64,000 bases of DNA from Nonomuraea jiangxiensis (GTDB taxonomy: Bacteria; Actinomycetota; Actinomycetes; Streptosporangiales; Streptosporangiaceae). The stretch lies in NCBI RefSeq assembly GCF_900099965.1, contig NZ_FNDJ01000006.1:1-64000 (forward strand), given 5' to 3'. The notes under the pieces are model-generated. The model did not search any database, had not been told where the DNA came from, and saw nothing but the letters and a program-made list of their open reading frames with translations. The first letter of the stretch is position 1; the number at the start of each line of letters is the position of its first letter. Below are positions 1-64,000 of this stretch, one piece after another. The position numbers and the translations under genes were made by a program.

Positions 1-1232
1 CAGGGCCGAAGCGTTCTCATGTCGTAAGACCGAGTAGTTGAAGGCCGTCGGCGGGGTGGCTGCGGTAGTGGTCGGTGGCGGCGGCGATGTTGGTCCAGCC
101 GATCAGGCGGGCCAGGCCGATGGCCAGGTTGCGGAGGCTGGCCATGATCCGGGGTGCAGTGCCGGTGCGGACGCGGGAGGCGTCTTCGCGGTAGGTGACG
201 TCACGGGTGTGGTGCAGGACCTCGACGCTCCAGTGCCCGCGGATCAGCGCGGCGAGCTGGGGGTGGGTGACTCGTCCGGGTGGGAGGCTGGTGATGGCGT
301 AGATCGTCACGATGGTGGTCTTGCCGGTTCGGTGGTCGGTGCGGCGGCGTTTGACCTGGATGGCCTGGGCGGCGTGGGGGAAGGGCAGGTTGGGGCGGAC
401 GGTGCAGATCTTCATGCGACGGATCTCGCGGCGGCCATGGCCTTGCTCGTCGGTACGGTCGTTCAACACGGCTTCCCGCCAGGGCAGGGCCTTGAGCCGG
501 CGGTGCAGGGTGGGCTGGTTGCCCTTGACGATGAACAGGTAGTGGCCGCCGGCGGCGATGATGTGGCGGGCGTGTTCGTGCTGGGTGTGCAGGGCGTCGG
601 CGGTGATCACCATGTGGGTGAGGTCCAGCCCGGACAGCAGGGGCGTGAAGGCGGGAATCTCGTTGCTCTTGGCGTCGATCTGGCGTTGGGCCACGACGGT
701 CTGGGTGTCATGGCGAGTGGCCGCCAGCAGATGGACCGTGGTGCCGCCGGCAGTGCGGCTGCCGCGCAGGGTCTTGCCGTCCACGGCCAGGCCGGTGAGC
801 GGAGTCCGGGCTGAGGGCGGGCTGGTGGTGGGTGATGCGTCGGCGGCGAGCATGGCCAGGTAGGCGCAGGTGGCGGTGTCGAAGTCGTCGCCGTCCAGGC
901 GGGCGAGCAGGCGACCCAGGGTGCTGGCGGCCAGCCGTACGGTGCCGGGCAGACCGGCTCGTTGGCGTAGCGCGGGGTCATACCCGGCGATGAACCGGGT
1001 GATCTTGACGAGGGAGGTCGCTCCGCTGAGGACGGCCAGCAGGGATAACGCCAGCAGTGGGCCGAGCCGGTAGCGGCGTCCGCGACGGCTGCGCGGGTCG
1101 GGGATGGCGTCCAGGACCTGGGCCAGGGTCGGCAGATCGGGCAGGTCGCCCGGTGGGTCGGCGATGGTGACGTGCTCCAGGTGGCGGGCGAGCACGTCGA
1201 TCGGGGATGATGGCACGCGAACGCGGCCCCTG
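1..1232 (-). mobile_element. ISAs1-family insertion sequence
   Basis: One transposase gene lies between imperfect terminal inverted repeats. The left tip reads CAGGGCCGAAGCGTTC from base 1. The right tip, read inward on the minus strand from 1232, is CAGGGGCCGCGTTC. Both share the CAGGG start typical of ISAs1 elements. Because the window begins exactly at the tip, the left flank and any target-site duplication cannot be seen. The element is probably complete, since the reading frame is intact. A second, outward-facing copy of the right tip follows at 1268-1291. Confidence 0.75.
17..1216 (-). CDS. ISAs1-family transposase
   Basis: This is the DDE transposase that moves the element. The protein is about 399 residues, normal for the family. 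It has the N-terminal associated domain ([19 protein letters not shown]), the first catalytic Asp in [10 protein letters not shown], the second in [10 protein letters not shown], and the Glu in the [20 protein letters not shown] block. The longest frame runs up to 1267, but that start lies outside the right terminal repeat. The GTG at 1214-1216 is preferred because it is inside the element and follows an AGGGG stretch; a GTG at 1195 is also possible. No frameshift is visible. Confidence 0.85.
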
Positions 1233-1291
1233 TTCTTGATCGACTGGCGTAGACACCCAACGATCATCAGGGGTCGCGTTTGCCATCTATA
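1207..1291. repeat. Paired IS ends facing each other
   Basis: The minus-strand sequence starting at 1232 (CAGGGGCCGCGTTCGCGTGC...) recurs on the plus strand at 1268 (CAGGGGTCGCGTTTGCC...). The two match over about 22 positions apart from a 3-base gap and a few changes. The copies point away from a 35-base spacer (1233-1267). The second copy would be the left tip of another element extending to the right, but no transposase follows it. Confidence 0.6.
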
Positions 1292-1834
1292 CCCCGGGGT
1301 GCCCCCTCAACCGCCCGGCCTCAACGCGCCGCGAGCGTCCCATCAGCCGAGAACGCATCGGCCCTGCCCCGTACGGGAAGCAGCCCTCGCCGCAGCCGTC
1401 CCGCTCTTGGACGCCCCCGAACTCGCCCACTATCAAGCCAGCCTCGCACCAATCGTGCGCAGCGTCCTGGCTACCAGCTCAGACCAGTCCTACCGGGCCA
1501 TCGCGGTAGATGGCCTCCGCGCATGGGGTGAAGAAACCGCCTCGCTAGTCGAGCAGGAAGATTTGGAGTGCACGTCCTGGACAGCAGAGGGTGCAGCGAT
1601 GACCCGCCCTTTTGAGCTGCGGTAGTGCCCACATCGACCAGTGATGCTGGCCTGCCACACCATCCGGTGAGCCAGGGTGAGGAACGAACCCCGGATCGTC
1701 GATCGCCCCCGACCACGTACGACGACCGACCATGCACTGGCGATCGTGGGGCCGCATCTGTGCGGCGGTGTGCTGTGCCGAGGCCCGCCACCACCCTCGC
1801 CCCGCACTGGTCGACAACGGTGAATTCTCGCCTG
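1292..1834. other. Gene-poor stretch with no recognisable product
   Basis: An open frame on the plus strand runs to a stop at 1623-1625, but it opens upstream inside the IS and has no start with a ribosome-binding site here. Its C-terminal part (ELAHYQASLAPIVRSVLA and following) is not a family I recognise. The stretch sits between an IS tip and a tRNA fragment, so it may be remnant DNA of a decayed mobile element. Confidence 0.4.
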
Positions 1835-1882
1835 TGGAGCCTAGAAGATTCGAACTCCTGACTACCTGCTTGCAAACATAGG
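1835..1882 (-). pseudogene. 3' half of a tRNA-Ala(UGC) gene
   Basis: On the minus strand the sequence reads through a UGC anticodon loop (TTTGCAAGCAGG), a variable region, a T-arm (CAGGAGTTCGAATCTTC) and an acceptor 3' strand ending GGCTCCA. The 5' side of the anticodon stem is already wrong (CCTAT instead of CCTGC). No D-arm or matching 5' acceptor strand follows. A truncated tRNA 3' end is the usual scar of an integrative element that used the tRNA as its attachment site. Confidence 0.65.
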
Positions 1883-1907
1883 CCGGTCACGACGTAGAAC
1901 CCTTAGA

Positions 1908-1997
1908 TCAGGTGCGGAGCCAGATGATCAGGGCGGCCAAGGTGACGGTGCCAAGGAAGATGTAAGCGCGTTTGTCGTAGCGTGTGGCGACGGCCTG
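1908..1997 (-). pseudogene. C-terminal stub of an IS5-family transposase
   Basis: Thirty codons on the minus strand encode VATRYDKRAYIFLGTV... ending in ALIIWLRT and a stop. This is the hallmark C-terminus of IS5/IS4-type transposases common in actinomycetes. Upstream of about 1997 the frame no longer resembles the family, which should carry the catalytic Glu and a RFFARLK-like block. Only the tail remains. It lies directly beside the tRNA-Ala fragment. Confidence 0.75.
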
Positions 1998-2560
1998 CCG
2001 CTCGACGCGCTCACGCGCCGGATTGACCGCGGAGGGCAAAGGACAGTAGGGGGGCGGCAGCTCCAAGCCTGTCGACTCCGTAACGCGCCCGGCATCTCGG
2101 AATGGTTGTCCGCGCAGGGGGAATCGATCTCGGTTCTATGATGATCAAGTAACGATAGGGTCACGCATCATCATCTGCGACCTGCCGTTTTCACGGAATG
2201 TGATCACCGCCGGGCGTGGCTCAATGATCAGCACCAAGCGGATCTCCGCAGCGGAGAGCGCTTGCCTAGAGTTTTAGAGCATGCGTTCGGATCCGAAGGA
2301 AGGTCACCTTCTGTTCCTTGACTGATATGTCGGGCCATGGCGTCATTGCGGGGTGGCTCAGCTTGGAGATCTTGAGCAGATCTGGAGACGGCGAAGGAGG
2401 CGTGGATCAGTCGTGTCAGCCGCAGGCCCGCTGTGCTCCGGACGACACGAGTGCCTTCCCGTACTTCGACGGTGACGTACGGGAGGTCTACGACGCCGCG
2501 AGCAAGCTGTGGACCGGCTCGGTCCTGTAGGCCGTAATTTCGTTCCTCTCAAAGTGGAGT
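1998..2560. other. Intergenic scar region, no convincing gene
   Basis: The stretch between the IS5 stub and the secreted protein has lower GC than the rest of the window. A 70-codon frame at 2318-2530 has no convincing ribosome-binding site, and I do not recognise the product. A small palindrome (GAAGGTCACCTTC) lies near 2300. It may contain the promoter of the 2565 gene. Confidence 0.35.
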
Positions 2561-2564
2561 TCAT

Positions 2565-4199
2565 GTGCGCCCATTACCCTCAGGGCCGGCTCGTGCCGGC
2601 GCCTCGTTGATCAGCCGGTTGATCGCTCTCAGCAGTGCCCTGGCCATCGCCGCCGGCCTGACCGTCGCCGTCGCCCCCGCGGCGTCGGCCGCCGACTCCA
2701 TGGTCTACCTCGACGGGATGAAAGACGCCCGCGATGTGGCCGCGGCCGGTGGCAAGGTTTTCGTCGCCGGGGATGACGAGATCATCGTCACCGACTCCCG
2801 CGGCACCATCACCGACACGATCAGCGACCTGCCCGGTGCGGCCGGCCTGGCGGTGACGCCGGACAACAAGCGCGCGTTCGTAGCGCTGAGCGGCGCACAA
2901 CAGGTGCTCGAGCTCGACACGGACTCCCTCGCCGTCATCCGGCGGATCGACGTGGCTCCTTACCCGTGTCCGTGGAACCTGACGTTATCCGATAACCGGT
3001 TGTGGGTGGGCTACGGCTGTGGCAACACGTTCAACGGCGGCGTTTTCGGCCTCGATCTGTCGGCTGCCGCACCGGTGCCGGTGCCGGTTGTGGCCAACAT
3101 CTACAACGCCCCGCTCGTCGCCGCCGCCGGGGGCACCCTCGCCGTCGGCGAGACCGGCCTCAGCGCGTGCGACCTCATGGTGTACGACGTGAACGGCACG
3201 ACTCCCGTCCGGCGAGGCGTCATCAACGGCTTCGATAATTCCTTGGTCATATACGACCTGGTGATCACGTCGGACGGCTCGACAGTCATCCTAAACAATC
3301 TTGACGGATGGGACACCACCAGCCTGACCAAGGCCTTTTCCTTCCCAGGCGGGGCTGGATCCGTCGCGATCAGCCCGGACGGCGCTCACCTGGCGGCCAC
3401 CGGGACGACCGGCTACGACATCACCATGTTCGACATGGGGACGAGGGCACAGACCTACCGGATCTTCGCCTCCTACGCCAGCCCGGTCATCGGTACGCTC
3501 GCCTTCTCGGGTGTCGACGTCTTCACCGTGCTGGAGGAGGTAACGTCCCAACGGCGACTGCGCCTGTGGCGAGCGGAAGGCGCCACACTTCCGGGATCCA
3601 CGCTGAAGCTGTCGGCTCCGCCCACGGGCACCGCCCTCGTTCCGCTCACCGCGACCGGCACGCTCACGTTGGCGGACGGCTCGGCCCCCGGGCCGCAACC
3701 ACTCGTGGTGACCCGGAAACTTCCCGACGGCACCAGTACGACGATCCCAGGCGTGACAACCGCCGCAGACGGCACCTACACCTTCACCGACACCCCTCCG
3801 GTCTCCGGGACGATCACGTACGACGTGTTCTGGAACGGCAACGCGGACTTCCGATGGAGCCGGACCTCTGCCGCCGTCACCGCGGCCAGACACCCATCCT
3901 CGATCACCTTGTCCGGACCCAAGACAGGGACGGTCGGCAAACAACTCTCGTTCAGCGGCGTGCTGGACGCAGGTGATCAGACTCCTCCGTCGGGCGCCCT
4001 GCTCGTGGTATATCTGACTGTCTCTGACGGAAACCTCGAGTTCGTGGGGACCGTGAACACGAACAGCGACGGATCGTTCGCCTTCGTCGACACCCCCGCT
4101 GTGGGCGGTGAGCACGTGTACGAGGTCCGGTGGGACGGCACGAACGTGTTCGAGTACACGCGCGGCACGCACAACGTCACCGTCCGAGGGCGCCCGTAA
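2565..4199 (+). CDS. Secreted beta-propeller protein with Ig-like repeats
   Basis: The product is probably an exported extracellular protein of 544 residues; its substrate is unknown. A signal peptide (about residues 15-42) ends in APAASAAD. Residues about 45-330 form WD/YVTN-like propeller blades with repeated motifs such as VAVTPDNKRAFVAL, SVAISPDGAHLAATG and SDGSTVILNN. Two similar Ig-like units follow (about 350-440 and 445-540); both contain a LSxPxTG-type opening and a DGxYxFxDTP motif, as in bacterial adhesive or prealbumin-like domains. The start is the GTG at 2565, 5 bases after GTGGAG; an ATG two bases earlier is out of frame. It stands alone beside the IS scars. Confidence 0.7.
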   Translation: MRPLPSGPARAGASLISRLIALSSALAIAAGLTVAVAPAASAADSMVYLDGMKDARDVAAAGGKVFVAGDDEIIVTDSRGTITDTISDLPGAAGLAVTPDNKRAFVALSGAQQVLELDTDSLAVIRRIDVAPYPCPWNLTLSDNRLWVGYGCGNTFNGGVFGLDLSAAAPVPVPVVANIYNAPLVAAAGGTLAVGETGLSACDLMVYDVNGTTPVRRGVINGFDNSLVIYDLVITSDGSTVILNNLDGWDTTSLTKAFSFPGGAGSVAISPDGAHLAATGTTGYDITMFDMGTRAQTYRIFASYASPVIGTLAFSGVDVFTVLEEVTSQRRLRLWRAEGATLPGSTLKLSAPPTGTALVPLTATGTLTLADGSAPGPQPLVVTRKLPDGTSTTIPGVTTAADGTYTFTDTPPVSGTITYDVFWNGNADFRWSRTSAAVTAARHPSSITLSGPKTGTVGKQLSFSGVLDAGDQTPPSGALLVVYLTVSDGNLEFVGTVNTNSDGSFAFVDTPAVGGEHVYEVRWDGTNVFEYTRGTHNVTVRGRP

Positions 4200-4299
4200 C
4201 CCCATCGCCGGCATTCCGCGACGCCTTCATCATCGCCGTACTGCCTGCCGTGCGCGGCACCCTAACGCTTAACCGGCTGACGGGACACCGCGCCAGGTC

Positions 4300-4333
4300 G
4301 CTGCCACCATCCGACACGCCGCGTGGTGGCAGC
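4300..4333. terminator. Hairpin downstream of the propeller gene
   Basis: A perfect 9-bp stem (GCTGCCACC at 4300-4308 with GGTGGCAGC at 4325-4333) encloses a 16-base loop. There is no U-run. It lies 100 bases after the stop of the secreted protein and could end that transcript. Confidence 0.35.
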
Positions 4334-4422
4334 CCGCCCGGTGACGGACACCATCTCCACCGCACTCCTGGCGAAACAGCCACCGCTGGCTCCCAAGACG
4401 CTGGTTGAAGATCGGAAACCAC

Positions 4423-4459
4423 AAGGCCCCTGACGGCGTAATGCCTGTTCAGGGGCCTT
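4423..4459. terminator. Bidirectional-looking terminator next to tRNA-Thr
   Basis: AAGGCCCCTGA (4423-4433) pairs perfectly with TCAGGGGCCTT (4449-4459). It lies immediately downstream of the minus-strand tRNA and faces the plus-strand secreted gene, so it probably ends the tRNA transcript. Confidence 0.6.
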
Positions 4460-4469
4460 TCGCGTGGAG

Positions 4470-4542
4470 AGCCGACGAGGGGAATCGAACCCCTGACCTT
4501 CTGTTTACAAGACAGATGCTCTGCCGATTGAGCTACGTCGGC
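4470..4542 (-). tRNA. tRNA-Thr (anticodon UGU)
   Basis: A complete 73-nt cloverleaf lies on the minus strand. The acceptor 5' strand GCCGACG pairs with CGTCGGC at the 3' end, with discriminator U. The D-arm is AGCTCAATCGGCAGAGC, the anticodon stem-loop is CTGTCTTGTAAACAG and the T-arm is CAGGGGTTCGATTCCCCTC. The anticodon UGU is at plus-strand 4507-4509. CCA is not encoded. It sits just downstream of rlmB on the same strand. Confidence 0.95.
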
Positions 4543-4562
4543 ACGGCCTACCAGTGTAGACG

Positions 4563-5525
4563 CTAGGGGCGCCTGTGACGAGCGACTTCGTACAGGGCCA
4601 CTCCGGCGGCCACGCCCGCGTTGAGTGACTCCGCCGCTGCTCGCATCGGGATGCGGGTCACCACGTCGCAGTGCTCGCGGACCAGCCGGGAGAGCCCCTT
4701 GCCCTCCGAGCCTATGACGATCACCAGGGGCTCGGCCAGCAGGTCGACCTGGTCGAGGTCGGTTTGGCCGGCGCCGTCGAGGCCCACCACGAACAGGCCC
4801 GCCTCTCGGTAGTCGCGCAGTGCCGCCGTGAGGTTGGCCGCGCGGGCCACGCGGAGGTTGGCCAGGGTGCCCGCGGAGGTCTTCCAGGCCCCTCCTGTGA
4901 CGCCGGCCGAGCGGCGGGAGGGGATGAGCAGGCCGTGGGCGCCGAAGGCGGTGGCGGAGCGGGCGATGGCGCCGAGGTTGCGGGGGTCGGTGACCGAGTC
5001 CAGGGCCACGATCAGGGGGGTCTCCGCCGCGTCATGGGCGAGCTCGACCAGCTCGGAGGGGTGCGCGTAGTCGTAGGCCGGGATCTGGAGCGCTATGCCC
5101 TGGTGGACGGCGCCCTCCGTCAGGCGGTCGAGCTTGTCGCGGGTGACCTCGAGGAGGGCGATCCCGCGCTCCGCGGCGATCTTGATGGAGTCGCGTACGC
5201 GGTCGTCGTTGTCGAGGCGTTGCGCGATGTAGAGCGCGTTGGAGGGCACGCCCGCCTGGAGGGCCTCCAGCACGGGGTTGCGGCCGCCGATGTATTCAGG
5301 AGCGTCTTCGGAACGGCGCTGCCGCACCGGTGCCGTACGCCGTGCGCCTCCGCCGTCCTCACGCGCGATGCGCTGGGCACGAGCCTTGTCCTTGTACCAA
5401 TGGCGCATTTCGGCGGGTGGCGTCGCGCCCCTGCCCTCGAGCGCCCGGCGGCCCTGTCCCCCGGCGCCCTTGCTCGGGCCCTTCTTCTTCGCGGGCCTGC
5501 CCGAAGCCCTACCGCCTGCTGCCAT
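4563..5525 (-). CDS. rlmB: 23S rRNA (guanosine-2'-O-)-methyltransferase RlmB
   Basis: This is a SpoU/TrmH-family enzyme that 2'-O-methylates a conserved guanosine of 23S rRNA using S-adenosylmethionine. It is 320 residues, with a basic, disordered N-terminus (about 1-75) common in actinobacterial members. The substrate-binding SpoU_sub domain starts at YIGGRNPVLEAL. The SPOUT catalytic domain carries the three signature motifs LDSVTDPRNLGAIARSA, VIGSEGKGLS and IPMRAAAESLNAGVAAGV. It lies 79 bases downstream of cysS on the same strand, the usual actinobacterial order. Confidence 0.93.
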   Translation of the reverse strand: MAAGGRASGRPAKKKGPSKGAGGQGRRALEGRGATPPAEMRHWYKDKARAQRIAREDGGGARRTAPVRQRRSEDAPEYIGGRNPVLEALQAGVPSNALYIAQRLDNDDRVRDSIKIAAERGIALLEVTRDKLDRLTEGAVHQGIALQIPAYDYAHPSELVELAHDAAETPLIVALDSVTDPRNLGAIARSATAFGAHGLLIPSRRSAGVTGGAWKTSAGTLANLRVARAANLTAALRDYREAGLFVVGLDGAGQTDLDQVDLLAEPLVIVIGSEGKGLSRLVREHCDVVTRIPMRAAAESLNAGVAAGVALYEVARHRRP

Positions 5526-5604
5526 GCCACAAGGGTACTCGGGCCGCCGGCCACCTCAGGCCCGGATGGGAGGGACAAGGACCCCACGGGCGAAGGCGGG
5601 AGGT

Positions 5605-6996
<1,392 letters not shown>

Positions 6997-7060
6997 GAAC
7001 GCAAGGCTAACGCCTCGGGGCGCCGGTCACGCCGATAAATGTCACCGTCCGGCCAATAAA

Positions 7061-7447
7061 TCAGCCTCGCAACGTGACCTTGTCCGGTGTGAGCCTGACA
7101 ATGAGCCGTTCTGCGCCCGGCTTCTCCACCCACGACTGCCCCCGATACTGCTGCGAGAGCTCCTCGATGAGCGCCCCCGTCGGGTCGTCGGCCATCGTCA
7201 CACGCCCCCGCACCTCCACATAGCGGTACGGATCGTCCGGGTCGATCACCAGCAGGCTGGCCCGCGCGTCACGCTCGAAGTTCCGCGGCTTCACGCGCCC
7301 CTTCACGGTCGAGAACAGCACGTCGTCGCCGTCCGTACGCACCCACACGACCGTCGAGTGCGGTCCCCCGTCGGGGTTGATGCTGGTCACCGTGGCGAAG
7401 TTCGGTGCGCTCAGCAGTCGGCGGGCTTCTCCCGGCAACACGGCCAT
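7061..7447 (-). CDS. PPOX-class (F420/FMN) flavin-binding oxidoreductase
   Basis: A 128-residue split-barrel protein of the pyridoxamine-5'-phosphate-oxidase-like family. Many actinobacterial members use F420 or FMN, and individual substrates are usually unknown. Family features are the opening LLSAPNFATVTSINPDGGPHSTVVWV, the VKGRVKPRNFERD block that contacts cofactor phosphate, and DPYRYVEVRGRV. The ATG at 7447 is chosen because GGGAGA precedes it by 3 bases and the long upstream extension is low-complexity. It stands between cysS and a divergent DUF2637 gene. Confidence 0.85.
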   Translation of the reverse strand: MAVLPGEARRLLSAPNFATVTSINPDGGPHSTVVWVRTDGDDVLFSTVKGRVKPRNFERDARASLLVIDPDDPYRYVEVRGRVTMADDPTGALIEELSQQYRGQSWVEKPGAERLIVRLTPDKVTLRG

Positions 7448-7499
7448 GTCTCTCCCTTGATCGGTCCTGGCCCCCATTCTTCTGTAGGCTCGAACCGCC

Positions 7500-8669
7500 A
7501 TGGACGTGACTCCCCCCTCTACGCTTCGCCGCCTGGGCATCGCGCTGGCCGGGCTCGCTGTAGCAGCCCTGACCGGCGCGGCCTGCGCGCTCTCCTTCGA
7601 CGACCTGCGCGCGCTGGCCCTCACCGGCGAGGCCGGACAGGACCTCGCCTTCCTCTATCCGGCGGCCTTCGACGCGCTCCTGCTGGTCGCGCTGATCGCC
7701 GTCCTACTGCTGCGCCCGGCCAGGCTCCTGGTACGCGTGCAGGCGGCGTTCGTGCTGGTCCTGCTGATCGTCGCGGCAGCGGCGGTCAATGTGGCGACGG
7801 CGGTGCGGTTCGCCTTCGACGTACGCCAGACGGCCGTGGGCGTGGCCCTGGCGCCCTGGGTCATGCTGGCACTGGCGTTGTGGCTCTGGCTGCTGTTGAT
7901 CAAGCACGTCCAGGCTCGAAGGGATGCGGGCACCCGGGCGGACGAGAGCCCTGCCGAGCAGGACCTCGTGCCCTTCCATCGCCCCCGCCCGGTGCCGGAG
8001 ACGCCCAGGACTGAGCCCATCGGCCCCGAGACCCCGCCGATCTCGGCACGGGTGAACGAGCGGGTGACCGAATGGCCCGCGGCCCCGGCGTCCACGCAGC
8101 CCGAGCCACAGCAGGAACCACAGCAGGAGCCACAGCCGGACCCCCGACAAGAACCACGGCAGGAACCACGCCACGAGCCAAGGCATGAGCCGGAGCCGGA
8201 GCTCTACCGCGAGCCGGAGCTAAAGCACGAGCCTGAGCCCGAGCCGTACTACGAGTCCGTGCCACGACCGCGACCGGAGCCCGAGCCATGGTCACGATCC
8301 CAGCCGGAGCCGGAGCCGGAGCGGGACCCGGAGCCCGACCCGGAAGCCGAGCGCAAGCCGGAACCGGAACCGGTACGAGAGCCGGAGCCGGAGACGCGGC
8401 CCGTTCGGTGGGGTGACCGGGTCAAGCCCACCGACGTCCTCGTCCACCCGCGCTCCAACGACGCCGACCGGGACGCCGACACCCAGCCCCACCCCGTCAT
8501 AGACGACGGCCCCGCCCACCCGGACCCGGAACACGGCCCGGAGTCCGCAGACCCCGCCGAGCGCCGTCAGAGCGAGTTAGAGGACACGGCCCCGCACCCC
8601 GTCATAGAGGACGACACCCCGGCCCCCTCAGGCCGTCTCCGCAGCACTCCGCGCCCTCCAGAGGACTGA
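7500..8669 (+). CDS. DUF2637-type membrane protein with Glu/Pro repeat tail
   Basis: 389 residues. The N-terminal 130 residues hold four membrane helices (about 10-30, 47-66, 72-94 and 105-125) and resemble DUF2637 proteins of actinomycetes, whose function is unknown. From about 195 to 305 the protein is a low-complexity run of EP, QEP, HEP and REP repeats, very acidic and proline-rich, likely an extended cytoplasmic tail. The stop codon lies inside the first unit of a 34-bp tandem repeat that continues downstream, so the C-terminus may vary between strains. It is divergent from the PPOX gene 52 bases away. Confidence 0.7.
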
Positions 8670-8835
8670 TGCGGGCCTGCCCCCGGGGAACTCCAGAGGA
8701 CTGACGCGGGTCCGCCCCTAGGAACTCCAGAAGACTGACGCGGGCCTGCCCCGAGAAACTCCAGAAGACTGACGCGGGCCGCCCCGAGGGACTCCAGAGG
8801 GCTGATACGCGCGGGCCCGCCCCCGGAGCTTCAGA
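8656..8835. repeat. Tandem repeat of about 34 bp overlapping a stop codon
   Basis: Five to six imperfect copies of CTCCAGARGACTGACGCGGG plus a variable CCTGCCCC tail start at 8656, 8691, 8725, 8759, 8792 and a degenerate copy at 8829, so spacing is 33-37 bases. The first copy encodes the last residues of the DUF2637 protein and includes its TGA stop. The array occupies most of the space before the convergent GlsB gene. Confidence 0.85.
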
Positions 8836-8864
8836 GGATCCGGGGGCGGGCCCGCATATTCCGC

Positions 8865-9134
8865 CTAGACGCGGGAGCCGCGGCGCAGCCCCGCGACCAG
8901 TCCGACGCCCACAATGGCCAGCACCACCTGCATCACCAGCTCGATCCAGTCGATGCCGGGCGTGGTCTCCACGCCGAGCACCTGGGCGATCGCCGTGCCG
9001 ATGAGAGCGGCCACGATGCCGACGACGACGGTGAGGATCCACCCGATGGCCTGCCTGCCGGGAAGGAGCAGGCGGCCGATCGCGCCGATTACGGCGCCGA
9101 TCACAATGGCGCCGAGGATGGACTCGATTGTCAT
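8865..9134 (-). CDS. GlsB/YeaQ/YmgE-family stress membrane protein
   Basis: An 89-residue very hydrophobic protein of the transglycosylase-associated family. It has three membrane helices and the family glycine pattern (IGAVIGAIGRLLLPGRQAIGW, VVVGIVAALIGTAIA). In Firmicutes members are linked to cell-envelope stress; here the role is unknown. The ATG at 9132-9134 has GGGGAGG 9 bases upstream. That ribosome-binding site lies inside the arm of a 17-bp hairpin (9144-9182). A paralogue lies just upstream on the same strand. Confidence 0.85.
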   Translation of the reverse strand: MTIESILGAIVIGAVIGAIGRLLLPGRQAIGWILTVVVGIVAALIGTAIAQVLGVETTPGIDWIELVMQVVLAIVGVGLVAGLRRGSRV

Positions 9135-9143
9135 GTCACGAAA

Positions 9144-9182
9144 CCTCCCCGTGAGAGTGAGCGGTTCACTCTCACGGGGAGG
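9144..9182 (-). promoter_or_regulatory. 17-bp perfect hairpin that buries a ribosome-binding site
   Basis: CCTCCCCGTGAGAGTGA (9144-9160) and TCACTCTCACGGGGAGG (9166-9182) are perfect complements around a 5-base loop. Read on the minus strand, the second arm to be transcribed contains the GGGGAGG Shine-Dalgarno of the 8865-9134 gene. It could be a terminator for the upstream paralogue, a translational lock for the downstream one, or both. Confidence 0.75.
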
Positions 9183-9231
9183 TCGCTACCCGATCCCCGG
9201 CGATTATTCGCCGATGTAAAGAACGAGCAGG

Positions 9232-9522
9232 TCAGGTCGATTTTCTGCCGAAGCGGCCGGAACGCCCCGCGCCGCCCAGGCGTGTCACCAGGAGCACGCC
9301 GGCGATCGCCAGCACGAGCTGCAGCAGGTGCTCGATCCAGTCGATCCCCCTCGTGTCGGCCAAGCCGGCCGCCTGGGCGATGAGCGTGCCGATCAGAGCG
9401 GCCACGATGCCGACGACGAGAGTAAGGCCGATGGACATGTGCTGCCTGCCTGGCACCAGCAGGCGGGCCAGCGCACCGATGATGGCACCGATGATTATTG
9501 CGGAAATGATCGCGCCGATCAT
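9232..9522 (-). CDS. GlsB/YeaQ/YmgE-family stress membrane protein, second copy
   Basis: 96 residues with the same three-helix architecture as its downstream neighbour. Shared motifs are IGALARLLVPGRQHM, VVGIVAALIGTLIAQA and GIDWIEHLLQLVLAI. It also carries a short basic tail (GGAGRSGRFGRKST). The ATG at 9520-9522 follows GGGGGGAG. The pair is a local duplication that has since diverged; the hairpin at 9144-9182 separates the two copies. Confidence 0.83.
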   Translation of the reverse strand: MIGAIISAIIIGAIIGALARLLVPGRQHMSIGLTLVVGIVAALIGTLIAQAAGLADTRGIDWIEHLLQLVLAIAGVLLVTRLGGAGRSGRFGRKST

Positions 9523-9696
9523 GTGCGACTCCCCCCGAGACGTTCATATCTCGCGGAAAGAACTACCCGCTGAGCAGGCAAAATATCCGAGGGAAGGCGG
9601 CGGCCCGTACCGCGCCAGTGACGAGCCGCCGCCTCCGTACTCGGCGGGTTACCCGCCAGGACACCCTCACGTATCCCTACGTTGGACGCCCGGCCC

Positions 9697-10179
9697 TCAG
9701 GAAAGGTTGCCCGCGGTCTCGACCACCAGTGCGGTGGCGAGCGCCGCGATGCCCTCTCCACGGCCGGTGAGGCCGAGCCCGTCCGTAGTGGTGGCGCTGA
9801 CGCTCACAGGAGCGCCCACGGCCGCGCTGAGCGCCTTCTCGGCCTCCGTACGGCGCGGCGCCAGCTTGGGCCGGTTGCCGACCACCTGGATGGCCACGTT
9901 GCCGATCTCGTAGCCGGCGGCCCGCACCTGGCGTGCGGTCTCCTCCAGCAGGGCGGCACCCGAGGCGCCCGCCCAGCGCGGGTCGGCGGTGCCGAACAGC
10001 CGGCCCAGATCGCCGAGGCCGGCGGCCGACAGCAGGGCGTCGCAGGCCGCGTGCGCGGCGGCATCGCCGTCGGAGTGGCCTTCGAGCCCGAGCTCACCCG
10101 GCCAGTGCAGGCCCGCCAGGTTGAGCTCGCGACCCGAGTCTCCCGAAGCGAACGGGTGGACGTCGACTCCGACGCCCAC
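9697..10179 (-). CDS. ispF: 2-C-methyl-D-erythritol 2,4-cyclodiphosphate synthase
   Basis: IspF cyclises CDP-ME 2-phosphate in the non-mevalonate isoprenoid pathway. The 160-residue protein has the metal site GVDVHPF (Asp/His), the [18 protein letters not shown] block with the second histidine, and the C-terminal [18 protein letters not shown] motif. The start is the GTG at 10179, 17 bases after the carD stop, with no separate ribosome-binding site, so translation is probably coupled. ispD, usually between carD and ispF, is absent here. Confidence 0.94.
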
Positions 10180-10196
10180 CCGTGGAAGGTTCGTGT

Positions 10197-10679
10197 TCAG
10201 GAGTTGAGGACCTCGTCGAGAAGGGCCTCGGCCTTGTCCTCATTGGTCTTCTCGGCCAGGGCAAGCTCACTTACGAGGATCTGGCGCGCCTTGGCGAGCA
10301 TGCGCTTCTCACCCGCGGACAGACCACGCTCGCGGTCCCTCCGCCACAGGTCCCGGACGACCTCGGCAACCTTGTTCACATCGCCGGAGGCGAGCTTCTC
10401 CAGATTGGCCTTGTAGCGACGAGACCAGTTGGTGGGCTCTTCCGTGTGCGGCATCCGCAGGACATCGAAAACCCGCTCAAGGCCTTCCTGGCCGACAACA
10501 TCGCGCACACCGACGAGTTCTGCGTTTTCAGCTGGCACCTGGACGGTAAGGTCGCCCTTGTCGACCTTGAGCACCAGGTAGGTCTTTTCCTCACCCTTGA
10601 TGGATCGCGTCGTGATTGCTTCGATCCGAGCAGCCCCATGGTGGGGGTAGACGACAGTGTCGCCGACCTGGAAAGTCAT
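10197..10679 (-). CDS. carD: CarD-family RNA polymerase-binding regulator
   Basis: CarD binds the RNA polymerase beta subunit and upstream promoter DNA and stabilises open complexes; it is usually essential in actinobacteria. The 160-residue product starts [15 protein letters not shown], the conserved Tudor-like RNAP-interacting domain. The helical DNA-binding C-terminal domain begins near [16 protein letters not shown] and includes [16 protein letters not shown]. The ATG at 10679 is preferred over an upstream GTG because it follows GGAAGGGG and matches the family start. Confidence 0.94.
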
Positions 10680-10965
10680 GTGACAAGTACCCCTTCCGCT
10701 GTACTCCAGGGTACCACGCATCCACAGCCTCCCGGAACAGTGAAATCCTCATAACTGCAGGTCAAAGCCGCATATTGGGGCTTGACAAGCGCTCAACTGT
10801 ATGAATCGCATATGCGGACATGGCTAATGACCTGCGGGGGCGCGGATATGACCATGCATTCAGGTGGATATGGTGGGCGCTGCCCATCACGCATGCGAGA
10901 GACCCCCACAAGATCCGCTCATCGCGCATGCGCGAGTCCCGCGTAAGACCAAGGAGAACCCGTCC
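10680..10965. promoter_or_regulatory. Divergent promoter region of carD and the lipoprotein
   Basis: This 286-base intergenic region is less GC-rich than its surroundings. On the plus strand a consensus TTGACA lies at 10782-10787. A 10-bp palindrome CGCATATGCG sits at 10807-10816, and its extended form (10807-10823) matches a site at 19489-19505 in 15 of 17 bases. I did not find a clean -10 element at ideal spacing. Confidence 0.4.
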
Positions 10966-11550
10966 GTGACCAGCCGTCGCTGGATTGTCGTAGCCGCCGC
11001 GTTCTTGGCAGCCCCCGTGCTCGCGGGCTGCGGGGCCGGATTCGACGCCACCACCAACAGGCCGTACAAGCCCAATGAGGCACAGGTGCTCATCGAGCAG
11101 GGCAAATACGGCCATGAGAGCGGCATCAACATCCCGCAGGCGTTCATCCTCGGCCCCGACTCCGGAGCGCAGATCGCCTGGCGCGGGTCCGTACCGATCT
11201 ACCTGAACATCCTCAACACCGCGCCAACCGCCGACACGCTGCAGGCGATCTCCGCGGGCGGCATGGGCACGGTGAAGCTCACGGCCCCGATCCAGCTCCC
11301 GAGCAACCAGCTGGTGAACACCGGCAAGCCCACCCCGCAGATCCTCCTGGAGGGGCTCCCCAAGAGCCTCAGGGGCGGCGAGACCATCCGGCTGGACCTC
11401 CAGTTCGCCAACGCCGGGAGCCTGTCCATGGACGTCCCTGTGGTCACGCGCAGCCGCGAGTACAAGGACTACCCCCCGGCCCCGAACGCCACCCCGGCGC
11501 CCACGCCGACGCCGACGCCGTCCGCCTCCCCGGCGGAAGAGACCCACTGA
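10966..11550 (+). CDS. Exported lipoprotein of unknown function
   Basis: A 194-residue protein with a lipoprotein signal: basic SRR, hydrophobic stretch and a VLAGC lipobox (Cys 22). The mature domain is probably an Ig-like or copper-chaperone-like beta sandwich (PIYLNILNTAPTADTLQAIS, PKSLRGGETIRLDLQFANAG), comparable to actinobacterial lipoproteins that place a conserved domain before a Pro/Thr tail (PAPTPTPTPSASP). The GTG at 10966 has AAGGAG 10 bases upstream. It faces regX3 across a strong shared terminator. Confidence 0.75.
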   Translation: MTSRRWIVVAAAFLAAPVLAGCGAGFDATTNRPYKPNEAQVLIEQGKYGHESGINIPQAFILGPDSGAQIAWRGSVPIYLNILNTAPTADTLQAISAGGMGTVKLTAPIQLPSNQLVNTGKPTPQILLEGLPKSLRGGETIRLDLQFANAGSLSMDVPVVTRSREYKDYPPAPNATPAPTPTPTPSASPAEETH

Positions 11551-11560
11551 GGGCGCGCGA

Positions 11561-11602
11561 AACCCTCGTTCCGGTACGTCACCGCGTACCGGAACGAGGG
11601 TT
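11561..11602. terminator. Strong bidirectional terminator
   Basis: AACCCTCGTTCCGGTAC (11561-11577) and GTACCGGAACGAGGGTT (11586-11602) form a perfect 17-bp stem around an 8-base loop. It lies between two convergent genes, ending 1 base before the regX3 stop codon. Confidence 0.85.
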
Positions 11603-11603
11603 C

Positions 11604-12296
11604 TCACTCCTCCACTGCGTCGAACTTGTAGCCCAGGCCGCGCACGGTCAGGATGCAGCGCGGGTTGGACGGATCTGACTCGATCTTGGCGCGCAGGCGC
11701 TTGACGTGCACGTCCAGGGTCTTGGTGTCGCCCACGTAGTCGGCGCCCCAGACGCGGTCGATGAGCTGGCCCCGGGTCAGCACCCGCCCGGCGTTGCGCA
11801 GCAGCACCTCCAGCAGCTCGAACTCCTTGAGCGGGAGCTGCACCTGCTCGCCCCGCACCGCGACGACGTGCCGGTCCACGTCCATCCGCACCGGGCCGAC
11901 GGCCAGCACCGCCGTCTCCAGCTCCTCCACGACGTCGCCCTGGCGGCGCAGCACCGCGCGGATGCGGGCCACGAGCTCCCGCGAGGAGAACGGCTTGGTC
12001 ACGTAGTCGTCGGCGCCCAGCTCCAGGCCCACGACCTTGTCGATCTCGCTGTCCTTGGCGGTCAGCATGATGACCGGGACCTTGGAGCGCTGGCGCAGCG
12101 AGCGGCACACCTCCGTACCGGGCAATCCCGGCAGCATCAGGTCGAGCAGCACCAGATCCGCGCCGTTACGGTCGAAAGTGTCGAGCGCCTCGGGCCCGGT
12201 CGCCGCGACCGACACCTCGAAGCCCTCCTTGCGCAGCATGTAGGACAGGGCGTCGGAGAACGACTCCTCGTCCTCCACGACGAGTACGCGAGTCAC
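11604..12296 (-). CDS. regX3: Response regulator RegX3/PhoP (phosphate response)
   Basis: An OmpR/PhoB-family DNA-binding regulator of 230 residues. The receiver domain has the acidic pair in VVEDEES, the phospho-acceptor Asp in LVLLDLMLPG, the Thr in VIMLTAKD and the Lys in YVTKPFSSREL. The winged-helix C-terminus shows LPLKEFELLEVLL and TKTLDVHVKRLRAKIE. It is paired with the SenX3-like kinase 70 bases upstream, with phoU divergent and gpm, ybjN and mshA beyond. This arrangement matches the mycobacterial phosphate-sensing locus and suggests control of phosphate-starvation genes. Confidence 0.93.
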   Translation of the reverse strand: MTRVLVVEDEESFSDALSYMLRKEGFEVSVAATGPEALDTFDRNGADLVLLDLMLPGLPGTEVCRSLRQRSKVPVIMLTAKDSEIDKVVGLELGADDYVTKPFSSRELVARIRAVLRRQGDVVEELETAVLAVGPVRMDVDRHVVAVRGEQVQLPLKEFELLEVLLRNAGRVLTRGQLIDRVWGADYVGDTKTLDVHVKRLRAKIESDPSNPRCILTVRGLGYKFDAVEE

Positions 12297-12366
12297 GAGC
12301 GGCTCTCCTTCGCCGGCCTCACGTCCCGCAGGGGGCCGCGTCCGATGGTTGGTTGGCTTGCCTCAG

Positions 12367-13539
12367 TCACAGGGCTGTCTCCAGGGGAATCGAGGGTGGT
12401 ACGGGTACCGCCGTGCCGCCGAAGGCGGGCAGACGGAGTGTGAAGGTGGAGCCGGACCCTTCCTTGCTCCAGACGGACACCTCGCCCGCGTGCGCGGCGG
12501 CGACGTGCTTGACGATGGCGAGACCGAGCCCGGTCCCGCCGGTCGCGCGCGACCTGGCCGCGTCGACGCGGAAGAAGCGCTCGAAGATCCGCTCCAGGGA
12601 TTCCTCGGGAATGCCGATGCCCTGGTCGCTGACACTGATCTCCACCGAGTCGCCCGCCGGCCGCACGCTGACGACGACGCGGGTGTGCTCGGGGCTGTAG
12701 GCGACGGCGTTGTCGATCAGGTTGCGCAGCGCGGTGAGGAGCAGTTCGTCGTCACCCCAGATGCGCAGGCCCTCGGTGCCGCCGGAGACGAGCGTGATGT
12801 CCTTGGCGACGGCCTTGGTGTTGCAGTGGTCGATGGCGTCGTGGATCGCCTCGTCGATCGAGACCTGACCCGGCGTCGGAATGGGCTCGGCGCCCTGGAT
12901 CCTGCTGAGCGTGATCAGGTCCTGTACGAGGTAGGTGAGCCGGGCGGCCTCGTGCTGCATGCGCCCGGCGAAGCGAGTGACCGCCTCGGGGTCGTCTGCG
13001 GCGTCCTGGATGGTCTCGGCCAGCAGGCTCAGCGCGCCCACCGGGGTCTTCAGCTCGTGGCTGACGTTGGCGACGAAGTCACGGCGTACCGCCTCGACCC
13101 TGACCCGCTCGGTCTGGTCCTCGGCGAGCACCAGCACCTGGCCGTGGGAGCCGAGCGGGGCCACGCGGACGGCGAAGTTCGTCGTCTCCTGGCCGAACTT
13201 GTGCCCGGCGACGTCGATCTCGCTCTCCCGGATCTCGCCGTCCCTGCGCACCTGCCTGGCCAGCGCGAGCAGCTCGGCCGCCATCAGCCGATCCCCCTTG
13301 ACCAGCCCGAACGCCCGCGCCGCCGAACTGGCGCGGAGCACCTTGTCGTGCGCGTCGAGCACCACCGCCGACGAGGGGAGCACGGCCAGCACGGACGCCA
13401 CCCCCTGCGGCAGCGCGGCCCCCGTCTCCACGGCGTCGGTGGTGTCGACCCGGCTGCGGGTCTCTATCTGATTGCGATAGAACAGGATCGCCAGGGCGCC
13501 CACGACGAACCCGGCCAGGGCCGCCAAGCTCATGGCCAT
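12367..13539 (-). CDS. senX3: Sensor histidine kinase SenX3/PhoR
   Basis: A membrane histidine kinase for phosphate limitation, about 390 residues. It has one N-terminal membrane helix (LAALAGFVVGALAILFY), a PAS-like domain (about 55-160), the H-box FVANVSHELKTPVGAL, the N-box LRNLIDNAVAY and the G-boxes DQGIGIPEE and GTGLGLAIVKHV. Two ATGs are possible: 13548, only 1 base after GGAGG, and 13539, 10 bases after it; the latter is chosen for spacing. The single helix and missing extracellular domain fit SenX3, which responds through PhoU and the Pst transporter. Confidence 0.92.
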   Translation of the reverse strand: MAMSLAALAGFVVGALAILFYRNQIETRSRVDTTDAVETGAALPQGVASVLAVLPSSAVVLDAHDKVLRASSAARAFGLVKGDRLMAAELLALARQVRRDGEIRESEIDVAGHKFGQETTNFAVRVAPLGSHGQVLVLAEDQTERVRVEAVRRDFVANVSHELKTPVGALSLLAETIQDAADDPEAVTRFAGRMQHEAARLTYLVQDLITLSRIQGAEPIPTPGQVSIDEAIHDAIDHCNTKAVAKDITLVSGGTEGLRIWGDDELLLTALRNLIDNAVAYSPEHTRVVVSVRPAGDSVEISVSDQGIGIPEESLERIFERFFRVDAARSRATGGTGLGLAIVKHVAAAHAGEVSVWSKEGSGSTFTLRLPAFGGTAVPVPPSIPLETAL

Positions 13540-13621
13540 CTCACTCATGCCTCCGATGGTAGGTGGCCTTTTCCCAGCGGCAGACCCTCCCATCAGCGGA
13601 TGAACGCCTCTTTCCTGGAAA

Positions 13622-13654
13622 GTTCATCTGACTGTAGAAGTTCGTTCATTGATC
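13622..13654. promoter_or_regulatory. PHO-box-like direct repeats
   Basis: Three adjacent 11-bp units, GTTCATCTGAC, TGTAGAAGTTC and GTTCATTGATC, lie in the senX3-phoU intergenic region. The first and third match the actinomycete PhoP direct-repeat consensus (GTTCAnnnG-like) and are exactly 22 bases apart. The site ends 19 bases before the phoU start and probably mediates autoregulation by RegX3/PhoP. Confidence 0.6.
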
Positions 13655-13672
13655 GGCACGTACGGTAATAGC

Positions 13673-14317
13673 ATGCGCGACGCGTACCATGAAGAACTTG
13701 ATCTGCTGACTGACAAGCTGGTCCAGATGACCAGCCTCGTCCGATCGGCCATCTCGCGTGCCACCACGGCCCTTCTCGACGCCGACCTCCAGCTCGCCGA
13801 GAGCGTCATTTCCCGTGACGAGGAAGTGAACGCGGTGTTCGCCGACATCGAGTCGTCGATCTTCGACTTGATGGCCAGGCAGCAGCCGGTCGCGGTGGAC
13901 CTGCGGATGGTCATCACGGCGCTGCGCATGGGCACTGACCTTGAGCGTATGGGCGACCTCGCGGTCCATGTCGCCAAGGTAGCCCGTCTCCGCCACCCGG
14001 AGTCGGCGATCCCGCCGGAGATCCGCTCGACCATCCTGGAGATGGGACAGATCGCGGAGAACATCGTCACCAAGGCGGGCAGTTGCGTGGCCTCCAGGGA
14101 CGTGGACTCGGCGCTGGAGCTGGAGCAGGACGACGACGCGATGGACCGGCTGCACCGTCGGCTGTTCAGGAACATTTTGAGCAAGGAATGGCCGCACGGG
14201 GTCGAGCCGGCGATCGACATCACGTTGATCGGCCGCTATTACGAGCGGTACGCCGACCACGCGGTACGGGTGGCGGCGGACGTGGTCTACCTGGTCACGG
14301 GTTCCCGCCCGAGCTGA
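13673..14317 (+). CDS. phoU: Phosphate signalling protein PhoU
   Basis: A 214-residue, all-helical metal-binding protein that links the Pst phosphate transporter to the SenX3/PhoR kinase. Both repeats of the PhoU domain are present, with the signature acidic motifs MGTDLERMGDLAVHVAK and IGRYYERYADHAVRVA. The ATG at 13673 (MRDAYHEELDLL) is chosen because it matches family N-termini. It is divergent from senX3, with the PHO-box-like repeats between them. Confidence 0.94.
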   Translation: MRDAYHEELDLLTDKLVQMTSLVRSAISRATTALLDADLQLAESVISRDEEVNAVFADIESSIFDLMARQQPVAVDLRMVITALRMGTDLERMGDLAVHVAKVARLRHPESAIPPEIRSTILEMGQIAENIVTKAGSCVASRDVDSALELEQDDDAMDRLHRRLFRNILSKEWPHGVEPAIDITLIGRYYERYADHAVRVAADVVYLVTGSRPS

Positions 14318-14445
14318 CCCCCCTCGCGGGTCACCGGCCGGCAATCAAGGGCCCATCTCCGGCCCCGCACTCGGCCAAGTGTCCGCGGAACCCCCGAACA
14401 CGCCGTGGTCATGGGCCTAGCATCGACCGCGGACAGACCGGCGAC

Positions 14446-14480
14446 GAAACCGGGTGGAGGAACGGCCTCCATCCGGTTTC
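14446..14480. terminator. Terminator between phoU and gpmA
   Basis: GAAACCGGGTGGAGG (14446-14460) pairs with CCTCCATCCGGTTTC (14466-14480). The 15-bp stem has one G-U type position and a 5-base loop. It lies between two convergent genes. There is no long U-run, as is common in actinobacteria. The rest of 14318-14541 shows no gene. Confidence 0.65.
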
Positions 14481-14541
14481 GGCATTTCCGGGCGGCGTCG
14501 CGCGGGGTCAGCGGCCGGGCGGCCGCTGACGGTGCGCGGGA

Positions 14542-15285
14542 TCAGCGGCCCTGGTTGGCCACGGCCTCGATGGCCGCCTTGGCGGCCTCCGGGTCCAGGT
14601 ATTCGCCCCCCGGGCGGGTGGGCCGGAAGTCCGCGTCGAGCTCGTAGACCAGGGGGATGCCCGTCGGGATGTTGAGGCCGGCGATCTTCTCGTCGCTGAT
14701 GCCGTCCAGGTGCTTGACCAGGGCCCGCAGCGAGTTGCCGTGCGCCGCCACCAGGACCGTGCGGCCCGCCGCCAGGTCGGGGACGATCTCGTCGTACCAG
14801 TAGGGGAGCATGCGCTCCACCACGTCCTTCAGGCACTCCGTGCGGGGCATGAGCTCCGGGGGCAGCAGGGCGTAGCGGGGGTCGCCGGCCTGGGAGTATT
14901 CGTCGTCGTCGGCGATCGGGGGCGGCGGCACGTCGTAGGAGCGGCGCCACAGCATGAACTGCTCGTCACCGAACTCCTCCCTGGTCTGCGCCTTGTTCTT
15001 GCCCTGCAGCGCGCCGTAGTGGCGCTCGTTGAGCCGCCAGCTCCGCTTCACCGGGAGCCAGATCCGGTCCGCCTCCGCCAGGGCGAGCTGGGCGGTCTGG
15101 ATGGCCCTGGTCAGCAGGCTGGTGTGGACGACGTCCGGGCGCAGCCCGTTGTCCGTGAGGAGCCGGCCGCCGCGACGGGCCTCGTCCTCGCCTTTGGCCG
15201 ACAGGCTCACGTCCACCCAGCCGGTGAACAGGCCCTTCGCGTTCCAGTCGCTCTCGCCGTGCCTTAGCAGCACCAAAGTCGCCAT
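14542..15285 (-). CDS. gpmA: 2,3-bisphosphoglycerate-dependent phosphoglycerate mutase
   Basis: A glycolytic enzyme interconverting 3- and 2-phosphoglycerate. 247 residues, the usual length. The catalytic phospho-histidine is in [12 protein letters not shown], the second histidine in [17 protein letters not shown], and GalP-type substrate motifs [12 protein letters not shown] and [11 protein letters not shown] are present. The ATG at 15285 ([11 protein letters not shown]) is the family start. Its position next to ybjN and mshA on one side and phoU-senX3-regX3 on the other matches the mycobacterial gene order. Confidence 0.95.
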
Positions 15286-15340
15286 GGCGCCAATCCTACG
15301 GTTTTCCGGCTTCGGGGAGGTTGCGAGGTCCGCCGCCGCG

Positions 15341-15820
15341 TCACCGGTCCGGATCGGCGAAGCGGGCGAAGGCCCGCAGATTGGCCAGGGACTCTCCGCG
15401 CTTCGCACGCCACTCCCACTCGCGCCTGATCGAGGAGGCGAACCCCAGCTCCAGCGCCCGGTCGAACCATTCGTCCGCGTACGTCAGCACGCAGCCCAGG
15501 AGCCGGTCGACCTCCTCCTCCGTGACGGCCGCCGGCGGGACCCGGCCCACGAGATAGACGTCGCCGACGGGGTCGAGGGAGAAGTGCACGCCGTACATGG
15601 AGCCGTTCTTGCCGAGCAGCCAGCGGTAGAACTCCTCGTGGTTCTCGTCCGGCTGGCGGCAGAAGAAGGCCTCGACGTGCAGCTCCCGCTCCCCCGCGAT
15701 CAGCCAGGTCATGGTGGCGAGCTTGTGTTGCCCGGGAAGTTTCACCAGGAACGCCCCGGGCCGCGGCTCGTCGTAGGAGACGTCCGCGGTCTTGAGCGCG
15801 GCTTCGACGACATCACGCAT
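15341..15820 (-). CDS. YbjN-domain protein
   Basis: 159 residues of the YbjN family, which resembles type III secretion chaperone-like folds; its biochemical function is not established. Recognisable features are the [32 protein letters not shown] strand pattern and [23 protein letters not shown] near the C-terminus. It is the positional counterpart of mycobacterial Rv0487 between mshA and gpm1. It is probably cotranscribed with mshA, whose stop is 22 bases upstream. Confidence 0.85.
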
Positions 15821-15842
15821 GCCGACAGGATAGGAGCCGGAG

Positions 15843-17120
15843 CTAGAGGTTCACCGCCACCGGGGACTTGTGCAGGTTCGCGATGGCGGCCACGTACACC
15901 TCCAGCAGCCGCGACGCCGTCGCCTGCCAGCCGAACGCCGCCGCGTGGGCGCACGCGCCCTGCGACAGCTCCTCCCGCCGGCGCGGCGCGGTCAGCAGGC
16001 CGTGCAGCGCGCGGGCCCAATCCGCCGGATCGTGGCCGTCCACGAGCACGCCCGACACCCCGTCCCGTACGGCGGTGCGAAGCCCTCCCACGGCGGCGGC
16101 CGCCACCGGGGTCCCACAAGCCTGGGACTCCAGGGCCACCAGCCCGAAGGACTCGCTGTACGAGGGCACGACGGTCAGCGAGGCCGCCCGGTACCAGTCG
16201 GCCAGTTCCTCCTGGGGAGCGGGCGGCACGAGGCGGACGACGTCGGAGAGGCCCAGCTCGGCGGCCAGTTCGGTGAGGAACGAGGGCCGGGCCAGGCCGT
16301 TGCCCGAGGGCCCGCCGACGCAGGCCACCACCAGGCGCTCGCGCATCGACGGGTCGTCGATGAGCATCCTGGAGGCCGCGCGCAGCAGCACGTCCGGCGC
16401 CTTGAGCGGCTGGATCCGGCCCACGAACAGCAGCACGTGGGCGCCCTGCGGCAGTCCCAGCCGGTCCCTGGCGACCGCCTGGGAGCCGGGCCGGAAGACG
16501 GCGAGGTTGACGCCGGGGTTCACGACGGCGACCCGCTGCTCGGGGGCTCCGTACAGGTCGACGAGCTCACGGGCCTCGTCCACGGTGTTGGCCACGAGGC
16601 GGTCGGCGATCTCCACGACCTGTTCCTCGCCCACCACGCGGGCCCGCGGCTCGGGCTTGTCGCCCCGGGCCAGCAGCAGGTTCTTGACCTTGGCCATGGT
16701 GTGCATGGTGTGCACGAGCGGCACGCCCCAGCGCTCCTTGGCCAGCCAGCCGACCTGGCCGGACAGCCAGTAGTGGGAGTGGATGAGGTCGTAGCGGCCC
16801 GGGTCGTACATGGCCTCGGTGCGCAGCACCTCCGACAGGAAGGCGCAGAGCTGGGCCGGCAGGTCGGCCCGGTCCATCTCCTCGTAGGGGCCCGCCGTGA
16901 GGTGGCGCACGAGGACGCCCGGGGCGAGTTCGGCCACGGGTGGCAGGTGGCGCGCGGTGGCCCGGGTGAAGATCTCGACCTCCACGCCGAGCTGAGCCAG
17001 CCGTTTGGCGGACTCGACGATGTACACGTTCATGCCGCCGGCGTCGCCCGTTCCGGGCTGGTCCAAGGGCGACGTGTGCATGCTGATGGTCGCGACCCGG
17101 TTGACCCGCCGTCGCCTCAC
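15843..17120 (-). CDS. mshA: D-inositol-3-phosphate glycosyltransferase MshA
   Basis: The first committed enzyme of mycothiol synthesis; it joins UDP-GlcNAc to inositol 3-phosphate. 425 residues, a GT-B family 4 glycosyltransferase. The N-terminal domain has [23 protein letters not shown], where inositol phosphate and UDP are bound. The C-terminal domain has [17 protein letters not shown] and the [19 protein letters not shown] donor motif. The start is the GTG at 17120 after GGAGGTGG. The presence of mycothiol synthesis confirms an actinobacterium. Confidence 0.95.
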
Positions 17121-17271
17121 TCGACACCACCTCCAACTTTGTTACAACTGTCTAGATTTTTCCGACATTCCCGACTCCTAGCCACCACCGGGGGTGACGG
17201 ATGCCCGATTTAGGGGTATTTGTCGGCACCGCAGGCCGACGGTGCCGGGCCCGGCTGGCAGGATGTTCCGC

Positions 17272-18015
17272 ATGCGGAAAACGGCTGTGGTGACCGGTGC
17301 GAGCAGCGGCATAGGAGAGGCGACCGCGCGGCGGCTGGCCTCCGAGGGATACGACGTGGTGGCGGGCGCCCGGCGCCGCGACCGGCTGGACAAGCTGGCC
17401 TCGGAAGCGCCCTCGATCAGGCCGGTGACGCTCGACGTGACCTCGCAGGAGTCGGTCGACGCGCTGGCGGACACCCTTGAGCGCTGCGACGTGCTGGTCA
17501 ACAACGCGGGCGGCGCCCTCGGCCTGGAGTCCGTGGCGGAGGCCCGGCCGGAGGACTGGCAGCAGATGTACGACACCAACGTGCTCGGCTCCCTGCGCGT
17601 GACCCAGGCGCTGCTCCCCCGGCTGGTCGAGTCGGGCGACGGCGTGCTGGTGATGCTGACCTCGACGGCTGCGCTGGTGTCCTACGAGGGCGGCGGCGGT
17701 TACGTCGCGGCCAAGCACGCCCAGCGCACGATGGCCGAGACGCTGCGCCTGGAGCTGGTCGGGCAGCCGGTGCGGATCGTGGAGATCGCGCCGGGCCTGG
17801 TGCGGACCGAGGGGTTCGCGGTCACCCGGTTCCGCGGTGACCAGGCGGCGGCCGACCGCGTCTACGAGGGTGTGCCGGACCCGCTGACCGCCGACGACGT
17901 GGCCGACGCCATCGCCTGGTGCGTGACGCGCCCCTCCCACGTGAACATCGACCGCGTCGTCATGCGCCCCCGCGCCCAGGCCGCCCAGCACAAGCTGCAT
18001 CGCGTCAGTGACTGA
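17272..18015 (+). CDS. Short-chain dehydrogenase/reductase
   Basis: A classical SDR oxidoreductase, 247 residues; the substrate is unknown. The cofactor motif is TGASSGIG, NNAG is present (VLVNNAGGALG), the catalytic Ser is in LTSTAAL, and the Tyr-Lys pair is YVAAKHA, an atypical YxxxK with G-Y-V-A-A-K. The acidic or basic position after beta-2 (AGARRRDRL) favours NADPH. The ATG at 17272 follows GGCAGGAT. The gene overlaps the next by 8 bases and is divergent from mshA. Confidence 0.9.
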   Translation: MRKTAVVTGASSGIGEATARRLASEGYDVVAGARRRDRLDKLASEAPSIRPVTLDVTSQESVDALADTLERCDVLVNNAGGALGLESVAEARPEDWQQMYDTNVLGSLRVTQALLPRLVESGDGVLVMLTSTAALVSYEGGGGYVAAKHAQRTMAETLRLELVGQPVRIVEIAPGLVRTEGFAVTRFRGDQAAADRVYEGVPDPLTADDVADAIAWCVTRPSHVNIDRVVMRPRAQAAQHKLHRVSD

Positions 18016-18871
18016 GCCCGCCCGGCCGGGCAGGCGTTCGGCCCCCTCGACCGGCAGGCCGGTCGGCTCGATCACCCGGGGGACGACCGCGCACAACCGG
18101 CTGCGGCGCTGCGACCGGTGGATCGCCGCCGTGCACGGCCGCTCGCTGCGCGCCGCCGACCGCCCGCTCGTGGTGGACCTCGGGTACGGGGCCTCGCACG
18201 CCACGCCGCTGGAGCTGTTCACGCGCATGCGGCGGGTGGCGCCCGGCGTCGAGGTCGTGGGCATCGAGATCGATCCGGCCCGGGTGGCGCTGGCGAAGCC
18301 GTACGAACGGCAGGGGCTGACCTTCCTGCTGGGCGGCTTCGAGCTGCCCGTGCCGCGCCCGCCCACCCTGGTCCGGGCCTTCAACGTGCTCAGGCAGTAC
18401 AGCGAGGCCGAGGCGTGGCACTACTGGGACGTGCTCAGGGCCAGGCTGGCCCCGGGCGGCGTCCTGGTCGAGGGGACCTGCTCCGAGAACGGGCGGCGCG
18501 CGGTCTGGGTGGGACTGTCGCGGGAAGGGCCGCAGACGATCACGTTCTCCGCCCGTTTCAGCGCTTTCGAGCGGCCTTCCGACCTGGCCGACCGGCTGCC
18601 GAAGACGCTCATCCACCGGAACGTGCCGGGTGAGCGCATCCACGGCTTCCTGAGCGACTTCGACCACGCCTGGGCGGTCAGCGCCCCTTACGGGGCTCAT
18701 GGGGCACGGCAGCGCTGGCTGGCCGCGGTGCGGCTGTTGTCCGGTTCCTGGCCCGTACCCCTGCGGCCGCCGCTGGGCGGGCCCGCCCGGTGGCGCCTCG
18801 GCGAGCTGACCCTGCCGTGGTCGGCCGTCGATCCGCGTCAGCCCGCCAGGCGCGCCTCGAACACGGCGTAG
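18008..18871 (+). CDS. SAM-dependent class I methyltransferase
   Basis: A 287-residue protein with a Rossmann-type SAM site: motif [17 protein letters not shown] and motif [18 protein letters not shown]-terminal half with no clear substrate domain follows. DLGYG in place of the usual DLGCG is typical of this actinobacterial group. The start is the GTG at 18008, overlapping the dehydrogenase stop by 8 bases, so translation is probably coupled. Its last 34 bases overlap the convergent macrodomain gene. Confidence 0.82.
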
Positions 18872-19347
18872 GCCGCGCTGTCGAACAGCACGAACCGCAC
18901 GTCCTCCACCGAGGTCCCGGCCTGCCGCACCGCCTCCAGGGCGATCCGGGCGGCGTCGTCCATCGGCCACCGGTAGATCCCGGTCGAGATGGCGGGGAAG
19001 GCCACCGACTTCGCCCCCAGCTCGTCGGCCACCCGCAGCGACTCGCGGTAGCAGGAGGCCAGCAGCTCCGAACGGTCCTCCGAGGCGGAATGGACCGGCC
19101 CGACCGTGTGGATCACCCAGCGGGCGGGCAGCCGCCCGGCGGTCGTGGCCACCGCCTGGCCGGTCGGCAGGCCCCGGGCGTACCGGGAGGCGCGCAGCTT
19201 CCTGCACTCCTCCAGGATCTCCGGCCCGCCACGGCGGTGGATGGCGCCGTCCACGCCCCCGCCGCCCAGGAGGGAGGAGTTGGCGGCGTTGACGACGGCG
19301 TCCACCCGCTGCGCGGTGATGTCGCCCTGGACCAGCGTGATCTCCAT
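18838..19347 (-). CDS. Macrodomain protein (O-acetyl-ADP-ribose deacetylase-like)
   Basis: 169 residues forming a single macrodomain of the YmdB/MacroD type, which hydrolyses O-acetyl-ADP-ribose or removes ADP-ribose from proteins. The ADP-ribose site is visible: [35 protein letters not shown] and [12 protein letters not shown]. The start [11 protein letters not shown] at 19347 matches the family; the open frame continues upstream but has no motif. The 3' end overlaps the convergent methyltransferase gene by 34 bases. Confidence 0.9.
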
Positions 19348-19575
19348 CCGGCCGACACTGTCAGCGACGAGCGGCCACCGCAATCTCGCGCGCCGGTCCT
19401 CCAGGCCCGATCGGAACGACGGTGGCGACCGATGATCCGTATTTATCAAGATTTGCCGTGTATCTAGGTAGAGGCAAGTACCCGTATACGCATATGCAGA
19501 TATGGTCGCGTGGACAGCGAATCCATCGATGACCCGGATGCCAGCTCGACAGGTTGTAGAGCTAGTCTGAGGGAT
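19348..19575. promoter_or_regulatory. Promoter region between macrodomain and BlaI-type genes
   Basis: A 228-base AT-richer stretch between divergent genes. It contains CGCATATGCAGATATGG at 19489-19505, nearly identical to a site at 10807-10823 upstream of another divergent pair. No consensus operator for BlaI repressors is obvious. Confidence 0.35.
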
Positions 19576-19932
19576 GTGAAAGGTCTTGGCGAGCTTGAGC
19601 GCAGCATCATGGACATCCTCTGGGCGGAGAGCACGGCGCTGACCGCCCGCGAGGTCGGCAGGCTCATAGCCGACCGTGACCTGGCCCCCACCACGGTGAT
19701 GACCGTCCTCGACCGCCTCACCCGCAAGGGCTTCCTCCACCGCACCCGGGACGGCCGGGCGTGGAGATATCAGCCCGCGGAAACCCGAGACGCCTACATC
19801 GCCGAGCTTATGCTGGAAGCCTTGGACCTGACGGGCGACCGATCGGCCGCCCTGACCCGCTTCGCCCAGGCCGTGTCGGGCCCGGAGGCGGAGATCCTGC
19901 GCAAAGCGCTGACGGAGCTGGAGGACGAGTGA
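19576..19932 (+). CDS. BlaI/MecI/CopY-family repressor
   Basis: A 118-residue winged-helix repressor of the penicillinase-repressor type. Features: [13 protein letters not shown], the recognition region [19 protein letters not shown] and RAWRYQP, then a dimerisation tail ([10 protein letters not shown]...ALTEL). Such repressors are inactivated by proteolysis triggered by a partner M56 peptidase. The next gene is such a peptidase and overlaps by four bases. The GTG at 19576 is chosen by family length; another GTG at 19510 would add 22 residues. Confidence 0.88.
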
Positions 19933-20834
19933 TCACGGCAGCGGCGCTGGCAGCGCTCGCCACGGCGTGCGCGGTCGGCTCCTGGCGTTTCACCACAGCC
20001 CGGTGGACCTCACGCGCTCCCCGGCTGGCCATCATCGTCTGGCAGTCCCTGGGCGTGGCCTGGGGCCTGGCCACCACGGGCGCCATGCTCGCTTACGCCG
20101 TCCAGCCCTACGGCACGGGTGTGCTGCCGGGCCTGATCGCGTTCGCGCACGGGGAGCCGCCGCTGCACGCGTGGGACGCGCTGCACGTGCTGGCCCTGAT
20201 CGCGGGGCTCACCTCGCTCGCCGTGCTGGTCGTGGTGCTGCTCGCCGCGGGCGTGCAGGCGCTGCGGGCCCGCCGGCGGCACCGCATGCTGCTCGCGCTG
20301 ATCTCCCACGACGACCCGGGTGTGCCGGGCGTGCGGGTGCTGGCCCACCCCAGCGCCGCCGCCTACTGCGTGCCGGGGCTGCGCTCGCAGGTCGTGGTCA
20401 GCGAGGGCGCGCTCAAGCTGCTCTCGGAGGACGAGCTGGCGGCCGTGCTCGCGCACGAGGCCGCCCACGTGCGCGAGCGCCACGACCTGGTGCTGCTGCC
20501 GTTCGCCGCGCTGCGCCGGGCGCTGCCCTGGTCCAAGGTCGTGTCCGACGCGCAGGGGCAGGTGGAGCTGCTCATCGAGATGGCCGCCGACGACCGGGCC
20601 CGCCGCTACTGCTCGCCGCGCCGGCTGGCGACGGCACTGCTCAGGTTCGGCACGGCCGGCGCCATGCCGACCCCGCACGGCATGCTGGGCCTGCACGCCC
20701 ACAACGTCATGGCCAGGGTGGACCGCCTGATCAAGCCGGCTCCGGAGCTGGCCGTGTCGGTGCGTTATGGATACATCGCACTTTCTGTGATTTTGCTCAC
20801 CACTGCTCCCTATCTCTGGGTTATCCAGCTCTGA
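19929..20834 (+). CDS. M56-family membrane metallopeptidase (BlaR1-like)
   Basis: A 301-residue integral membrane zinc protease with about four helices. The zinc motif is HEAAH in [17 protein letters not shown], followed by an acidic Glu region ([14 protein letters not shown]) that would supply the third ligand. There is no extracellular penicillin-binding sensor domain, so it resembles the short actinobacterial form. The GTG at 19929 overlaps the repressor stop (GTGA), so the two form a signalling pair. Confidence 0.88.
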
Positions 20835-20894
20835 TGCTTGCTGCCGTTAATCGCCGCGTTTGCAATTGCAAGCACCGCGGGGCAGACTGGCCGC

Positions 20895-21386
20895 ATGGCA
20901 CTACCCAAGGTCGGCTCGATAGGTGAGTACATCCGCGAGCAGCGGCAGCAGGCGAAGATCTCACTTCGCCAGCTCGCCGCCGCCGCCGGAGTCTCCAACC
21001 CCTACCTGAGTCAGGTCGAGCGCGGGCTGCGCAAGCCCAGCGCGGAGATTCTCAACCAGATCGCCAAGGGGCTGCGCATCTCGTCGCAGGCGCTCTACGT
21101 GCAGGCGGGCCTCATCGAGGACCGGGAGCCGCCGAGTGATGTGATCACCGCGATCAGGGCCGACACGAATCTCAGCGAACGGCAGAGCCAGGTGCTGATT
21201 GATATTTATGAGTCGTTCCGAAAGGAGAAGCGCGCCGAAGACGAGCAGACCTCCCAGAACGCTCGTCCCCGGCACGACTCCGCATCGGATGACGAGCCGC
21301 TGTCCGAGGAGTTTCTCGCCGCACTTGAGCCCTACGCGGCGACCTCGCGCAACGGCAACGTCACCCAGGAAACCAAGGAAGGTTAA
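20895..21386 (+). CDS. XRE-family transcriptional regulator (Rv0474-like)
   Basis: A 163-residue DNA-binding protein. The helix-turn-helix spans about residues 13-68 (SLRQLAAAAGVSNPYLSQVERGLRKPSAEIL). The remainder is acidic and low-complexity with DLSERQSQVL-like features. It corresponds by position to mycobacterial Rv0474, directly before hbhA. The ATG at 20895 (MALPKVGSIGEYI) is the family start. It is separated by 3 bases from the next gene. Confidence 0.87.
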   Translation: MALPKVGSIGEYIREQRQQAKISLRQLAAAAGVSNPYLSQVERGLRKPSAEILNQIAKGLRISSQALYVQAGLIEDREPPSDVITAIRADTNLSERQSQVLIDIYESFRKEKRAEDEQTSQNARPRHDSASDDEPLSEEFLAALEPYAATSRNGNVTQETKEG

Positions 21387-21389
21387 CCC

Positions 21390-21809
21390 ATGACGCTCGC
21401 CACCGAGGTAAAGAAGCTCGCGGAGTCCAAGCCGTTCTATGCCGTCGCCGGCATGGGCGACTTCGCGGTCGAGAAGCTGCGTGAGCTGCCCGAGCGGCTC
21501 CACAAGCTCCAGACCCGCCGCTCCGAGCTGGCCAAGGACCTGCCGGAGAGGGCCCGCGCCTACGCCGACAAGGCCGAGGGCCTCGCCAGGGACTTCCCGG
21601 TGAAGGCCCGCGACTACGCCGACCAGCTCACCCACCGGGCCACCGAGGTCTACGAGGACTTTGCCACACGTGGCCGCAAGGTGGTCAGCAAGGCGAGCGG
21701 CGAGGCCGCGCTTGAGCTCGAAGAGGTGTCGGAGGCCGCCGAGCCGCCCGTGGCCCAGCCGATCAAGAAGACGCGCACCACCAACCGCACCACCAAGGCC
21801 AAGGCCTGA
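21390..21809 (+). CDS. hbhA: Heparin-binding hemagglutinin (HbhA)-like protein
   Basis: 139 residues. A long helical coiled coil covers about residues 1-110, and a Lys/Ala/Pro-rich tail ends TTNRTTKAKA, the same architecture as mycobacterial HbhA, where the basic tail binds sulfated glycans. The tail here is short, so adhesion is not certain; a role in envelope or lipid-body structure is an alternative. The ATG follows AAGGAAGG. It is in an operon with the upstream regulator and ends at a strong terminator. Confidence 0.8.
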   Translation: MTLATEVKKLAESKPFYAVAGMGDFAVEKLRELPERLHKLQTRRSELAKDLPERARAYADKAEGLARDFPVKARDYADQLTHRATEVYEDFATRGRKVVSKASGEAALELEEVSEAAEPPVAQPIKKTRTTNRTTKAKA

Positions 21810-21816
21810 CCTGACG

Positions 21817-21850
21817 GAAGGCCCGCCTCCTCTTCTGGAGGCGGGCCTTC
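21817..21850 (+). terminator. Rho-independent-type terminator after hbhA
   Basis: GAAGGCCCGCCTCC (21817-21830) and GGAGGCGGGCCTTC (21837-21850) form a perfect 14-bp stem with a 6-base loop, followed by CTCTTT. It begins 7 bases after the hbhA stop codon. Confidence 0.9.
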
Positions 21851-21930
21851 CTCTTTGGGGGTGCCCGCCTGTCGGCGGCGCCTATTAGGCTGAAGCCGCA
21901 TCCATCGCGGCGTTGGGCGGAGCCAAGCAC

Positions 21931-22296
21931 ATGAATTTGATCAACGGCGTTTTCAACCTTCTCTTCCTGTTGCTCGCCGCCGGCATCTTCGGCATGTCGG
22001 TCTACGCGCTCGTGCACGCGCTGCGGGTGCCGACGGCCGCGTTCGTCTCGGCGGGCAAGCTGCAGAAAAACCTGTGGCTGCTCATCCTGGCGCTGGCGAC
22101 GCTGTTCTCGGGCGCCGGGGCATGGCAATATCTCAACGCGTTCCTGGCGTTCGGCGCCAGCGACTTCATCGGCATCGGCCTGGGCATCTTCTCGATCCTG
22201 GCCGTCATCGCCGCCACCGTCTACATCGTGGACGTCAAGCCAGCGGTCAAGGGCATGGGCGGCCGGGGCAACAGCGGCCCCTACGGCCCCTGGTGA
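21931..22296 (+). CDS. DUF2516 membrane protein (Rv0476-like)
   Basis: A 121-residue protein with three membrane helices (about 5-28, 46-66 and 74-95) and a short Gly-rich tail (MGGRGNSGPYGPW). It matches DUF2516, which in mycobacteria lies next to hbhA (Rv0476). The function is unknown. The ATG at 21931 follows GGCGGAG with 8-base spacing. Its TGA stop abuts the stop of the convergent hydrolase, so the two stops share the palindrome TGATCA. Confidence 0.85.
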   Translation: MNLINGVFNLLFLLLAAGIFGMSVYALVHALRVPTAAFVSAGKLQKNLWLLILALATLFSGAGAWQYLNAFLAFGASDFIGIGLGIFSILAVIAATVYIVDVKPAVKGMGGRGNSGPYGPW

Positions 22297-22971
22297 TCAG
22301 GCCAGCTTCGGGGCCAGCCAGGCGGCGAGGTGCTCGTGCCCGGCGCGCGTGGGATGCACGCCGTCGGGCAGCACCACCGCCGACCGCTTGCCGGTGACCC
22401 AGCGCCGGTCCATCGGGTCGAGGAAGGCCACGCCCGCGCGCACGGCCGCCCGCGCCACCGCGTCGCGCACCTCATAGGCCTTCCGGGGCGCGTCGTCCAG
22501 CCAGATGGGGCCGACCACGACGATCCTGGTGTCCGGCCAGTGGCCGCGCACCCGGTCCAGCAGGCCCTCGGCGGCGTGCCGCACGCGTTCGGCGCTCCAG
22601 CGGCGGTCGTTGTGCCCGCCGGAGATGACCAGCAGGTCGGGAGGAGGCCGCCAGGCCAGCTCCACCTCGAAGGACTCGCGGAACGTACGCCCCACGCGCC
22701 CCTCGTTGACGAACCCCGTGCCGCCGGCGCCCGCGATCACGGGCTGCCAGCCCAGCCGGCGGGCGGCCTGCGACGCGTACGTCTCCCACTCCGGCACCGG
22801 CCCCGACCCGACGGTGAAGCTGTCGCCCACGAACATCATCACCGGCGCCCTGGCCGCGAGGGTGCCGGCCGGGCGCGAAGGGACGTTGGCCGCGATCGTG
22901 CCGCCACAGCCAGAAATCGCCATCAACGCGATGACCGGCGCGATCCCGGACCGATGCGTCAGGCCACGCAT
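22297..22971 (-). CDS. SGNH/GDSL-family lipoprotein hydrolase
   Basis: A 224-residue esterase/lipase-like enzyme. A lipobox AISGC follows a short hydrophobic signal, so it is probably anchored outside the membrane. SGNH blocks: the Ser in VGDSFTVGSG, the Gly in GAGGTGF, the Asn in SGGHNDRR and the Asp/His pair in LPDGVHPTRAGHEHL. The ATG at 22971 is chosen over a GTG two codons upstream because GAGGTG precedes it. The substrate is unknown. Confidence 0.85.
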   Translation of the reverse strand: MRGLTHRSGIAPVIALMAISGCGGTIAANVPSRPAGTLAARAPVMMFVGDSFTVGSGPVPEWETYASQAARRLGWQPVIAGAGGTGFVNEGRVGRTFRESFEVELAWRPPPDLLVISGGHNDRRWSAERVRHAAEGLLDRVRGHWPDTRIVVVGPIWLDDAPRKAYEVRDAVARAAVRAGVAFLDPMDRRWVTGKRSAVVLPDGVHPTRAGHEHLAAWLAPKLA

Positions 22972-22999
22972 TACCACCTCGGGGCACTAGGCTGCCGAT

Positions 23000-23734
23000 A
23001 TGACCTACGACCTCCACGGACGCACGCAGCGATTGGAACTCGCCGACCAGAACCTACGTGACTTCGAGGCCGTGGTCCTGGACGCCACGCCAGAGGGGAT
23101 CGTGCTGAGCCGGTCGGCATTCTATCCGGGTGGCGGTGGCCAGCCGGCGGATCACGGAGTTCTGATCTGGCAGGGCGTGGAGACGCGCGTCGTGGGGGTG
23201 CGCAAGGGCGACGACCTGGAGCTGATCCCGGCCGAGGGCGACCCGATCCCGCCCGCCGGCACCACGGTCCGGGCGGCGGTGGCCGACGAGCGGCGCTCGG
23301 CCCTCATGCGTACGCACTCGGGCCTGCACGTGCTGTGCGGCGTGGTGTTCCGCGACTACGGCTGCCTCGTCACCGGCGGCAACATGGACGAGCTCAGCGC
23401 GCGGATGGACTTCAACCTGCCCGAGGTGCCGCCCGGGTTCAAGGAGGCCGTGGAGGACGCCTGCAACGCCGAGATCGTCGCCGACCGGCGCATCGACGTA
23501 CGGGTCCTGCCGCGCGGGGAGGCGTTCGAGATCCCCGACATCATCCGCACGGCCACCAACCTGGTGCCGGAGACCGTGCAGGACGTGCGCATCGTGGACA
23601 TCGTCGGCCTGGACACGCAGGCCGACGGCGGCACCCACGTGGCCTCCACCAAGCAGATCGGGCACATCAAGGTCGCCAAGATCGAGAGCAAGGGGCGCGG
23701 CTTCCGCCGCCTGCGCATCCAGATCTCCGACTAG
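23000..23734 (+). CDS. Alanyl-tRNA editing protein AlaX
   Basis: A stand-alone editing enzyme that removes mis-acylated serine or glycine from tRNA-Ala. 244 residues, similar to the medium AlaX form. The zinc site has HSGLH (HxxxH) and ADGGTH. The usual Cys before GGTH is replaced by Asp, as in some AlaX proteins, so the metal site may be altered but is not lost. The N-terminal part carries YPGGGGQPADHG. No alanyl-tRNA synthetase core is attached. Confidence 0.88.
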   Translation: MTYDLHGRTQRLELADQNLRDFEAVVLDATPEGIVLSRSAFYPGGGGQPADHGVLIWQGVETRVVGVRKGDDLELIPAEGDPIPPAGTTVRAAVADERRSALMRTHSGLHVLCGVVFRDYGCLVTGGNMDELSARMDFNLPEVPPGFKEAVEDACNAEIVADRRIDVRVLPRGEAFEIPDIIRTATNLVPETVQDVRIVDIVGLDTQADGGTHVASTKQIGHIKVAKIESKGRGFRRLRIQISD

Positions 23735-23825
23735 TCCGCCGGAGGTCGCGGGCCCGGGAGTGTTCAGCGAGCGGCAAATCACATCTAGCCGGATTGAAGA
23801 GTACGAACCGCTACGATGTGCCGCC

Positions 23826-25433
23826 ATGACGGGTATCAGACTCACCTTGGCCGCCCTGGGCGCCGCCGCGCTGGCGCTGACCGCCGCCCCCGCGGCGACA
23901 GCGGAGGCAGGGATCACGGACGAAGTGACGCTGACCCTCGGCAAGGACGGCACCCTGCACGTCGTGGAGAAGATCACCGGGGCGGCCGCGGGTCTCAGGC
24001 GCACGTTCATCACCAGGACGCGGTACGACGACGACAACGACCGTCTCTACCAGGTCTCGAACGTCAAGGGCGGCACGCTCGCGGGCGACGTGCTCACCGT
24101 CACGGGGCAGACCGTCGAATACGACGTCAAGGGCGCGGTCACCCCCTCGGGAAGCGTCGAGGAGCTGCGCTGGTTCGCGGTGAACGGCTGGAACCAGCCG
24201 GTCGCCCAGGCCACCGTCACGGTGAGCGGCCCCGGGCAGGTGCGCAACCTGTCCTGCTTCGCCGGCGAGCTCACCTCGGCCATCGGCTGCACCTCGGCGT
24301 CCATGGACCACACGGCCACCCAGGCCACGTTCGAGCAGCAGAACCTCGCGCCCGGCCAGGCCCTGACCGTGGTCGTCGGCTACGCCAAGGGGTCCAGCCA
24401 GGGCGCGCCCATCCTGGAGCGGCGCTTCTCGCTGGCCTCCGCCTTCACCCTGGACACCGTCACCGGCGGCGCCCTGGCCGCCCTGCTGGTGCTGATGCTC
24501 GGCGGGATCGGCCTGCTCTACTGGACGCGGGGCCGCGACGCCAGGGTCGCGGGGCACGAGCAGGGTCCCGCCAGCCCGGTGCAGAACGGTCACTTCTCCC
24601 CGCCCGACGGGGTACGGCCGGGCCAGATCGGCACCCTCGTGGACGAGCAGGCCGACGTGGTCGACGTGACCGCCACCATCGTGGACCTCGCCGTACGGGG
24701 CTACCTGCGGATCGACGAGCAGCCCAGGCAGACGTACGACGCGCCCGACTGGATGCTGGTCCGGCTGCCGAACGCGCCCGTCAACGCCCTCCTGCCGTAC
24801 GAACGCGCGCTCTACGACGCCATCTTCGAGGGCCGGGACGCGGTGCTGCTGTCGCAGCTGTCCGGTTCGTTCGCCAGCCATCTGGGCAAGGTGCGCGACG
24901 CCCTCTACGCGGACGTGGTCAAGCAGGGCTGGTTCGCCCGCCGGCCCGACACCGAGCGCACCCGGTGGACGACGATCGGCGTGGTGCTCATCGGCGTGGG
25001 GCTGCTGGCCACCGTCGCGCTGGCCTGGTTCACCACGTACGGGCTGCTCGGTCTGGCCGTGGTCATCGCGGGCGGCGCGCTGGCCATCGGCGGCCAGTAC
25101 ATGCCGGCCAAGACGGCCAAGGGTTCGGCGGCGCTGGCGCACACGATGGGCTTTCGCCAGTACCTGTTCTCCGGGGAGCTGGGGGAGGTGCCCGAGCAGC
25201 ACCGGGTGGAGCTGTTCTCCCGCTATCTGCCCTATGCCGTGATCTTCGACGGGGTGGAGCACTGGTCGCGGGTGGTGGCCTCGGTCACCGGGAACGGGCA
25301 CCAGTCGGACAACCTGTACTGGTATCACGGGCCGGCGGAGTGGGACCTGTCCAAGTTCGCCGGGTCCATGCGGACCTTCACCACGACGACCTCGGGGGCC
25401 ATCTCCGCCACCCGCCAGTTCCGCAGCCTCTGA
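23826..25433 (+). CDS. DUF2207-domain membrane protein
   Basis: 535 residues. A signal peptide (ending in AATAEAG) leads to an extracellular DUF2207 domain (about 30-200). Membrane helices lie near 215-240, and a pair near 380-425 follows a cytoplasmic segment. The pattern LPYERALYDAIF, GFRQYLFSGEL and RYLPYAVIFDGVEHW is the conserved cytoplasmic C-terminal part. The family occurs widely in Gram-positive bacteria with no proven function. The start MTGIRLTLAAL at 23826 is chosen for the signal peptide. Confidence 0.82.
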   Translation: MTGIRLTLAALGAAALALTAAPAATAEAGITDEVTLTLGKDGTLHVVEKITGAAAGLRRTFITRTRYDDDNDRLYQVSNVKGGTLAGDVLTVTGQTVEYDVKGAVTPSGSVEELRWFAVNGWNQPVAQATVTVSGPGQVRNLSCFAGELTSAIGCTSASMDHTATQATFEQQNLAPGQALTVVVGYAKGSSQGAPILERRFSLASAFTLDTVTGGALAALLVLMLGGIGLLYWTRGRDARVAGHEQGPASPVQNGHFSPPDGVRPGQIGTLVDEQADVVDVTATIVDLAVRGYLRIDEQPRQTYDAPDWMLVRLPNAPVNALLPYERALYDAIFEGRDAVLLSQLSGSFASHLGKVRDALYADVVKQGWFARRPDTERTRWTTIGVVLIGVGLLATVALAWFTTYGLLGLAVVIAGGALAIGGQYMPAKTAKGSAALAHTMGFRQYLFSGELGEVPEQHRVELFSRYLPYAVIFDGVEHWSRVVASVTGNGHQSDNLYWYHGPAEWDLSKFAGSMRTFTTTTSGAISATRQFRSL

Positions 25434-25444
25434 ATCCGCCGCTC

Positions 25445-26812
25445 TCAGGCCATGCGGGGCATGGCCCGGCTGTTGTGCAGGATGCGGAAGCGCCCGTCGG
25501 CCCCGGGGTCGAGGAAGATGACGTCCCGGTGCTCGCCGCGGTCCGACCCGACCTCGACGAAGCGGACATCGTCGAGCGCGGCCAGCTCCGTGACGGGATT
25601 GGTGACCAGCGCCTCGACGGCCGCGACCCGCGGGATGACGGTCATGGTCAGCGGTCCCTGCCCGTCGTGGCCGATCCTGATGGTGGCCACTCCCATGTCG
25701 AAGTCGCCGACGTACCGGCCGGGGTCGCTGAGCGGGGCGGCGGCGGGAGGCGTCACCGGGGCGGGCGCGCGCACGCCGGCGAGCTCGGCCAGCAGCGGGT
25801 GGACCAGGTCCGCGTGGAGGGCCTCGGCGCCTCCGCCGTTGGTCAGCAGCACCACGGCCACGTCCGCCTCCGGGACCATGCGCAGGTAGGCGTACTGCCC
25901 GATCGTCGACCCTGCGTGGCCGAGCACCGTGCCGCCGTCCCAGCCGTGCCGCTCCATGCCCAGGCCGTACGAGCCGGGGAAGGCGGACAGCGGCGGCGGG
26001 GCCGACTGGTGGGTGCGCATGGCCTCGGCCGAGTCGCGTGAGAGCAGGCGCGCGTCGTCGCGGGCGAGCCCGTGGCGCAGGTGCAGGCGGGCGAACTCCA
26101 GCAGGTCGGCGGCGCTCATGGCGAGCCCGCCCGCGGGGTCGAGCGCCCGCGGGAGCGCCCAGGCCGGAGCCGGGCCTGGCGTCCCCGCGACCTCGACGTG
26201 GCCGACCGCGGTGCGGTGCAGGAGGGCCTGCTCCGGCAGGGTGACAACGGTCCCCAGTCCGAGCGGCCCGGCCAGCCACCGCCGCACCATCGGGCCCCAG
26301 GACTCGCCCCTCAGCACCTCGGCCAGGCGGCCGAGAACGACGAACCCGGCGTTGTTGTAGGAGAACAGCGTGCCGGGCTCGGTGACCTGGGCCGCGCCGG
26401 ACAGGTTGGCCACGAGGGCGGCCACGGCGCCCTCGTCCCTGCCGTAGTCGGTGAGATCCTCCCCGGCGAACCCCGCGGTGTGCGCCAGCAGGTGACGGAC
26501 GGTGACGTGCGCCGCGGCCGTCTCGTCGGCGAGCGCGAAGGCCGGGAGGTACGCGCGGACCGGCCGGTCGAGATCCAGTAACCCCTCGTCCACGAGCTGC
26601 ATGACCAACGTGGCCGTCCACGTCTTGGTGACCGATCCGATCTGGAAGACCGAGTCCGGGGTGACCGCGACGCCGGTGCGGGTGTTGAGCACGCCGGTGG
26701 CCGCCTCGACGACGGCCCCGTCGTGCAGGACGGCGAGCACGGCGCCCGGGACCCCGTGCCGCTCGGCCTGCGTGGTCAGGCGCTCCCGCAGGTCTGACGT
26801 GGTGATGCTCAC
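25445..26812 (-). CDS. Beta-lactamase-family (S12) serine hydrolase
   Basis: A penicillin-binding-protein-like hydrolase of 455 residues: esterase, D-aminopeptidase or carboxypeptidase-like, not necessarily a beta-lactamase. Catalytic motifs: SVTK (SVFQIGSVTKTW), the Tyr in FSYNNAGF, and a late HAGSTIGQYAYL in place of KTG. A C-terminal lipocalin-like domain follows (GRYVGDFDMGVATIRIGHDG). No signal peptide is seen. The GTG at 26812 has GGGGAGGA 5 bases upstream. It is divergent from a winged-helix regulator with a shared operator-like repeat. Confidence 0.9.
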   Translation of the reverse strand: MSITTSDLRERLTTQAERHGVPGAVLAVLHDGAVVEAATGVLNTRTGVAVTPDSVFQIGSVTKTWTATLVMQLVDEGLLDLDRPVRAYLPAFALADETAAAHVTVRHLLAHTAGFAGEDLTDYGRDEGAVAALVANLSGAAQVTEPGTLFSYNNAGFVVLGRLAEVLRGESWGPMVRRWLAGPLGLGTVVTLPEQALLHRTAVGHVEVAGTPGPAPAWALPRALDPAGGLAMSAADLLEFARLHLRHGLARDDARLLSRDSAEAMRTHQSAPPPLSAFPGSYGLGMERHGWDGGTVLGHAGSTIGQYAYLRMVPEADVAVVLLTNGGGAEALHADLVHPLLAELAGVRAPAPVTPPAAAPLSDPGRYVGDFDMGVATIRIGHDGQGPLTMTVIPRVAAVEALVTNPVTELAALDDVRFVEVGSDRGEHRDVIFLDPGADGRFRILHNSRAMPRMA

Positions 26813-26831
26813 AGCGGTCCTCCCCTTGTCA

Positions 26832-26873
26832 ATTGATTCCATATTTAAGACCATAGCCAATAATGGAGTCAAT
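26832..26873. promoter_or_regulatory. Operator-like inverted repeat in the divergent promoter
   Basis: ATTGATTCCAT (26832-26842) and ATGGAGTCAAT (26863-26873) are reverse complements except at one position. They flank a 20-base AT-rich centre with TATTTAAG, between the divergent S12 hydrolase and helix-turn-helix genes. The location and symmetry suggest a dimeric repressor site. Confidence 0.6.
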
Positions 26874-26921
26874 GGCGCGCTACGATTCCGCAAGGGCGGC
26901 GATCGTCGGGGAAGGACGCAT

Positions 26922-27455
26922 GTGAGCGATGTCGGTGTGCTGCACCCGGTCCGGATCCGGGTGGCACAGATCCTGGCACTCGGCCCGCACACCGGGACCC
27001 AGCTGCGCCAGGCGCTGCCGGACGTTCCGTACAGCAGCCTCTACCGGCACGTTCGCTGGCTGCTTGAGGCGGGCGTCGTCCGCGTCGCCGGTGAGCGCAA
27101 GGTGCGCGGAGCCGTCGAGCACACCTACGAGCTGGACGAGAACGCGGTCCAGGGGGCGGTGCCCGACCCCGCGGCGCTGTCCGCCGACGATCACGAGCGG
27201 GCGGTGACCGCGTTCGTGACGGGCCTGATGGCGCAGGCGCACGCCTACCTGGAGAGCGAGCCGGAGGATCCGGTCACCCAGGGGCTCACCTACGTGTCGG
27301 CGCACGTGTGGGTGGACGACGAGGAGCTCGCCCGCCTCCGGGCGCGCCTGCGGGAGCTGATCGACCCCCTCGTGCACACCACCCCCGGCCCGGGGCGGCG
27401 GCAGATCACCCTGGGCGTCGTCGCGATCCCCCAGCCGGGCGAGCCCCAGCCCTAG
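26922..27455 (+). CDS. Winged helix-turn-helix transcriptional regulator
   Basis: A 177-residue protein with an ArsR/PadR-like winged helix at the N-terminus (VLHPVRIRVAQILALGPHTGTQLRQAL...SSLYRHVRWLLEAGVV). A helical C-terminal part (AVTAFVTGLMAQAHAYLESE) probably dimerises. The GTG at 26922 has GAAGGA 5 bases upstream. It probably represses itself and the divergent S12 hydrolase through the inverted repeat between them. The ligand is unknown. Confidence 0.85.
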   Translation: MSDVGVLHPVRIRVAQILALGPHTGTQLRQALPDVPYSSLYRHVRWLLEAGVVRVAGERKVRGAVEHTYELDENAVQGAVPDPAALSADDHERAVTAFVTGLMAQAHAYLESEPEDPVTQGLTYVSAHVWVDDEELARLRARLRELIDPLVHTTPGPGRRQITLGVVAIPQPGEPQP

Positions 27456-27462
27456 AGCGTCG

Positions 27463-28353
27463 TCAGATCATCTCCCTGAGCACGTCGTCGGCCGGGGTGG
27501 CCCCCACGCCGAGAATCTTCTCCGTCTCGGACCAGTCCACGACGAACGGCCGGCCGGGCTTGGTCAGCACCTCGTGCATCTCGGCCCAGAACGGCGCGGT
27601 GAGCGCGAGCAGGGCCAGGTCGCGTTCGGTCATCTGCTCCATCCGCGGCCTCGGCGCCCCCGCGAGCTCGGCCAGCCGCCCGGCCAGCTCCCGCACCGAC
27701 AGGGTCGCGGTCGGCACGTGCCAGGCCCGGCCGTAGGCCTGCTCGTCGCGGCTCGCGGCGACCAGCGTGCGCGCGGTGTCGCCGATCGCCGAGTAGCTGT
27801 GCGGCACGTCGAGCTCCTGCGGAACCAGGACGAGAGTGCCGTCGAGGACCTGCCGCCGCACCATGAGGCTGAACACCGAGTAGGCGCCGGCGCCGTAGAA
27901 CTGGCCGGCCCGCACCTCGGTGACCCGCACTCCGGAGGCGGCGGCCTCCTCCCACACCCGGGCCCTGCTGCGCCCCTTGGGCCCGGTGGCGGCCAGCGGG
28001 AAGTCCGGCCGGATCGGCCCGTCCACCGGCCCGTAGGCGTAGAGGTTGCCGAGCATGACGTAGCGGACGCCGGTCCGCCGCACCGCGGTGAGCAGCGCCG
28101 CCGACAGGGCCGGGAACTGCTCCGGCCAGGTGTGGTACGCCGGCGCGGCCGTGGTGAACAGCGTGTCCGCCCCTTCCGCCAGCTCGGTGAGCCGGTCGGC
28201 GTCGGTCGCGTCGGCGGCGACCCTCTCGACGAGCGGGTGCTCGGGCCCGCCACCCGTACGGCTGATCATTCGTACCCGCTCGCCGTCCTCGGCCAGCAGC
28301 AGAGCGGTCTTCGACGCGGCGGCCCCGCGACCCACGATCACCTGAAATCTCAT
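27463..28353 (-). CDS. NAD-dependent epimerase/dehydratase-family protein
   Basis: An extended SDR-type protein of 296 residues. The nucleotide-binding turn reads VGRGAAASKTALLLAEDGE instead of the usual GxxGxxG with acidic beta-2 end, so cofactor binding may be altered. LYAYGPVDGPI (Tyr with downstream Lys in GPKGRSRA) matches the active-site region. It is probably an oxidoreductase of the NmrA/epimerase group. It is divergent from the GlxA-type regulator 71 bases away, which may control it. Confidence 0.8.
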   Translation of the reverse strand: MRFQVIVGRGAAASKTALLLAEDGERVRMISRTGGGPEHPLVERVAADATDADRLTELAEGADTLFTTAAPAYHTWPEQFPALSAALLTAVRRTGVRYVMLGNLYAYGPVDGPIRPDFPLAATGPKGRSRARVWEEAAASGVRVTEVRAGQFYGAGAYSVFSLMVRRQVLDGTLVLVPQELDVPHSYSAIGDTARTLVAASRDEQAYGRAWHVPTATLSVRELAGRLAELAGAPRPRMEQMTERDLALLALTAPFWAEMHEVLTKPGRPFVVDWSETEKILGVGATPADDVLREMI

Positions 28354-28424
28354 GATGACAACGGTGCCGACCCGCGGCCTCGTACGATAGTGGCCGGAAT
28401 GCCTACTATCCGGAGGATCTGGCC

Positions 28425-29357
28425 ATGCATCGCGTCGCCGTGGTCGTCGTGCTCCCCGTGCTGAGCTTCGACGTCTCGATCCCGCTCATGGTGTTCAACA
28501 GCGTCGCCGACTATGAGGTGCGCGTCTGCACGGCCCGGCCCGGCTCGCTGGCGACCGTCGGCGGCCCCGCCATCGTGGTGCCGGACGGCCTGGACACGGT
28601 GGCGGGCGCCGACACGGTGATCGCCGTGGGCAGCGGCGGCGAGCAGGCTCCCCCGGCCGTCCTCGACGCCCTGCGCGAGGCCGCGTCCGGCGGGGCGCGC
28701 ATCGCTTCCCTGTGCACGGGCGCGTTCGTGCTGGCCCAGGCCGGCCTGCTGGACGGGCGGCGGGCCACCACCCACTGGGGACTGGCCGGCGACCTCGCCA
28801 CCGGCTTCCCGGCGGTCGACGTCCAGCCCGACCTGCTCTTCGTCGAGGACGGCGGCATCTACACCTCGGCGGGCGCCGCCGCCGCCATCGACCTGTGCCT
28901 GCACCTGGTCAGGCTCGACTACGGCGCCGCGGTCGCCAACGCCGCCGCGCGGCTCGCGGTCGTCCCGCCCCTACGGCCGGGCGGCCAGGCGCAGTTCATC
29001 GAGACCCCGCTGCCTCCCGAGCGCGGCACCTCGCTAGCCGCCACCCGGGCCTGGGCGCTCGCCCACCTCGACCGCCCGCTCACCCTGGCCGACCTGGCCG
29101 CGCACGCCGGCACCAGCGTACGGACCCTGACCAGGCGCTTCCACGCGGAGACCGGGACGAGCCCGCTGCAGTGGCTGCTGTTGCGGCGCATCGACCGGGC
29201 CAGGGAACTGCTGGAGACGACCGGGCTGTCCATGGACCACGTGGCCGGGCGGAGCGGGCTGGGCAGCGCCGACTCCCTGCGCAAGCACATGATCGCCCGG
29301 GTCGGGCTCACGCCCACGGCCTACCGAGCGGGCTTCACCCGGGTGCCCACCGCCTGA
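28425..29357 (+). CDS. GlxA-family (DJ-1/PfpI + AraC) transcriptional regulator
   Basis: 310 residues. The N-terminal DJ-1/PfpI-like domain carries the nucleophile-elbow region ASLCTGAFVLAQAGLLDGRRATTHW. The C-terminal AraC domain has two helix-turn-helices (TLADLAAHAGTSVRTLTRRF and SMDHVAGRSGLGSADSLRKH) and the SPLQWLLLRRIDRAR linker. Such proteins sense small molecules. It is divergent from the epimerase-like gene and convergent with asparaginase (2-base gap). Confidence 0.92.
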   Translation: MHRVAVVVVLPVLSFDVSIPLMVFNSVADYEVRVCTARPGSLATVGGPAIVVPDGLDTVAGADTVIAVGSGGEQAPPAVLDALREAASGGARIASLCTGAFVLAQAGLLDGRRATTHWGLAGDLATGFPAVDVQPDLLFVEDGGIYTSAGAAAAIDLCLHLVRLDYGAAVANAAARLAVVPPLRPGGQAQFIETPLPPERGTSLAATRAWALAHLDRPLTLADLAAHAGTSVRTLTRRFHAETGTSPLQWLLLRRIDRARELLETTGLSMDHVAGRSGLGSADSLRKHMIARVGLTPTAYRAGFTRVPTA

Positions 29358-29359
29358 CG

Positions 29360-30268
29360 TCAGCGGATCCGCAGCTCACCGACCGGGCGGCCGCCGCCGA
29401 GCACCTGCGGGGTGCCCAGCTCGGCCAGCTCGGGCGCGTCCAGGCCGAGGGAGCGCAGGGCCGCCACCGTGACCGCGACGCGGGCCCGCGCGCCACCGTC
29501 CTCGATCTTGACGGTGCCCGCGCGCCCGTCCTCGAACACGAACGCGTCGAACGCCTCCGCCCCCGACTTCAGCATGAGCCCGGGGATCGCGCGCATCAGC
29601 CTGGCCTCGGGCCGGTCGGTGCCCGAGGTCCACTCGGGGTGGGCGGTCATGGCGTCGAAGATCTTGCGCTCGTACGAGTCGGGCGAGGACTTCGGGAACG
29701 CCCGGAACGCCTTGGTCACCCCCAGCATCGACACGAAGAACAGCGGCGCCCCGCATCCGTCCACGCCCGAGGCGGCGACCCGCTCGCCCGTCAGCTCCTC
29801 GACCGTCTCCCTGATCGCCCGCTGCAGCGGGTGCATGGGGGCGGTGTAGGTGTCCAGCGGCCAGTCGTTCAGCGCGCAGGTGGCCAGCATGGCGGCGTGC
29901 TTTCCGGAGCAGTTCATGTAGATCCGGCCGCGCTCGGTCACCGCCCGGTCGAACGGGTAGTCCTCGGGACACAGCAGTGCCTCCTCCGACAATCCCGCCC
30001 CCGCCAGGATCTTCCTGGCGCCGTCCACGTGGAACGGCTCGCCCGAGTGCGAGCCACAGGCCAGCGCGAGCAACTCCCCTTCCAGCCGCAACCCGGCACG
30101 CAACATGCCGAGTGCCTGCAGCGGCTTCATCGACGACCGTGGCGAGGCGGGAACGTGGACCGCGCCCCGGGTCTCGACCGGGCGCCCTGCCTCGTCCACG
30201 GTGAACATGCGCGCCTGATGCGTGGACTCCACGAACCCGGACCGGACAACTTCCACAACCATCGACAT
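29360..30268 (-). CDS. L-asparaginase II-type protein
   Basis: 302 residues of the family typified by Rhizobium etli asparaginase II, which hydrolyses L-asparagine and is unrelated to the bacterial type I/II enzymes. Conserved blocks: [22 protein letters not shown] (SxxK pair), [26 protein letters not shown] and [13 protein letters not shown]. The cysteine and serine motifs needed for catalysis appear intact. The ATG follows GGGGAGAG. It is divergent from dtd by 62 bases. Confidence 0.88.
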
Positions 30269-30330
30269 TGAGCTCTCCCCTTTCCGGCACGAGTCTACGA
30301 ACGGCGATTTCTACGCCAGAATGGGATCCC

Positions 30331-30756
30331 ATGCGAGCGGTTGTGCAGCGGGTGAGTTCGGCGTCGGTCGAGGTCGAGGGGCGGGTCGTCGGGGCGGTCG
30401 ACGAGCCGGGGCTGCTCGTCCTGGTGGGTGTCACGCACACGGACACGCCCGCCGAGGCCGCCAGACTCGCCGCCAAGCTGTGGGGGCTGCGCATCCTGCA
30501 CGGCGAGAAGTCCTGCTCGGACGTGTCGGCGCCGCTCCTGGTGATCAGCCAGTTCACGCTCTACGGCGACGCGCGCAAGGGCCGCCGCCCCACGTGGCAG
30601 GCGGCCGCCCCGGGCCCCGTCGCCGAACCGCTGGTCGACGCCGTGGTGGCGGAGCTGCGGGCGCTGGGCGCGCACGTGGAGACGGGCGTCTTCGGCGCCG
30701 ACATGAAGGTGTCCCTGGTCAACGACGGCCCGATCACGCTGATCCTGGACGTGTGA
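30331..30756 (+). CDS. dtd: D-aminoacyl-tRNA deacylase
   Basis: Removes D-amino acids (and glycine) mischarged on tRNAs. 141 residues with both active-site signatures: the SQxxL-type motif in [10 protein letters not shown] and the NxGPxT motif in [13 protein letters not shown]. The start is [15 protein letters not shown], the invariant N-terminus. The stop codon is the first element of a short direct repeat that continues downstream. Confidence 0.95.
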
Positions 30757-30835
30757 CCGCCCCCCGCGAGCGCGACCTCGGGCGGATGACCGCGCCCGGC
30801 GACCAACGTCGGACGAGTGACCGCGCCCGGCGGCC
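30754..30835. repeat. Short direct repeats starting at the dtd stop codon
   Basis: TGACCGCGCCCGGCG followed by A or G and CC occurs at 30787 and 30818. A weaker copy, TGACCGCCCCCCGCG, begins at 30754 and includes the dtd stop codon TGA. Spacing is 33 and 31 bases. The array fills the short gap to the convergent ygfZ gene. Confidence 0.65.
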
Positions 30836-30841
30836 GGGGTC

Positions 30842-31780
30842 TCAGCGGAGGCGGCGGCGCAGGCTCGGGTCGATGGAGACGTTGCGCCCGGCGTCCGGCG
30901 GCACGACGATCTCCTGAGCGGCGGCCACCCCACCGGCCAGCAGCGGCGCGTCCACCGGCACCGTCCGCTTGATCACGGCCAGCGCGATCGGCCCGAGCTC
31001 GTAGTGCCGGGCGGCCGAGCCCACCACCCCGACCTCCTGGCTCTCGAAGACCACCGGAGCCCCGTGCGGAGGCAGCGTGTCGACGCTCCCGTCGAGGTGC
31101 AGGAACACCAGCCGCCGCGGCGGATGCCCCAGGTTGTGCACCCGGGCGACGGTCTCCTGACCGCGGTAGCAGCCCTTGGACAGGTGCACGGCCGACCCGA
31201 TCCACCCCACTTCGTGCGGGATCGTCTTGTGGTCGGTGTCGAGCCCCAGCCGCGGCCGGTGCGCCTCGATCCGCAGCGCCTCGTAAGCCCACAGCCCCGC
31301 CGGCCGCTTGCCCAGATGCTCCGGCAGCTCGGCCCGCGGCACCAGGAAGTCCTCATCGGCCGTGGACAGCACGGCCAGGTCGTCAGCCCGCGACACCTCG
31401 ACCCGCAGCATGAACCGCATGCGGTCGAGATAGTCGATCAGGCTCTGCGCGGTGCCCGGCTCGACGTGGGCCAGCACGCTCTCACCATCGTCGACCAGCG
31501 TCAGGTGGTGCAGCACGTGGCCCTGCAGGTCGAGGTCGAGCGTCTGGGTCCACTGCCCGGGGGCCAGTTGGTCGAGCTTTTGCGAGGTCAGGTCGTTGAG
31601 CCATTTCAGCCGGTCGGCGCCGGAGACGCGGACCACCTCGCGATTGCTGCGGTCGACGACCGCCTCGCCCTTGGCCAGCGCACGCTGCTCGGCGAACAGG
31701 TCGCCGTAATGCCCGGCTATGTCGGAATCCGGTTCGTCGGCGGGAACCGCACCGGGAAGGTCGAGCAGAGGGCTACGCAT
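30842..31780 (-). CDS. ygfZ: Folate-binding YgfZ/GcvT-like protein
   Basis: 312 residues. It participates in repair or maturation of iron-sulfur clusters in the MiaB and SDH class through bound tetrahydrofolate. The invariant motif KGCYRGQETVARV holds the conserved Cys. A GcvT-type fold is visible from LKWLNDLTSQKLD to the C-terminal beta barrel. The ATG follows GGAGG by only 1 base, with a TAG just upstream in frame, so the start is constrained and may be leaderless. It is cotranscribed with the Fur-family gene 9 bases upstream. Confidence 0.9.
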   Translation of the reverse strand: MRSPLLDLPGAVPADEPDSDIAGHYGDLFAEQRALAKGEAVVDRSNREVVRVSGADRLKWLNDLTSQKLDQLAPGQWTQTLDLDLQGHVLHHLTLVDDGESVLAHVEPGTAQSLIDYLDRMRFMLRVEVSRADDLAVLSTADEDFLVPRAELPEHLGKRPAGLWAYEALRIEAHRPRLGLDTDHKTIPHEVGWIGSAVHLSKGCYRGQETVARVHNLGHPPRRLVFLHLDGSVDTLPPHGAPVVFESQEVGVVGSAARHYELGPIALAVIKRTVPVDAPLLAGGVAAAQEIVVPPDAGRNVSIDPSLRRRLR

Positions 31781-31789
31781 GCCTCCAGG

Positions 31790-32203
31790 CTAGCGGCAGT
31801 TGCGGCAACGCCCGAAAACGGTCAGGTGATGCACGTCGGCGACGAACCCCAGCTCCTTGTCCAGCGCGTTGACCAGCCCCTCCGCCATCTCGGGGCGCAC
31901 CTCGAACACCTCGTCGCACCCCCGGCACACCAGGTGGACGTGGTCGGCCTCGGCGGCCAGATGGTAGGTCGGCGCGCCGTGCCCGAGGTGGGTGTGGGTG
32001 ACCAGGCCGAGCTCCTCAAGCAGCTCCAGCGTGCGGTAGACCGTCGAGATGTTGACGCCGCGGGCGGTCTCGCGGACCTTGACGCAGATCTCCTCGGGAG
32101 TGGCGTGCTCCAGCTCCTTGACCGCCTCCAGGACGAGCTGACGCTGGGGAGTGACCCGGTAGCCCTTCGCACGAAGTTCTTCGTGCCATTGCGTCTCGGT
32201 CAT
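31790..32203 (-). CDS. Fur-family metal-responsive repressor (Zur-like)
   Basis: 137 residues. An N-terminal winged helix (YRVTPQRQLVLEAV...ISTVYRTLELLEELGLV) and a C-terminal metal and dimer domain with HxHLVCRGCDEVFEV and a final CRNC. The two CxxC pairs fit a structural zinc site; the histidine-rich HHLTVFGRC end fits Zur/FurB more than an iron sensor, but this is inference. It lies upstream of ygfZ and faces away from the short-ORF RNA. Confidence 0.88.
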   Translation of the reverse strand: MTETQWHEELRAKGYRVTPQRQLVLEAVKELEHATPEEICVKVRETARGVNISTVYRTLELLEELGLVTHTHLGHGAPTYHLAAEADHVHLVCRGCDEVFEVRPEMAEGLVNALDKELGFVADVHHLTVFGRCRNCR

Positions 32204-32270
32204 GTTCCCGAGTCTAGGGGCACATTCCGCCCCTTGCGGGGGCCCTCCGGACGGTCTGGTGAATATTCAC

Positions 32271-32300
32271 TTGCCCCCTTCGCGGCCGAGCGCATAACTT
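32271..32300 (+). promoter_or_regulatory. Promoter for the short-ORF RNA
   Basis: TTGCCC (32271-32276) and TAACTT (32295-32300, fitting TAnnnT) are separated by 18 bases. The predicted start near 32307 would leave a leader of about 26 bases before the short ORF. It is read from the base pattern only. Confidence 0.5.
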
Positions 32301-32332
32301 CTTGGGTACGCGGAAAGGAGGTGGTCCGAATA

Positions 32333-32374
32333 ATGGTGAGTCATAGTCGGGCTAGCGAGGTGGTTGTCCGCTAA
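32333..32374 (+). CDS. 13-residue leader-type peptide with perfect Shine-Dalgarno
   Basis: A 13-codon frame encoding MVSHSRASEVVVR and a TAA stop. It is preceded by AAAGGAGGTG, which is fully complementary to the 3' end of 16S rRNA, 9 bases before the ATG. Promoter, strong ribosome site and a folded 3' region with terminator all frame it. It is too short to be a catalytic protein. It could be a regulatory leader peptide or a micropeptide. I have a vague memory of similar peptides in other actinobacteria but cannot confirm it. Confidence 0.5.
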   Translation: MVSHSRASEVVVR

Positions 32375-32516
32375 CGGCGCGGACTGTTGTCTCGTGTCGT
32401 TCGCGAATTCGAGGCAACCACCGGGGCCCCTGGCAGCCGGAGGCGGGATCCCATCCCGACCATGGTCCATCCGGCCCGCTTGCGTCGCAGGCGGAGTGAT
32501 GCCCGGGGCCCTTTTT
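32359..32516 (+). ncRNA. Structured transcript containing alternative hairpins and terminator
   Basis: Possible pairings: GTCCGC (32366-32371) with GCGGAC (32379-32384) around the TAA stop; GGTGGTTG inside the short ORF (32359-32366) with CAACCACC (32415-32422); and GGGCCCC (32424-32430) with GGGGCCC (32505-32511) directly before five Ts (32512-32516). The first two are adjacent and would compete at one base. This suggests an attenuator-like switch governed by ribosome movement. No downstream gene on this strand is available to be regulated, so a stand-alone RNA is equally likely. Confidence 0.5.
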
Positions 32517-32544
32517 CATGCACGGCACCGTCGAGGCCGACCGC

Positions 32545-32841
32545 TCAGTGCTCTCCCCTGGCGGTGAGGCCGAGCCGGTCGCAGGCTTCCCGGTAGAGGC
32601 GCACCACGGCCCCGCGCACCTGGGCCCGCTCGGTCAGCCTCTCGCCCCAGGGCACCCGCACCCGCTCCCCGCCGTCCACCGTGAACTCGATCGCCTCGGC
32701 GTCGACGTCGCTCGTCACGGCCGAGGTGGCCGCGGGCCGCCCGCCGAGCGCGCGTACGATGATCAGCGAGTCGTCGGCGTGGTCGTCGTTCATGTGGCGC
32801 TTGATCGCCGCGACGGCGTCAGGGGTGAAGGGGTCGCTCAT
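32545..32841 (-). CDS. DUF2470 protein
   Basis: 98 residues, a short stand-alone DUF2470 domain. In longer proteins this domain follows PPOX-type haem oxygenases such as HugZ, and it has the HMNDDHADDSLIIVRAL motif near residue 15. The haem-linked histidine pattern is present. The gene starts 1 base after the stop of the nitrobindin-like gene, so they form an operon, suggesting a shared haem or nitric-oxide theme. Confidence 0.85.
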   Translation of the reverse strand: MSDPFTPDAVAAIKRHMNDDHADDSLIIVRALGGRPAATSAVTSDVDAEAIEFTVDGGERVRVPWGERLTERAQVRGAVVRLYREACDRLGLTARGEH

Positions 32842-33330
32842 TCAGGCCACCCTCTTCAGCACCGCCGACATGTGGTCGGTGAGCGGGTGGCCCACGGCCG
32901 CCATCTCGTAGGCCCACGCGAGATTGCCCTCGGCCAGGCCATAGAGGCGGTGGCCCGCGGTGTATTCCTTGGCCGAGGCGGTGCGGGCGACCACGTCCGT
33001 ACGGAGCTCGATCTTGTGGAAGACCACCTCGCCGATGTAGATCTCGACGATCCCGGTCGGGTGCGACAGCACCACCTCGATCTGCCGGTCCGGCTGCGGC
33101 CGCCAGTAGCCCGACTCGGTGGCGAGCGGCCTGACCCGGTTTCCCGACTCGTCGAGCAGCCAGGTGCGGCTCACGTAGGTCAGGAACGGCTTGCCGTTGT
33201 GCCCGAACTCGATCTCCTGCCCGAAGTTGAAGCTCTCGATCGTCGGGTAGCCGCCCACGCCGGCGCCTTCCCACCGGCCGAGCAGGAACGCGATCGGCTC
33301 CAGGTCGGGGTGCACTTCAGGTTCTTCCAT
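32842..33330 (-). CDS. Nitrobindin/FABP-like haem-binding protein
   Basis: 162 residues of the DUF1794/THAP4-like beta-barrel family. Members bind haem b and convert peroxynitrite. Characteristic motifs are LLGRWEGAGVGGYPTIESFNFGQE at the start and a barrel closing at LTDHMSAVLKRV, which contains the proximal His region (GHPLTDHMSAVL). The ATG at 33330 is chosen; a TTG three codons upstream is weaker. It is in an operon with DUF2470. Confidence 0.87.
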   Translation of the reverse strand: MEEPEVHPDLEPIAFLLGRWEGAGVGGYPTIESFNFGQEIEFGHNGKPFLTYVSRTWLLDESGNRVRPLATESGYWRPQPDRQIEVVLSHPTGIVEIYIGEVVFHKIELRTDVVARTASAKEYTAGHRLYGLAEGNLAWAYEMAAVGHPLTDHMSAVLKRVA

Positions 33331-33492
33331 GGCTCTCAAGGGTAGCGGCGGCGCGCGCGGCCCAGGCCCCCCGCGGACGGCGTGGGTAGCCGGTATTGTC
33401 GGCCTGGACCAGACGGGGCTTTCGCCCGGCGATGGGGCGAGTCGCCGGGGGGATGGCCGAGGAACATGAGCATCCAGCGGACGGTGACGGGC

Positions 33493-33855
33493 ATGGCACG
33501 ATCATTGGTGATCAAGGTGACCGCGGGGGCGGACGCCCCGGAGCGGTGCAACCAGGCGTTCACGGTGGCGGCCACGGCGCTGGCGAGCGGCGTGCCGGTC
33601 TCCTTGTGGCTGACCGGCGAGTCGTCGTGGTTCGCGCTGCCCGGCCGGGCCAAGGAGTTCGCCCTGCCGCAGGCCGCGCCGCTGACCGACCTGCTCGAGG
33701 CCGTGCTGGCGGGGGGCCGGGTGACGCTCTGCACCCAGTGCGCGGCGCGCAGGAACATCACCATGGACGACGTCATCGACGGCGTCCGCATCGCGGGCGC
33801 CCCCGCGTTCGTCGAGGAGATCCTGGGCGAGGGAGTCCAGGCCCTGGTCTACTGA
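33493..33855 (+). CDS. DsrE-family protein
   Basis: A 120-residue DsrE/F-like alpha/beta protein. Features: LVIKVTAGADAPERCNQAF and LCTQCAARRNITMDDV with a CxxC pair that may carry sulfur. Actinobacterial members of this type are uncharacterised. A second ATG at 33466 has a GAGG sequence close to it and would add nine residues; the later start fits family alignments from memory. The gene is divergent from the nitrobindin-like gene and convergent with gatD. Confidence 0.82.
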   Translation: MARSLVIKVTAGADAPERCNQAFTVAATALASGVPVSLWLTGESSWFALPGRAKEFALPQAAPLTDLLEAVLAGGRVTLCTQCAARRNITMDDVIDGVRIAGAPAFVEEILGEGVQALVY

Positions 33856-33879
33856 CCGGACCTGCCCCCTCGGCAGCGG

Positions 33880-34593
33880 TCAGCCGGGCCGGACCGCCGC
33901 CAGGCGCTCCTGGCGCAGGGCCTCGTAGGCGGAGTCGTCGAGCGGGGCCAGCGGGCCCACCCGCCACGACAGCAGCAGGTCGGCCAGTGCGGGGTTGCGG
34001 GCCAGGGCCGGGCCGTGCAGGTAGGTGCCCACCACGTGTCCCGCGTAGCAGCCCTCGAAGCCGTCGCCGTTGCCCACGCCCACCAGCGTCCTCGACAGGG
34101 GCTTGACGCCGGGGCCCAGCCGGGTGACGCCCATGTGGTTCTCGAAGCCGGTCAGGGTGGGCAGGTTGAGCCCGGCGTCCACCTCGGCCACCAGCTCGCC
34201 CACCGCGCGGGCGGGGCCGCGGGTGCTGGCGATGTCCAGCAGGCCGATGCCGTCCACCGGCTGGCCCTCCTCGCCGCCGAACGTGCTGCCCATGATCTGG
34301 TATCCGGCGCACACCGCCAGCATGGCGGCGCCCCTGGCGATGGCGCGGTGCAGGCCGCCGTCCTTGCGCAGCCGCGCGGCGGCCAGGATCTGCGGGCGGT
34401 CCTCGCCGCCGCCGATGAGGTAGATGTCGCCGCCCTCCGGCACGGGGTCCGCCGAGCGTACGTGGATCGTCTCCGTCTCGATGCCCCGCAGGCGGGCCCG
34501 CTGCTCCAGGACGAGCACGTTGCCCTGGTCTCCGTAGGTGCTCAGCAGGTCGGGGTAGATCCAGACGATGCTGAGGGCGCTGTCAGACGGCAC
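33880..34593 (-). CDS. gatD: Lipid II isoglutaminyl synthase, glutaminase subunit GatD
   Basis: A class I glutamine amidotransferase-like subunit that supplies ammonia for amidation of D-glutamate in lipid II. 237 residues, cobyric-acid-synthase type. The nucleophile is in LAVCAGYQIMG, and the His in VVGTYLHGPAL completes the site. It overlaps murT by 11 bases, the conserved pairing, so the two are translated together and act as a complex on the cytoplasmic face. Confidence 0.94.
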   Translation of the reverse strand: MPSDSALSIVWIYPDLLSTYGDQGNVLVLEQRARLRGIETETIHVRSADPVPEGGDIYLIGGGEDRPQILAAARLRKDGGLHRAIARGAAMLAVCAGYQIMGSTFGGEEGQPVDGIGLLDIASTRGPARAVGELVAEVDAGLNLPTLTGFENHMGVTRLGPGVKPLSRTLVGVGNGDGFEGCYAGHVVGTYLHGPALARNPALADLLLSWRVGPLAPLDDSAYEALRQERLAAVRPG

Positions 34594-35812
34594 GACCGAA
34601 CTCCGATCGGATCAGCTGGAAGGCGGTGTAGTTGGCGATCACGTCCACCCGGCCGGGCGGCTGCATGGCCAGTGCCTCGGTGAACGTACGGCACAGCGTG
34701 AACGGCACCTCCGCCACCTCCAGCCGCAGCGCGAGGTCGAGGCGGCGCTCGCCAGTGACGAAGACGGGACGGCCGCGCAGGATGCGGTAGTCGACGTCCC
34801 ACAGCCACGAGGTGTCGCGGCCGTCGGGGCCCTGCGCGTTGACCGACAGGATGATCGGCAACTGCGGATCGGCGACGTCGAACGCCTCCAGCCAGCCCGC
34901 CGGGTTCTTCGACAGCAGCAGCCGCGCCTGCCGGCCGTCACGCTCGACGGTGGTGTAACGGCCCGCCACCGAGGTGACCTCGCGGAGCCGGGGCAGCGCC
35001 CGCTCCACCGGCATCCCGAACGCCTCCGCCACCGCCAGCGCCATCACCGCGTTGGAGCGGTTGGCCTGCCCGGGCAGCTGGATGTCGAGCCGCCACCGCT
35101 GCCCCCGCGGGTCGATCGCCGAGTCGTCGTCGAGCGACCACTGCGGCTCCGGCCGGTGGAACGTGCACTCCCGGCACGCCCAGTCGGCGTCCTTGCGGTC
35201 GAGCGGCCCCCCGCACTCGGGGCAGCACCAGGAGTCCTCCTTCCACCGCTGGCCCCCGGCCACCCAGGTGACCTTGGCGGCCGTCGACGCGCCCCAGGTC
35301 ACGAGCGGGTCGTCGCAGTTGGCGATGACGTGGGTGGGCTTGCCGGACAGCGCCCTGCGCCACTTCTGCGCGAGCAGCCAGATCTCGGCGGCGCGGTCCA
35401 TCTGGTCGCGGCTGAGGTTCATCAGGCACATGACGCCGGCGCCCGTCGTGTTGAGCACCTCGGGCAGGTATTTCTCGTCCACTTCGAGCACGCCGTAAGG
35501 AGCGCCCTTGTGCTGGGAGAGCGCGGAGACGTGCCCGGCGGGCATGTTGGCGCCGAAGGCGTTGGTGGCCACCTCGCCCAGTTCGAGCAGGGCCGATGTG
35601 ATCAGTCTGGTGGTCGTGGTCTTGCCGTTGGTGGCGCTGACCAGGGCCAGCTTGCGGTCGCGGGCCAGCTGGCGCAGGAGGTCGGGCTCTAGGAGCAGGC
35701 CGACCCGCCCGCCGATGACGGAGCCGTCACCGCGCCCGGTCATCCTGGACAGCGTGGCGGCGCTGCGGCCCAGAGCGCTGGCGAGTTGAGCCCGCAGAGG
35801 AAGCTGGGTCAT
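34583..35812 (-). CDS. murT: Lipid II isoglutaminyl synthase, ligase subunit MurT
   Basis: An ATP-dependent Mur-ligase-like enzyme that amidates the second residue of the peptidoglycan stem, with GatD. 409 residues. The P-loop is ATNGKTTTTR, and a four-cysteine zinc ribbon characteristic of MurT lies at CCPECGGPLDRK...CREC. The C-terminal DUF1727 region follows (WLEAFDVADPQLPIILSVNA). The ATG at 35812 (MTQLPLRAQLASALG) is the family start. Amidation affects cross-linking and antibiotic tolerance. Confidence 0.94.
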   Translation of the reverse strand: MTQLPLRAQLASALGRSAATLSRMTGRGDGSVIGGRVGLLLEPDLLRQLARDRKLALVSATNGKTTTTRLITSALLELGEVATNAFGANMPAGHVSALSQHKGAPYGVLEVDEKYLPEVLNTTGAGVMCLMNLSRDQMDRAAEIWLLAQKWRRALSGKPTHVIANCDDPLVTWGASTAAKVTWVAGGQRWKEDSWCCPECGGPLDRKDADWACRECTFHRPEPQWSLDDDSAIDPRGQRWRLDIQLPGQANRSNAVMALAVAEAFGMPVERALPRLREVTSVAGRYTTVERDGRQARLLLSKNPAGWLEAFDVADPQLPIILSVNAQGPDGRDTSWLWDVDYRILRGRPVFVTGERRLDLALRLEVAEVPFTLCRTFTEALAMQPPGRVDVIANYTAFQLIRSEFGRAV

Positions 35813-35951
35813 GCCCAAGGATCCTAGTCGGCCTTGGCCCTTGGTCTGGAGACGCACACGAAAACGCGACACGGGGCGGCGCCGCCGGCCACATGGCCGC
35901 CGCGTTCCGAAGAGGCCCCTGAGGCCCTCAGAGGCCCGCTCAGGGCCGCGC

Positions 35952-35974
35952 GGGGGCCGGGCCGCCCGGCCCCC
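35952..35974 (-). terminator. GC-rich terminator after the HerA gene
   Basis: GGGGGCCGGG (35952-35961) pairs with CCCGGCCCCC (35965-35974) across a 3-base loop. It lies 10 bases downstream of the HerA gene's stop on the minus strand. The remaining gap of about 140 bases to murT shows no gene. Confidence 0.6.
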
Positions 35975-35984
35975 GTGGACGGGT

Positions 35985-38942
35985 TCAGGTGGGCGACGGG
36001 GCGTCGGCGAAGGCTATTTCCGGGGCGCCGCCGTGGTCGAAGGGCAGGACGAAGCGGCGCGGCCACGACAGCACCGTCTCCAGCCACCCGGCCCCCATCG
36101 TCTGCCCCACGTGCCTGACCCGGGCCGACGCCTCGATCCCGATCGCCACCGTCGTGATGTCGCGCTGCACCCCTTCGCTCTCGTCGTCCCCCAGGATCAC
36201 CCGCCACGCCAGCGCCCGGTTGTGGTCGACCTCCATCGACAGCGGATGGTGGCGCAGCGCCTTGGCCCGGTGGCCGAGCAGCTCGGTGTGGACGAGGTCG
36301 TAGGAGGTGGCGCCGTTCGGCTGGCGGAACAGGGCGTACTCCATGGGCGGCGCCGGGCTGCGCAGGTCGGGGGCCGGCCGGCCGTAGGGGAAGAGCCGGT
36401 CGACCTCGTGCAGCCAGCGCACCTGCGGGATGACCCAGCCCGCCCCGGGGCGCTCCCCGCCGCCGGAGGTCCCCGACAGCAACCGCGTGGCCGTCTCCGC
36501 CGCCTGCTCCGTGAGCAGCGCCGGGTCGAACCAGCTCCGCAGCGACCAGGCGCGCCGCTGCACCGACCGCTCGATCAGCGTGGCCAGCAGGCACTCCCGG
36601 CGCCGGGCCGGCAGGTCGGACCAGGCGGCCGTCAGGACGCGCGGCACCCCGGGCAGCGGCCGGTTGCTGACGAAGGCGAGCACCACCGTGTCGCACCAGA
36701 TGCGCAGCCACGCCCAGTCCGGCGAGTCGGCCAGCACGTCGGCCTCGCGCAGCTCGACGAGGGTGCACGCCTGGCCGGTACGGCACTGCGCGCCGCACGC
36801 CGCCGACCTGCGTCCGCGGATGGGCGGGGGCGGGCCGGGGAGCGTCTTCTCCCTGGACTCCCCGAGCGGTACGCGGACCCGCAGCGGGCGGTCCATGCCG
36901 TCGGCGAAGACCGCGGCCGAGCCCGGCTGCAGGGACACCACGTGGCGGGACTGCTCGTCGCTGAGGTTCATGGCGGCGCCGACGAGGTTCCTGTCGTCCT
37001 CGGCGGGGAGCCGGTGCACGACCTTCAGCGCGGTGTTCTTGACCACGTCGGAGACGAGCTTGGTGGGGATCTGCTCGGCCACCACGATGCCCTCGCCGTA
37101 CGCCCTGATCTCGGCGAGCAGGCCCGCCAGCAGCTCGACGGCGTGGGTGGAGGCCCGCCCGTGGCCGCGGTCGCGCAGCAGCCGGTGCGCCTCCTCGATC
37201 ACGATGACGTGGCGCAACTCGGCGGACTTCTCCTTCCTGGCCCGCATGCGCAGGTGCTCGACGATCCTGATGATCAGCGTGCCCATGAGGAACGCCTTGT
37301 CCTCGTCGTTGGCCACGTCCTCGATCGCCAGCACCACGTTCCGCTTCAGCAGGCCGCCGATGTCGGCGGGGTGGCCGCCCTCGAAGAAGCGCCCGGCCGA
37401 GCCGACGCGCAGCGACCGCAGCCGGAGCGAGATGAAGCCCTCGACGTCGGCCTGCACCTCGCGGCCGTAGCCGATCTCCTTGATCACGTCCATGGCGTGG
37501 TGCTGGAGCTGTTCGAGGGTGGGCACGCTGGGCGGGACGTTGGCGCCGGGGACGGCGCCGCCGGTGACGACGTCCCAGCCGGTGGCCTCGTAGACGCGCT
37601 GCAGGGCCAGCGACATGATCTGCGGGAACGGCTCCTCGGCGTCGAACGCGGCCATGAACAGCGCCCGCACCATGTCGATGTGGGCCTGGACGGGATAGCC
37701 GGGCTCGGGTTCGAGCGGGTTGATGCTGAACGGCACGCCGTCGGGGGCCGAGGGGTTGATGACCGTGAGGGGGTCGTCGATGCGGCCGGCCATGGCGGCG
37801 TACTCGGACTTGGCGGGCTCGATGGCCAGCCAGGGGATGGCGGCCCGGCTGAGCTGCTCCAGCAGGTGCCTGACGGTCTGCGACTTGCCGGAGCCGGTGG
37901 CCCCGGTGACGAACGCGTGCCTGTTGAGCGTGGCCAGCGGCACCCGGAACGAGCCGACGCCCCGGTCCTGGCCGTCGAGGATCTCGCCCAGCTCCAGCTC
38001 GCCGCCGTCGGTCTCGGAGGTCACGTCGAAGAAGCCGGAGTCGAGCACGCGTACCCCGGGGACCTCCCGCCGGGGCAGCCCGGCCAGCGCGGCCAGGGCG
38101 CCGGCGGTCGCCGCGAACGGGGCCGCGGCGCCGTCGGCCGGGTCCTGCATGGTGATCGCCAGCGCCTCCGACAGCGCGTAGACGGCGCCGTGCGCGCTGC
38201 GCAGCCGGTAGGGGTGGTGGCTCATCTCCACCGACCCGACCAGTACGGGCGCGATCTGCCGCAGTTCCTCGGCCGTGGCGCCGCCGGCCAGCACCCGGAC
38301 GTTCCAGAGCCCCGCCTCGCGGAACGCGTCGAGCTCCTGCATGCGGCGCTCGGCCCGCTCGGCGTCGAAGCGGGAGCGCTCGGAGGCGTCCCCGTACTGC
38401 CGCAGCACGTTGAGCTGGGTACGCAGGTGCGCCACCTCGGCGTCGAGCAGGTCGGTCGGCTCGGCCACCACCAGCCAGGCGAACGGCCGGGACATGAGCG
38501 TGACCAGCGTCGACTCGAACAGGGTCGGCCGCCGCAGCTCGTCCGGCTCGCGTCCCCTGTTGCCCAGCGGCGGCGCCTGGCGGCCGGGACACGGGGTCCA
38601 CACCAGGTCGGCCAGGTCGGCCAGGTACTCCTCGTCGAGCGTGACCCCGCGCGCGCCTCCCGGGAACAGCAGCGGCTGCGGCCCGCTCGGATGGTCGGGC
38701 GCGTCGGTCGACCTGCGCGGCTGGCGCGGCGGCGACAACGGCCCCGCGTTGGTGATGAGCTCGAGCGGCGCTCCGGAACCTCGCGACAGCCACCCGATGA
38801 CGAACGGCCGGTCACGCTGGGCCGCCGACAGCACCGCGGGCAGCACGGTGACGAAATCCCACTCCGCCGACGAGCTTCGCGAAGGCGCCGCGATCGACTG
38901 GATTCGATACCAGGGCCCACTCAGCGAGACACTCGGCTGCAT
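35985..38942 (-). CDS. HerA/FtsK-like (DUF87) ATPase
   Basis: 985 residues. A P-loop ATPase of the HerA class, typically a hexamer that pumps DNA or drives membrane-linked complexes. Walker A is GATGSGKSQT (about 347-356), Walker B is VIVIEEAH (about 579-586), and EQIPTKLV and LVGAAMNLSD follow at the expected arginine-finger and C-terminal positions. The N-terminal 340 residues include a long helical segment (about 165-215) and resemble no domain I know. The C-terminal 250 residues contain a possible zinc cluster (AACGAQCRTGQAC). There is no nearby NurA or other nuclease, so it is not the usual HerA-nuclease pair. It follows the 648-residue membrane partner by 71 bases. Confidence 0.8.
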   Translation of the reverse strand: MQPSVSLSGPWYRIQSIAAPSRSSSAEWDFVTVLPAVLSAAQRDRPFVIGWLSRGSGAPLELITNAGPLSPPRQPRRSTDAPDHPSGPQPLLFPGGARGVTLDEEYLADLADLVWTPCPGRQAPPLGNRGREPDELRRPTLFESTLVTLMSRPFAWLVVAEPTDLLDAEVAHLRTQLNVLRQYGDASERSRFDAERAERRMQELDAFREAGLWNVRVLAGGATAEELRQIAPVLVGSVEMSHHPYRLRSAHGAVYALSEALAITMQDPADGAAAPFAATAGALAALAGLPRREVPGVRVLDSGFFDVTSETDGGELELGEILDGQDRGVGSFRVPLATLNRHAFVTGATGSGKSQTVRHLLEQLSRAAIPWLAIEPAKSEYAAMAGRIDDPLTVINPSAPDGVPFSINPLEPEPGYPVQAHIDMVRALFMAAFDAEEPFPQIMSLALQRVYEATGWDVVTGGAVPGANVPPSVPTLEQLQHHAMDVIKEIGYGREVQADVEGFISLRLRSLRVGSAGRFFEGGHPADIGGLLKRNVVLAIEDVANDEDKAFLMGTLIIRIVEHLRMRARKEKSAELRHVIVIEEAHRLLRDRGHGRASTHAVELLAGLLAEIRAYGEGIVVAEQIPTKLVSDVVKNTALKVVHRLPAEDDRNLVGAAMNLSDEQSRHVVSLQPGSAAVFADGMDRPLRVRVPLGESREKTLPGPPPPIRGRRSAACGAQCRTGQACTLVELREADVLADSPDWAWLRIWCDTVVLAFVSNRPLPGVPRVLTAAWSDLPARRRECLLATLIERSVQRRAWSLRSWFDPALLTEQAAETATRLLSGTSGGGERPGAGWVIPQVRWLHEVDRLFPYGRPAPDLRSPAPPMEYALFRQPNGATSYDLVHTELLGHRAKALRHHPLSMEVDHNRALAWRVILGDDESEGVQRDITTVAIGIEASARVRHVGQTMGAGWLETVLSWPRRFVLPFDHGGAPEIAFADAPSPT

Positions 38943-39013
38943 TTCATTCCCCCACAGACGGTTCTTTGTTAAAGTCCGCCAACCGTCAGCCCTTCACCTC
39001 GGCCTTGACCAGG

Positions 39014-40960
39014 TCATTGCCTGCCCTTGCGCCAGTCCAGGCGTGGCGGTGGTGGCCCGAGGTTCGGCGGCGGCTCTGCGTCGCCGTCCCGCGCCTCGGG
39101 ATCGATCGCGAGCACCGCCTCGCGTACGTCCTCCAGCTCGCCGAGGGTGGTCTTGGGGAAGGTCAGGATGGCCGGGTTCGCGTCGGCGAGGCGGACGCGC
39201 CTGCCCTCGGCCGTGGCGTCCGTGACGATCACCGAGGTGGTGGGGAGCTGCTGGAGCTCGTGCGGCTCGACGAGGAACTCCCGCGAGCGCTGCAGCACCC
39301 GCTCCCGCTCGCCGATCTTCTCGGCGGTCCTGCCCCACTCGGTGGACTCGGTGATGTCCTCGGCCAGGTCGGCGCTGGTGTCCTCGTGATCCCCCGGGGC
39401 GTCCTCCACCTGCGAGATCGTGGAGGTGTAGCCGCCGTTGAGCCCGGGCAGCGAGTCGCTGATCGTCTCGGTGAGCTGGGCCAGCTCCAGCCGGTGCTCG
39501 GTGCCGACGTGCTCGCTGGCGACCCGGGCGTCCTCGGCGTTGCCCAGCCGCATGAACGCCACCGCCGCGTGTCCCCGGCCGAGCCGCTCCCGCACCGTCG
39601 GCGTCAAAGACCGATAAGTCAAGACAAGTCCGGTACGCGAGGTCTCGCAGGCGTCCATCAGCCGGTCGAGCACGTCACCGCGGAGCTTGTCCGCGCCCGC
39701 CACGATCATCGTGTGGTACCAGGGCCGGTCGGAGGCGGGGGACTGGCGCAGGATGTGGGTCAGGGCGGTGGCCACGTACGTGCCGAGCACCCGGTTGCCG
39801 AACACCCCGGCCTGCCGGTCCATGCTCACCACCCGCAGCCGGGCCGGCGGCAGCCGTACAGCCTGCGTGCCCAGCGTCTCCAGCTTGCGCAGCTGTGACT
39901 CCAGCGCCCAGGCCCGCTCGATCACCACCCGATCCCTCACCCCGCGCCCGAACAGGGTGCCGATGCGCTCCAGCTGGGTCGCCGTGATCAGCCCGAACCG
40001 CAGGTCGTCGCGCGGATCCCCGACCTGCGCCAGCGCCCGCAGCGCGGCGGTGACCTGGCTGATCGTGGCGTTCTCGCCGAGCACCTCCAGCACCCGCTCC
40101 AGGATCGCGTTGTCGAAGCTGAGATCGCCTGTGCTGCGGTGCTCCTCGCTCACGCTCACCACGTGCGCCAGCACGTCGGCGAACGCCTCGGGCCGGAGCG
40201 TGGCGCCGAGGTCGAGCCGCGGCAGGTCCACCGGCAGCACCCAGACCAGCGGGTCGTCGCCGCCCTTGCGGGCCAGCTCGATCAGGTCCTTGGCGATCGC
40301 GCCCTCGGACAGGTCGAGCACGGTCAAATGGCCGCCGCTGTAGAGGCGCGTCGCCCCGAGCAACGTCACCAGCGCCGACCACCCGGGCAACGTGCCGCCC
40401 GCCACGTCGATGCGGTCGATCTCGTCGGGTACGGAGACCGCGTACCAGGTGAGCTGCCTGTCGTGCCGCTCCTTGGAGTCCTGCCACTCGCGGTAGCGCT
40501 GGGCGTGCTCCTCCTGCGCGCGGAACAGCTCCTTGTCACGTTCCCGGCGCCTGCGCTCATCCCTGGCCTGCTGCTCCAGCACCCGGTATTTGACCGCCCG
40601 GTCGCCCTGGACCAGCGCGAAGCTGCAGATGCCCGCCACGCCGCCGGCGGCGACCAGCCCGAGCAGCGCGAAGGACCAGTCGAGGTATCCGGCGATCGCC
40701 GCGGCCAGGATGAGCACGCTCACCACCAGCATGAACAGCCGGAAGAGCCGCACCGGGCGGTTGAGCATGTCCTCCTGGAGCCGCTCGCGGCGCAGCAGCT
40801 CCGGGTCGGGGTGGTCGGGCCCGGCGGCGGGCGACGACTCCTGGACGGGCGAGGGACGCTTGGGCGGCGGCCCCGGGTCAGGGTGCAGCAGGATGTACTG
40901 CCAGCCCAGGTAGATACGGTCCGCCTGGAGCTGTGCATGCTCGGGATGCACGTCCGTCAC
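39014..40960 (-). CDS. Membrane-anchored coiled-coil protein, HerA partner
   Basis: 648 residues, not recognised. It has two membrane helices (about 72-91 and 94-117), then a charged coiled coil (about 125-170), then a long soluble domain with alternating strands and helices (SALVTLLGATRLYSGGHLTVLDLS, LVWVLPVDLPRLDLGA). This part looks like a degenerate P-loop or TraG-like fold without a Walker A sequence. An acidic stretch (about 540-555) precedes the C-terminus. The GTG at 40960 has GGAGGG 4 bases upstream. Its place just before the HerA ATPase suggests it anchors that ATPase to the membrane. Confidence 0.6.
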   Translation of the reverse strand: MTDVHPEHAQLQADRIYLGWQYILLHPDPGPPPKRPSPVQESSPAAGPDHPDPELLRRERLQEDMLNRPVRLFRLFMLVVSVLILAAAIAGYLDWSFALLGLVAAGGVAGICSFALVQGDRAVKYRVLEQQARDERRRRERDKELFRAQEEHAQRYREWQDSKERHDRQLTWYAVSVPDEIDRIDVAGGTLPGWSALVTLLGATRLYSGGHLTVLDLSEGAIAKDLIELARKGGDDPLVWVLPVDLPRLDLGATLRPEAFADVLAHVVSVSEEHRSTGDLSFDNAILERVLEVLGENATISQVTAALRALAQVGDPRDDLRFGLITATQLERIGTLFGRGVRDRVVIERAWALESQLRKLETLGTQAVRLPPARLRVVSMDRQAGVFGNRVLGTYVATALTHILRQSPASDRPWYHTMIVAGADKLRGDVLDRLMDACETSRTGLVLTYRSLTPTVRERLGRGHAAVAFMRLGNAEDARVASEHVGTEHRLELAQLTETISDSLPGLNGGYTSTISQVEDAPGDHEDTSADLAEDITESTEWGRTAEKIGERERVLQRSREFLVEPHELQQLPTTSVIVTDATAEGRRVRLADANPAILTFPKTTLGELEDVREAVLAIDPEARDGDAEPPPNLGPPPPRLDWRKGRQ

Positions 40961-41131
40961 GTGACCCTCCGGCCGCCATATGTCTTAAGAGAGTAAGGGT
41001 CCGGCCCTTTCCGCTCCGTGACAGCGTATGAGCTTCCGGCCCCGCAGCGGCAGGGTTTCTCGGCAATTCGACCCGCCCGATGGGACCATTGCGGCAGATG
41101 GGATAAGCGAGACCTATTACCATCCTTACCC

Positions 41132-41794
41132 ATGACGGAACCCTCCGGCGGCAGCAGCGACAAGCCGAGACGCCCGGTGGTGGTGCCCGTGATCGCCCTG
41201 ACGGCGCTCACCGCCGTCGGCGTCACCGCCTTGCTGGGCGGCCTCGGCGAGGCCCCCGACGAGCTGGACACGCTGGGCGCGGGCGCGGTGCTCGACCAGG
41301 GCCAGTACGACACCAAGTTCGTCGAGACGCGCGTCACGGTCGTGCCCCCCGAGTCGGAGTTCCAGGACGAGAAGCGGTTCCTGGAGATGGTCTTCGACGT
41401 CACCAACAAGGGCGACGAGACCGCCGACGTGGGATTGCCCGCCCCGAAGCCCGAGCAGGCCTATCTGTCCGCCGGCTTCGGTGCCTCGCTGCTCAAGATC
41501 ACCCCGGCTTTCGGCAAGGACGCGGGGCCGTTCGTCTTCGCCCAGGCCAAGGGGGGCGAGACCCGCCAGCTCCAGCCGGGGGTGCCCGCCCGGGTCATCG
41601 TCCGTTACCAGCTCCAGGAGAACCAGCCGCCGCCGGAGAAGGTCTCCTTCGAGGTGGCCGGCTTCGAGTTCTCCCCCGACTTCAACAGCGACATCCCGCG
41701 CTGGCAGATGATCACCAGCGAGGTGGGCGACAAGTTCCTGCCCGAGGTGAAGGCGCGCGTGACGATGACCGTCAAGAAGGGCGCGGCCACGTGA
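41132..41794 (+). CDS. Single-pass membrane protein with exported beta domain (1 of 3)
   Basis: 220 residues. A short cytoplasmic N-terminus is followed by one helix (about 19-36: VVPVIALTALTAVGVTALL). The exported domain looks like a DUF4352-type Ig sandwich (VETRVTVVPPESEF, FLEMVFDVTNKGDETADV). The ATG at 41132 begins MTEPSGGSSDKP. It is the first gene of a plus-strand trio divergent from the HerA pair; the overlapping stop-start with the next gene shows an operon. Confidence 0.6.
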   Translation: MTEPSGGSSDKPRRPVVVPVIALTALTAVGVTALLGGLGEAPDELDTLGAGAVLDQGQYDTKFVETRVTVVPPESEFQDEKRFLEMVFDVTNKGDETADVGLPAPKPEQAYLSAGFGASLLKITPAFGKDAGPFVFAQAKGGETRQLQPGVPARVIVRYQLQENQPPPEKVSFEVAGFEFSPDFNSDIPRWQMITSEVGDKFLPEVKARVTMTVKKGAAT

Positions 41795-42438
41795 CCGCCA
41801 CCGAGCCGCGATCCGCCACCGCGCCGCCGCGGCGCACCAGACGGGCCGCCAGGCGGCCCGGCGCCGGGGCCCGGCTGCTCGGCGTCGTGGCCGGCCTGGT
41901 GCTGCTGGGCGCGGCCGTCGGGGTGCAGTCCATGGACATGGCCGAAGGCGAGCTCAGCGACCCGATCACCTACACCGGCGCCAAGGGCGAGAACGTGGAC
42001 GCGCAGCGGTTCACCGTGCGACTGGACTCGTTCAGCGCCGCGAGGTCGGTCCAGACGAGCACCGCGACCCTCGGCACCGACAACCTCTTCCTCATCGTCA
42101 ACGCCTCGGCCAAGTCCAGCCGCAAGCCGTACCACCTGGGCCAGCCGGTGCTGGTGACCGCCGACGGCAAGCGGTTCGACGCCACCGACCGGATCGACAG
42201 ATCGCTGACGCTGGCGAACACGTGGGTGCAGCCGGACATCTGGGTCAGCGGCCGGTTCTTCTTCGAGGTGCCGGCGTCGGTGCTGGCGGGGGCCGGCGTG
42301 GTGTTCGGGTTGCCGCCGGCGGCCGGGCCGGTGGAGCCGTACCAGCCCGAGGTCGAGGTGGATCTCGGCCTGGACGAAGAGGGCGCGCGCAAGCTCGCCG
42401 CCTCGCCGCAGGACGTCTTCTCGACCGTCAGGAAGTGA
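41791..42438 (+). CDS. Single-pass membrane protein with exported beta domain (2 of 3)
   Basis: 215 residues with the same architecture as its neighbours: a basic cytoplasmic N-terminus (TRRAARRPGAGAR), one helix (LLGVVAGLVLLGAAVGV) and an exported domain of beta-strand pattern (AQRFTVRLDSFSAA, TDNLFLIVNASAKSS). The GTG at 41791 overlaps the previous stop by four bases (GTGA), so the genes are coupled. Sequence identity between the three proteins is low, but the order of segments is the same. Confidence 0.6.
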   Translation: MTATEPRSATAPPRRTRRAARRPGAGARLLGVVAGLVLLGAAVGVQSMDMAEGELSDPITYTGAKGENVDAQRFTVRLDSFSAARSVQTSTATLGTDNLFLIVNASAKSSRKPYHLGQPVLVTADGKRFDATDRIDRSLTLANTWVQPDIWVSGRFFFEVPASVLAGAGVVFGLPPAAGPVEPYQPEVEVDLGLDEEGARKLAASPQDVFSTVRK

Positions 42439-42445
42439 ACGCAGG

Positions 42446-43555
42446 ATGAGCACCAGCGACGGGAACGACTGGTTCACCCCCAGGAAGGACCGGCGGCGCG
42501 ACGACCAGGACGCGCCGCCCCCCGCCGCCCCCCACCAGCCACCTCCGGGCGGGCACCGCGGCCCCGCCACACCGCCGCCCGGCCCCGCCATGCCGCAGGG
42601 CACGCCGCCCGGGAGTGACATCACGCAGGCGATGGGCCTGCCGCCCCGGCCCGGCCTGCGACCTCGGCCCCGCGCGCCGCGGGGACCCGGGATGCCGCAG
42701 GCGCGCGGTCCCCGGACCCCCTACCCCGACCAGCAGGTCTGGCCCCCCGCCGACCGCGATCCCACGGGCGGCGTCACCCAGCCCATGCCGATCGTGCGGA
42801 ACCCCCTGCCCATGCCGCGGGCGGGCGGCCCGCGACCGCATGCCGCACCACCGCCGCCGCCACAGGCCACGGCGCCCCAGACGGCTCCACAACCGCCGCA
42901 GGCCGCACAGCCCGGGGTGGAAGGCCAGGGGACGCCCCCGTCGCCGCAGGAGCGGCCGCAGCCCGCCGCGGAAGGGCGGCAGCGGCCCCGGCGGCGGCGC
43001 ACGGTGCTGGTCGCCGTGGGAGTCGTCGTGGTGTCGCTGCTCACCATCGGCGCCCAGTCCTACGACGGCTACCTCTTCTACGAGAAGGTCACCACGCCGC
43101 GTCCGACCAGGATCGTCCCGGTCGCCGCCGGGCAGGCGGGGAAGGTCTACAACGTCGAGTACCGGGCCTCCATCACGCCCATAGAAGCCCCCGAGGGCAG
43201 CAAGCACGGCCCCGAGGTGACCTGGCTGAAGGTGGAGATCACGAAGAAGGTGCTGGATCCGGCCAGCGCCACGATGGTCGCCGAGCCGGGCGACAACAAG
43301 CTGACGGACCGCGCGGGCCGTACCTGGACGGTGGAGCTCCAGCCGGGCGACCGGCCGACGGACCGGCTGGAGGTGGGCAAGGAGTACAAGATCGAGGGGA
43401 TGGCCATCGTGCCGACCCCGGTGGCGAACGAGGTCGAGCTCTCCATCCGGCCGAGCACCTACCGCTCGGACACCCCCACGGAGGACTTCTTCGATCGGGA
43501 GAAGATGTCCAAGCTGGAGCAGGACATCGACATCCTGGCCTTCAAGCGCCGCTGA
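42446..43555 (+). CDS. Single-pass membrane protein with exported beta domain (3 of 3)
   Basis: 369 residues. A long proline-, glycine- and arginine-rich cytoplasmic part (about 1-185) precedes one helix (VLVAVGVVVVSLLTIGAQS) and an exported domain with NVEYRASITPIEAPE, VTWLKVEITKKVLDP and the family end. The proline-rich region is typical of protein-binding tails, possibly for docking to a cytoplasmic ATPase. It starts 7 bases after the previous gene. It ends before a convergent polytopic membrane protein gene. Confidence 0.6.
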   Translation: MSTSDGNDWFTPRKDRRRDDQDAPPPAAPHQPPPGGHRGPATPPPGPAMPQGTPPGSDITQAMGLPPRPGLRPRPRAPRGPGMPQARGPRTPYPDQQVWPPADRDPTGGVTQPMPIVRNPLPMPRAGGPRPHAAPPPPPQATAPQTAPQPPQAAQPGVEGQGTPPSPQERPQPAAEGRQRPRRRRTVLVAVGVVVVSLLTIGAQSYDGYLFYEKVTTPRPTRIVPVAAGQAGKVYNVEYRASITPIEAPEGSKHGPEVTWLKVEITKKVLDPASATMVAEPGDNKLTDRAGRTWTVELQPGDRPTDRLEVGKEYKIEGMAIVPTPVANEVELSIRPSTYRSDTPTEDFFDREKMSKLEQDIDILAFKRR

Positions 43556-43571
43556 CGGGCGGGCGACCGGC

Positions 43572-44852
43572 TCAGACGTCGTCGAGGGGCTCGCCGCTGA
43601 GGCGGGCCCTGGTGGCCGCGATGTCGTACGTGGCCGCCAGCAGGGCCATGCTGAGCGCGGTCGCGATCATCTGGCGGACGAACGTCAGCGGCGGCCCCTG
43701 GAAGACCCAGACCCACTCGCTCCCCGCGCCGATGAGCTTCACCACCGCCCGCTCGGCGTACTCCGAGCCCACCGTGATGCTCACGTAGCACAGGCACATC
43801 ATGCCGAAGAGCGGCAGACCGCCCTTGAAGATCATCCGCAGCGAGTTGGCCAGCGGCAGCCAGCGGTCCCTGAACCCCCCGGTGACCTGGTCGAACGACC
43901 GCTGCGTGAGGTCGTGGCTGCCTTCGAGCCGGTCCACGCCGCGTTCCAGCCGGGTGCCCTTGACCAGAGTGCGGGTCTGGTCGGAGTAGGCGCCGAAGAC
44001 CAGCATCGCCACGGTGAGCCAGGCCAGCGGGACCGCGACCGCGTCGGTGATCAGCGGCCAGACGTCCCCGATCGCGCCGGTGACGGTGTCCCACAGCGGC
44101 ACGCTCTTCTCCGCCTGGGCCCAGACGTGTTCCGTGTTCGCGACCACGTTGCGGTGCTCCACCCAGTCGGAGCGCAGCTGGGCGGCCGCCAAGGTGGCGT
44201 TCAGCCCGTAGAAGACGAAGGCGAACTCGGAGAAGGCCGCGAGGAAGCCGTAGAACTTGCCCTTCTGCTTCTCCACGAGCTTGGCGAACAGCAGCTTCAG
44301 CAGGAACGTGACGGCCATCGCGCCGAGCGATACCCGCCAGTCGAGGTCGACCAGCCCCCGGCCGACCTGCGAGTCCTCGCCGAACCATGCCGCGTCGGTC
44401 ATGTCGTAGAAGTGGTGGAACAGGTCCATCTGGTAGATGTCGCGGGCGTCCTCCACCTGGAACCCCCACGCCAGATAGAGCACCGCGAAGGCCGGGGCCA
44501 CCCGGTCCAGCGTGCGGAAGAAGTGCTCCTCCGCCACGCCGTCACCGGACCTGGCCCGCATCTCCCACAACGCGCCGCGCAGGCTGTGCAGCATGCCGGT
44601 GGTGACCGTCATCGCCGCCAGGACGATGAACGTGAGCAGCGTCATGGTGCCCACCAGGCGGACCTGGCGGAGGTCCCCGTACGCGATCTCGGTGGCGCCG
44701 TACAGCAGCACGAAACGGACCAGCTCGCCCGCGGCGAACCAGAGAGCCAAGGGCAGGGCACACTTGCCCGCCAGCCGCAGCGCGTGCGCCGGCAGCGAGT
44801 ACGGCGACGGCATCCGCTGAGCCGGCGTAGGCGAAGGTTCCGGGGGCGCCAT
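43572..44852 (-). CDS. Polytopic membrane protein of unknown function
   Basis: 426 residues with about seven hydrophobic segments (for example LALWFAAGELVRFVLLYG, LLTFIVLAAMTVTTGML, AVPLAWLTVAMLVFGAY and LFGMMCLCYVSITVGS). I do not recognise the family. Several ATGs are possible; 44852 follows AGGAG at 2 bases, and 44900 would add 16 residues. It sits beside the HerA-partner module and is convergent with the third exported-domain gene, so it may be its membrane component. Confidence 0.55.
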   Translation of the reverse strand: MAPPEPSPTPAQRMPSPYSLPAHALRLAGKCALPLALWFAAGELVRFVLLYGATEIAYGDLRQVRLVGTMTLLTFIVLAAMTVTTGMLHSLRGALWEMRARSGDGVAEEHFFRTLDRVAPAFAVLYLAWGFQVEDARDIYQMDLFHHFYDMTDAAWFGEDSQVGRGLVDLDWRVSLGAMAVTFLLKLLFAKLVEKQKGKFYGFLAAFSEFAFVFYGLNATLAAAQLRSDWVEHRNVVANTEHVWAQAEKSVPLWDTVTGAIGDVWPLITDAVAVPLAWLTVAMLVFGAYSDQTRTLVKGTRLERGVDRLEGSHDLTQRSFDQVTGGFRDRWLPLANSLRMIFKGGLPLFGMMCLCYVSITVGSEYAERAVVKLIGAGSEWVWVFQGPPLTFVRQMIATALSMALLAATYDIAATRARLSGEPLDDV

Positions 44853-45054
44853 CACTCCTGTCGAACCGGACACCTGGAGAATCGTAGCGTTATGTCCCAT
44901 CTGACGCAGCAGCAACACCGGAAAAGCATTACGCTCCGCAGATCGATCATGAACGGGGGGCGACGTGCCGGTGAGCCGAGTCGAACGGTTCCAGTAGAAA
45001 CATCCAGCCTGCGAGAACGTCCCCGGCATGCGATGCGTGCGGCAACATGACGGT

Positions 45055-45603
45055 ATGGAGCCGCCACCCGCGATCGACACCGATCCCCGCGTGGTAGGAG
45101 ATCGGCTGCGGCAACTGAGACAGGCACGTGGTGTCTCGCTCACCGAGCTCGCCAACCGTGCCGGCATCGACCGGGTCACCCTGTCGGACGTGGAGACCGG
45201 CGCCACCAACCCGACGCTGAAGATGCTCTGGGCGATCACCGCGCAGCTGGGGGTGCCGATCGGGGCGATACTCGACGCGCCGCCCGAGCCCCAGATCATG
45301 CGGGGCACGGCGATGGAGGCGGAGCTGCTCGAAGCGTTCGAGGACGCCTACGTCACCTACGAGCTCTACCGGGTGCGCGTCCCGCCCGGCCTCACCCAGA
45401 CCTCCCCCGCCCACCACGAGGGCGTGACCGAGCACGTCACGGTCTTCACCGGCACGCTCAGCGCGGGCCCCATCCGCGAGCCGCTCACGGCCGGCCCCGG
45501 CGACCACATCTCGTGGCGCTCCGACGTGCCGCACGGCTACCGCGCCCACGGCCCCGACGTCGTCCGCGCCACGCTCCTCATGCGCTATCCCGTCAAACTC
45601 TGA
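45055..45603 (+). CDS. XRE-family regulator with cupin domain
   Basis: 182 residues. The N-terminal helix-turn-helix (SLTELANRAGIDRVTLSDVETG) is followed by a cupin sensor domain (about 95-180: HVTVFTGTLSAGP, GDHISWRSDVPHGYRAHG). This layout is common in regulators of amino-acid, antibiotic or small-molecule metabolism, and the ligand cannot be deduced. The last 19 bases overlap the convergent Ada-type gene. It is divergent from the polytopic membrane gene. Confidence 0.85.
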   Translation: MEPPPAIDTDPRVVGDRLRQLRQARGVSLTELANRAGIDRVTLSDVETGATNPTLKMLWAITAQLGVPIGAILDAPPEPQIMRGTAMEAELLEAFEDAYVTYELYRVRVPPGLTQTSPAHHEGVTEHVTVFTGTLSAGPIREPLTAGPGDHISWRSDVPHGYRAHGPDVVRATLLMRYPVKL

Positions 45604-46331
45604 CCCGGCCGGCACGTCCGGCACGGGCGGTAACCGGCGGCCCTGGCCTGGGCGAGGGTGCGGAACCCGTGCCGGTGCCGGGGCGTGATGCGCCGGGCGT
45701 TGTGGCACGTCGGAAAGCACACGACGCCCGTGGTGTCGCTGCCCAGGTAGAACACCCGCGCCGCCGCCAGTTCCCGCACCCGCGCCAGGTCAGCGCCCTC
45801 GGCCAGCAGCAGCCGTTCCTTGGCAGCCGGGCCGAACACGTGGTCGCCCACCACGCCGTCCGAGCGGGTCACCCGGTGACACGGCACCAGCAGCGGCACC
45901 GGGTTGCGGCCGAGGGCCGCGCCCACCGCGCGTACGGCCCCCGGCCTGCCGATCCGGGCCGCCACCCACGCGTACGGGCGGACCTCGCCGCGCGGGATCG
46001 TCCGTACCGCCTCCAGCACGTCCCGCTGGAACGGGCTCAGCCCGCGCAGGTCCAGCGGCACCCCCGAGGAGCGGCCCGTGCGCAGCGCCGGCAGCAGCCC
46101 GGCGAGCGGCCGGGCGGCGGGCACCAGCGGGCGGCCGAACCGCTCCCTGAACGCCTCGGCGAACCCCGCCCCGGCGTGCACGTAGGCCACGCCCTGGTCG
46201 GTACAGGCCACGTGCAGCTCCCCGATCGGGCTCGGCACGCTCACCCAGCGCGCCGCGATCCGGTCGAGCAGCCCGTCCGGGGCGTCCACGGCCAGCGCCG
46301 CGAGTCCGGTGAGCAACGGATCAGGGGTCAT
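45585..46331 (-). CDS. Methylated-DNA repair protein: MGMT domain followed by Ada metal-binding domain
   Basis: 248 residues. The first domain is a cysteine methyltransferase with the acceptor motif VPCHRV (Cys near 151) and helix-turn-helix region FQRDVLEAVRTIPRGEV. The C-terminal 55 residues match the Ada zinc domain (VFYLGSDTTGVVCFPTC... ending GYRPCRTCRP), with four cysteines at about 205, 209, 237 and 240. In E. coli Ada the zinc domain is N-terminal and an AraC module links it; here the order is reversed and AraC is absent. It overlaps the upstream sigma gene by four bases. Confidence 0.9.
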   Translation of the reverse strand: MTPDPLLTGLAALAVDAPDGLLDRIAARWVSVPSPIGELHVACTDQGVAYVHAGAGFAEAFRERFGRPLVPAARPLAGLLPALRTGRSSGVPLDLRGLSPFQRDVLEAVRTIPRGEVRPYAWVAARIGRPGAVRAVGAALGRNPVPLLVPCHRVTRSDGVVGDHVFGPAAKERLLLAEGADLARVRELAAARVFYLGSDTTGVVCFPTCHNARRITPRHRHGFRTLAQARAAGYRPCRTCRPGQSLTG

Positions 46332-46888
46332 CGGGCACCTCCTAGTTCGCGCAGCCGCCGCAGCCCGCGCGACACGTGCGACTTGACCGTGCCCTGCGGG
46401 ATCCGCAGCACGGCGGCGACCTCGCTGACCGGCAGGTCCACGACGTGCCGGAGCACCACCGCGGCCCGCTGCTCGGCGGGCAGCCGGCCGAGCAGCACGG
46501 CCAGCTCGTCGCCGGTCTCGCGGCGGGCCGCCGCCTCCTCGACGTCCTCGCCGGGATCGATCTTGTCGACCGGCTGGTCCCGCAGCTCCGGCGGGGGTTT
46601 GCGGGCGCTGGTCCTGACCTGGTTCCGCCAGAGGTTCATGAGGATCGTCATCAGCCAGGCCCGGGGTTGGAGCTCGGCGAGGCGGTCGCGCTCATATCCG
46701 GCCAGCGCCCGGTAGGCCCGCAGGAACGCCTCGGCGGTGAGATCCTCGGCGTCGGCCCAGCGCCCGCTCAGCCGCAGCGCGGCCGAGAAGACCATGCCGC
46801 GGTAGGCGCCGTAGAGCTCGGCGAACCCCTCGTCGAGGTCGTCGAGCAGCGCCTTGCGCACCGGGTCGAGACAGTCGGTTTCTCTCAC
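46328..46888 (-). CDS. ECF-type sigma factor linked to Ada repair protein
   Basis: An RNA polymerase sigma factor of 186 residues. Region 2 has the acidic core DAEDLTAEAFLRAYRAL, and region 4 has LRHVVDLPVSEVAAVL and IPQGTVKSHVSRGLRRL. There is no adjacent anti-sigma gene. The start is a GTG at 46888. It overlaps the Ada-like gene (46328-46331) and probably drives it. In place of an anti-sigma, the alkylated-DNA sensor domain may act on the sigma factor; this is an inference from gene overlap. Confidence 0.9.
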   Translation of the reverse strand: MRETDCLDPVRKALLDDLDEGFAELYGAYRGMVFSAALRLSGRWADAEDLTAEAFLRAYRALAGYERDRLAELQPRAWLMTILMNLWRNQVRTSARKPPPELRDQPVDKIDPGEDVEEAAARRETGDELAVLLGRLPAEQRAAVVLRHVVDLPVSEVAAVLRIPQGTVKSHVSRGLRRLRELGGAR

Positions 46889-46943
46889 GTATCCTGCAAC
46901 ACCGCGGCGCCGGATCCGGTTGCACCGCCCCGGACAAGGCGAA

Positions 46944-46969
46944 GCCCGCGCCCCGGTAGGGACGCGGGC
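46944..46969 (-). terminator. Terminator after the sulfurtransferase operon
   Basis: GCCCGCG (46944-46950) pairs with CGCGGGC (46963-46969), extended by CCC with GGG and a one-base bulge. It lies about 20 bases downstream of the DUF1416 gene on the minus strand. Confidence 0.6.
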
Positions 46970-46987
46970 AACGGCCGTGAAATCAGG

Positions 46988-47287
46988 TCAGACGGCGACC
47001 GCGAGCTGGGACACCTCGCCCAGCTTGGCCTCCACCTGGACGTCCCTGGTGACGCCGCCGCCCGCGATGATGCGGACGGTCCAGTCGCCGGGAGCGGCGA
47101 AGAAGCGGAAGACGCCCTCATCGGACACCACCACCTCGCCGGTGAACTCGCCCGAGTGGTCGAGCAGGCGCGCGTAGGCGGTGCTCGCGCCCGTCACCAC
47201 GCCCTGGATAACCGCCTGGGTGGACAGGTCGATCCCGGCCGGCAGCGCCACGGTCTGCTCCGGCGCTCCGCATCCGTCGGCAGTCAT
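46988..47287 (-). CDS. DUF1416 protein (SseC-like)
   Basis: 99 residues. It matches the small protein SseC encoded with thiosulfate sulfurtransferase in mycobacteria (Rv0814c type). It is a beta-rich domain with LDHSGEFTGEVVVSDEGVFRFFAAPGDW. Its role in sulfur metabolism is inferred from linkage only. The ATG shares one base with the stop of the upstream sulfurtransferase (TGATG), so translation is coupled. Confidence 0.87.
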   Translation of the reverse strand: MTADGCGAPEQTVALPAGIDLSTQAVIQGVVTGASTAYARLLDHSGEFTGEVVVSDEGVFRFFAAPGDWTVRIIAGGGVTRDVQVEAKLGEVSQLAVAV

Positions 47288-48126
47288 CAGCGGGCCTCCC
47301 CCAGCTCGATCGGCACGCCCACGAGCGAGCCGTATTCGGTCCACGAACCGTCGTAGTTCTTCACGTTGGACTGCCCCAGCAGCTCGTGCAGCACGAACCA
47401 GGTGTGCGCCGAGCGCTCACCGATGCGGCAGTAGGCGATGGTGTCCTTGTCGAAGTCGACCCCCGCCTCGCCGTAGAGGGTGCGCAGGTCGTCGTCGGAC
47501 TTGAAGGTGCCGTCGTCGTTGGCCGCCTTGGACCACGGGATGTTGCGCGCGGTGGGCACGTGGCCGGCGCGCTGGGCCTGCTCCTGCGGGAGGTGCGCGG
47601 GAGCCAGCAGCTTGCCGGTGAACTCGTCGGGCGAGCGCACGTCGACCAGGTTGAGCTTGCCGATGGCGGACACCACGTCGTCGCGGAAGGCGCGGATCGC
47701 CTGGTCCTGCTCCTGCGCGGTGTACTGCGTCTTGGCGCGCTGCGGCACGTCGCGTACGAGCTCGCGCGAGTCGAGCTCCCACTTCTTGCGCCCGCCGTCG
47801 AGCAGCTTGACGTTCTCGTGGCCGTAGAGCTTGAAGTACCAGTAGGCGTAGGCGGCGAACCAGTTGTTGTTGCCGCCGTAGAGCACGACGGTGTCGTCGT
47901 TGGAGATGCCGCGGTCGGACAGCAGGGCCTCGAAACCGGTCTTGTCCACGAAGTCGCGGCGCACCGGGTCCTGCAGGTCCTGCCGCCAGTCGACCTTCAC
48001 GGCGCCACGGATGTGGCCCTTGTCGTAGGCGCTGACGTCCTCGTCGACCTCGACGAGCACGACTCCAGGGGTGTCGAGGTTGGCCTCGACCCAGTCGGCG
48101 TCCACCAGGGCGGCGGAGCGGCTCAT
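47287..48126 (-). CDS. Thiosulfate sulfurtransferase (rhodanese)
   Basis: 279 residues with two rhodanese domains. The N-terminal domain is inactive; the C-terminal domain has the persulfide-forming Cys in the loop AYCRIGERSAH (about 233) and the signature LVDVRSPDEF. It transfers sulfur from thiosulfate to cyanide or thiols. It is similar to mycobacterial CysA2/SseA. The ATG follows GGAGG with 5-base spacing and shares TAATG with the small upstream frame. Confidence 0.94.
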   Translation of the reverse strand: MSRSAALVDADWVEANLDTPGVVLVEVDEDVSAYDKGHIRGAVKVDWRQDLQDPVRRDFVDKTGFEALLSDRGISNDDTVVLYGGNNNWFAAYAYWYFKLYGHENVKLLDGGRKKWELDSRELVRDVPQRAKTQYTAQEQDQAIRAFRDDVVSAIGKLNLVDVRSPDEFTGKLLAPAHLPQEQAQRAGHVPTARNIPWSKAANDDGTFKSDDDLRTLYGEAGVDFDKDTIAYCRIGERSAHTWFVLHELLGQSNVKNYDGSWTEYGSLVGVPIELGEAR

Positions 48127-48416
48127 TAGGAAACCTCCATGTTGGCGGCGGGCAGTAGACGGCGATCGAGCAGGTACGTTTCGCAGCCATGGCGGAATCC
48201 GCAGGCTGCTTCGAGGAAGGCGGCAGGAGTGCCGCGGGCGTCCTCGGTCTCCTTCGGGGCGCCCTTGACGGGCGTCGCAGGGAGCATCGAGTGCGTGGAG
48301 CGAAGAGAGCGGCGCGCGACGGCGGGCAGCCGGACGCCCTCCGTCACCAGGACGGAGGCGAGGACCGGTGTGGTGACAGCCGCGGCGACACGCAGCACTC
48401 TAGGATCGGCACGCAT
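48126..48416 (-). CDS. Small hypothetical protein coupled to the sulfurtransferase
   Basis: A 96-residue frame. The ATG at 48416 follows CAGGAG with 9-base spacing, and its TAA stop overlaps the sulfurtransferase start (TAATG). A short hydrophobic stretch at about 8-28 (LRVAAAVTTPVLASVLVTEG) suggests a membrane or signal segment. Two Cys in ACGFRHGCETYLL could bind sulfur or metal. I do not recognise it; its good translation signals argue that it is real, but no family supports it. Confidence 0.4.
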   Translation of the reverse strand: MRADPRVLRVAAAVTTPVLASVLVTEGVRLPAVARRSLRSTHSMLPATPVKGAPKETEDARGTPAAFLEAACGFRHGCETYLLDRRLLPAANMEVS

Positions 48417-48590
48417 CGTTGGATGCTCCTGAAGGGGTCGACTGGAGCGGATCTGAGGATCCGCGAGATCGTCCTCAGGCAGCCCGACAGAGCGCGGTGG
48501 ACACGCGGCAGAAGTCAACCGCGCGCCGCTTCGTCAGCAGCTCTGTCGAAGGGTTCATGAACTCGACACTACTCGGCGTCTCGTCATCTG

Positions 48591-48980
48591 TCACATCTCG
48601 TCCGGTTGATGAGACAAATCGTGAGACGATTTCCGGTCCGGCTCCGGTACGGCCGCGGCCAGCGCCGCCAGGACCTCGGCCTTGCGCGGCAGGCCGGCGG
48701 CGCGCCGCACGACGTTCCCCGCCGGGCCGAGCACCAGGACCGTCGGCGTGCGCAGCACGTCCAGCCGCCGTACGAGGTCCAGGCGGGACTCGGCGTCGAT
48801 CTCCACGTGGCTCACCCCCGGGACCAGCGCGCTCACGTCGGCCAGGACCCGCCTGGTCGCCCGGCACGGCTGGCAGAACGCGGTCGAGAAGTGCACCAGC
48901 GTCGCCCGCTCCCCCAGCTCCCGCCCGAGGTCGGCGGCGGTCAGCCGGTCCTCGCCCCGATCATCCGCGCCCGCGTTCAC
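48591..48980 (-). CDS. Thioredoxin-family protein (ThiX-like)
   Basis: 129 residues with a thioredoxin fold. The redox motif is CQPC in TAFCQPCRATR, in place of the usual CGPC, and RTPTVLVLG provides the cis-Pro. It corresponds to mycobacterial Rv0816c (ThiX) by neighbourhood. It shares its first four bases with the anti-sigma gene stop, so it may be cotranscribed with the sigma/anti-sigma pair. It probably reduces a protein disulfide in the cytoplasm. Confidence 0.88.
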   Translation of the reverse strand: MNAGADDRGEDRLTAADLGRELGERATLVHFSTAFCQPCRATRRVLADVSALVPGVSHVEIDAESRLDLVRRLDVLRTPTVLVLGPAGNVVRRAAGLPRKAEVLAALAAAVPEPDRKSSHDLSHQPDEM

Positions 48981-49822
48981 TTCGCCTTCCGTACCGGGAC
49001 GGTGACGAGCAGTTCGCCCGACGGCGCGACGATCTCGAACCGGGCGATGTCGCCCATGAGCACCGGCGTCGTCTGCTTGAACACCGCCTTGGCCTGATAG
49101 CCCTTGCCGCTGATGAACCAGCTCCCCGTGGGGTCGCGATGGCCGTCCACGTCCACGACCACCAGGGTGCAGGTGGTGCCGGCGGGCATGTTCGTGACGC
49201 TGATGGCGAGCTCCGTACCGCTGTCGCCGGGCCAGGCCGCCACGGTGGCGCGGTAGCCCTTGGCCTTGTTCACGCCGGGGAACTCGCGGCCCTCGACCGC
49301 CTGGGCCCGGTCGGGCGCCTCGCGCGACGGCTCCGCGAGCCGGGGCTGCGCGTCGCTGAAGGGCGAGGCGCCGGTCGGGCTTTCCGAGGCGTGGGCCTGG
49401 CTTTCCGAGGCGTGGGCCTGGCTGTCCGCCGCCGAGCTACGGGCCTGCGACGTGTCCGCCTCCGGGGCCGCGGCCGCGGTCCCTCCCGGCCGGCTGCTCT
49501 GGACGGCCGTCCACACCGTGCCCCCCACGGCCAGCACCGCGACGGACGCGGCGGCGACCAGCAGCATCCTGCCCCGCCTGAACCGCTTGGCGCGGTCGTT
49601 CAGCAACCGGTCGAGCACCTGGCGCGGCGGGCTCCCCACCAGCTCGACGTCGCGTTCCGACACCTTGCCCAGGAACGAGGCCACCCCTTCGAGCTCGGTC
49701 AGCTCGGAGCCGCAGGTCTCGCAGGTCGCCAGGTGGTTGTCGATCTCCAGCGCCTCTTCGGGGTCGAGCGCTCCCAGGGCGTGCGCGCCCAGGGAGAGCC
49801 GGACCTCCTCGCATGTCATCAT
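48977..49822 (-). CDS. Anti-sigma factor with zinc-finger and exported domain
   Basis: 281 residues. A zf-HC2 domain at the N-terminus (HLATCETCGSEL) is the sigma-binding ZAS part. One membrane helix (about 91-110: MLLVAAASVAVLAVGGTVW) follows. A low-complexity linker with two 21-bp nearly identical repeats (SESQAHA) and a C-terminal beta domain (PAGTTCTLVVVDVDGH) lie outside. The ATG at 49822 overlaps the sigma stop (ATGA). It holds the sigma factor inactive until an extracytoplasmic signal is received. Confidence 0.92.
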   Translation of the reverse strand: MMTCEEVRLSLGAHALGALDPEEALEIDNHLATCETCGSELTELEGVASFLGKVSERDVELVGSPPRQVLDRLLNDRAKRFRRGRMLLVAAASVAVLAVGGTVWTAVQSSRPGGTAAAAPEADTSQARSSAADSQAHASESQAHASESPTGASPFSDAQPRLAEPSREAPDRAQAVEGREFPGVNKAKGYRATVAAWPGDSGTELAISVTNMPAGTTCTLVVVDVDGHRDPTGSWFISGKGYQAKAVFKQTTPVLMGDIARFEIVAPSGELLVTVPVRKAK

Positions 49823-50331
49823 GGCGCCAGCCCCCGTTCTTCGAGGGCGAGCTTGAGCGCCCGCAACGCGTAGTAGGTGCGCGATTTGACCGTACCCGGC
49901 GGAATGCCCAGCGTCGCCGACGCCTCCTTCACTGATCGCCCCCGGTAGTAGACCTCCATCAGCACCTCGCGGTGCTCCGGACGGAGCGCGGCCAGCGCGC
50001 CCGCCACCGCCCACGACTCGACCGCGCGCTCCAGCTCGTCGTCGGCCGGCAGCACCGCCAGCGCCTCGTCCCCGGTCTCCTGTGGCCTGGCCTTCTTGGC
50101 CCGGTGCTGGTCGACGACGAGGTTGCGGGCCACCGTGAACAGCCAGGCGCGGACGGGCCGGCCGGACAGCGCGTCGGGATGCCGCCAGGCCCTCAGCAGG
50201 GTCTCCTGGACGACGTCCTCGGCGCGTCCCGAGTCACCGGTCAGTCGCAGCACGTAGCCGTACAGCGGGCCGGCGTGCTCGTCGAAGAGGGTTTTCACGA
50301 GTTCCTCGTCGGCGGTCCCGGCTGCGCTCAC
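49819..50331 (-). CDS. ECF sigma factor with membrane anti-sigma
   Basis: A sigma-70 family extracytoplasmic-function factor, 170 residues with this start. Region 2: LFDEHAGPLYGYVLRLTGDSGRAEDVVQETLLRAWRHP. Region 4: VLMEVYYRGRSVKEASATLGIPPGTVKSRTYYALRAL. The GTG at 50331 follows GATGAGG; an alternative GTG at 50376 overlaps the LmeA stop. It is paired with the zinc anti-sigma by ATGA overlap. Confidence 0.9.
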   Translation of the reverse strand: MSAAGTADEELVKTLFDEHAGPLYGYVLRLTGDSGRAEDVVQETLLRAWRHPDALSGRPVRAWLFTVARNLVVDQHRAKKARPQETGDEALAVLPADDELERAVESWAVAGALAALRPEHREVLMEVYYRGRSVKEASATLGIPPGTVKSRTYYALRALKLALEERGLAP

Positions 50332-50368
50332 ACCCTCATCACGTACGGCGCGCGGGACCGGTTCAATC

Positions 50369-51034
50369 TCATCCACGAATCGGCACGTCAGAAGCTTCGG
50401 CCGAGAACTCCAGGCCGTCGGCGACATTCTTGACCCCGGTCACCCGCACGTCGAAGGGGAGCTTCCCCCTGAACGGGATCGTGTAGGTGACGAACTGCGC
50501 GAGCTGGTCGGGCACGCCCTCGATCTTCTCGGCCTGGAGCTTGATGCCCCCGTCGGCCACGTCGACCCGCATCTCGGCGTCGAACTTCACCTTCTGCACC
50601 CCCACCATCACCTCACCCGAGGCCACCAGCCGCCGCCCGTTGCCGCTGATCTTGACACCCTCCGGGGCGAACTTGTCGATCGTCGCCCTGGTCAGGGTGC
50701 CGCTGACGACCACCCGACGGGCTCGGACGCTGGCCCGGTTCTGCAGGACGTCGGCCAGGGGGGCCGTCACGTCGTAGGCGGCGCCCCGCAGGTCCTTGAT
50801 CGGCACGGACGCCATGGTGAGCGTGCCGAGATCGAACCGTACCTCTGGATAGTGTCCGGAGACGGCCTGGGTGAGAAAGGGGATGCCCTCAATGGTCACC
50901 GTCGGCGTGCTGTTGAGGTCCACCGAGGCGGCGATCCGGTTCGCGAGGTCGCGCTCCACCCCGGCCACGGCCACCCGATCGACGGCCACCAGGAGAACGG
51001 CCAGCACGATCAGGAAAAGGATCAGCTTGCGCAT
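50369..51034 (-). CDS. lmeA: LmeA-like (DUF2993) phospholipid-binding protein
   Basis: 221 residues with an N-terminal signal/anchor (RKLILFLIVLAVLLVAVDRVAV) and a DUF2993 domain. LmeA is the mycobacterial homologue (Rv0817c), a periplasmic lipid-binding protein needed for mannan elongation of lipomannan. In this organism without mycolates it probably acts on lipoglycans, by inference. The gene is followed by sigma, anti-sigma and thioredoxin genes, the same cluster as Rv0814c-0818 in mycobacteria apart from the sigma pair. Confidence 0.9.
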   Translation of the reverse strand: MRKLILFLIVLAVLLVAVDRVAVAGVERDLANRIAASVDLNSTPTVTIEGIPFLTQAVSGHYPEVRFDLGTLTMASVPIKDLRGAAYDVTAPLADVLQNRASVRARRVVVSGTLTRATIDKFAPEGVKISGNGRRLVASGEVMVGVQKVKFDAEMRVDVADGGIKLQAEKIEGVPDQLAQFVTYTIPFRGKLPFDVRVTGVKNVADGLEFSAEASDVPIRG

Positions 51035-51105
51035 GGGGCTCCCTGTCTCAGGCGGGGGTCACGAGCCTACCGACTGGCTCACTCATTCCCCGGCGAAGTG
51101 CCCGA

Positions 51106-51357
51106 TCACCCACCGGCGAACGGCGGCAGCACCTCCACTGTCGCGCCGTCACCGAGTATCACCTGGTCATGGTGGCGTTTGCCGACCGGGGAGCCGTCCA
51201 CGAGGAACGAACAACGCTGCATGACCCGCGCGAGTTCGGCACGATTTTCTGTGATTTTGGTCATGAGTTCGCCAAGTGTGGCCGCGTCGTAAGCCTCCTC
51301 GGCGACCCCCGCCGCTTCCTTGGCCGCTGCCCAATAACGTACTTTTCCTGTGGCCAT
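51106..51357 (-). CDS. MoaD/ThiS-family sulfur-carrier protein
   Basis: An 83-residue ubiquitin-like beta-grasp protein ending PPFAGG, the Gly-Gly that is activated as a thiocarboxylate. VRYWAAAKEAAG and VILGDGATVEVLPP are family motifs. It could serve molybdopterin, thiamine or cysteine synthesis; none of the partner genes is adjacent. The ATG at 51357 has GAGGTG 3 bases upstream. It is divergent from glnR and close to sulfurtransferase and thioredoxin genes, suggesting a sulfur-transfer theme. Confidence 0.87.
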   Translation of the reverse strand: MATGKVRYWAAAKEAAGVAEEAYDAATLGELMTKITENRAELARVMQRCSFLVDGSPVGKRHHDQVILGDGATVEVLPPFAGG

Positions 51358-51533
51358 GCACACCTCACAAATGGTTCACCCACTATTGTGCGGCGTCCGA
51401 AACCAGGATGTTTCCGGAGACGCGCTGTTCACCTGGTGGACGCGCAATGGACTCGGCTTGCTCGTGAGCTATCCTCGCCTAGAGGACCTGGGCAACGTAG
51501 CCCCCGGGTCCTTGCGCGTTTGAGGAGGCCGTA

Positions 51534-52226
51534 ATGAGCAACCTACTGCTGCTGACCAACGCCCTCGAGCCCTCCGCCGAGGTGCTTCCGGCGCTGGGGT
51601 TGCTGCTCCACTCGGTCCGGGTCTCGCCCGCGGAGGCCTCGGCGCTCATCGACACGCCTCCGGCCGACGCCGTGCTCGTCGACGCGCGCAAGGAGCTCGT
51701 GCAGGCCAAGAGCCTGTGCCGCCTGATCCGCACGACGGGGATCGACTGCCCGCTGCTGGTGATCGTGACCGAGGGCGGCCTGGCCGCGATGACCGCCGAG
51801 TGGGGCGTCGACGACGTCCTGCTCGACAGCGCCGGCCCGGCCGAGGTCGAGGCTCGCCTGCGGATGGCCACGGGCCGCATCTCGCAGTCCGCCGCGGAGG
51901 ACGTGCCCGACGAGATCCGCAGCGGCGACCTGTCCATCGACGAGGCCACCTACACCGCGCGGCTGCGCGGGCGGGTGCTCGACCTCACCTTCAAGGAATT
52001 CGAGCTGCTCAAATACCTGGCGCAGCACCCCGGCAGGGTGTTCACCCGCGCCCAGCTGCTGCAGGAGGTCTGGGGCTACGACTACTTCGGCGGCACCAGG
52101 ACGGTCGACGTGCACGTGCGGCGGCTGCGCGCCAAGCTCGGCACCGAATACGAGTCGCTGATCGGCACCGTCCGCAACGTCGGCTACCGCTTCGTCCCCG
52201 ACCGCACCGACCCCGCCCACGTCTGA
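51534..52226 (+). CDS. glnR: Nitrogen-response regulator GlnR
   Basis: 230 residues, an OmpR-family orphan regulator that controls nitrogen assimilation genes in actinomycetes. The receiver domain retains [10 protein letters not shown] with an atypical acidic pocket, so it acts without classical phosphorylation. The winged helix is [14 protein letters not shown]...[18 protein letters not shown]. There is no adjacent kinase. GAGGAGG 7 bases before the ATG is the ribosome-binding site. A hairpin (GGACC...GGGTCC, near 51483-51510) lies in its leader. Confidence 0.94.
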
Positions 52227-52367
52227 CCGGCCCCACGGTCTCCCCTACTCACGCCCGATTGACAGCGGGATGTCCGCTGGCGTCCACTGATGTGACACGT
52301 TGTCGTCAGGGCTGTTTCACGCCTGTTTTGTCGCGGACACCGCCGTCCCGGGATTGGTGGTGCCGGG

Positions 52368-55300
52368 GTGGGTCTGTTCAGGTCGCTGGTGGACGAGAGC
52401 GCCAGGCCCCGGGTCTACCGGCGTAACGAGACCATCTGCTCGTCGCTGCGGCCCTCCGACCGCGTCCACGTGATCGAGTACGGCTACGCCCGCGAGCACA
52501 CCCCGCCCGGCGAGCGCGAGGCCCTGCACGACCTGCGCGGCGCCGGCGACCTCGTGGGCGAGCTGGCCTTCTGGAACCCGGCCGAGCAGGTCAAGGTGGA
52601 CGCGCTGACGGAGGTGCGCGCCTGGCCGATCGACATCCGGCGGCTGCGCGAGCACGCCGCCGCCAGCCCGGCCGTGGCGACCGCGCTGGTGCAGGAGCTG
52701 TTCGCGAGAAACGTGGCCGCCCGCAGGCACGAGGCCCTGGCCCGGGCCCCGGTGGCCGCCCGGCTGGCCGTCTGGCTGCTGCACCTGGACGAGCGCTACC
52801 GGCTGGCCTCCGATTCCGCGCCGCCGCTGTCCATGGAGACGCTGGCCGACCTGGTGGGCAGCTCCCCCGACGTGGTGCAGCGCCAGCTCAACCAGTGGGT
52901 CCGGCGAGGCTGGCTGGTACGCCCCGGCTACCGGCGGCTGCGGATCGCCGACCCGTCCGCGCTGCGCGACGCCGCGGGAAGCTGGGAGCACCTGTCGGCA
53001 CCCTGGACGGGCCGGGTGACGCCGTTCCTGACCCGGCCGGGCGCCGTGCCGGGGCCGCTGCCGGTCGGCGAGGTGCCCAGGCCGCGCCAGCTCCCGGCCG
53101 CCGTGCCCGACTTCACCGGCCGCCAGCAGAGCCTGGACCTGCTCACCGCCTGGCTGAAGCGGCCCCGGCGGACGAACACCATGGTCGTGCAGGGGTTACC
53201 CGGCGTGGGCAAGACGGCGCTGGCCACGCACTGGGGATATCTGCACGCCGACCGGTTCCCCGACGGGCAGATCGTGATCGACCTGCGCGGCCAGTCGCCG
53301 AGCCAGCCGCCGATGACCCCCGCCGAGGCGCTCGGGCAGATCCTGCGCTCCCTCGGCGTCGGCGAGCACATGCCCGCCTCCGACGAGGCCGAGCTGATGT
53401 TGCTCTACCGCAGCAGGATCGCCGGGCGCAGGCTGCTGCTCATCCTCGACAACGCCGCCGACCCGGCCCAGGTCAGGGCGCTGCTACCGGGCAGCAAGGA
53501 CTGCGTGGTGCTGGTGACCAGCCGGACCCGGATGGCGCCGCTGCGCGCCACCGGGCACGCCGACCTCATGGACCTGCCGGTGCTCGACCCGGGCAACGCG
53601 GTGGCGCTGCTGGTGTCGGTGCTCGGGGAGGACTCGGCGCGGGCCGCCGACCGGGACGCGCTGGCCGAGCTGGCCAGGGTGTGCTCGTATCACCCGTTCG
53701 CGCTGCGGATCTCGGCGGCCAAGCTCGCCGAGCACCCGGAGCTGAGCGTGCAGGAGCGGGTGCGGGAGCTGCGCAGGCCCGAGCGGCTGCTCATGAGCGA
53801 TCCGGAGGAGGCGTTCCGGTCGGCGCTCGATCTGGCGTACGAGTCGCTGGGCCCGGCGCAGCGGCGGGCGTTCCGGCACGTCGGGCTGCTGCCGGGGCGG
53901 GACTTCACGCCGCAGGTGCTGGCCGCCGCGCTCGGCGTGCCGGTGCCGGAGGCCGTGGCGGCCGTGGAGGGGCTGCACCGGGCCTACCTGGTGGAGCCGA
54001 TGCCGGGGCCGCGTTACCGGGTGCACGACCTGGTCAAGCGGCTGGCCAGGGAGCTGGGCAGGCATGCGGAGGCAGGCGTGCGCGAGGCCAGGGCCCGGCT
54101 GCTCGACCACTACCTGACCGTGGCGACCGAGCCTGGCACGCCGCGCGAGTGGTTCGAGGCGGAGCGGCGTTCGCTGGTCTCAGCCGTACGGCTGGCGGAG
54201 GAGAGCGGCGCGCACGGGACGGCGTGGCGGCTGGCGGAGGCGGTGTTCGCGCCGTTCAGGAAGCTGCGGTTCTACGCGAACAACCTGGAGGTCCAGCAGG
54301 CAGGGCTGGCCTCGGCGATGCAGGTGGGCAACCGGCGGGCCATCGCGCTCATGCGCGGCCACCTGGGCTCGATCCACCGCGACATCGGACCCTCGACGCT
54401 GGCGGCCAGGTTCATCGGGGAGGCGCTGGCCGACTTCGACGCGCTCGGCGACGGCGTGGGGCGGGCGCGGGCGCTCAACGACCTGGCCGAGGTGCACGGC
54501 ATCGCCGGCAACAACGAGGACGCGCTGAAGTGCGCCGAGGAGGCGCTCGAACTCTACAAGGGCATCGGCGACCAGGCCGGGGTGGTGAGCTGCCTGCACA
54601 CGCTGTCGCGCCTGCACCTGTCCCAGGAGCGGTACGAGCCCGCGCTGCAGCACGCCGGGCAGGCCCTGGACGTACGCGAGGAGCTCGGCGACCGGCGGGG
54701 CACCGCGCAGAGCCTGATCATCCTGGCCAGGGTCCGGCAGCATCTGGGCGAGCCGAACGCGGCGCTGTCGGAGGGCCTGGAGGCGCTGTCGATCTGTCAC
54801 GAGCTGGGCGACGAGCACGCCGAGGCCGAGACGCTGCTCTGCCTGGCCGAGATCTACGACCTGCTGCGGCTGCACCACGACGCGCGCCGCGACGCGGAGC
54901 GGGCGCTGGCCGGATACACCGCGACCGGCGACCAGTACGGCTCTGGCCGGGCGTTGTGCGCGCTCGGCCGCATCGCGCGCAACGGCTCCCGCTACGACGA
55001 GGCGCTGGCCTACTACGAGCGGGCGCTGGCCGTGCAGGTCGAGCTCCACCACGAACAGGGCAAGGCCGAGACCCTCGGGGACATCGGGCTGGTGCACTGG
55101 CGGCTGTCGGACTACCTGCGGGCCGACGACTACCTGAACCAGGCGCTGACGATCAGCCGGGTGATCCGCGATGAGCCGGTGGAGGCCCGCATGCTCAACC
55201 GGCTGGCCAGGGTACGGCGGCGGCAGGGGCTGCCCCAGGTCGGCTTCGTGTACGCGCTCGAAGCCCTGGACATCGTGCAGGGCATGGGCAACCGGCGGGC

Positions 55301-55817
55301 GGAGGCGGACGTGCAGGAGACGCTGGCGTACACGTACCTGTCGCTGGGGCAGCACAAGCCGGCGCTGAAGGCGGCCGAGGCGTCGCTGGCGATCAGGGAG
55401 GAGCTGCGGGACAACCGGGCCAGCGCGCTGCTGTCGATCGCGCAGGCGCTGTACACGGCGGGCCGGTCGGCGGAGGCGCTGGCGCCGGCCAGGGAGACGG
55501 TCGAGCTGCAGAACGAGACCGGCACCAGGGACCGGTGGGCGGCGGCGCTCACGACGCTGGCCATGGTGCTCCTCGACCTGGACCGCCCCGAGGAGGCGCT
55601 GGTCCACGCCCGGCAGGCCAGGGAGGTGCACCTCGAATGCGGGACCAGGCGGGATCTGGGATGCGCGCTGCGGGCGCTGGGACTGGTCGCGGCGCGGCTG
55701 GGGAACCGGGCGGAGGCGGCGGACTGCCTGAGCGAGGCCCGGCGGGTGCTGGAGGAGGTGGGCGACGCGTTCGAAGCGCGGCGGGTCACCGAAGATCTTC
55801 GCGTAATTAGCGGATAA
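52368..55817 (+). CDS. CRP-type sensor fused to NB-ARC ATPase and TPR repeats
   Basis: 1149 residues. Residues 1-120 match a cNMP-binding/CRP-like sensor (VIEYGYAREHTPPGEREALHDLRGAGDLVGELAFW), and 150-195 form a CRP-type helix-turn-helix (ETLADLVGSSPDVVQRQLNQWVRRGWL). The NB-ARC (STAND) NTPase has P-loop GLPGVGKTA (about 276-284) and Walker B RRLLLILDNAAD, with intact TSRTRM and YHPFAL motifs. The remaining 550 residues are TPR repeats. SARP-type STAND regulators usually begin with a different DNA-binding domain, so the CRP start is unusual. Its target genes are unknown; the operon downstream is a candidate. Confidence 0.85.
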   Translation: MGLFRSLVDESARPRVYRRNETICSSLRPSDRVHVIEYGYAREHTPPGEREALHDLRGAGDLVGELAFWNPAEQVKVDALTEVRAWPIDIRRLREHAAASPAVATALVQELFARNVAARRHEALARAPVAARLAVWLLHLDERYRLASDSAPPLSMETLADLVGSSPDVVQRQLNQWVRRGWLVRPGYRRLRIADPSALRDAAGSWEHLSAPWTGRVTPFLTRPGAVPGPLPVGEVPRPRQLPAAVPDFTGRQQSLDLLTAWLKRPRRTNTMVVQGLPGVGKTALATHWGYLHADRFPDGQIVIDLRGQSPSQPPMTPAEALGQILRSLGVGEHMPASDEAELMLLYRSRIAGRRLLLILDNAADPAQVRALLPGSKDCVVLVTSRTRMAPLRATGHADLMDLPVLDPGNAVALLVSVLGEDSARAADRDALAELARVCSYHPFALRISAAKLAEHPELSVQERVRELRRPERLLMSDPEEAFRSALDLAYESLGPAQRRAFRHVGLLPGRDFTPQVLAAALGVPVPEAVAAVEGLHRAYLVEPMPGPRYRVHDLVKRLARELGRHAEAGVREARARLLDHYLTVATEPGTPREWFEAERRSLVSAVRLAEESGAHGTAWRLAEAVFAPFRKLRFYANNLEVQQAGLASAMQVGNRRAIALMRGHLGSIHRDIGPSTLAARFIGEALADFDALGDGVGRARALNDLAEVHGIAGNNEDALKCAEEALELYKGIGDQAGVVSCLHTLSRLHLSQERYEPALQHAGQALDVREELGDRRGTAQSLIILARVRQHLGEPNAALSEGLEALSICHELGDEHAEAETLLCLAEIYDLLRLHHDARRDAERALAGYTATGDQYGSGRALCALGRIARNGSRYDEALAYYERALAVQVELHHEQGKAETLGDIGLVHWRLSDYLRADDYLNQALTISRVIRDEPVEARMLNRLARVRRRQGLPQVGFVYALEALDIVQGMGNRRAEADVQETLAYTYLSLGQHKPALKAAEASLAIREELRDNRASALLSIAQALYTAGRSAEALAPARETVELQNETGTRDRWAAALTTLAMVLLDLDRPEEALVHARQAREVHLECGTRRDLGCALRALGLVAARLGNRAEAADCLSEARRVLEEVGDAFEARRVTEDLRVISG

Positions 55818-55870
55818 TTCCGATAAAAGTCGTGAAATCCGGAGCCTGAGGTCGCAGATCTTCCGGCGCG

Positions 55871-55905
55871 CTTCTCGTTAGCTGGTCCTGCCGGCTAACG
55901 ACAAG
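55871..55905 (+). promoter_or_regulatory. Hairpin before the small membrane protein gene
   Basis: TCGTTAGC (55875-55882) pairs with GCTAACGA (55894-55901). CTT and AAG outside (55871-55873 and 55903-55905) and GG/CC inside (55884-55885 and 55891-55892) extend the stem across single mismatches around a TCCTG loop. It ends immediately before GCGGAGGTG, the ribosome site of the 55920 gene. It may end the CRP-STAND transcript or act as a leader switch. Confidence 0.5.
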
Positions 55906-55919
55906 CGGAGGTGATCCGG

Positions 55920-56288
55920 ATGCTCAAGAACCATCTGCGTCGAGACCTTCACTGGCTCAAGCGACAGGCCCGCAGGGATCGGCGGGTCGCCGTCTGCCTG
56001 CTCGCCGCGACGGTCGCCGCCTGGGGCCGCCAGTTCCCGTCCTGGACCGGGCCCGCCGGGTCCGAGGTCCTGACGGGGATCTCCTACGGGCTGGTCGCCG
56101 GGTCGGCGGCCACCTGGTTGGTGGCGGCCTACCTCGTCGTCAGGACCCTCAAGGGGCACCGCGAGGAGGGCAAGGGGCTGCGCTGGGCGATCAGGGCGGG
56201 CGAGGGCAAGCAGTGGGCCCTGCGCTCGGTCGGCGCCTACGCGGCGTGGCACCTGCTGCAGTTCGTCACGGCCCTGCTGCAGGGCTGA
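55920..56288 (+). CDS. Small membrane protein
   Basis: 122 residues, unrecognised. A basic N-terminus (LKRQARRDRR) is followed by hydrophobic segments at about 23-36 and 47-75 (VLTGISYGLVAGSAATWLVAAYLVV), and a C-terminal helix. The start is the ATG at 55920 with GGAGGTG 6 bases upstream; an upstream GTG at 55911 is within the ribosome site. It lies between the CRP-STAND gene and a hydrolase gene. Confidence 0.6.
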   Translation: MLKNHLRRDLHWLKRQARRDRRVAVCLLAATVAAWGRQFPSWTGPAGSEVLTGISYGLVAGSAATWLVAAYLVVRTLKGHREEGKGLRWAIRAGEGKQWALRSVGAYAAWHLLQFVTALLQG

Positions 56289-56383
56289 CGGGGCGGGTCC
56301 GGCCCAGGGGCCGGGCGGCGGATAGAGGCGGCGTCTGCGGGAAGTGGCAGGTGGACGGGGGCCCGTGGCAGGGAGGTGAGTAC

Positions 56384-56986
56384 GTGTCCGGCGATCTGAT
56401 CATTCCTGACGCCGCTCAGGGTGTGGTGCTGTTCGCGCACGGCAGCGGCAGCGGCCGGCTCAGCCCGCGCAACCGGTACGTGGCCGAGGTGCTCAACAGG
56501 GCCGGGCTGGGCACGCTGCTGTTCGACCTGCTCACCTCCGAGGAGGAGGCCGACCGGGCGAACGTCTTCGACATCGGGCTGCTGGCCGATCGGCTGCTGC
56601 GGCGTACCGGCTGGGTGCGGGAGCAGACGGACCTGCCGATCGGCTACTTCGGGGCCAGCACCGGCGCGGCGGCGGCGCTGTGGGCGGCCGCCGAGCCGGA
56701 CAACGCCGTCGCCGCGATCGTCTCCCGCGGCGGGCGGCCCGACCTGGCCGGCAAGCGGCTGGCCGCGGTACGCGCGCCGACCCTGCTCATCGTGGGCGGC
56801 CGTGACCCGATAGTGATCAAGCTGAACGAGGACGCCCAGCGGCGCCTGCGCGCCGAGACCAAGATCACGGTCGTGCCCGGCGCCACCCACCTGTTCGAGG
56901 AGCCGGGGGCGCTGGAAGCCGTGGCCGAACACGCCGGGGACTGGTTCGCGACCCACTTCGCCGGCCCGGGAGCCCCGCTGAGGTGA
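56384..56986 (+). CDS. Dienelactone-hydrolase-like alpha/beta hydrolase
   Basis: 200 residues. The catalytic triad appears intact: Ser in the nucleophile elbow GASTGAAAAL, Asp in VGGRDPIVI and His in GATHLFEE. LFAHGSGSGRLSPRNRY forms the oxyanion region. The family hydrolyses esters or lactones, and the substrate is unknown. The GTG at 56384 has GGGAGG 8 bases upstream. The upstream part of the frame overlaps the small membrane protein in another reading frame and is not used. Confidence 0.86.
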   Translation: MSGDLIIPDAAQGVVLFAHGSGSGRLSPRNRYVAEVLNRAGLGTLLFDLLTSEEEADRANVFDIGLLADRLLRRTGWVREQTDLPIGYFGASTGAAAALWAAAEPDNAVAAIVSRGGRPDLAGKRLAAVRAPTLLIVGGRDPIVIKLNEDAQRRLRAETKITVVPGATHLFEEPGALEAVAEHAGDWFATHFAGPGAPLR

Positions 56987-57093
56987 CCGGCCGGCCGAAC
57001 ACGTAGTGAAATCGATCATTCGCATTGCCGTGATCCACCGTTTGTGCAAGCGTCGAACACGGACGACATCCGGATTTGACGGCGGTTGCGCAC

Positions 57094-57729
57094 GTGCCAC
57101 TTCTCGAGCTCATCGGACTCACCTGGGAGATTCGTGGGATTCGGCGTGGCCTCGACCGCGACCCGCTGACCGTGGGGCCGGGCGACACCGCCGTGGTGGT
57201 GGCCGCCGGCCCGGCGGAGGCAGACGCGTTCACCGATCTGCTGCTCGGCCTGGAGATGCCGGTCGGCGGGCGGATCAAGGTCGGCGGCCAGGAGATCACC
57301 ATGCGGTTGCCGGCCGAGCGCGAGGTCGGGCTCGTTCCGGCGGGGGCGGGGCTGCTGCCGCACCTGACGGTCGAGCAGAACCTGGCGCTGGCCGCCCGTG
57401 ACGGCCTGGCCCCGCTCGTGCACGGCAGGATCGCCTTCATGGCCAGGCGGATGGACATCCAGGGCTTCCTGCGGTCCAGGCCGCACGAGCTGGCCCACGA
57501 CGAGCGCCTGAACGTCGCGCTGGCCCGCGCCCTGTGCCGGCTGCTGCCGGTCAAGGTGCTGGTGATCGAGGACCGTACGGGCTGCGGGCCCTGCCACGCG
57601 GCGGTGAGCGCGGCGCTGCGCACCGACCCCAGCCTGGCCGTGCTGGTCGTCACCGACGACCGGACCAGGGTGGCCAGTCTCGCCTCCCCCGCGCACTTCT
57701 GGGAGACCGCCGATGCCGTTGAGCCGTAG
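57094..57729 (+). CDS. ABC transporter ATPase-like protein with lost catalytic motifs
   Basis: 211 residues folded like an ABC ATPase. Every catalytic site is altered: Walker A is GPAEADAFTD (no GK[ST]), the Q-loop region is VPAGAGLLPHLTV (no Gln), the signature is PHELAHDERLN in place of LSGGQ, Walker B is VLVIEDRTG, and the H-loop has Asp instead of His (VVTDDRTRV). The overall spacing (TVGPGD..., GRIKVGGQEITM, HLTVEQNLAL) remains. The start may instead be TTG at 57076; neither has a ribosome-binding site. It overlaps the binding-protein gene by 17 bases. It probably cannot hydrolyse ATP; a structural or regulatory role is inferred. Confidence 0.75.
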   Translation: MPLLELIGLTWEIRGIRRGLDRDPLTVGPGDTAVVVAAGPAEADAFTDLLLGLEMPVGGRIKVGGQEITMRLPAEREVGLVPAGAGLLPHLTVEQNLALAARDGLAPLVHGRIAFMARRMDIQGFLRSRPHELAHDERLNVALARALCRLLPVKVLVIEDRTGCGPCHAAVSAALRTDPSLAVLVVTDDRTRVASLASPAHFWETADAVEP

Positions 57730-58939
57730 GGGACTGCTGGCCGCGATCCCGGCGGTGGCCCTGGCCGGGTGCGGCGCGAAGCCGCCACTGCGGGTGGCGG
57801 TGGTCTGGAGCGGTGACGAGCTGGGGCGCTTCCTCGACGTGGTCAAGGAGTACGACCAGCCGGTCAGGGTCTATTCGGCGGGCGACAACATCGGTGCCCT
57901 GCTGCGCGGACCCGCGACGGAGGTCGTCCCCGACGTGGCCGTCATCCCCCGGCTGGGCCTGCTGTTCGACCCGGTGATCCGGCGCCGCGTCAGGCCGCTG
58001 AACCCGTTGGAGGACGGCGAGGAGCGGCAGCCGAAGTTCTGGCGGGAGCTCGTGACGTCCGAACGCGGGCAGGAGCTGGGCGTCTGGTTCAAGGTCGCGC
58101 ACAAGTCGCTCGTGTGGCACCGCGTCGGCGAGGCCGTGCGGCCCGCCGACCTGGACACCTGGCGACCCGTCCCTGGCGACCTGTCCATCGGGGCTGCCGA
58201 CGGGTGGGTGCTCAGCGACTGGTTCGAGAACGTGCTGCTCGCCTCCGCCCCCGAGGTCTACGCCGGGCTGTTCCCACCGGGCCAGGACGCGGGCAATCCC
58301 ACCTGGTGGGACACCCCCCAGATCGAGCAGGCGCTCAAACTGCTGGCGGAGATCTGGAAGGGCGCGTTCCCCCGCGAGGCGGCCAGGCGCGCGCTCACCA
58401 AGCAGTTCCACGACTCCATCCTCGACGTCTTCGCCTACGGCACCGCCAGGATGGTGGCCGCGCCCGACTTCGCCCTGCCGGTCATCGAGCGGTTCAAGGC
58501 CGGCGGCGTCGCCCCGCAGCACTTCCCCTTCCCCGGCCAGGCGGGCAGGCAGCCCCCGCTCGTGGTCGGCGGCGACGTGGCGGTGGCCCTGCACGACGAC
58601 GCCAGGCCCTTCGTCGACTGGCTGACCAGGCAGCGGGCGGCGGGCGAGCACGACGCGGTGACGAGATGGGTCGCCGAGGGCGGCTTCCTGACGCCGTTCA
58701 CGCTGCCCACCCACCCGCTGCTCGTCGGCCCGGCGCAGGAGCTCCACTCCGCGGTGAACGCCCGCTACGACCTGTCCGACCGGCTCATCGGCACGCTGGA
58801 GGGCGGGGACGGGCGCGGGTTGTGGCGCGTGCTCACCGAGCTCTTCTCGGAGGTGACCGTGGCCGGCGCCGATCCCGGCGCGGCGGCCGAAGCGGCCAGG
58901 GAGAAGCTCGCCCAGGGCAGCAGGGAGGGGGCCCTGTGA
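57713..58939 (+). CDS. ABC-type extracellular solute-binding lipoprotein
   Basis: 408 residues of the sugar- or polyol-binding (MalE/UgpB-like) family. The lipobox is ALAGC after SRRGLLAAIPAVA. The lobes show RVAVVWSGDELGRFLDVV at the N-terminus and typical YAGLFPPGQ and PLVVGGDVAVALHDD regions. The substrate is unknown. The gene overlaps both neighbours (17 bases upstream, 4 downstream), which shows tight operon structure. Confidence 0.85.
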   Translation: MPLSRRGLLAAIPAVALAGCGAKPPLRVAVVWSGDELGRFLDVVKEYDQPVRVYSAGDNIGALLRGPATEVVPDVAVIPRLGLLFDPVIRRRVRPLNPLEDGEERQPKFWRELVTSERGQELGVWFKVAHKSLVWHRVGEAVRPADLDTWRPVPGDLSIGAADGWVLSDWFENVLLASAPEVYAGLFPPGQDAGNPTWWDTPQIEQALKLLAEIWKGAFPREAARRALTKQFHDSILDVFAYGTARMVAAPDFALPVIERFKAGGVAPQHFPFPGQAGRQPPLVVGGDVAVALHDDARPFVDWLTRQRAAGEHDAVTRWVAEGGFLTPFTLPTHPLLVGPAQELHSAVNARYDLSDRLIGTLEGGDGRGLWRVLTELFSEVTVAGADPGAAAEAAREKLAQGSREGAL

Positions 58940-60642
58940 GCGAGCGGAACGCGTTCCTGTTCGAGGTGGCGCCGCACCACGACGCCGGGGTACCGGTGGT
59001 CAGGCACGGCCTGGGCCGCTGGCGCGCCTCCGCCTACCTGCTGCTCGCGGTCCTGCTGTCGGCCGGCATCATCCTGGTCCCGCTCTTCGTGACGGTGATC
59101 ATCAGCTTCTCCAACGGGCTGACCGGCTACGCGGTGCTGGGGGACGAAAAGGTGCTGCAGTCGCTGGGCAACTCGTTCGTGTGGCTGGTGCTGGCCGTGC
59201 TCGTGTGCGTGGTCGGGCTCGGCTTGGCCTGGCTGACCAGGAACGCGGGGCCGGTGCTGAGCCGCGTTCTGAGCGTGCTGCTGGTGCTGCCGGCCGTGGT
59301 CTCGCCGCTCACCACGGGCGCGATCTTCCGCTCGCTGTTCGACACCGACCCGGGGCGCGGCCCGGTCAACGCCCTGCTCGGCCTGCTCGACGTGAACGTG
59401 GCCTTTCTCGGGCCGGTCTGGCTCTGGCTGGTGCTCGGGCTGGCGTTCGTCTGGCAGTGGGCCGGGGTGGCGTTCCTGGTCTTCCGCGCGGCCCTGGCCC
59501 GGATGCCGACCAACCTGCTCCGCGTGACCAGGGCGTTCGGCGTGGACCGGCGGCGCCGGATCTGGTCCGTCGTGGTGCCCGCGCTGGCCGGGCCGGCTGC
59601 GCTGGCGTACCTGCTCGCGCTGGTGGCGGCGGCGCGCGTGTTCGACCTCGTGCTGATGGGCGCGCCCGGGTCGATGCAGGCCGAGGTCGAGGGCGCCGGG
59701 CTGTTCTGGTGGCGGCACCACGGCGACCTGCGCGAGGCGCGGGCCGGCGCGCTCTCCGTGGGGCTGTCCGTCATGGTGGCCGTGATGGCGCTGCCCGCGC
59801 TGTTCGGCCTGCGGGGGCGGGTGACCTGGGGTGAGCCGGTCGCCCCGGCACGGCCCCTGGGCGGCCGGCGGCTGCGGGTCGCGTGCTGGGCGGTGTCGGT
59901 GCTGTGGGCGCTGCCGTTCGTGGTGCTCGTGCTCACCTCGCTGCGCGAGCCGAACGCCGCCGCGCTGTCCGGATGGTGGAACGGCGGCCCCTGGACGCTC
60001 GGCTCGTACGCGGACGCGCTGGCCGACAGCGGTTTCATGGGCGCGCTCGGCACCACGTTCCTGCGGGCCGCCCTGGTCGTCGCGCTGGTGCTGCTGGCCG
60101 CCGTGCCCGCCGCGTACGTGCTGGCCCACCAGCACCTCCTGCCGCGCCGCGGCTGGCGGCCCGCGCTCCTGGTCGCGGTGGCGCTGGCGGCGCTGCCGCC
60201 GCAGGCGTTCGCCGTGCCGCTGCAGCTCTGGCTCAGCCCCGTCGTCGGCACCGGGTCCGCGCTGGCCATCGTGCACGCGGCACTGGTGATCCCGCTGGCG
60301 GTGCTGGTGCTGCACAACGCGTTCGTCCGCGTCTCGACCCCCATGCTGGCGCGGCACCGTTGGGAGCTGGTCCACGTCGGACGCGAGGCCAGGCCCGCGC
60401 TGGTGCTGGCCGGGGTGCTGGCGTTCGTGCTGGTGTGGAACGACACGGTCGTCGGGCTGCTGCTCAACTGGCCCGCGGGCGATCACCTGTCGCTGATCCT
60501 GCTGGAGCAGGCCCGCCACTTCGTCAGCGCCGCGGCGCCGCTGGCCGCGGAGTCGGTGCTGGCGACCGCGGTGCCGCTGCTGGTGGTGGCCGTCACCGGG
60601 CGCTGGCTGTATCGGGGGCTGACGCAGGGGGTACGGCGATGA
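58936..60642 (+). CDS. Fused double ABC permease
   Basis: 568 residues joining two MalF/MalG-type permease domains end to end. The first spans about 30-290 and the second about 310-560, with about 12 membrane helices in all. The EAA-like loop of the first domain is RVTRAFGVDRRRRIWSVVVPAL. That of the second (ARHRWELVHVGREARP) is degenerate; this loop normally docks the ATPase. The start is the GTG at 58936 overlapping the binding-protein stop (GTGA). The fusion is unusual, since most importers encode the two permeases separately. Confidence 0.82.
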   Translation: MSERNAFLFEVAPHHDAGVPVVRHGLGRWRASAYLLLAVLLSAGIILVPLFVTVIISFSNGLTGYAVLGDEKVLQSLGNSFVWLVLAVLVCVVGLGLAWLTRNAGPVLSRVLSVLLVLPAVVSPLTTGAIFRSLFDTDPGRGPVNALLGLLDVNVAFLGPVWLWLVLGLAFVWQWAGVAFLVFRAALARMPTNLLRVTRAFGVDRRRRIWSVVVPALAGPAALAYLLALVAAARVFDLVLMGAPGSMQAEVEGAGLFWWRHHGDLREARAGALSVGLSVMVAVMALPALFGLRGRVTWGEPVAPARPLGGRRLRVACWAVSVLWALPFVVLVLTSLREPNAAALSGWWNGGPWTLGSYADALADSGFMGALGTTFLRAALVVALVLLAAVPAAYVLAHQHLLPRRGWRPALLVAVALAALPPQAFAVPLQLWLSPVVGTGSALAIVHAALVIPLAVLVLHNAFVRVSTPMLARHRWELVHVGREARPALVLAGVLAFVLVWNDTVVGLLLNWPAGDHLSLILLEQARHFVSAAAPLAAESVLATAVPLLVVAVTGRWLYRGLTQGVRR

Positions 60643-62912
60643 CGGACATCTCGCGAAAGGACCGGCTGCGCTTCCGGGCGTCGCGGCTGGCCCGGCGCGC
60701 CGGGGCCCACCTGCCCGAGCTGGGGCTCGGCGGGCTGGTGACGGCCGGCGGCACGGTCCTGCTGCTGCAGGAGGAGCTGATCAAGCAGCTCGCCGGCGGC
60801 CTCCCGGTCTGGCTGCTCGCCCTGCTGGCCCTGCCCCTGCCGATCGCGGCGGGCTGGCTCACGCACCTCGTACGCCGCCGCAGCCCGGCCCCGCCCCCAC
60901 CGCTCTTCGGCCGCCTGCCCTTCCCCGACGTGATCGACGCTCTCGTGGGCCGCGACGCCGAGCTGCGGCAGATCCAGGACCGGGCCCGCGAACGCGGCGT
61001 CGTCGTGGTCCAGGGCCCGATGGGCACGGGCACGTCCGCCGTCGCCATCAAGGCCACCTGGGACCTGGCCGGGGACGCCCGCAAGCAGCGCTACGCCGAC
61101 CTGCGCGGCCCCGACCGGGACCGCCCGGAGACGCCGCTGAGCGTGGCACAGCGCGTGTTACGCACGCTCGACCGGCCGCCCGGCGCCATCCAGGAGGCCG
61201 ACGACGCGACCCCGCAGGTGATCGACGCGCTCACCGGCTCGGGCCGGGTGCTGCTGCTGGACAACGTCAGCGCCTGGAGCCAGGTCGCCTGGCTGCCGCC
61301 TCGGGTGCCGGGGGCGCACATCATCGTGGCGGGAACGTTCACGGACGACCTGCCGCCGCACACGGAGCCGGTCCAGCTCGGCCCGCTCGGCCCCGGCGCC
61401 GGGCGCGAGCTGCTGGCCCGCCACATCGGCGACGAGCGGGCCGAGCGCGACCCCGCCGCGCTCGGGCTGCTGGTCGACGCCTGCCTGGGCAGCCCCGCCG
61501 AGATCGTCAGGGTCGGCCGCTGGCTGGCCGGCAACCCGAACATCCCCCTGCGCTCCCTGGTCGACGACCTGGAGCGGCTGCCCATCGCCGAGAAGCTCGA
61601 CTTCGTGCTCAACCTCAGCGTCAAGCAGCTCAGACCGACCGCCAAGCAACTGCTCAGCCTCCTGTCGGACCTGCCGGTCGCCGAGCTCGACCACGGCGCG
61701 GTCGCCGCCCTGCTGGGTGTGCCCGCCGCGGACGACGCCATCAAGGAGCTGGGCGACCTCGGCCTCGTGGAGAACGTACGGATGACGCGCGTACGGGTGA
61801 CCGGCGCCTTCCGCTCCACGGGCACGCCCGACACGCCGCGCAAGGTCGCGGCCTGGCGGCGGCTGGTCGAGCACTACGCGCAGCAGGCCGACACGTTCGG
61901 CGCGCGGTTGCCCGACGAGGGCGCCCGCACCTGGTTCGCCATGGAGGACCGGGTGCTGTTGCGGGTGCTGGCCCGTACCCCGCCGGTGCCCAAGACCGGG
62001 GACGCGCTCGCCAGGATCGCCGACGGGCTGGAGACGTGGTTCCGGCTGGAACAGCGGCACGAGGACCGGCTGCGCGCGGCGGCGGAGCTGGCCAGGGCCG
62101 CCGAGGCGCTGCGCGACGAGCAGGCCCAGGCCACGGCCGAGCTGCGCCAGTGCGCCGTCCTGCTCACCACGGGCGACCCGCGCCGGGCCCGCCGGCACTT
62201 CAACAGGGCCGCCGAGCTGCGGGTCAAGGTGGAGTCGTGGCCCGCGGAGCTGCACCTGGAGCACGCGGCGATCCTGCTGGCCAGCGGCGACGAGTTCACC
62301 GCCGTGGAGTCGGCGCTCGTCCGCTACGGGCAGGCACTGTCCGGCGGCGACGTCGCGGGCCACACGCTGCGGCTGACGAACGTGGCCGCGCTGCTGCTGC
62401 GCAAGGGCCAGACGCTCGACCACGAGGGGCGTGGCCCGGAGGCCCACCGCCTGTACGCCGACGCGCGGGCCGTGCTGTTCGAGTCGCTGGACATGGCCAG
62501 GGGAACCGGCGACGGGAACGCCCGCGCGCACGCCCACGAGCTGCTCGCGCTCGCGCACCTCTACCTCGGCCTGGCCTTCGACGCCAGGTCCCACCTCGAC
62601 CAGGCCGAACGCCTCTACGCCGGCACCGCCGACGAGCTCGGGCGGGCGCGCTGCCTGGTGCAGCGGGCCGGGGTCCTGCTGGAGGATGCCCAGTACGCGC
62701 CTGAAGAGGTGATCAGGCTGCTGGAGGAGGCCGGGCCACGGCTGCCGCCGGCGGGGGTGAGCACCGCGCTCGCCCACCTCCACCTGGCGCGGCTGCGGCC
62801 CGAACGCATCCAGGAGCACCAGGAGGCCGGGCTGACGGCCCTGTCCCCCTGGGACGGGATCGCGGAGCCACGCCAGGTCAGCGAGCTACGAGCACGCCTG
62901 CTGGCCCTGTGA
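60639..62912 (+). CDS. Membrane-linked STAND NTPase-like protein without P-loop lysine
   Basis: 757 residues. Two hydrophobic segments (about 29-45 and 54-78) anchor it, then an AAA/STAND-like domain follows, with VQGPMGTGTSAVAI at the P-loop (lysine replaced by Thr) and RVLLLDNVSA as Walker B. The remaining C-terminal half consists of helical repeats like TPR (ARAAEALRDEQAQATAEL, ARSHLDQAERLYAGT). It overlaps the permease stop (ATGA). It shares architecture with the CRP-STAND protein upstream but is truncated at the sensor side and lacks an intact P-loop. Function is unknown. Confidence 0.7.
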   Translation: MTDISRKDRLRFRASRLARRAGAHLPELGLGGLVTAGGTVLLLQEELIKQLAGGLPVWLLALLALPLPIAAGWLTHLVRRRSPAPPPPLFGRLPFPDVIDALVGRDAELRQIQDRARERGVVVVQGPMGTGTSAVAIKATWDLAGDARKQRYADLRGPDRDRPETPLSVAQRVLRTLDRPPGAIQEADDATPQVIDALTGSGRVLLLDNVSAWSQVAWLPPRVPGAHIIVAGTFTDDLPPHTEPVQLGPLGPGAGRELLARHIGDERAERDPAALGLLVDACLGSPAEIVRVGRWLAGNPNIPLRSLVDDLERLPIAEKLDFVLNLSVKQLRPTAKQLLSLLSDLPVAELDHGAVAALLGVPAADDAIKELGDLGLVENVRMTRVRVTGAFRSTGTPDTPRKVAAWRRLVEHYAQQADTFGARLPDEGARTWFAMEDRVLLRVLARTPPVPKTGDALARIADGLETWFRLEQRHEDRLRAAAELARAAEALRDEQAQATAELRQCAVLLTTGDPRRARRHFNRAAELRVKVESWPAELHLEHAAILLASGDEFTAVESALVRYGQALSGGDVAGHTLRLTNVAALLLRKGQTLDHEGRGPEAHRLYADARAVLFESLDMARGTGDGNARAHAHELLALAHLYLGLAFDARSHLDQAERLYAGTADELGRARCLVQRAGVLLEDAQYAPEEVIRLLEEAGPRLPPAGVSTALAHLHLARLRPERIQEHQEAGLTALSPWDGIAEPRQVSELRARLLAL

Positions 62913-63043
62913 CCCGCTGACCTTCTACCGAGCGTGACCTACGCGCGTTACCCGCGCGGACGTGACCCGCGGACGTGACCTGCGGGCGTGACCTGCGGAT
63001 GCGACCCGCGGGCGTGACCTGCGGGCGTGACCTGCGGGCGTCC
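62910..63043. repeat. 13-bp minisatellite between STAND and PHP genes
   Basis: Units like CGTGACCTGCGGG start at 62933, then (after a 15-base degenerate unit at 62946) at 62961, 62974, 62987, 63000, 63013, 63026 and 63039. Spacing is exactly 13 bases from 62961 onward. The stop region of the STAND gene (TGACCCGC from 62910) resembles the first part of the unit. The array ends right at the PHP stop codon. Confidence 0.85.
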
Positions 63044-63901
63044 TTATCGGCCGGCCGGTGAGGTGATGGGGGTGGCGCCCGTCGCGGCGGCGGTCAGGCG
63101 TTCGTAGACCTCGGGCGCCGTCGTCTCGCAGCCCAGCCGGTGTCCGGTCAGCTCGCCGTGGTCGTCGCTGGCGCCCGTCACCGCCAGCCCGAGGTCGCCC
63201 GCCAGGGCGCGCAGGTGTTCGCGGGCGGTGGCGTCGTGCTCCGGGTGGTCGGTCTCCAGACCGAAGAGCCCGGCCCTGGCCAGATCGGCGATCCACTCGT
63301 CGGGCAGGGACCTGCCGCCCTGGTCCGCCTTCGGGTGGGCCAGCACCGCCACCCCGCCCGCCGCGCGTACCAGCTGCACGGCGCGTTCGGGGTCGAGGGC
63401 GTAGCGGGGGACGTGGGCGCGGCCGCCCGTGCCGATCCACTCCGGGGTGAACGCGAGCGCCGGATCGCTGATCGCGCCCGCGGCGACCATGGCGCGGGCG
63501 ATGTGCGGCCGGCCGACCGGGGCGCCGGCGGCCAACTCGGTCACCTGCTCCCAGGTGACCGGTACGCCCAGCTCGACCAGCCGCTCGACGGTCCGGCGGC
63601 CGCGCACCTCGCGGGCCTCACGCAGGCGCACGCACTCGGCCGGCAGCTCGGGATCGGCGGGGTCGAAGAGGTAGGCGAGCAGGTGGATGCTGCGGCCGGA
63701 GCGGTGGCAGGACAGCTCCATGCCCGGCACCAACGTCAGCCCGGCGGGCAGCGCGTCGGTCGCGGCCTGGTGGCCCGCCACGGTGTCGTGATCGGTCAGG
63801 GCCAGCACGTCGAGTCCGCGCTCGCGGGCCCGCCGCATCACGTCGGCGGGCGGTTGCGTGCCGTCGGAGGCGGTGCTGTGGCTGTGCAGGTCAATGCGCA
63901 T
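63044..63901 (-). CDS. PHP-domain phosphoesterase
   Basis: 285 residues. A PHP-family metal phosphohydrolase similar to 3',5'-nucleoside bisphosphate phosphatases and RNase AM-type proteins. Metal motifs: DLHSHSTASDG, LTDHDTVAG, GMELSCHRSG, VLAHPKADQGG and SDDHG. A helical insert (about 90-155) is typical of the RNase AM-like group. It starts at 63901 with ATG and is convergent with the STAND gene. Confidence 0.88.
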   Translation of the reverse strand: MRIDLHSHSTASDGTQPPADVMRRARERGLDVLALTDHDTVAGHQAATDALPAGLTLVPGMELSCHRSGRSIHLLAYLFDPADPELPAECVRLREAREVRGRRTVERLVELGVPVTWEQVTELAAGAPVGRPHIARAMVAAGAISDPALAFTPEWIGTGGRAHVPRYALDPERAVQLVRAAGGVAVLAHPKADQGGRSLPDEWIADLARAGLFGLETDHPEHDATAREHLRALAGDLGLAVTGASDDHGELTGHRLGCETTAPEVYERLTAAATGATPITSPAGR

Positions 63902-63919
63902 CGCCTCGATCGTAGGCCG

Positions 63920-64000
63920 TCACACCGCCACGCTGGCCAGGCTTCTGCCGTCGATGGTCTCGATCGTGAAGTGGTTGAGGTCGGACTGGGGCAGGCTGGT
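63920..64000 (-). CDS. C-terminal end of an unidentified gene (partial)
   Basis: The last 26 codons of a minus-strand frame reach the window edge. The visible residues end HFTIETIDGRSLASVAV, a possible DUF6758-type actinobacterial tail, but the identity is unsure. Its stop at 63920 is 18 bases before the PHP start, so the two may be cotranscribed. Nothing more can be said from the part seen. Confidence 0.55.
   Translation of the reverse strand, partial: TSLPQSDLNHFTIETIDGRSLASVAV

What the first reader, a model, noticed from the sequence alone, without database searches (positions are those of the whole stretch)
35985..44852. Membrane module with a HerA-type ATPase, membrane partner and three exported-domain proteins
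Seen: a minus-strand pair (648-residue membrane/coiled-coil protein plus HerA-like ATPase with GATGSGKSQT) is divergent from three plus-strand single-pass proteins with cytoplasmic tails and exported beta domains. A polytopic membrane protein is convergent with the last. No nuclease, primase or known secretion partner is present. Inference: a machine that moves DNA or protein, or senses the envelope, with the HerA ring docking on the proline-rich tail of the third protein.
Basis: partly seen in the sequence, partly recalled or inferred. Interest (0 to 1): 0.7.

Follow-up and report, generated by a model that had tools for sequence, protein, structure and literature searches.

The report
HerA motor with tail-docking membrane partners
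A conserved bacterial motor (an ATPase ring plus a membrane partner of the same fold that has lost its ATP site) is, in relatives, encoded directly before toxin genes, and here it probably grips short motifs on the inner tail of a neighbouring membrane protein, so it looks like an undescribed way of moving or anchoring proteins at the cell envelope.

Summary
All six genes are real (two start codons need correcting), but they form two modules. HerA and the 648-residue protein (M648) travel together through actinobacteria. The E1-E2-E3 operon plus the polytopic protein TM426 is a separate cassette: it occurs in genomes without HerA, lies 53-100 kb away in others, and is duplicated as a unit. M648 has two N-terminal membrane helices and a VirD4/HerA-like fold (weak model), and no homologue tested has a Walker A motif; HerA is intact. 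In Streptomyces, Nocardia and an unnamed actinobacterial family, HerA-M648 is followed by a gene, often overlapping by 4 bp, for a disordered Pro/acidic N-terminus plus a variable C-terminal domain: ADP-ribosyltransferase, calpain-type protease, colicin E5 RNase. This is polymorphic-toxin style, with immunity-like genes at some loci. The window's lineage nests among these but lacks an effector. Instead, E3's disordered tail carries three conserved short motifs (DWFxP, VWPP, TQPxP; 62-65 of 67 linked tails, 0 of 15 unlinked). Similar motifs recur on unrelated single-pass proteins beside the orthologous HerA. Most likely this is a protein-trafficking motor, not a DNA-repair HerA.

The parts
35985..38942 (-). 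HerA-type ATPase, 985 aa. Intact Walker A (GATGSGKSQT, K353) and Walker B (VIVIEEAH, E583/E584); extra N-terminal (~300 aa) and C-terminal (~290 aa) regions; a C-terminal Cys group (C716, C720, C726, with C784 further on) conserved in the family
   Evidence: Walker A in 38 of 38 homologues
39014..40960 (-). M648: two N-terminal TM helices, coiled coil, VirD4/HerA-like domain without Walker A (GGTLPGW at residues 188-194) or Walker B acids, Pro-rich C-terminus; 71 bp upstream of HerA on the same strand
40961..41131 (.). 170-bp intergenic stretch between the divergent M648 and E1 genes, presumed to hold both promoters
   Evidence: position only; no promoter test
41132..41794 (+).
   Evidence: weak similarity to DUF5067 (E 0.0065, below cut-off)
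41791..42438 (+). E2, single-pass exported-domain protein, 215 aa, start overlaps the E1 stop
   Evidence: weak similarity to DUF4352 (E 0.031, below cut-off)
42446..43555 (+). E3, 369 aa: ~183-aa disordered Pro-rich cytoplasmic tail, one TM, exported domain
42467..42484 (+). E3 tail motif 1, DWFTPR (residues 8-13)
   Evidence: 62 of 67 linked tails, 0.5 expected in shuffled tails, 0 of 15 unlinked
42728..42748 (+). E3 tail motif 2, DQQVWPP (residues 95-101)
   Evidence: 64 of 67 linked, 0 of 15 unlinked
42776..42790 (+). E3 tail motif 3, TQPMP (residues 111-115)
   Evidence: 65 of 67 linked, 3.8 expected in shuffled tails, 0 of 15 unlinked
43572..44813 (-). TM426, polytopic membrane protein (413 aa from the supported start), belongs to the E cassette; all-helical AlphaFold model, mean pLDDT 83

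Best explanation
Two modules meet here. Module 1, HerA plus M648, is a membrane-docked motor: M648 (two TM helices, catalytically dead VirD4/HerA-like domain) anchors and receives, and the active HerA ring threads or pulls substrates by their disordered Pro-rich N-terminal segments. In relatives the substrate is a toxin-like protein encoded directly after HerA, and the motor most likely exports it. In the Streptosporangiales lineage of this window the pair has lost the adjacent effector, become fixed and slow-evolving, and acts on a membrane-anchored client: the cytoplasmic tail of a single-pass protein (E3 here, two unrelated proteins in sister lineages) carrying WFxP, VWPP and TQPxP motifs. 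Module 2, E1-E2-E3-TM426, is an independent envelope cassette tethered to the motor through E3's tail. SHOWN by computation: the two modules; the missing Walker A in M648 homologues and intact one in HerA; HerA-effector adjacency; motif conservation and its restriction to HerA-linked loci. INFERRED: that effectors are substrates, that export occurs, that the motifs bind HerA or M648, and the direction of force.
For: HerA and M648 co-occur and are usually adjacent outside the order. VIA's top rows for M648 residues ~211-597 are TrwB Z 9.7, VirB4 8.7, Dot coupling complex 8.7, DndH-C 8.4, HerA 7.5. No Walker A in any M648 homologue tested: 52 and 19 aligned, 39 in the wider set. Genes right after HerA encode a disordered N-terminus plus an enzyme domain: ADPrib_exo_Tox 3.5e-28 and 2.1e-24, Peptidase_C2 7e-11, 6.8e-9 and 4.9e-12, Colicin_E5 3.1e-34, often with 4-bp overlap. 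Immunity-like genes follow: 119/134-aa homologues after both ADP-ribosyltransferases (E 1.8e-11), an ankyrin protein after the Nocardia effector. The tree puts the core Streptosporangiales clade inside effector-linked lineages. Motif counts.
Against: No secretion was observed. The M648 model is poor (mean pLDDT 53) and profile-profile comparison finds no M648-HerA sequence homology. The window's own locus has no effector, and the cargo of the core version is unknown. Linked E3 tails come from one family, so their motif counts are not independent events. Characterised HerA proteins pump DNA or power defence complexes. No outer channel or pilus component was found nearby.
Confidence: 0.5

Rival explanations
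1. HerA-M648 with its effector is an intracellular conflict (anti-phage or abortive) system: the motor senses or captures invading DNA at the membrane and releases or activates a toxin in the same cell; the small gene is an antitoxin.
For: HerA/FtsK capture modules are a known theme in anti-invader systems (PMC10853773, PMC12839542); PADLOC HerA models and mad8 match the ATPase domain; plasmid-borne patchy copies.
Against: The strongly diversified effector C-termini with immunity-like partners fit inter-cell toxins better; M648 is membrane-anchored; the core version is present in 137 of 200 genomes of the order and evolves as slowly as the flanking MurT/GatD-like genes, unlike a defence island; no match in phage records.
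Confidence: 0.2
2. The pair is a DNA translocase (septal chromosome pump, or TraB-like mycelial transfer), with M648 as a membrane collar and the tail proteins as anchors.
For: HerA proteins are best known as DNA motors; the best NCBIfam match is CedD, from an archaeal DNA-import system (65 bits, far below its 600-bit cut-off; PMC11868833); TraB of Streptomyces moves dsDNA alone (PMC12857230).
Against: Relatives are coupled to toxin-like proteins, not relaxases, clt repeats or nucleases; the genes scanned around the window locus are not transfer genes.
Confidence: 0.15
3. In the core lineage the motor no longer exports anything: HerA-M648 pulls on, senses through or organises E3 and its analogues as an envelope-stress or force-transduction device.
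For: Clients are membrane-anchored; the neighbours are MurT-GatD-like genes (peptidoglycan amidation, from general knowledge); tail-only and tail-plus-TM clients persist without any exported domain in L078 and L100.
Against: Ancestry among effector-linked lineages suggests transport; no direct data either way.
Confidence: 0.25
4. The two modules are merely neighbours with no functional contact.
For: The E cassette exists complete without HerA and far from it.
Against: E3-tail motifs are confined to HerA-linked loci; the tail survives loss of the rest of the cassette; exactly one E3 copy has the motif where the cassette is duplicated.
Confidence: 0.1

Closest known systems
Type VII secretion (EccC/EssC, YueA-like FtsK/HerA ATPase)
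   Different: Here active and inactive units are two proteins, the active one of the HerA clade; no WXG100/LXG domain was recognised in the effectors; no other T7SS component among the genes tested
Type IV secretion coupling protein VirD4/TrwB
   Same: Two N-terminal TM helices and the same fold for the soluble part of M648 (Z 9.7 to TrwB)
   Different: No Walker A or B; a separate HerA motor; no VirB4/B6/B8 or relaxase among the genes tested
Published hint: Streptomyces albireticuli alarmone synthetase near TrwB/TrwK/TrwI-like genes (PMC12691689)
   Same: Possibly the same kind of locus: a signal-peptide-less RelA/SpoT toxin beside TrwB-like and VirB4-like genes; compare L186
   Different: Read there as T4SS; no HerA-pseudo-ATPase pair, effector class or tail motif described. 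I did not examine that locus
HerA-NurA, HerA-DUF4297 and HerA-SIR2 complexes; HerA/FtsK capture systems
   Same: HerA ATPase ring with a partner
   Different: Those partners are soluble nucleases or NADases; here a membrane pseudo-ATPase
Ced archaeal DNA import (CedB/CedD)
   Same: Two HerA/VirB4-like proteins working together; CedD is the best NCBIfam match to HerA here
   Different: Score far below cut-off; no CedA-like partner recognised; archaeal DNA import
DUF4352/DUF5067 exported domains
   Same: E1 and E2 resemble them weakly
   Different: Below family cut-offs; fold not tested

Membership tests
HerA (DUF87) ATPases | DUF87/HerA_C domain above cut-off with intact Walker A and B | tested here: met
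   HerA_C 34.5 bits (cut-off 22) and DUF87 27.5 bits (cut-off 23.2); 38 of 38 homologues with Walker A
HerA DNA-repair helicase (HerA-NurA) | NCBIfam equivalog score and NurA nuclease partner | tested here: not met
   NF040937 39.9 bits (cut-off 800) and NF040819 28.9 bits (cut-off 970); no nuclease among the flanking genes tested; NurA elsewhere in the genome not tested
VirD4/T4SS coupling protein (for M648) | Two TM helices plus RecA-like TrwB fold | tested here: inconclusive
   Top VIA matches TrwB/VirB4/T4CP, but the model has low confidence and profiles do not match
VirD4/T4SS coupling protein (for M648) | Functional Walker A and B | tested here: not met
   No Walker A in any homologue tested; Walker B acids missing in alignment A3
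Type IV secretion system | VirB4, VirB6, VirB8 and relaxase nearby | tested here: not met
   None in the six genes or the ten flanking genes scanned; the rest of the genome not tested
Type VII secretion system | WXG100/LXG substrates and EccB/D/E or EsaA/EssA-type partners | tested here: not met
   No such Pfam match in the genes or effectors scanned; distant loci not scanned in full
Polymorphic toxin systems (effector-linked relatives) | Shared N-terminal trafficking region with exchangeable C-terminal toxin domains | tested here: met
   Disordered Pro/acidic N-termini with ART, C2 and Colicin E5 domains directly after HerA
Polymorphic toxin systems (effector-linked relatives) | Cognate immunity gene downstream | tested here: inconclusive
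   Homologous small genes after both ART effectors and an ankyrin protein in Nocardia; not identified at most other loci
Polymorphic toxin systems (window locus itself) | Adjacent effector and immunity genes | tested here: not met
   No effector in the HerA-MurT interval of the window; among 71 family loci only one interval exceeds 0.75 kb
HerA-based anti-phage defence | Match to a defence equivalog and phage protection | tested here: inconclusive
   NF042943 47 bits against a cut-off of 800; PADLOC HerA and mad8 match the generic ATPase domain; protection not testable here

The most novel reading that the evidence does not exclude
An undescribed protein-export or delivery system of actinobacteria, built from an active HerA ring and a membrane-anchored VirD4-like pseudo-ATPase, that recognises disordered Pro-rich N-terminal segments. 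It secretes polymorphic toxins in Streptomyces, Nocardia and relatives, and was domesticated in Streptosporangiales into a fixed envelope machine that recognises WFxP/VWPP/TQPxP motifs on the tails of interchangeable single-pass membrane proteins.
Probability: 0.4. Interest if true: 0.87.

Novelty: new variant of a known kind. Interest (0 to 1): 0.72.

Why it matters
FtsK/HerA-superfamily motors power two of the main toxin-export routes (types IV and VII). A HerA-clade motor paired with a membrane pseudo-ATPase and followed by exchangeable toxins would add a further route in antibiotic-producing actinobacteria, and suggests where their contact toxins could be sought. The tail motifs turn 'what does this HerA act on?' into a peptide-binding experiment, and the core version, present in 137 of 200 genomes of the order, would be an example of a conflict machine turned into a fixed cell function.

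Tried and rejected
(1) Six genes as one module: rejected, the E cassette is independent. (2) M648-HerA homology by sequence profiles: not detected with 19 and 20 sequences or with 40 and 39, so only the fold match supports it. (3) E1, E2 and E3 as mutual paralogues: hhalign gives at most 12% probability. (4) NF033849 ('serine-rich protein') as an M648+HerA fusion: suggestive positions only, not established. (5) Fold of TM426: good model but no Foldseek match at E <= 0.001; VIA's best row is yeast PNS1, Z 11.3, rmsd 7.5, 248 aligned, not decisive for a helical membrane protein. (6) WF motif in effectors: absent, so effectors and tail clients are not recognised by the same motif. (7) Phage origin: no M648 in phage records. 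(8) Prior description: paper searches gave only the S. albireticuli hint.

Full report
1. What is there. The window belongs to a Nonomuraea-like genome: its HerA is 92-95% identical to that of the nearest named Nonomuraea. HerA is a genuine HerA/DUF87 ATPase but far below the cut-off of every named equivalog. M648, E3 and TM426 have no significant Pfam match; E1 and E2 weakly resemble DUF5067 and DUF4352.

2. How conserved the block is. In 66 loci of the Nonomuraea/Streptosporangium group with enough flanking DNA, M648 is beside HerA in 66 and E1+E2+TM426 in 63. Rates differ sharply: against non-Nonomuraea genera, HerA, M648 and the two flanking MurT/GatD-like genes are mostly 70-89% identical, while E1-E3 and TM426 are mostly 26-51%. 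The motor evolves like its housekeeping neighbours, the envelope cassette much faster.

3. Two modules, not one. TM426 relatives occur in 144 of 200 genomes of the order and HerA in 137 of 200, but not in the same ones. Many genomes have TM426 and no HerA, and the DNA fetched around TM426 in such genomes shows an E cassette with at least E2, a further single-pass gene and TM426 (L168-L172, L174, L175, L179, L180). In several genomes of genus g18 (unnamed; I take them for Actinomadura-like) the cassette lies 53-100 kb from HerA (positions; L166, L167, L178). The cassette is tandemly duplicated as a unit in L087, L092, L106 and L181 and is absent from L078 and L100. HerA-M648 stays together without it.

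4. M648 is a membrane-anchored pseudo-ATPase of the VirD4/HerA type (inference of medium strength). It has two N-terminal TM helices, a coiled coil and a soluble domain. The AlphaFold model is weak (mean pLDDT 53), yet the first eight rows of the structural comparison over residues ~211-597 are all TrwB, VirB4, T4CP or DndH-C, Z 9.7-8.4, with HerA at 7.5. The alignment shows GG(T/S)xx(G/S)(W/R) where a P-loop would be and no acidic Walker B pair; Walker A is absent in every homologue tested. Sequence profiles do not link M648 to HerA, so this rests on the fold.

5. What relatives reveal. Outside the order the HerA relative and the M648 relative occur together. On a Streptomyces clavuligerus linear plasmid they form an operon: M648, HerA, ADP-ribosyltransferase, small gene, with a 4-bp and a 1-bp overlap after HerA. 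A Nocardia plasmid has M648, HerA, a 725-aa protein with a GHSLG lipase-like motif, then an ankyrin protein; an S. antimycoticus plasmid has M648, HerA, a protein with a weak RelA_SpoT match, then a 94-aa gene. In Streptomyces chromosomes HerA is followed by an ADP-ribosyltransferase (L120) or a calpain-type protease (L121, L146, L147). In the unnamed family f9, 15 of 151 genomes have the HerA; of 16 new loci 15 have M648, and the gene after HerA again usually encodes a Pro/acidic disordered N-terminus. One ends in a Colicin E5 RNase domain (3.1e-34) and one is a homologue of the papain-like effector of L118. ADP-ribosyltransferase, calpain, colicin E5 and weaker RelA/SpoT and papain-like matches on similar disordered N-termini, some with immunity-like genes, are the signature of polymorphic toxins. 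M48 membrane peptidases accompany M648 in one branch. The HerA tree places the window's clade (100% SH-aLRT) among effector-linked lineages lying on both sides of it, so loss of the adjacent effector in the window's lineage is the simplest reading.

6. The tail. E3's ~183-residue cytoplasmic tail looks random, but its relatives share three motifs in HerA-linked loci: WF[ASTGV]xP in 62 of 67 tails, VWP(P/A) in 64, and a TQPxP-like motif in 65, against 0.5, 0.8 and 3.8 expected after shuffling each tail. None of the 15 third genes of unlinked or HerA-less cassettes has any of them, although several have long Pro-rich tails. Controls within genomes: G186 and G187 each have a linked E3 with the WF motif and an unlinked paralogue without it. 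Where the cassette is duplicated beside HerA, exactly one of the two E3 copies has it (four loci). L078, which lost E1, E2 and TM426, keeps a 141-aa protein that is only the tail (DWFSPP, VWPP, STQPFP), and L100 keeps tail plus membrane anchor without exported domain. In 25 g18-type and related loci, two unrelated single-pass proteins lie beside the orthologous HerA: one carries (D/E)SWFAxP in 20 of 25, the other a WxPP motif of the IWQPP type in most. No Pro-rich WF tail followed by a TM was found at second-copy HerA loci (0 of 11), effector-linked loci (0 of 26) or unlinked cassettes (0 of 15). This is what a docking motif would look like. Caveats: the linked E3 tails are related by descent, the motif patterns were defined on part of these sequences, and binding is untested.

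7. Mechanism and status. The best reading is a motor that handles disordered Pro-rich N-terminal segments: exported toxins in the ancestral type, membrane-anchored clients here. Export, docking and direction of force are inferences. The closest known systems are T7SS and T4SS ATPases; neither membership test is passed. The only earlier hint found is a remark on an S. albireticuli alarmone synthetase near TrwB/TrwK/TrwI-like genes (PMC12691689).

8. Limits.

Noticed in passing
L052 13030-15997: In Nonomuraea rhizosphaerae an insertion of nearly 3 kb between HerA and the MurT-like gene encodes an AAA ATPase and a protein that by eye look like the RloA/RloB defence pair; not tested against a library.
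   Followed up: no
window 35985-38942, HerA residues 716-784: Conserved cysteines (C716, C720, C726 and C784; near-invariant across the HerA family alignment) suggest a metal-binding element after the ATPase domain.
   Followed up: no
window 43572-44813 (TM426): The confident AlphaFold model has as its best VIA row yeast PNS1, a choline-transporter-like protein (Z 11.3, rmsd 7.5, 248 aligned); weak for a helical membrane protein, but it covers nearly the whole length.
   Followed up: partly
L123 7919-11851: Genome G478 has two M648 homologues in inverted, nearly touching order on one contig while its HerA is on another contig.
   Followed up: no
L149 11076-11657: A ~190-aa remnant next to HerA in Streptomyces genome G597 resembles a decayed M648 gene (GGTGSGWE-like motif).
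   Followed up: no
L121 around 16141-16320: A 58-aa ORF right after HerA starts with the same MSELY-type N-terminus as the following effector, like an effector stump; L209 has two tandem effectors with matching N-termini and different C-termini.
   Followed up: partly
NZ_LT559118.1 in the plasmid collection: An 11.85-Mb circular Nonomuraea gerenzanensis record is filed as a plasmid; it is evidently the chromosome.
   Followed up: no
L120, L121, L146, L147, L127, L128, L156, L157, L159, L160: A membrane M48-type metallopeptidase gene sits beside M648 in the Streptomyces and second-copy branches (Pfam E down to 6e-20; the L127 match is just below its cut-off) but not in the window's lineage; it may process exported effectors.
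   Followed up: partly

Follow-up and report, generated by a model that had tools for sequence, protein, structure and literature searches.

A conserved four-gene operon derived from a sugar ABC importer lacks ATP-handling residues and is probably a transmembrane sensor

A four-gene operon of Nonomuraea jiangxiensis probably encodes a transmembrane sensor that is independent of ATP and derives from a dead sugar ABC importer. We give this reading a probability of about 65%. The operon lies in a 64,000-nucleotide stretch of DNA (the window) at the start of contig NZ_FNDJ01000006.1, which is part of an 11.8-Mb genome. Its genes descend from the CUT1-type importer family, and the ATP machinery of that family has been lost at three levels: in the NBD-like protein (pseudo-NBD), in an added STAND-like protein (pseudo-STAND), and in the permease loops on which an ATPase would dock. 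From this pattern we infer a role in signaling.

Table 1. Genes of the operon and altered sites within them (window coordinates)
Feature	Position	Strand	Remarks
Gene 1, pseudo-NBD	57076..57729	+	217 aa, TTG start; MalK/ModC-type ABC ATPase fold
Walker A position of gene 1	57202..57228	+	AAGPAEADA versus GPSGCGKTT in active relatives, same spacing
Gene 2, CUT1-type sugar-binding lipoprotein	57713..58939	+	408 aa, lipobox LAGC
Gene 3, fused SugA-SugB-type permease	58936..60642	+	568 aa, GTG start, 12 hydrophobic segments
First EAA coupling-loop position	59521..59544	+	RVTRAFGV versus EAARIDGA in conventional relatives
Second EAA loop	60343..60396	+	~8 residues shorter, degenerate (MLARHRWELVHVGREARP)
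Gene 4, membrane-anchored pseudo-STAND protein	60639..62912	+	757 aa
P-loop of gene 4	61014..61037	+	GPMGTGTS, Lys to Thr

The preliminary description of this DNA reported four genes that overlap by 17, 4, and 4 bases, and both the coordinates and the overlaps are correct (Table 1). A GTG codon at 57094 is a possible alternative start for gene 1. The description had also proposed looking for the same gene order in other actinobacteria, and the search returned 24 further loci in the family that share both the gene order and the losses. The same four genes thus occur at 25 distinct loci, a count that includes one (L123) whose contig ends within the permease gene, before gene 4. At a few loci the genes are separated by short gaps or have longer overlaps. 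Gene 1 is found at 90 bits or more in 20 of the 201 genomes sampled from the family (this genome counted), always adjoined by gene 2. Carriers of the operon belong to Nonomuraea, Acrocarpospora, Sphaerisporangium, and further genera of the family. The nearest named relatives of the operon are in Nonomuraea species, and the next nearest are in Acrocarpospora and Sphaerisporangium.

Outside Nonomuraea, no conserved flanking gene was seen in the loci compared. Because flanking genes are not common to these loci, the operon itself is the conserved unit. Upstream of it in the window, at 52368–55817, is a gene whose product joins a Crp-like sensor to TPR repeats and an AfsR-type NOD with an intact GLPGVGKT sequence. 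This Crp-STAND gene is near the operon at four of the six other Nonomuraea-group loci (L003, L004, L007, and L112) and not elsewhere. It was considered as an essential partner of the operon and rejected, being common to some Nonomuraea loci only.

The product of gene 1 has retained the fold of an ABC ATPase. It matches Pfam ABC_tran above the cut-off (31.5 bits) and is of the MalK/ModC type in a PDB profile search (1e-28). Its AlphaFold model is a confident NBD fold (pLDDT 90.8, pTM 0.88), for which the best PDB matches found with Foldseek are CysA, PotA, ModC, and MalK. The C-terminal regulatory domain of MsiK-type ATPases is missing (217 amino acids versus open frames of at least 354 amino acids in the comparison set). 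Several fold residues are invariant or nearly so, as is a permease-facing LxPHLTVxxN stretch that follows the Q-loop.

The active site, as first described, has lost Walker A, the Q-loop Gln, LSGGQ, and the H-loop His while keeping the family spacing, and this pattern holds at all 25 loci. In addition to the Walker A replacement (Table 1), the Q-loop Gln is changed to Ala, LSGGQ to LAHDE, and the H-loop His to Asp. Retention of the Walker A Lys, the Q-loop Gln, both signature Gly residues, and the H-loop His is 0% over the 25 gene 1 loci. At the Walker B site, where Asp-Glu-Pro is expected, there is an invariant Glu-Asp and then an Arg that is nearly invariant; the alignment could be shifted by one residue, and in neither register are the Asp and Glu both in place. 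No closer homolog with intact Walker motifs was found among the 25 sequences.

Two further features of gene 1 were observed. An EDRxGxxPC motif, at 57568–57594 and in the homologs, stands where the Walker B to D-loop region belongs. Its Glu, Asp, and Gly are invariant and its Arg, Pro, and Cys nearly so, and it might form a new site for binding or redox chemistry. At L123, the pseudo-NBD open frame (3035–4006) encodes 324 amino acids, with long extensions at both the N and C termini.

Gene 2 has no match in Pfam or NCBIfam. Its family profile weakly matches sugar-binding proteins, LpqY and NagB2 among them (8e-06), and its nearest relatives are the binding proteins of conventional importers. 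A lipobox-like motif is kept by every member except one. Among the 75 columns that are invariant in conventional relatives, 35 are retained in at least 90% of the members, with a mean retention of 62%. Another protein of the gene 2 family is encoded at L171 (167–1486), where, judged by eye, one neighbor is a further binding-protein-like gene, on the opposite strand, and another is a PAP2/kinase-like fusion. This locus was rejected as a further variant of the operon, since it carries a lone binding protein among unrelated genes.

The permease was originally described as a fusion of two halves, and indeed the N-terminal half of gene 3 matches SugA and the C-terminal half SugB. Many invariant core residues are kept. 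The EAA loop of such proteins is the docking site for the NBD in type I importers (PMC7658222). Degeneration had been noted for the loop of the second half only; that loop is indeed degenerate, but the first has been lost as well. In the 25 loci of the four-gene type, sequences like RMARAFG occupy the first loop, and the second has degenerated and become shorter. The motif EAARxDG is present in both permeases of 11 of 11 conventional sister operons, one of which belongs to this genome. Judging from these sequences, the gene 3 coupling loops are unfit to dock MsiK. Loss of the EAA sequence is not strict proof that transport has been lost.

Gene 4 encodes one or more N-terminal membrane segments, an AfsR-type NOD, a winged helix, and a TPR array. 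Pfam and NCBIfam provide no useful name for it. However, a profile match to AfsR spans the NOD, winged helix, and TPR regions (1.2e-20), and the modeled fold resembles those of the STAND protein PH0952 and Apaf-1 (pLDDT 83.8, confidence being low at the N terminus). One or two hydrophobic segments occupy the position of the N-terminal DNA-binding domain of AfsR. These matches, together with the replacement of Lys by Thr, confirm the initial view of gene 4 as a membrane STAND-like protein without its P-loop lysine. The Lys is replaced in 24 of 24 members (by Thr in 22, by Ala in 2), and the sensor-1 Arg and the MHD His are absent from all 24. The same three residues are intact in the nearest STAND paralogs, six of six, including the Crp-STAND gene of the window. 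Since all 24 members retain the Walker B Asp-Asn and the three glycines of the P-loop, gene 4 proteins may still bind nucleotide. At L125 and L126 the P-loop has changed further, from GxxGxGTS to GxxGxGAG.

When the class sample was searched with the STAND profile, the window copy gave the only full-length match; the others cover mainly the NOD and winged helix. The operon encodes no output domain of the kinase, DNA-binding, or nuclease type, and Pfam and NCBIfam report no kinase domain in any of its four proteins. In the loci compared, no conserved neighboring gene that might be a signaling target was seen outside Nonomuraea.

The gene 2 profile also finds a widespread conventional importer, of which this genome has one copy (G000:C24) and genomes of family f18 have one to three each. 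These sister importers have separate permeases and perfect EAA loops, and their operons often lack an ATPase gene. Where one is present at L164, L165, L193, and L194, it is followed by the binding protein and then by the permease or permeases. This is the gene order of the operon, as expected of its ancestor.

A three-gene version, found in 8 of 201 genomes sampled from another family, all of one genus, consists of the lipoprotein, a fused permease, and a TM-winged-helix-TPR protein without a NOD or NTPase domain. No ATPase-like gene lies beside the eight loci, and the upstream genes are unrelated. By eye, a SPFH/flotillin-like gene is present upstream of three of them (L186, L187, and L192). 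Both EAA loops are unrecognizable where they can be aligned; the first loop of L192 cannot. Trees of the binding proteins and permeases, which are midpoint-rooted, place the four- and three-gene systems together and apart from the conventional importers (100/99 and 100/100), each as a single group, although long branches meet and the first tree took in one three-gene row only. The simplest reading is that the permease fusion would have been one event.

Pairwise dN/dS values (NG86) range from 0.17 to 0.73 and are below 1 for all four genes and all groups tested, which shows constraint on every gene of the operon, weakest in gene 4. Sequencing error had been named as a possible refutation of the losses. 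Because the same substitutions recur in some two dozen genomes that were sequenced separately, and because dN/dS is below 1, both chance and sequencing error are excluded. The same evidence makes it highly improbable that the operon is the remnant of a decaying importer. Two of its proteins are without catalytic residues, but throughout the family all four genes remain whole and tightly spaced, dN/dS speaks for constraint, and new invariant residues have arisen, such as those of the EDRxGxxPC motif. We therefore rejected decay and error on the strength of the 24 further loci and the dN/dS values.

The first description left a choice between a receptor and an importer that borrows its ATPase. 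The lost NTP-site residues and EAA loops support the receptor, and borrowing is disfavored. If the operon were still an importer, it would be powered by a shared MsiK-type ATPase, and the pseudo-NBD would set specificity or fill one of the two NBD sites. ATPases of the MsmX/MsiK type are known to serve several importers (PMC7658222). It is common for conventional sister operons to lack an ATPase gene, and the borrowing reading keeps some weight because the genome encodes an MsiK-like ATPase of 416 amino acids (G000:C22:336936-338126) with 56% identity to the ATPase of one sister operon. However, the docking loops that such an ATPase needs are precisely the parts that were lost. Both are degenerate or shortened in every member, whereas they are perfect in sister importers that lack their own ATPase gene. 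Furthermore, the degenerate NBD of a working heterodimer usually keeps Walker A, which is gone here. Overall, a borrowed ATPase is unlikely.

We judge it quite unlikely that the operon encodes an ATP-independent facilitator, in which the STAND protein would gate a passive or ion-driven path that runs through the fused permease and is fed by the binding protein. Passive flow would fit the loss of all ATP machinery, and the permease does retain its 12 hydrophobic segments along with many invariant residues of the core. However, we know of no MalFG-type permease shown to work without an NBD, and a facilitator leaves the recruitment and retention of a STAND-TPR protein unexplained. The chance is smaller still that the pseudo-complex is a regulator that inhibits the conventional sister importer or competes with it for a shared ATPase or ligand. 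A conventional sister operon is indeed present in the same genome, but with its EAA loops missing the pseudo-complex should not compete for the ATPase. Competition for ligand would need the binding protein alone, and many genomes have the conventional operon only.

A transporter turned into an ATP-independent sensor is further supported by the lipobox, by the retention of much of the binding-protein core, and by a sister clade without an ATPase or NTPase domain. In such a sensor, the lipoprotein would catch a solute outside the cell, probably an oligosaccharide or sugar-like compound, and close on it. The fused permease would take up this change of shape, and because no ATP cycle can drive it, we propose that it would switch shape instead of pumping. 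Beneath it, the pseudo-NBD would serve as a fixed cytoplasmic adaptor. The membrane-anchored STAND-TPR protein would read the state of the permease or adaptor and pass a signal to a cytosolic partner via its TPR array. Since the adaptor and NOD are missing from the three-gene clade, the minimal core would be the binding protein, the fused permease, and the membrane-anchored winged-helix-TPR protein.

Parts of this arrangement resemble known systems. As in CUT1 importers, including LpqY-SugABC and MsiK-dependent systems, there are a binding lipoprotein, SugA- and SugB-like permease halves, and a MalK-type NBD fold, and some sister operons share the order ATPase, binding protein, permease, permease. 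The operon differs in that its NBD lacks the ATP site and C-terminal domain, its EAA loops are lost, its permeases are fused, and a STAND-TPR protein has been added. Gene 4 has the NOD, winged helix, and TPR region in common with AfsR-type STAND regulators, but it carries membrane segments in place of the N-terminal DNA-binding part and has lost the P-loop Lys, sensor-1 Arg, and MHD His. For how it might act, NRCX, an atypical plant NLR of the STAND superfamily that is reported to modulate signaling, is offered as no more than a lead (PMC9851556). Unlike membrane-anchored gene 4, plant NLRs of the NRCX type are soluble and have unrelated partners.

In working principle, the best analog is GlnH-GlnX-PknG of Corynebacterium and Mycobacterium, in which a binding lipoprotein signals by way of a membrane protein to a cytosolic kinase, and the TPR domain of this kinase couples the signal (PMC9769921; PMC8546545). 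This is an analogy only and implies no family membership: GlnX is a four-helix membrane protein rather than an ABC permease, and PknG carries a kinase, unlike the operon proteins. Transport components are also used for sensing in AatJ-AauS-AauR of Pseudomonas syringae (PMC7386598), but in that system the ABC transporter remains functional and a two-component system provides the output. The same use is made of a transport component in SLC5/STAC sensor kinases, which are reported to be based on a symporter (PMC9100948).

No published description of the operon was found in the open-licence literature, which is weak evidence of absence. We file it as binding-protein-based transmembrane sensing with ABC-derived components, a variant of a known principle. 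It may instead represent a new class of bacterial receptor, in which a whole ABC importer architecture serves as an ATP-free switch with a pseudo-STAND protein as its output, both catalytically dead and in one complex. We propose this tentatively, at slightly less than an even chance.

By definition, an ABC importer is regarded as a pump driven by ATP, and the genes of this operon would be annotated as transporter subunits. If the sensor reading is true, an importer without ATP-handling parts that is kept whole by selection and linked to a STAND-TPR protein shows a route from pump to receptor. The conventional, four-gene, and three-gene systems form a natural evolutionary series in which this change can be tested, and the operon offers a tractable case for the role of a STAND protein without nucleotide hydrolysis.
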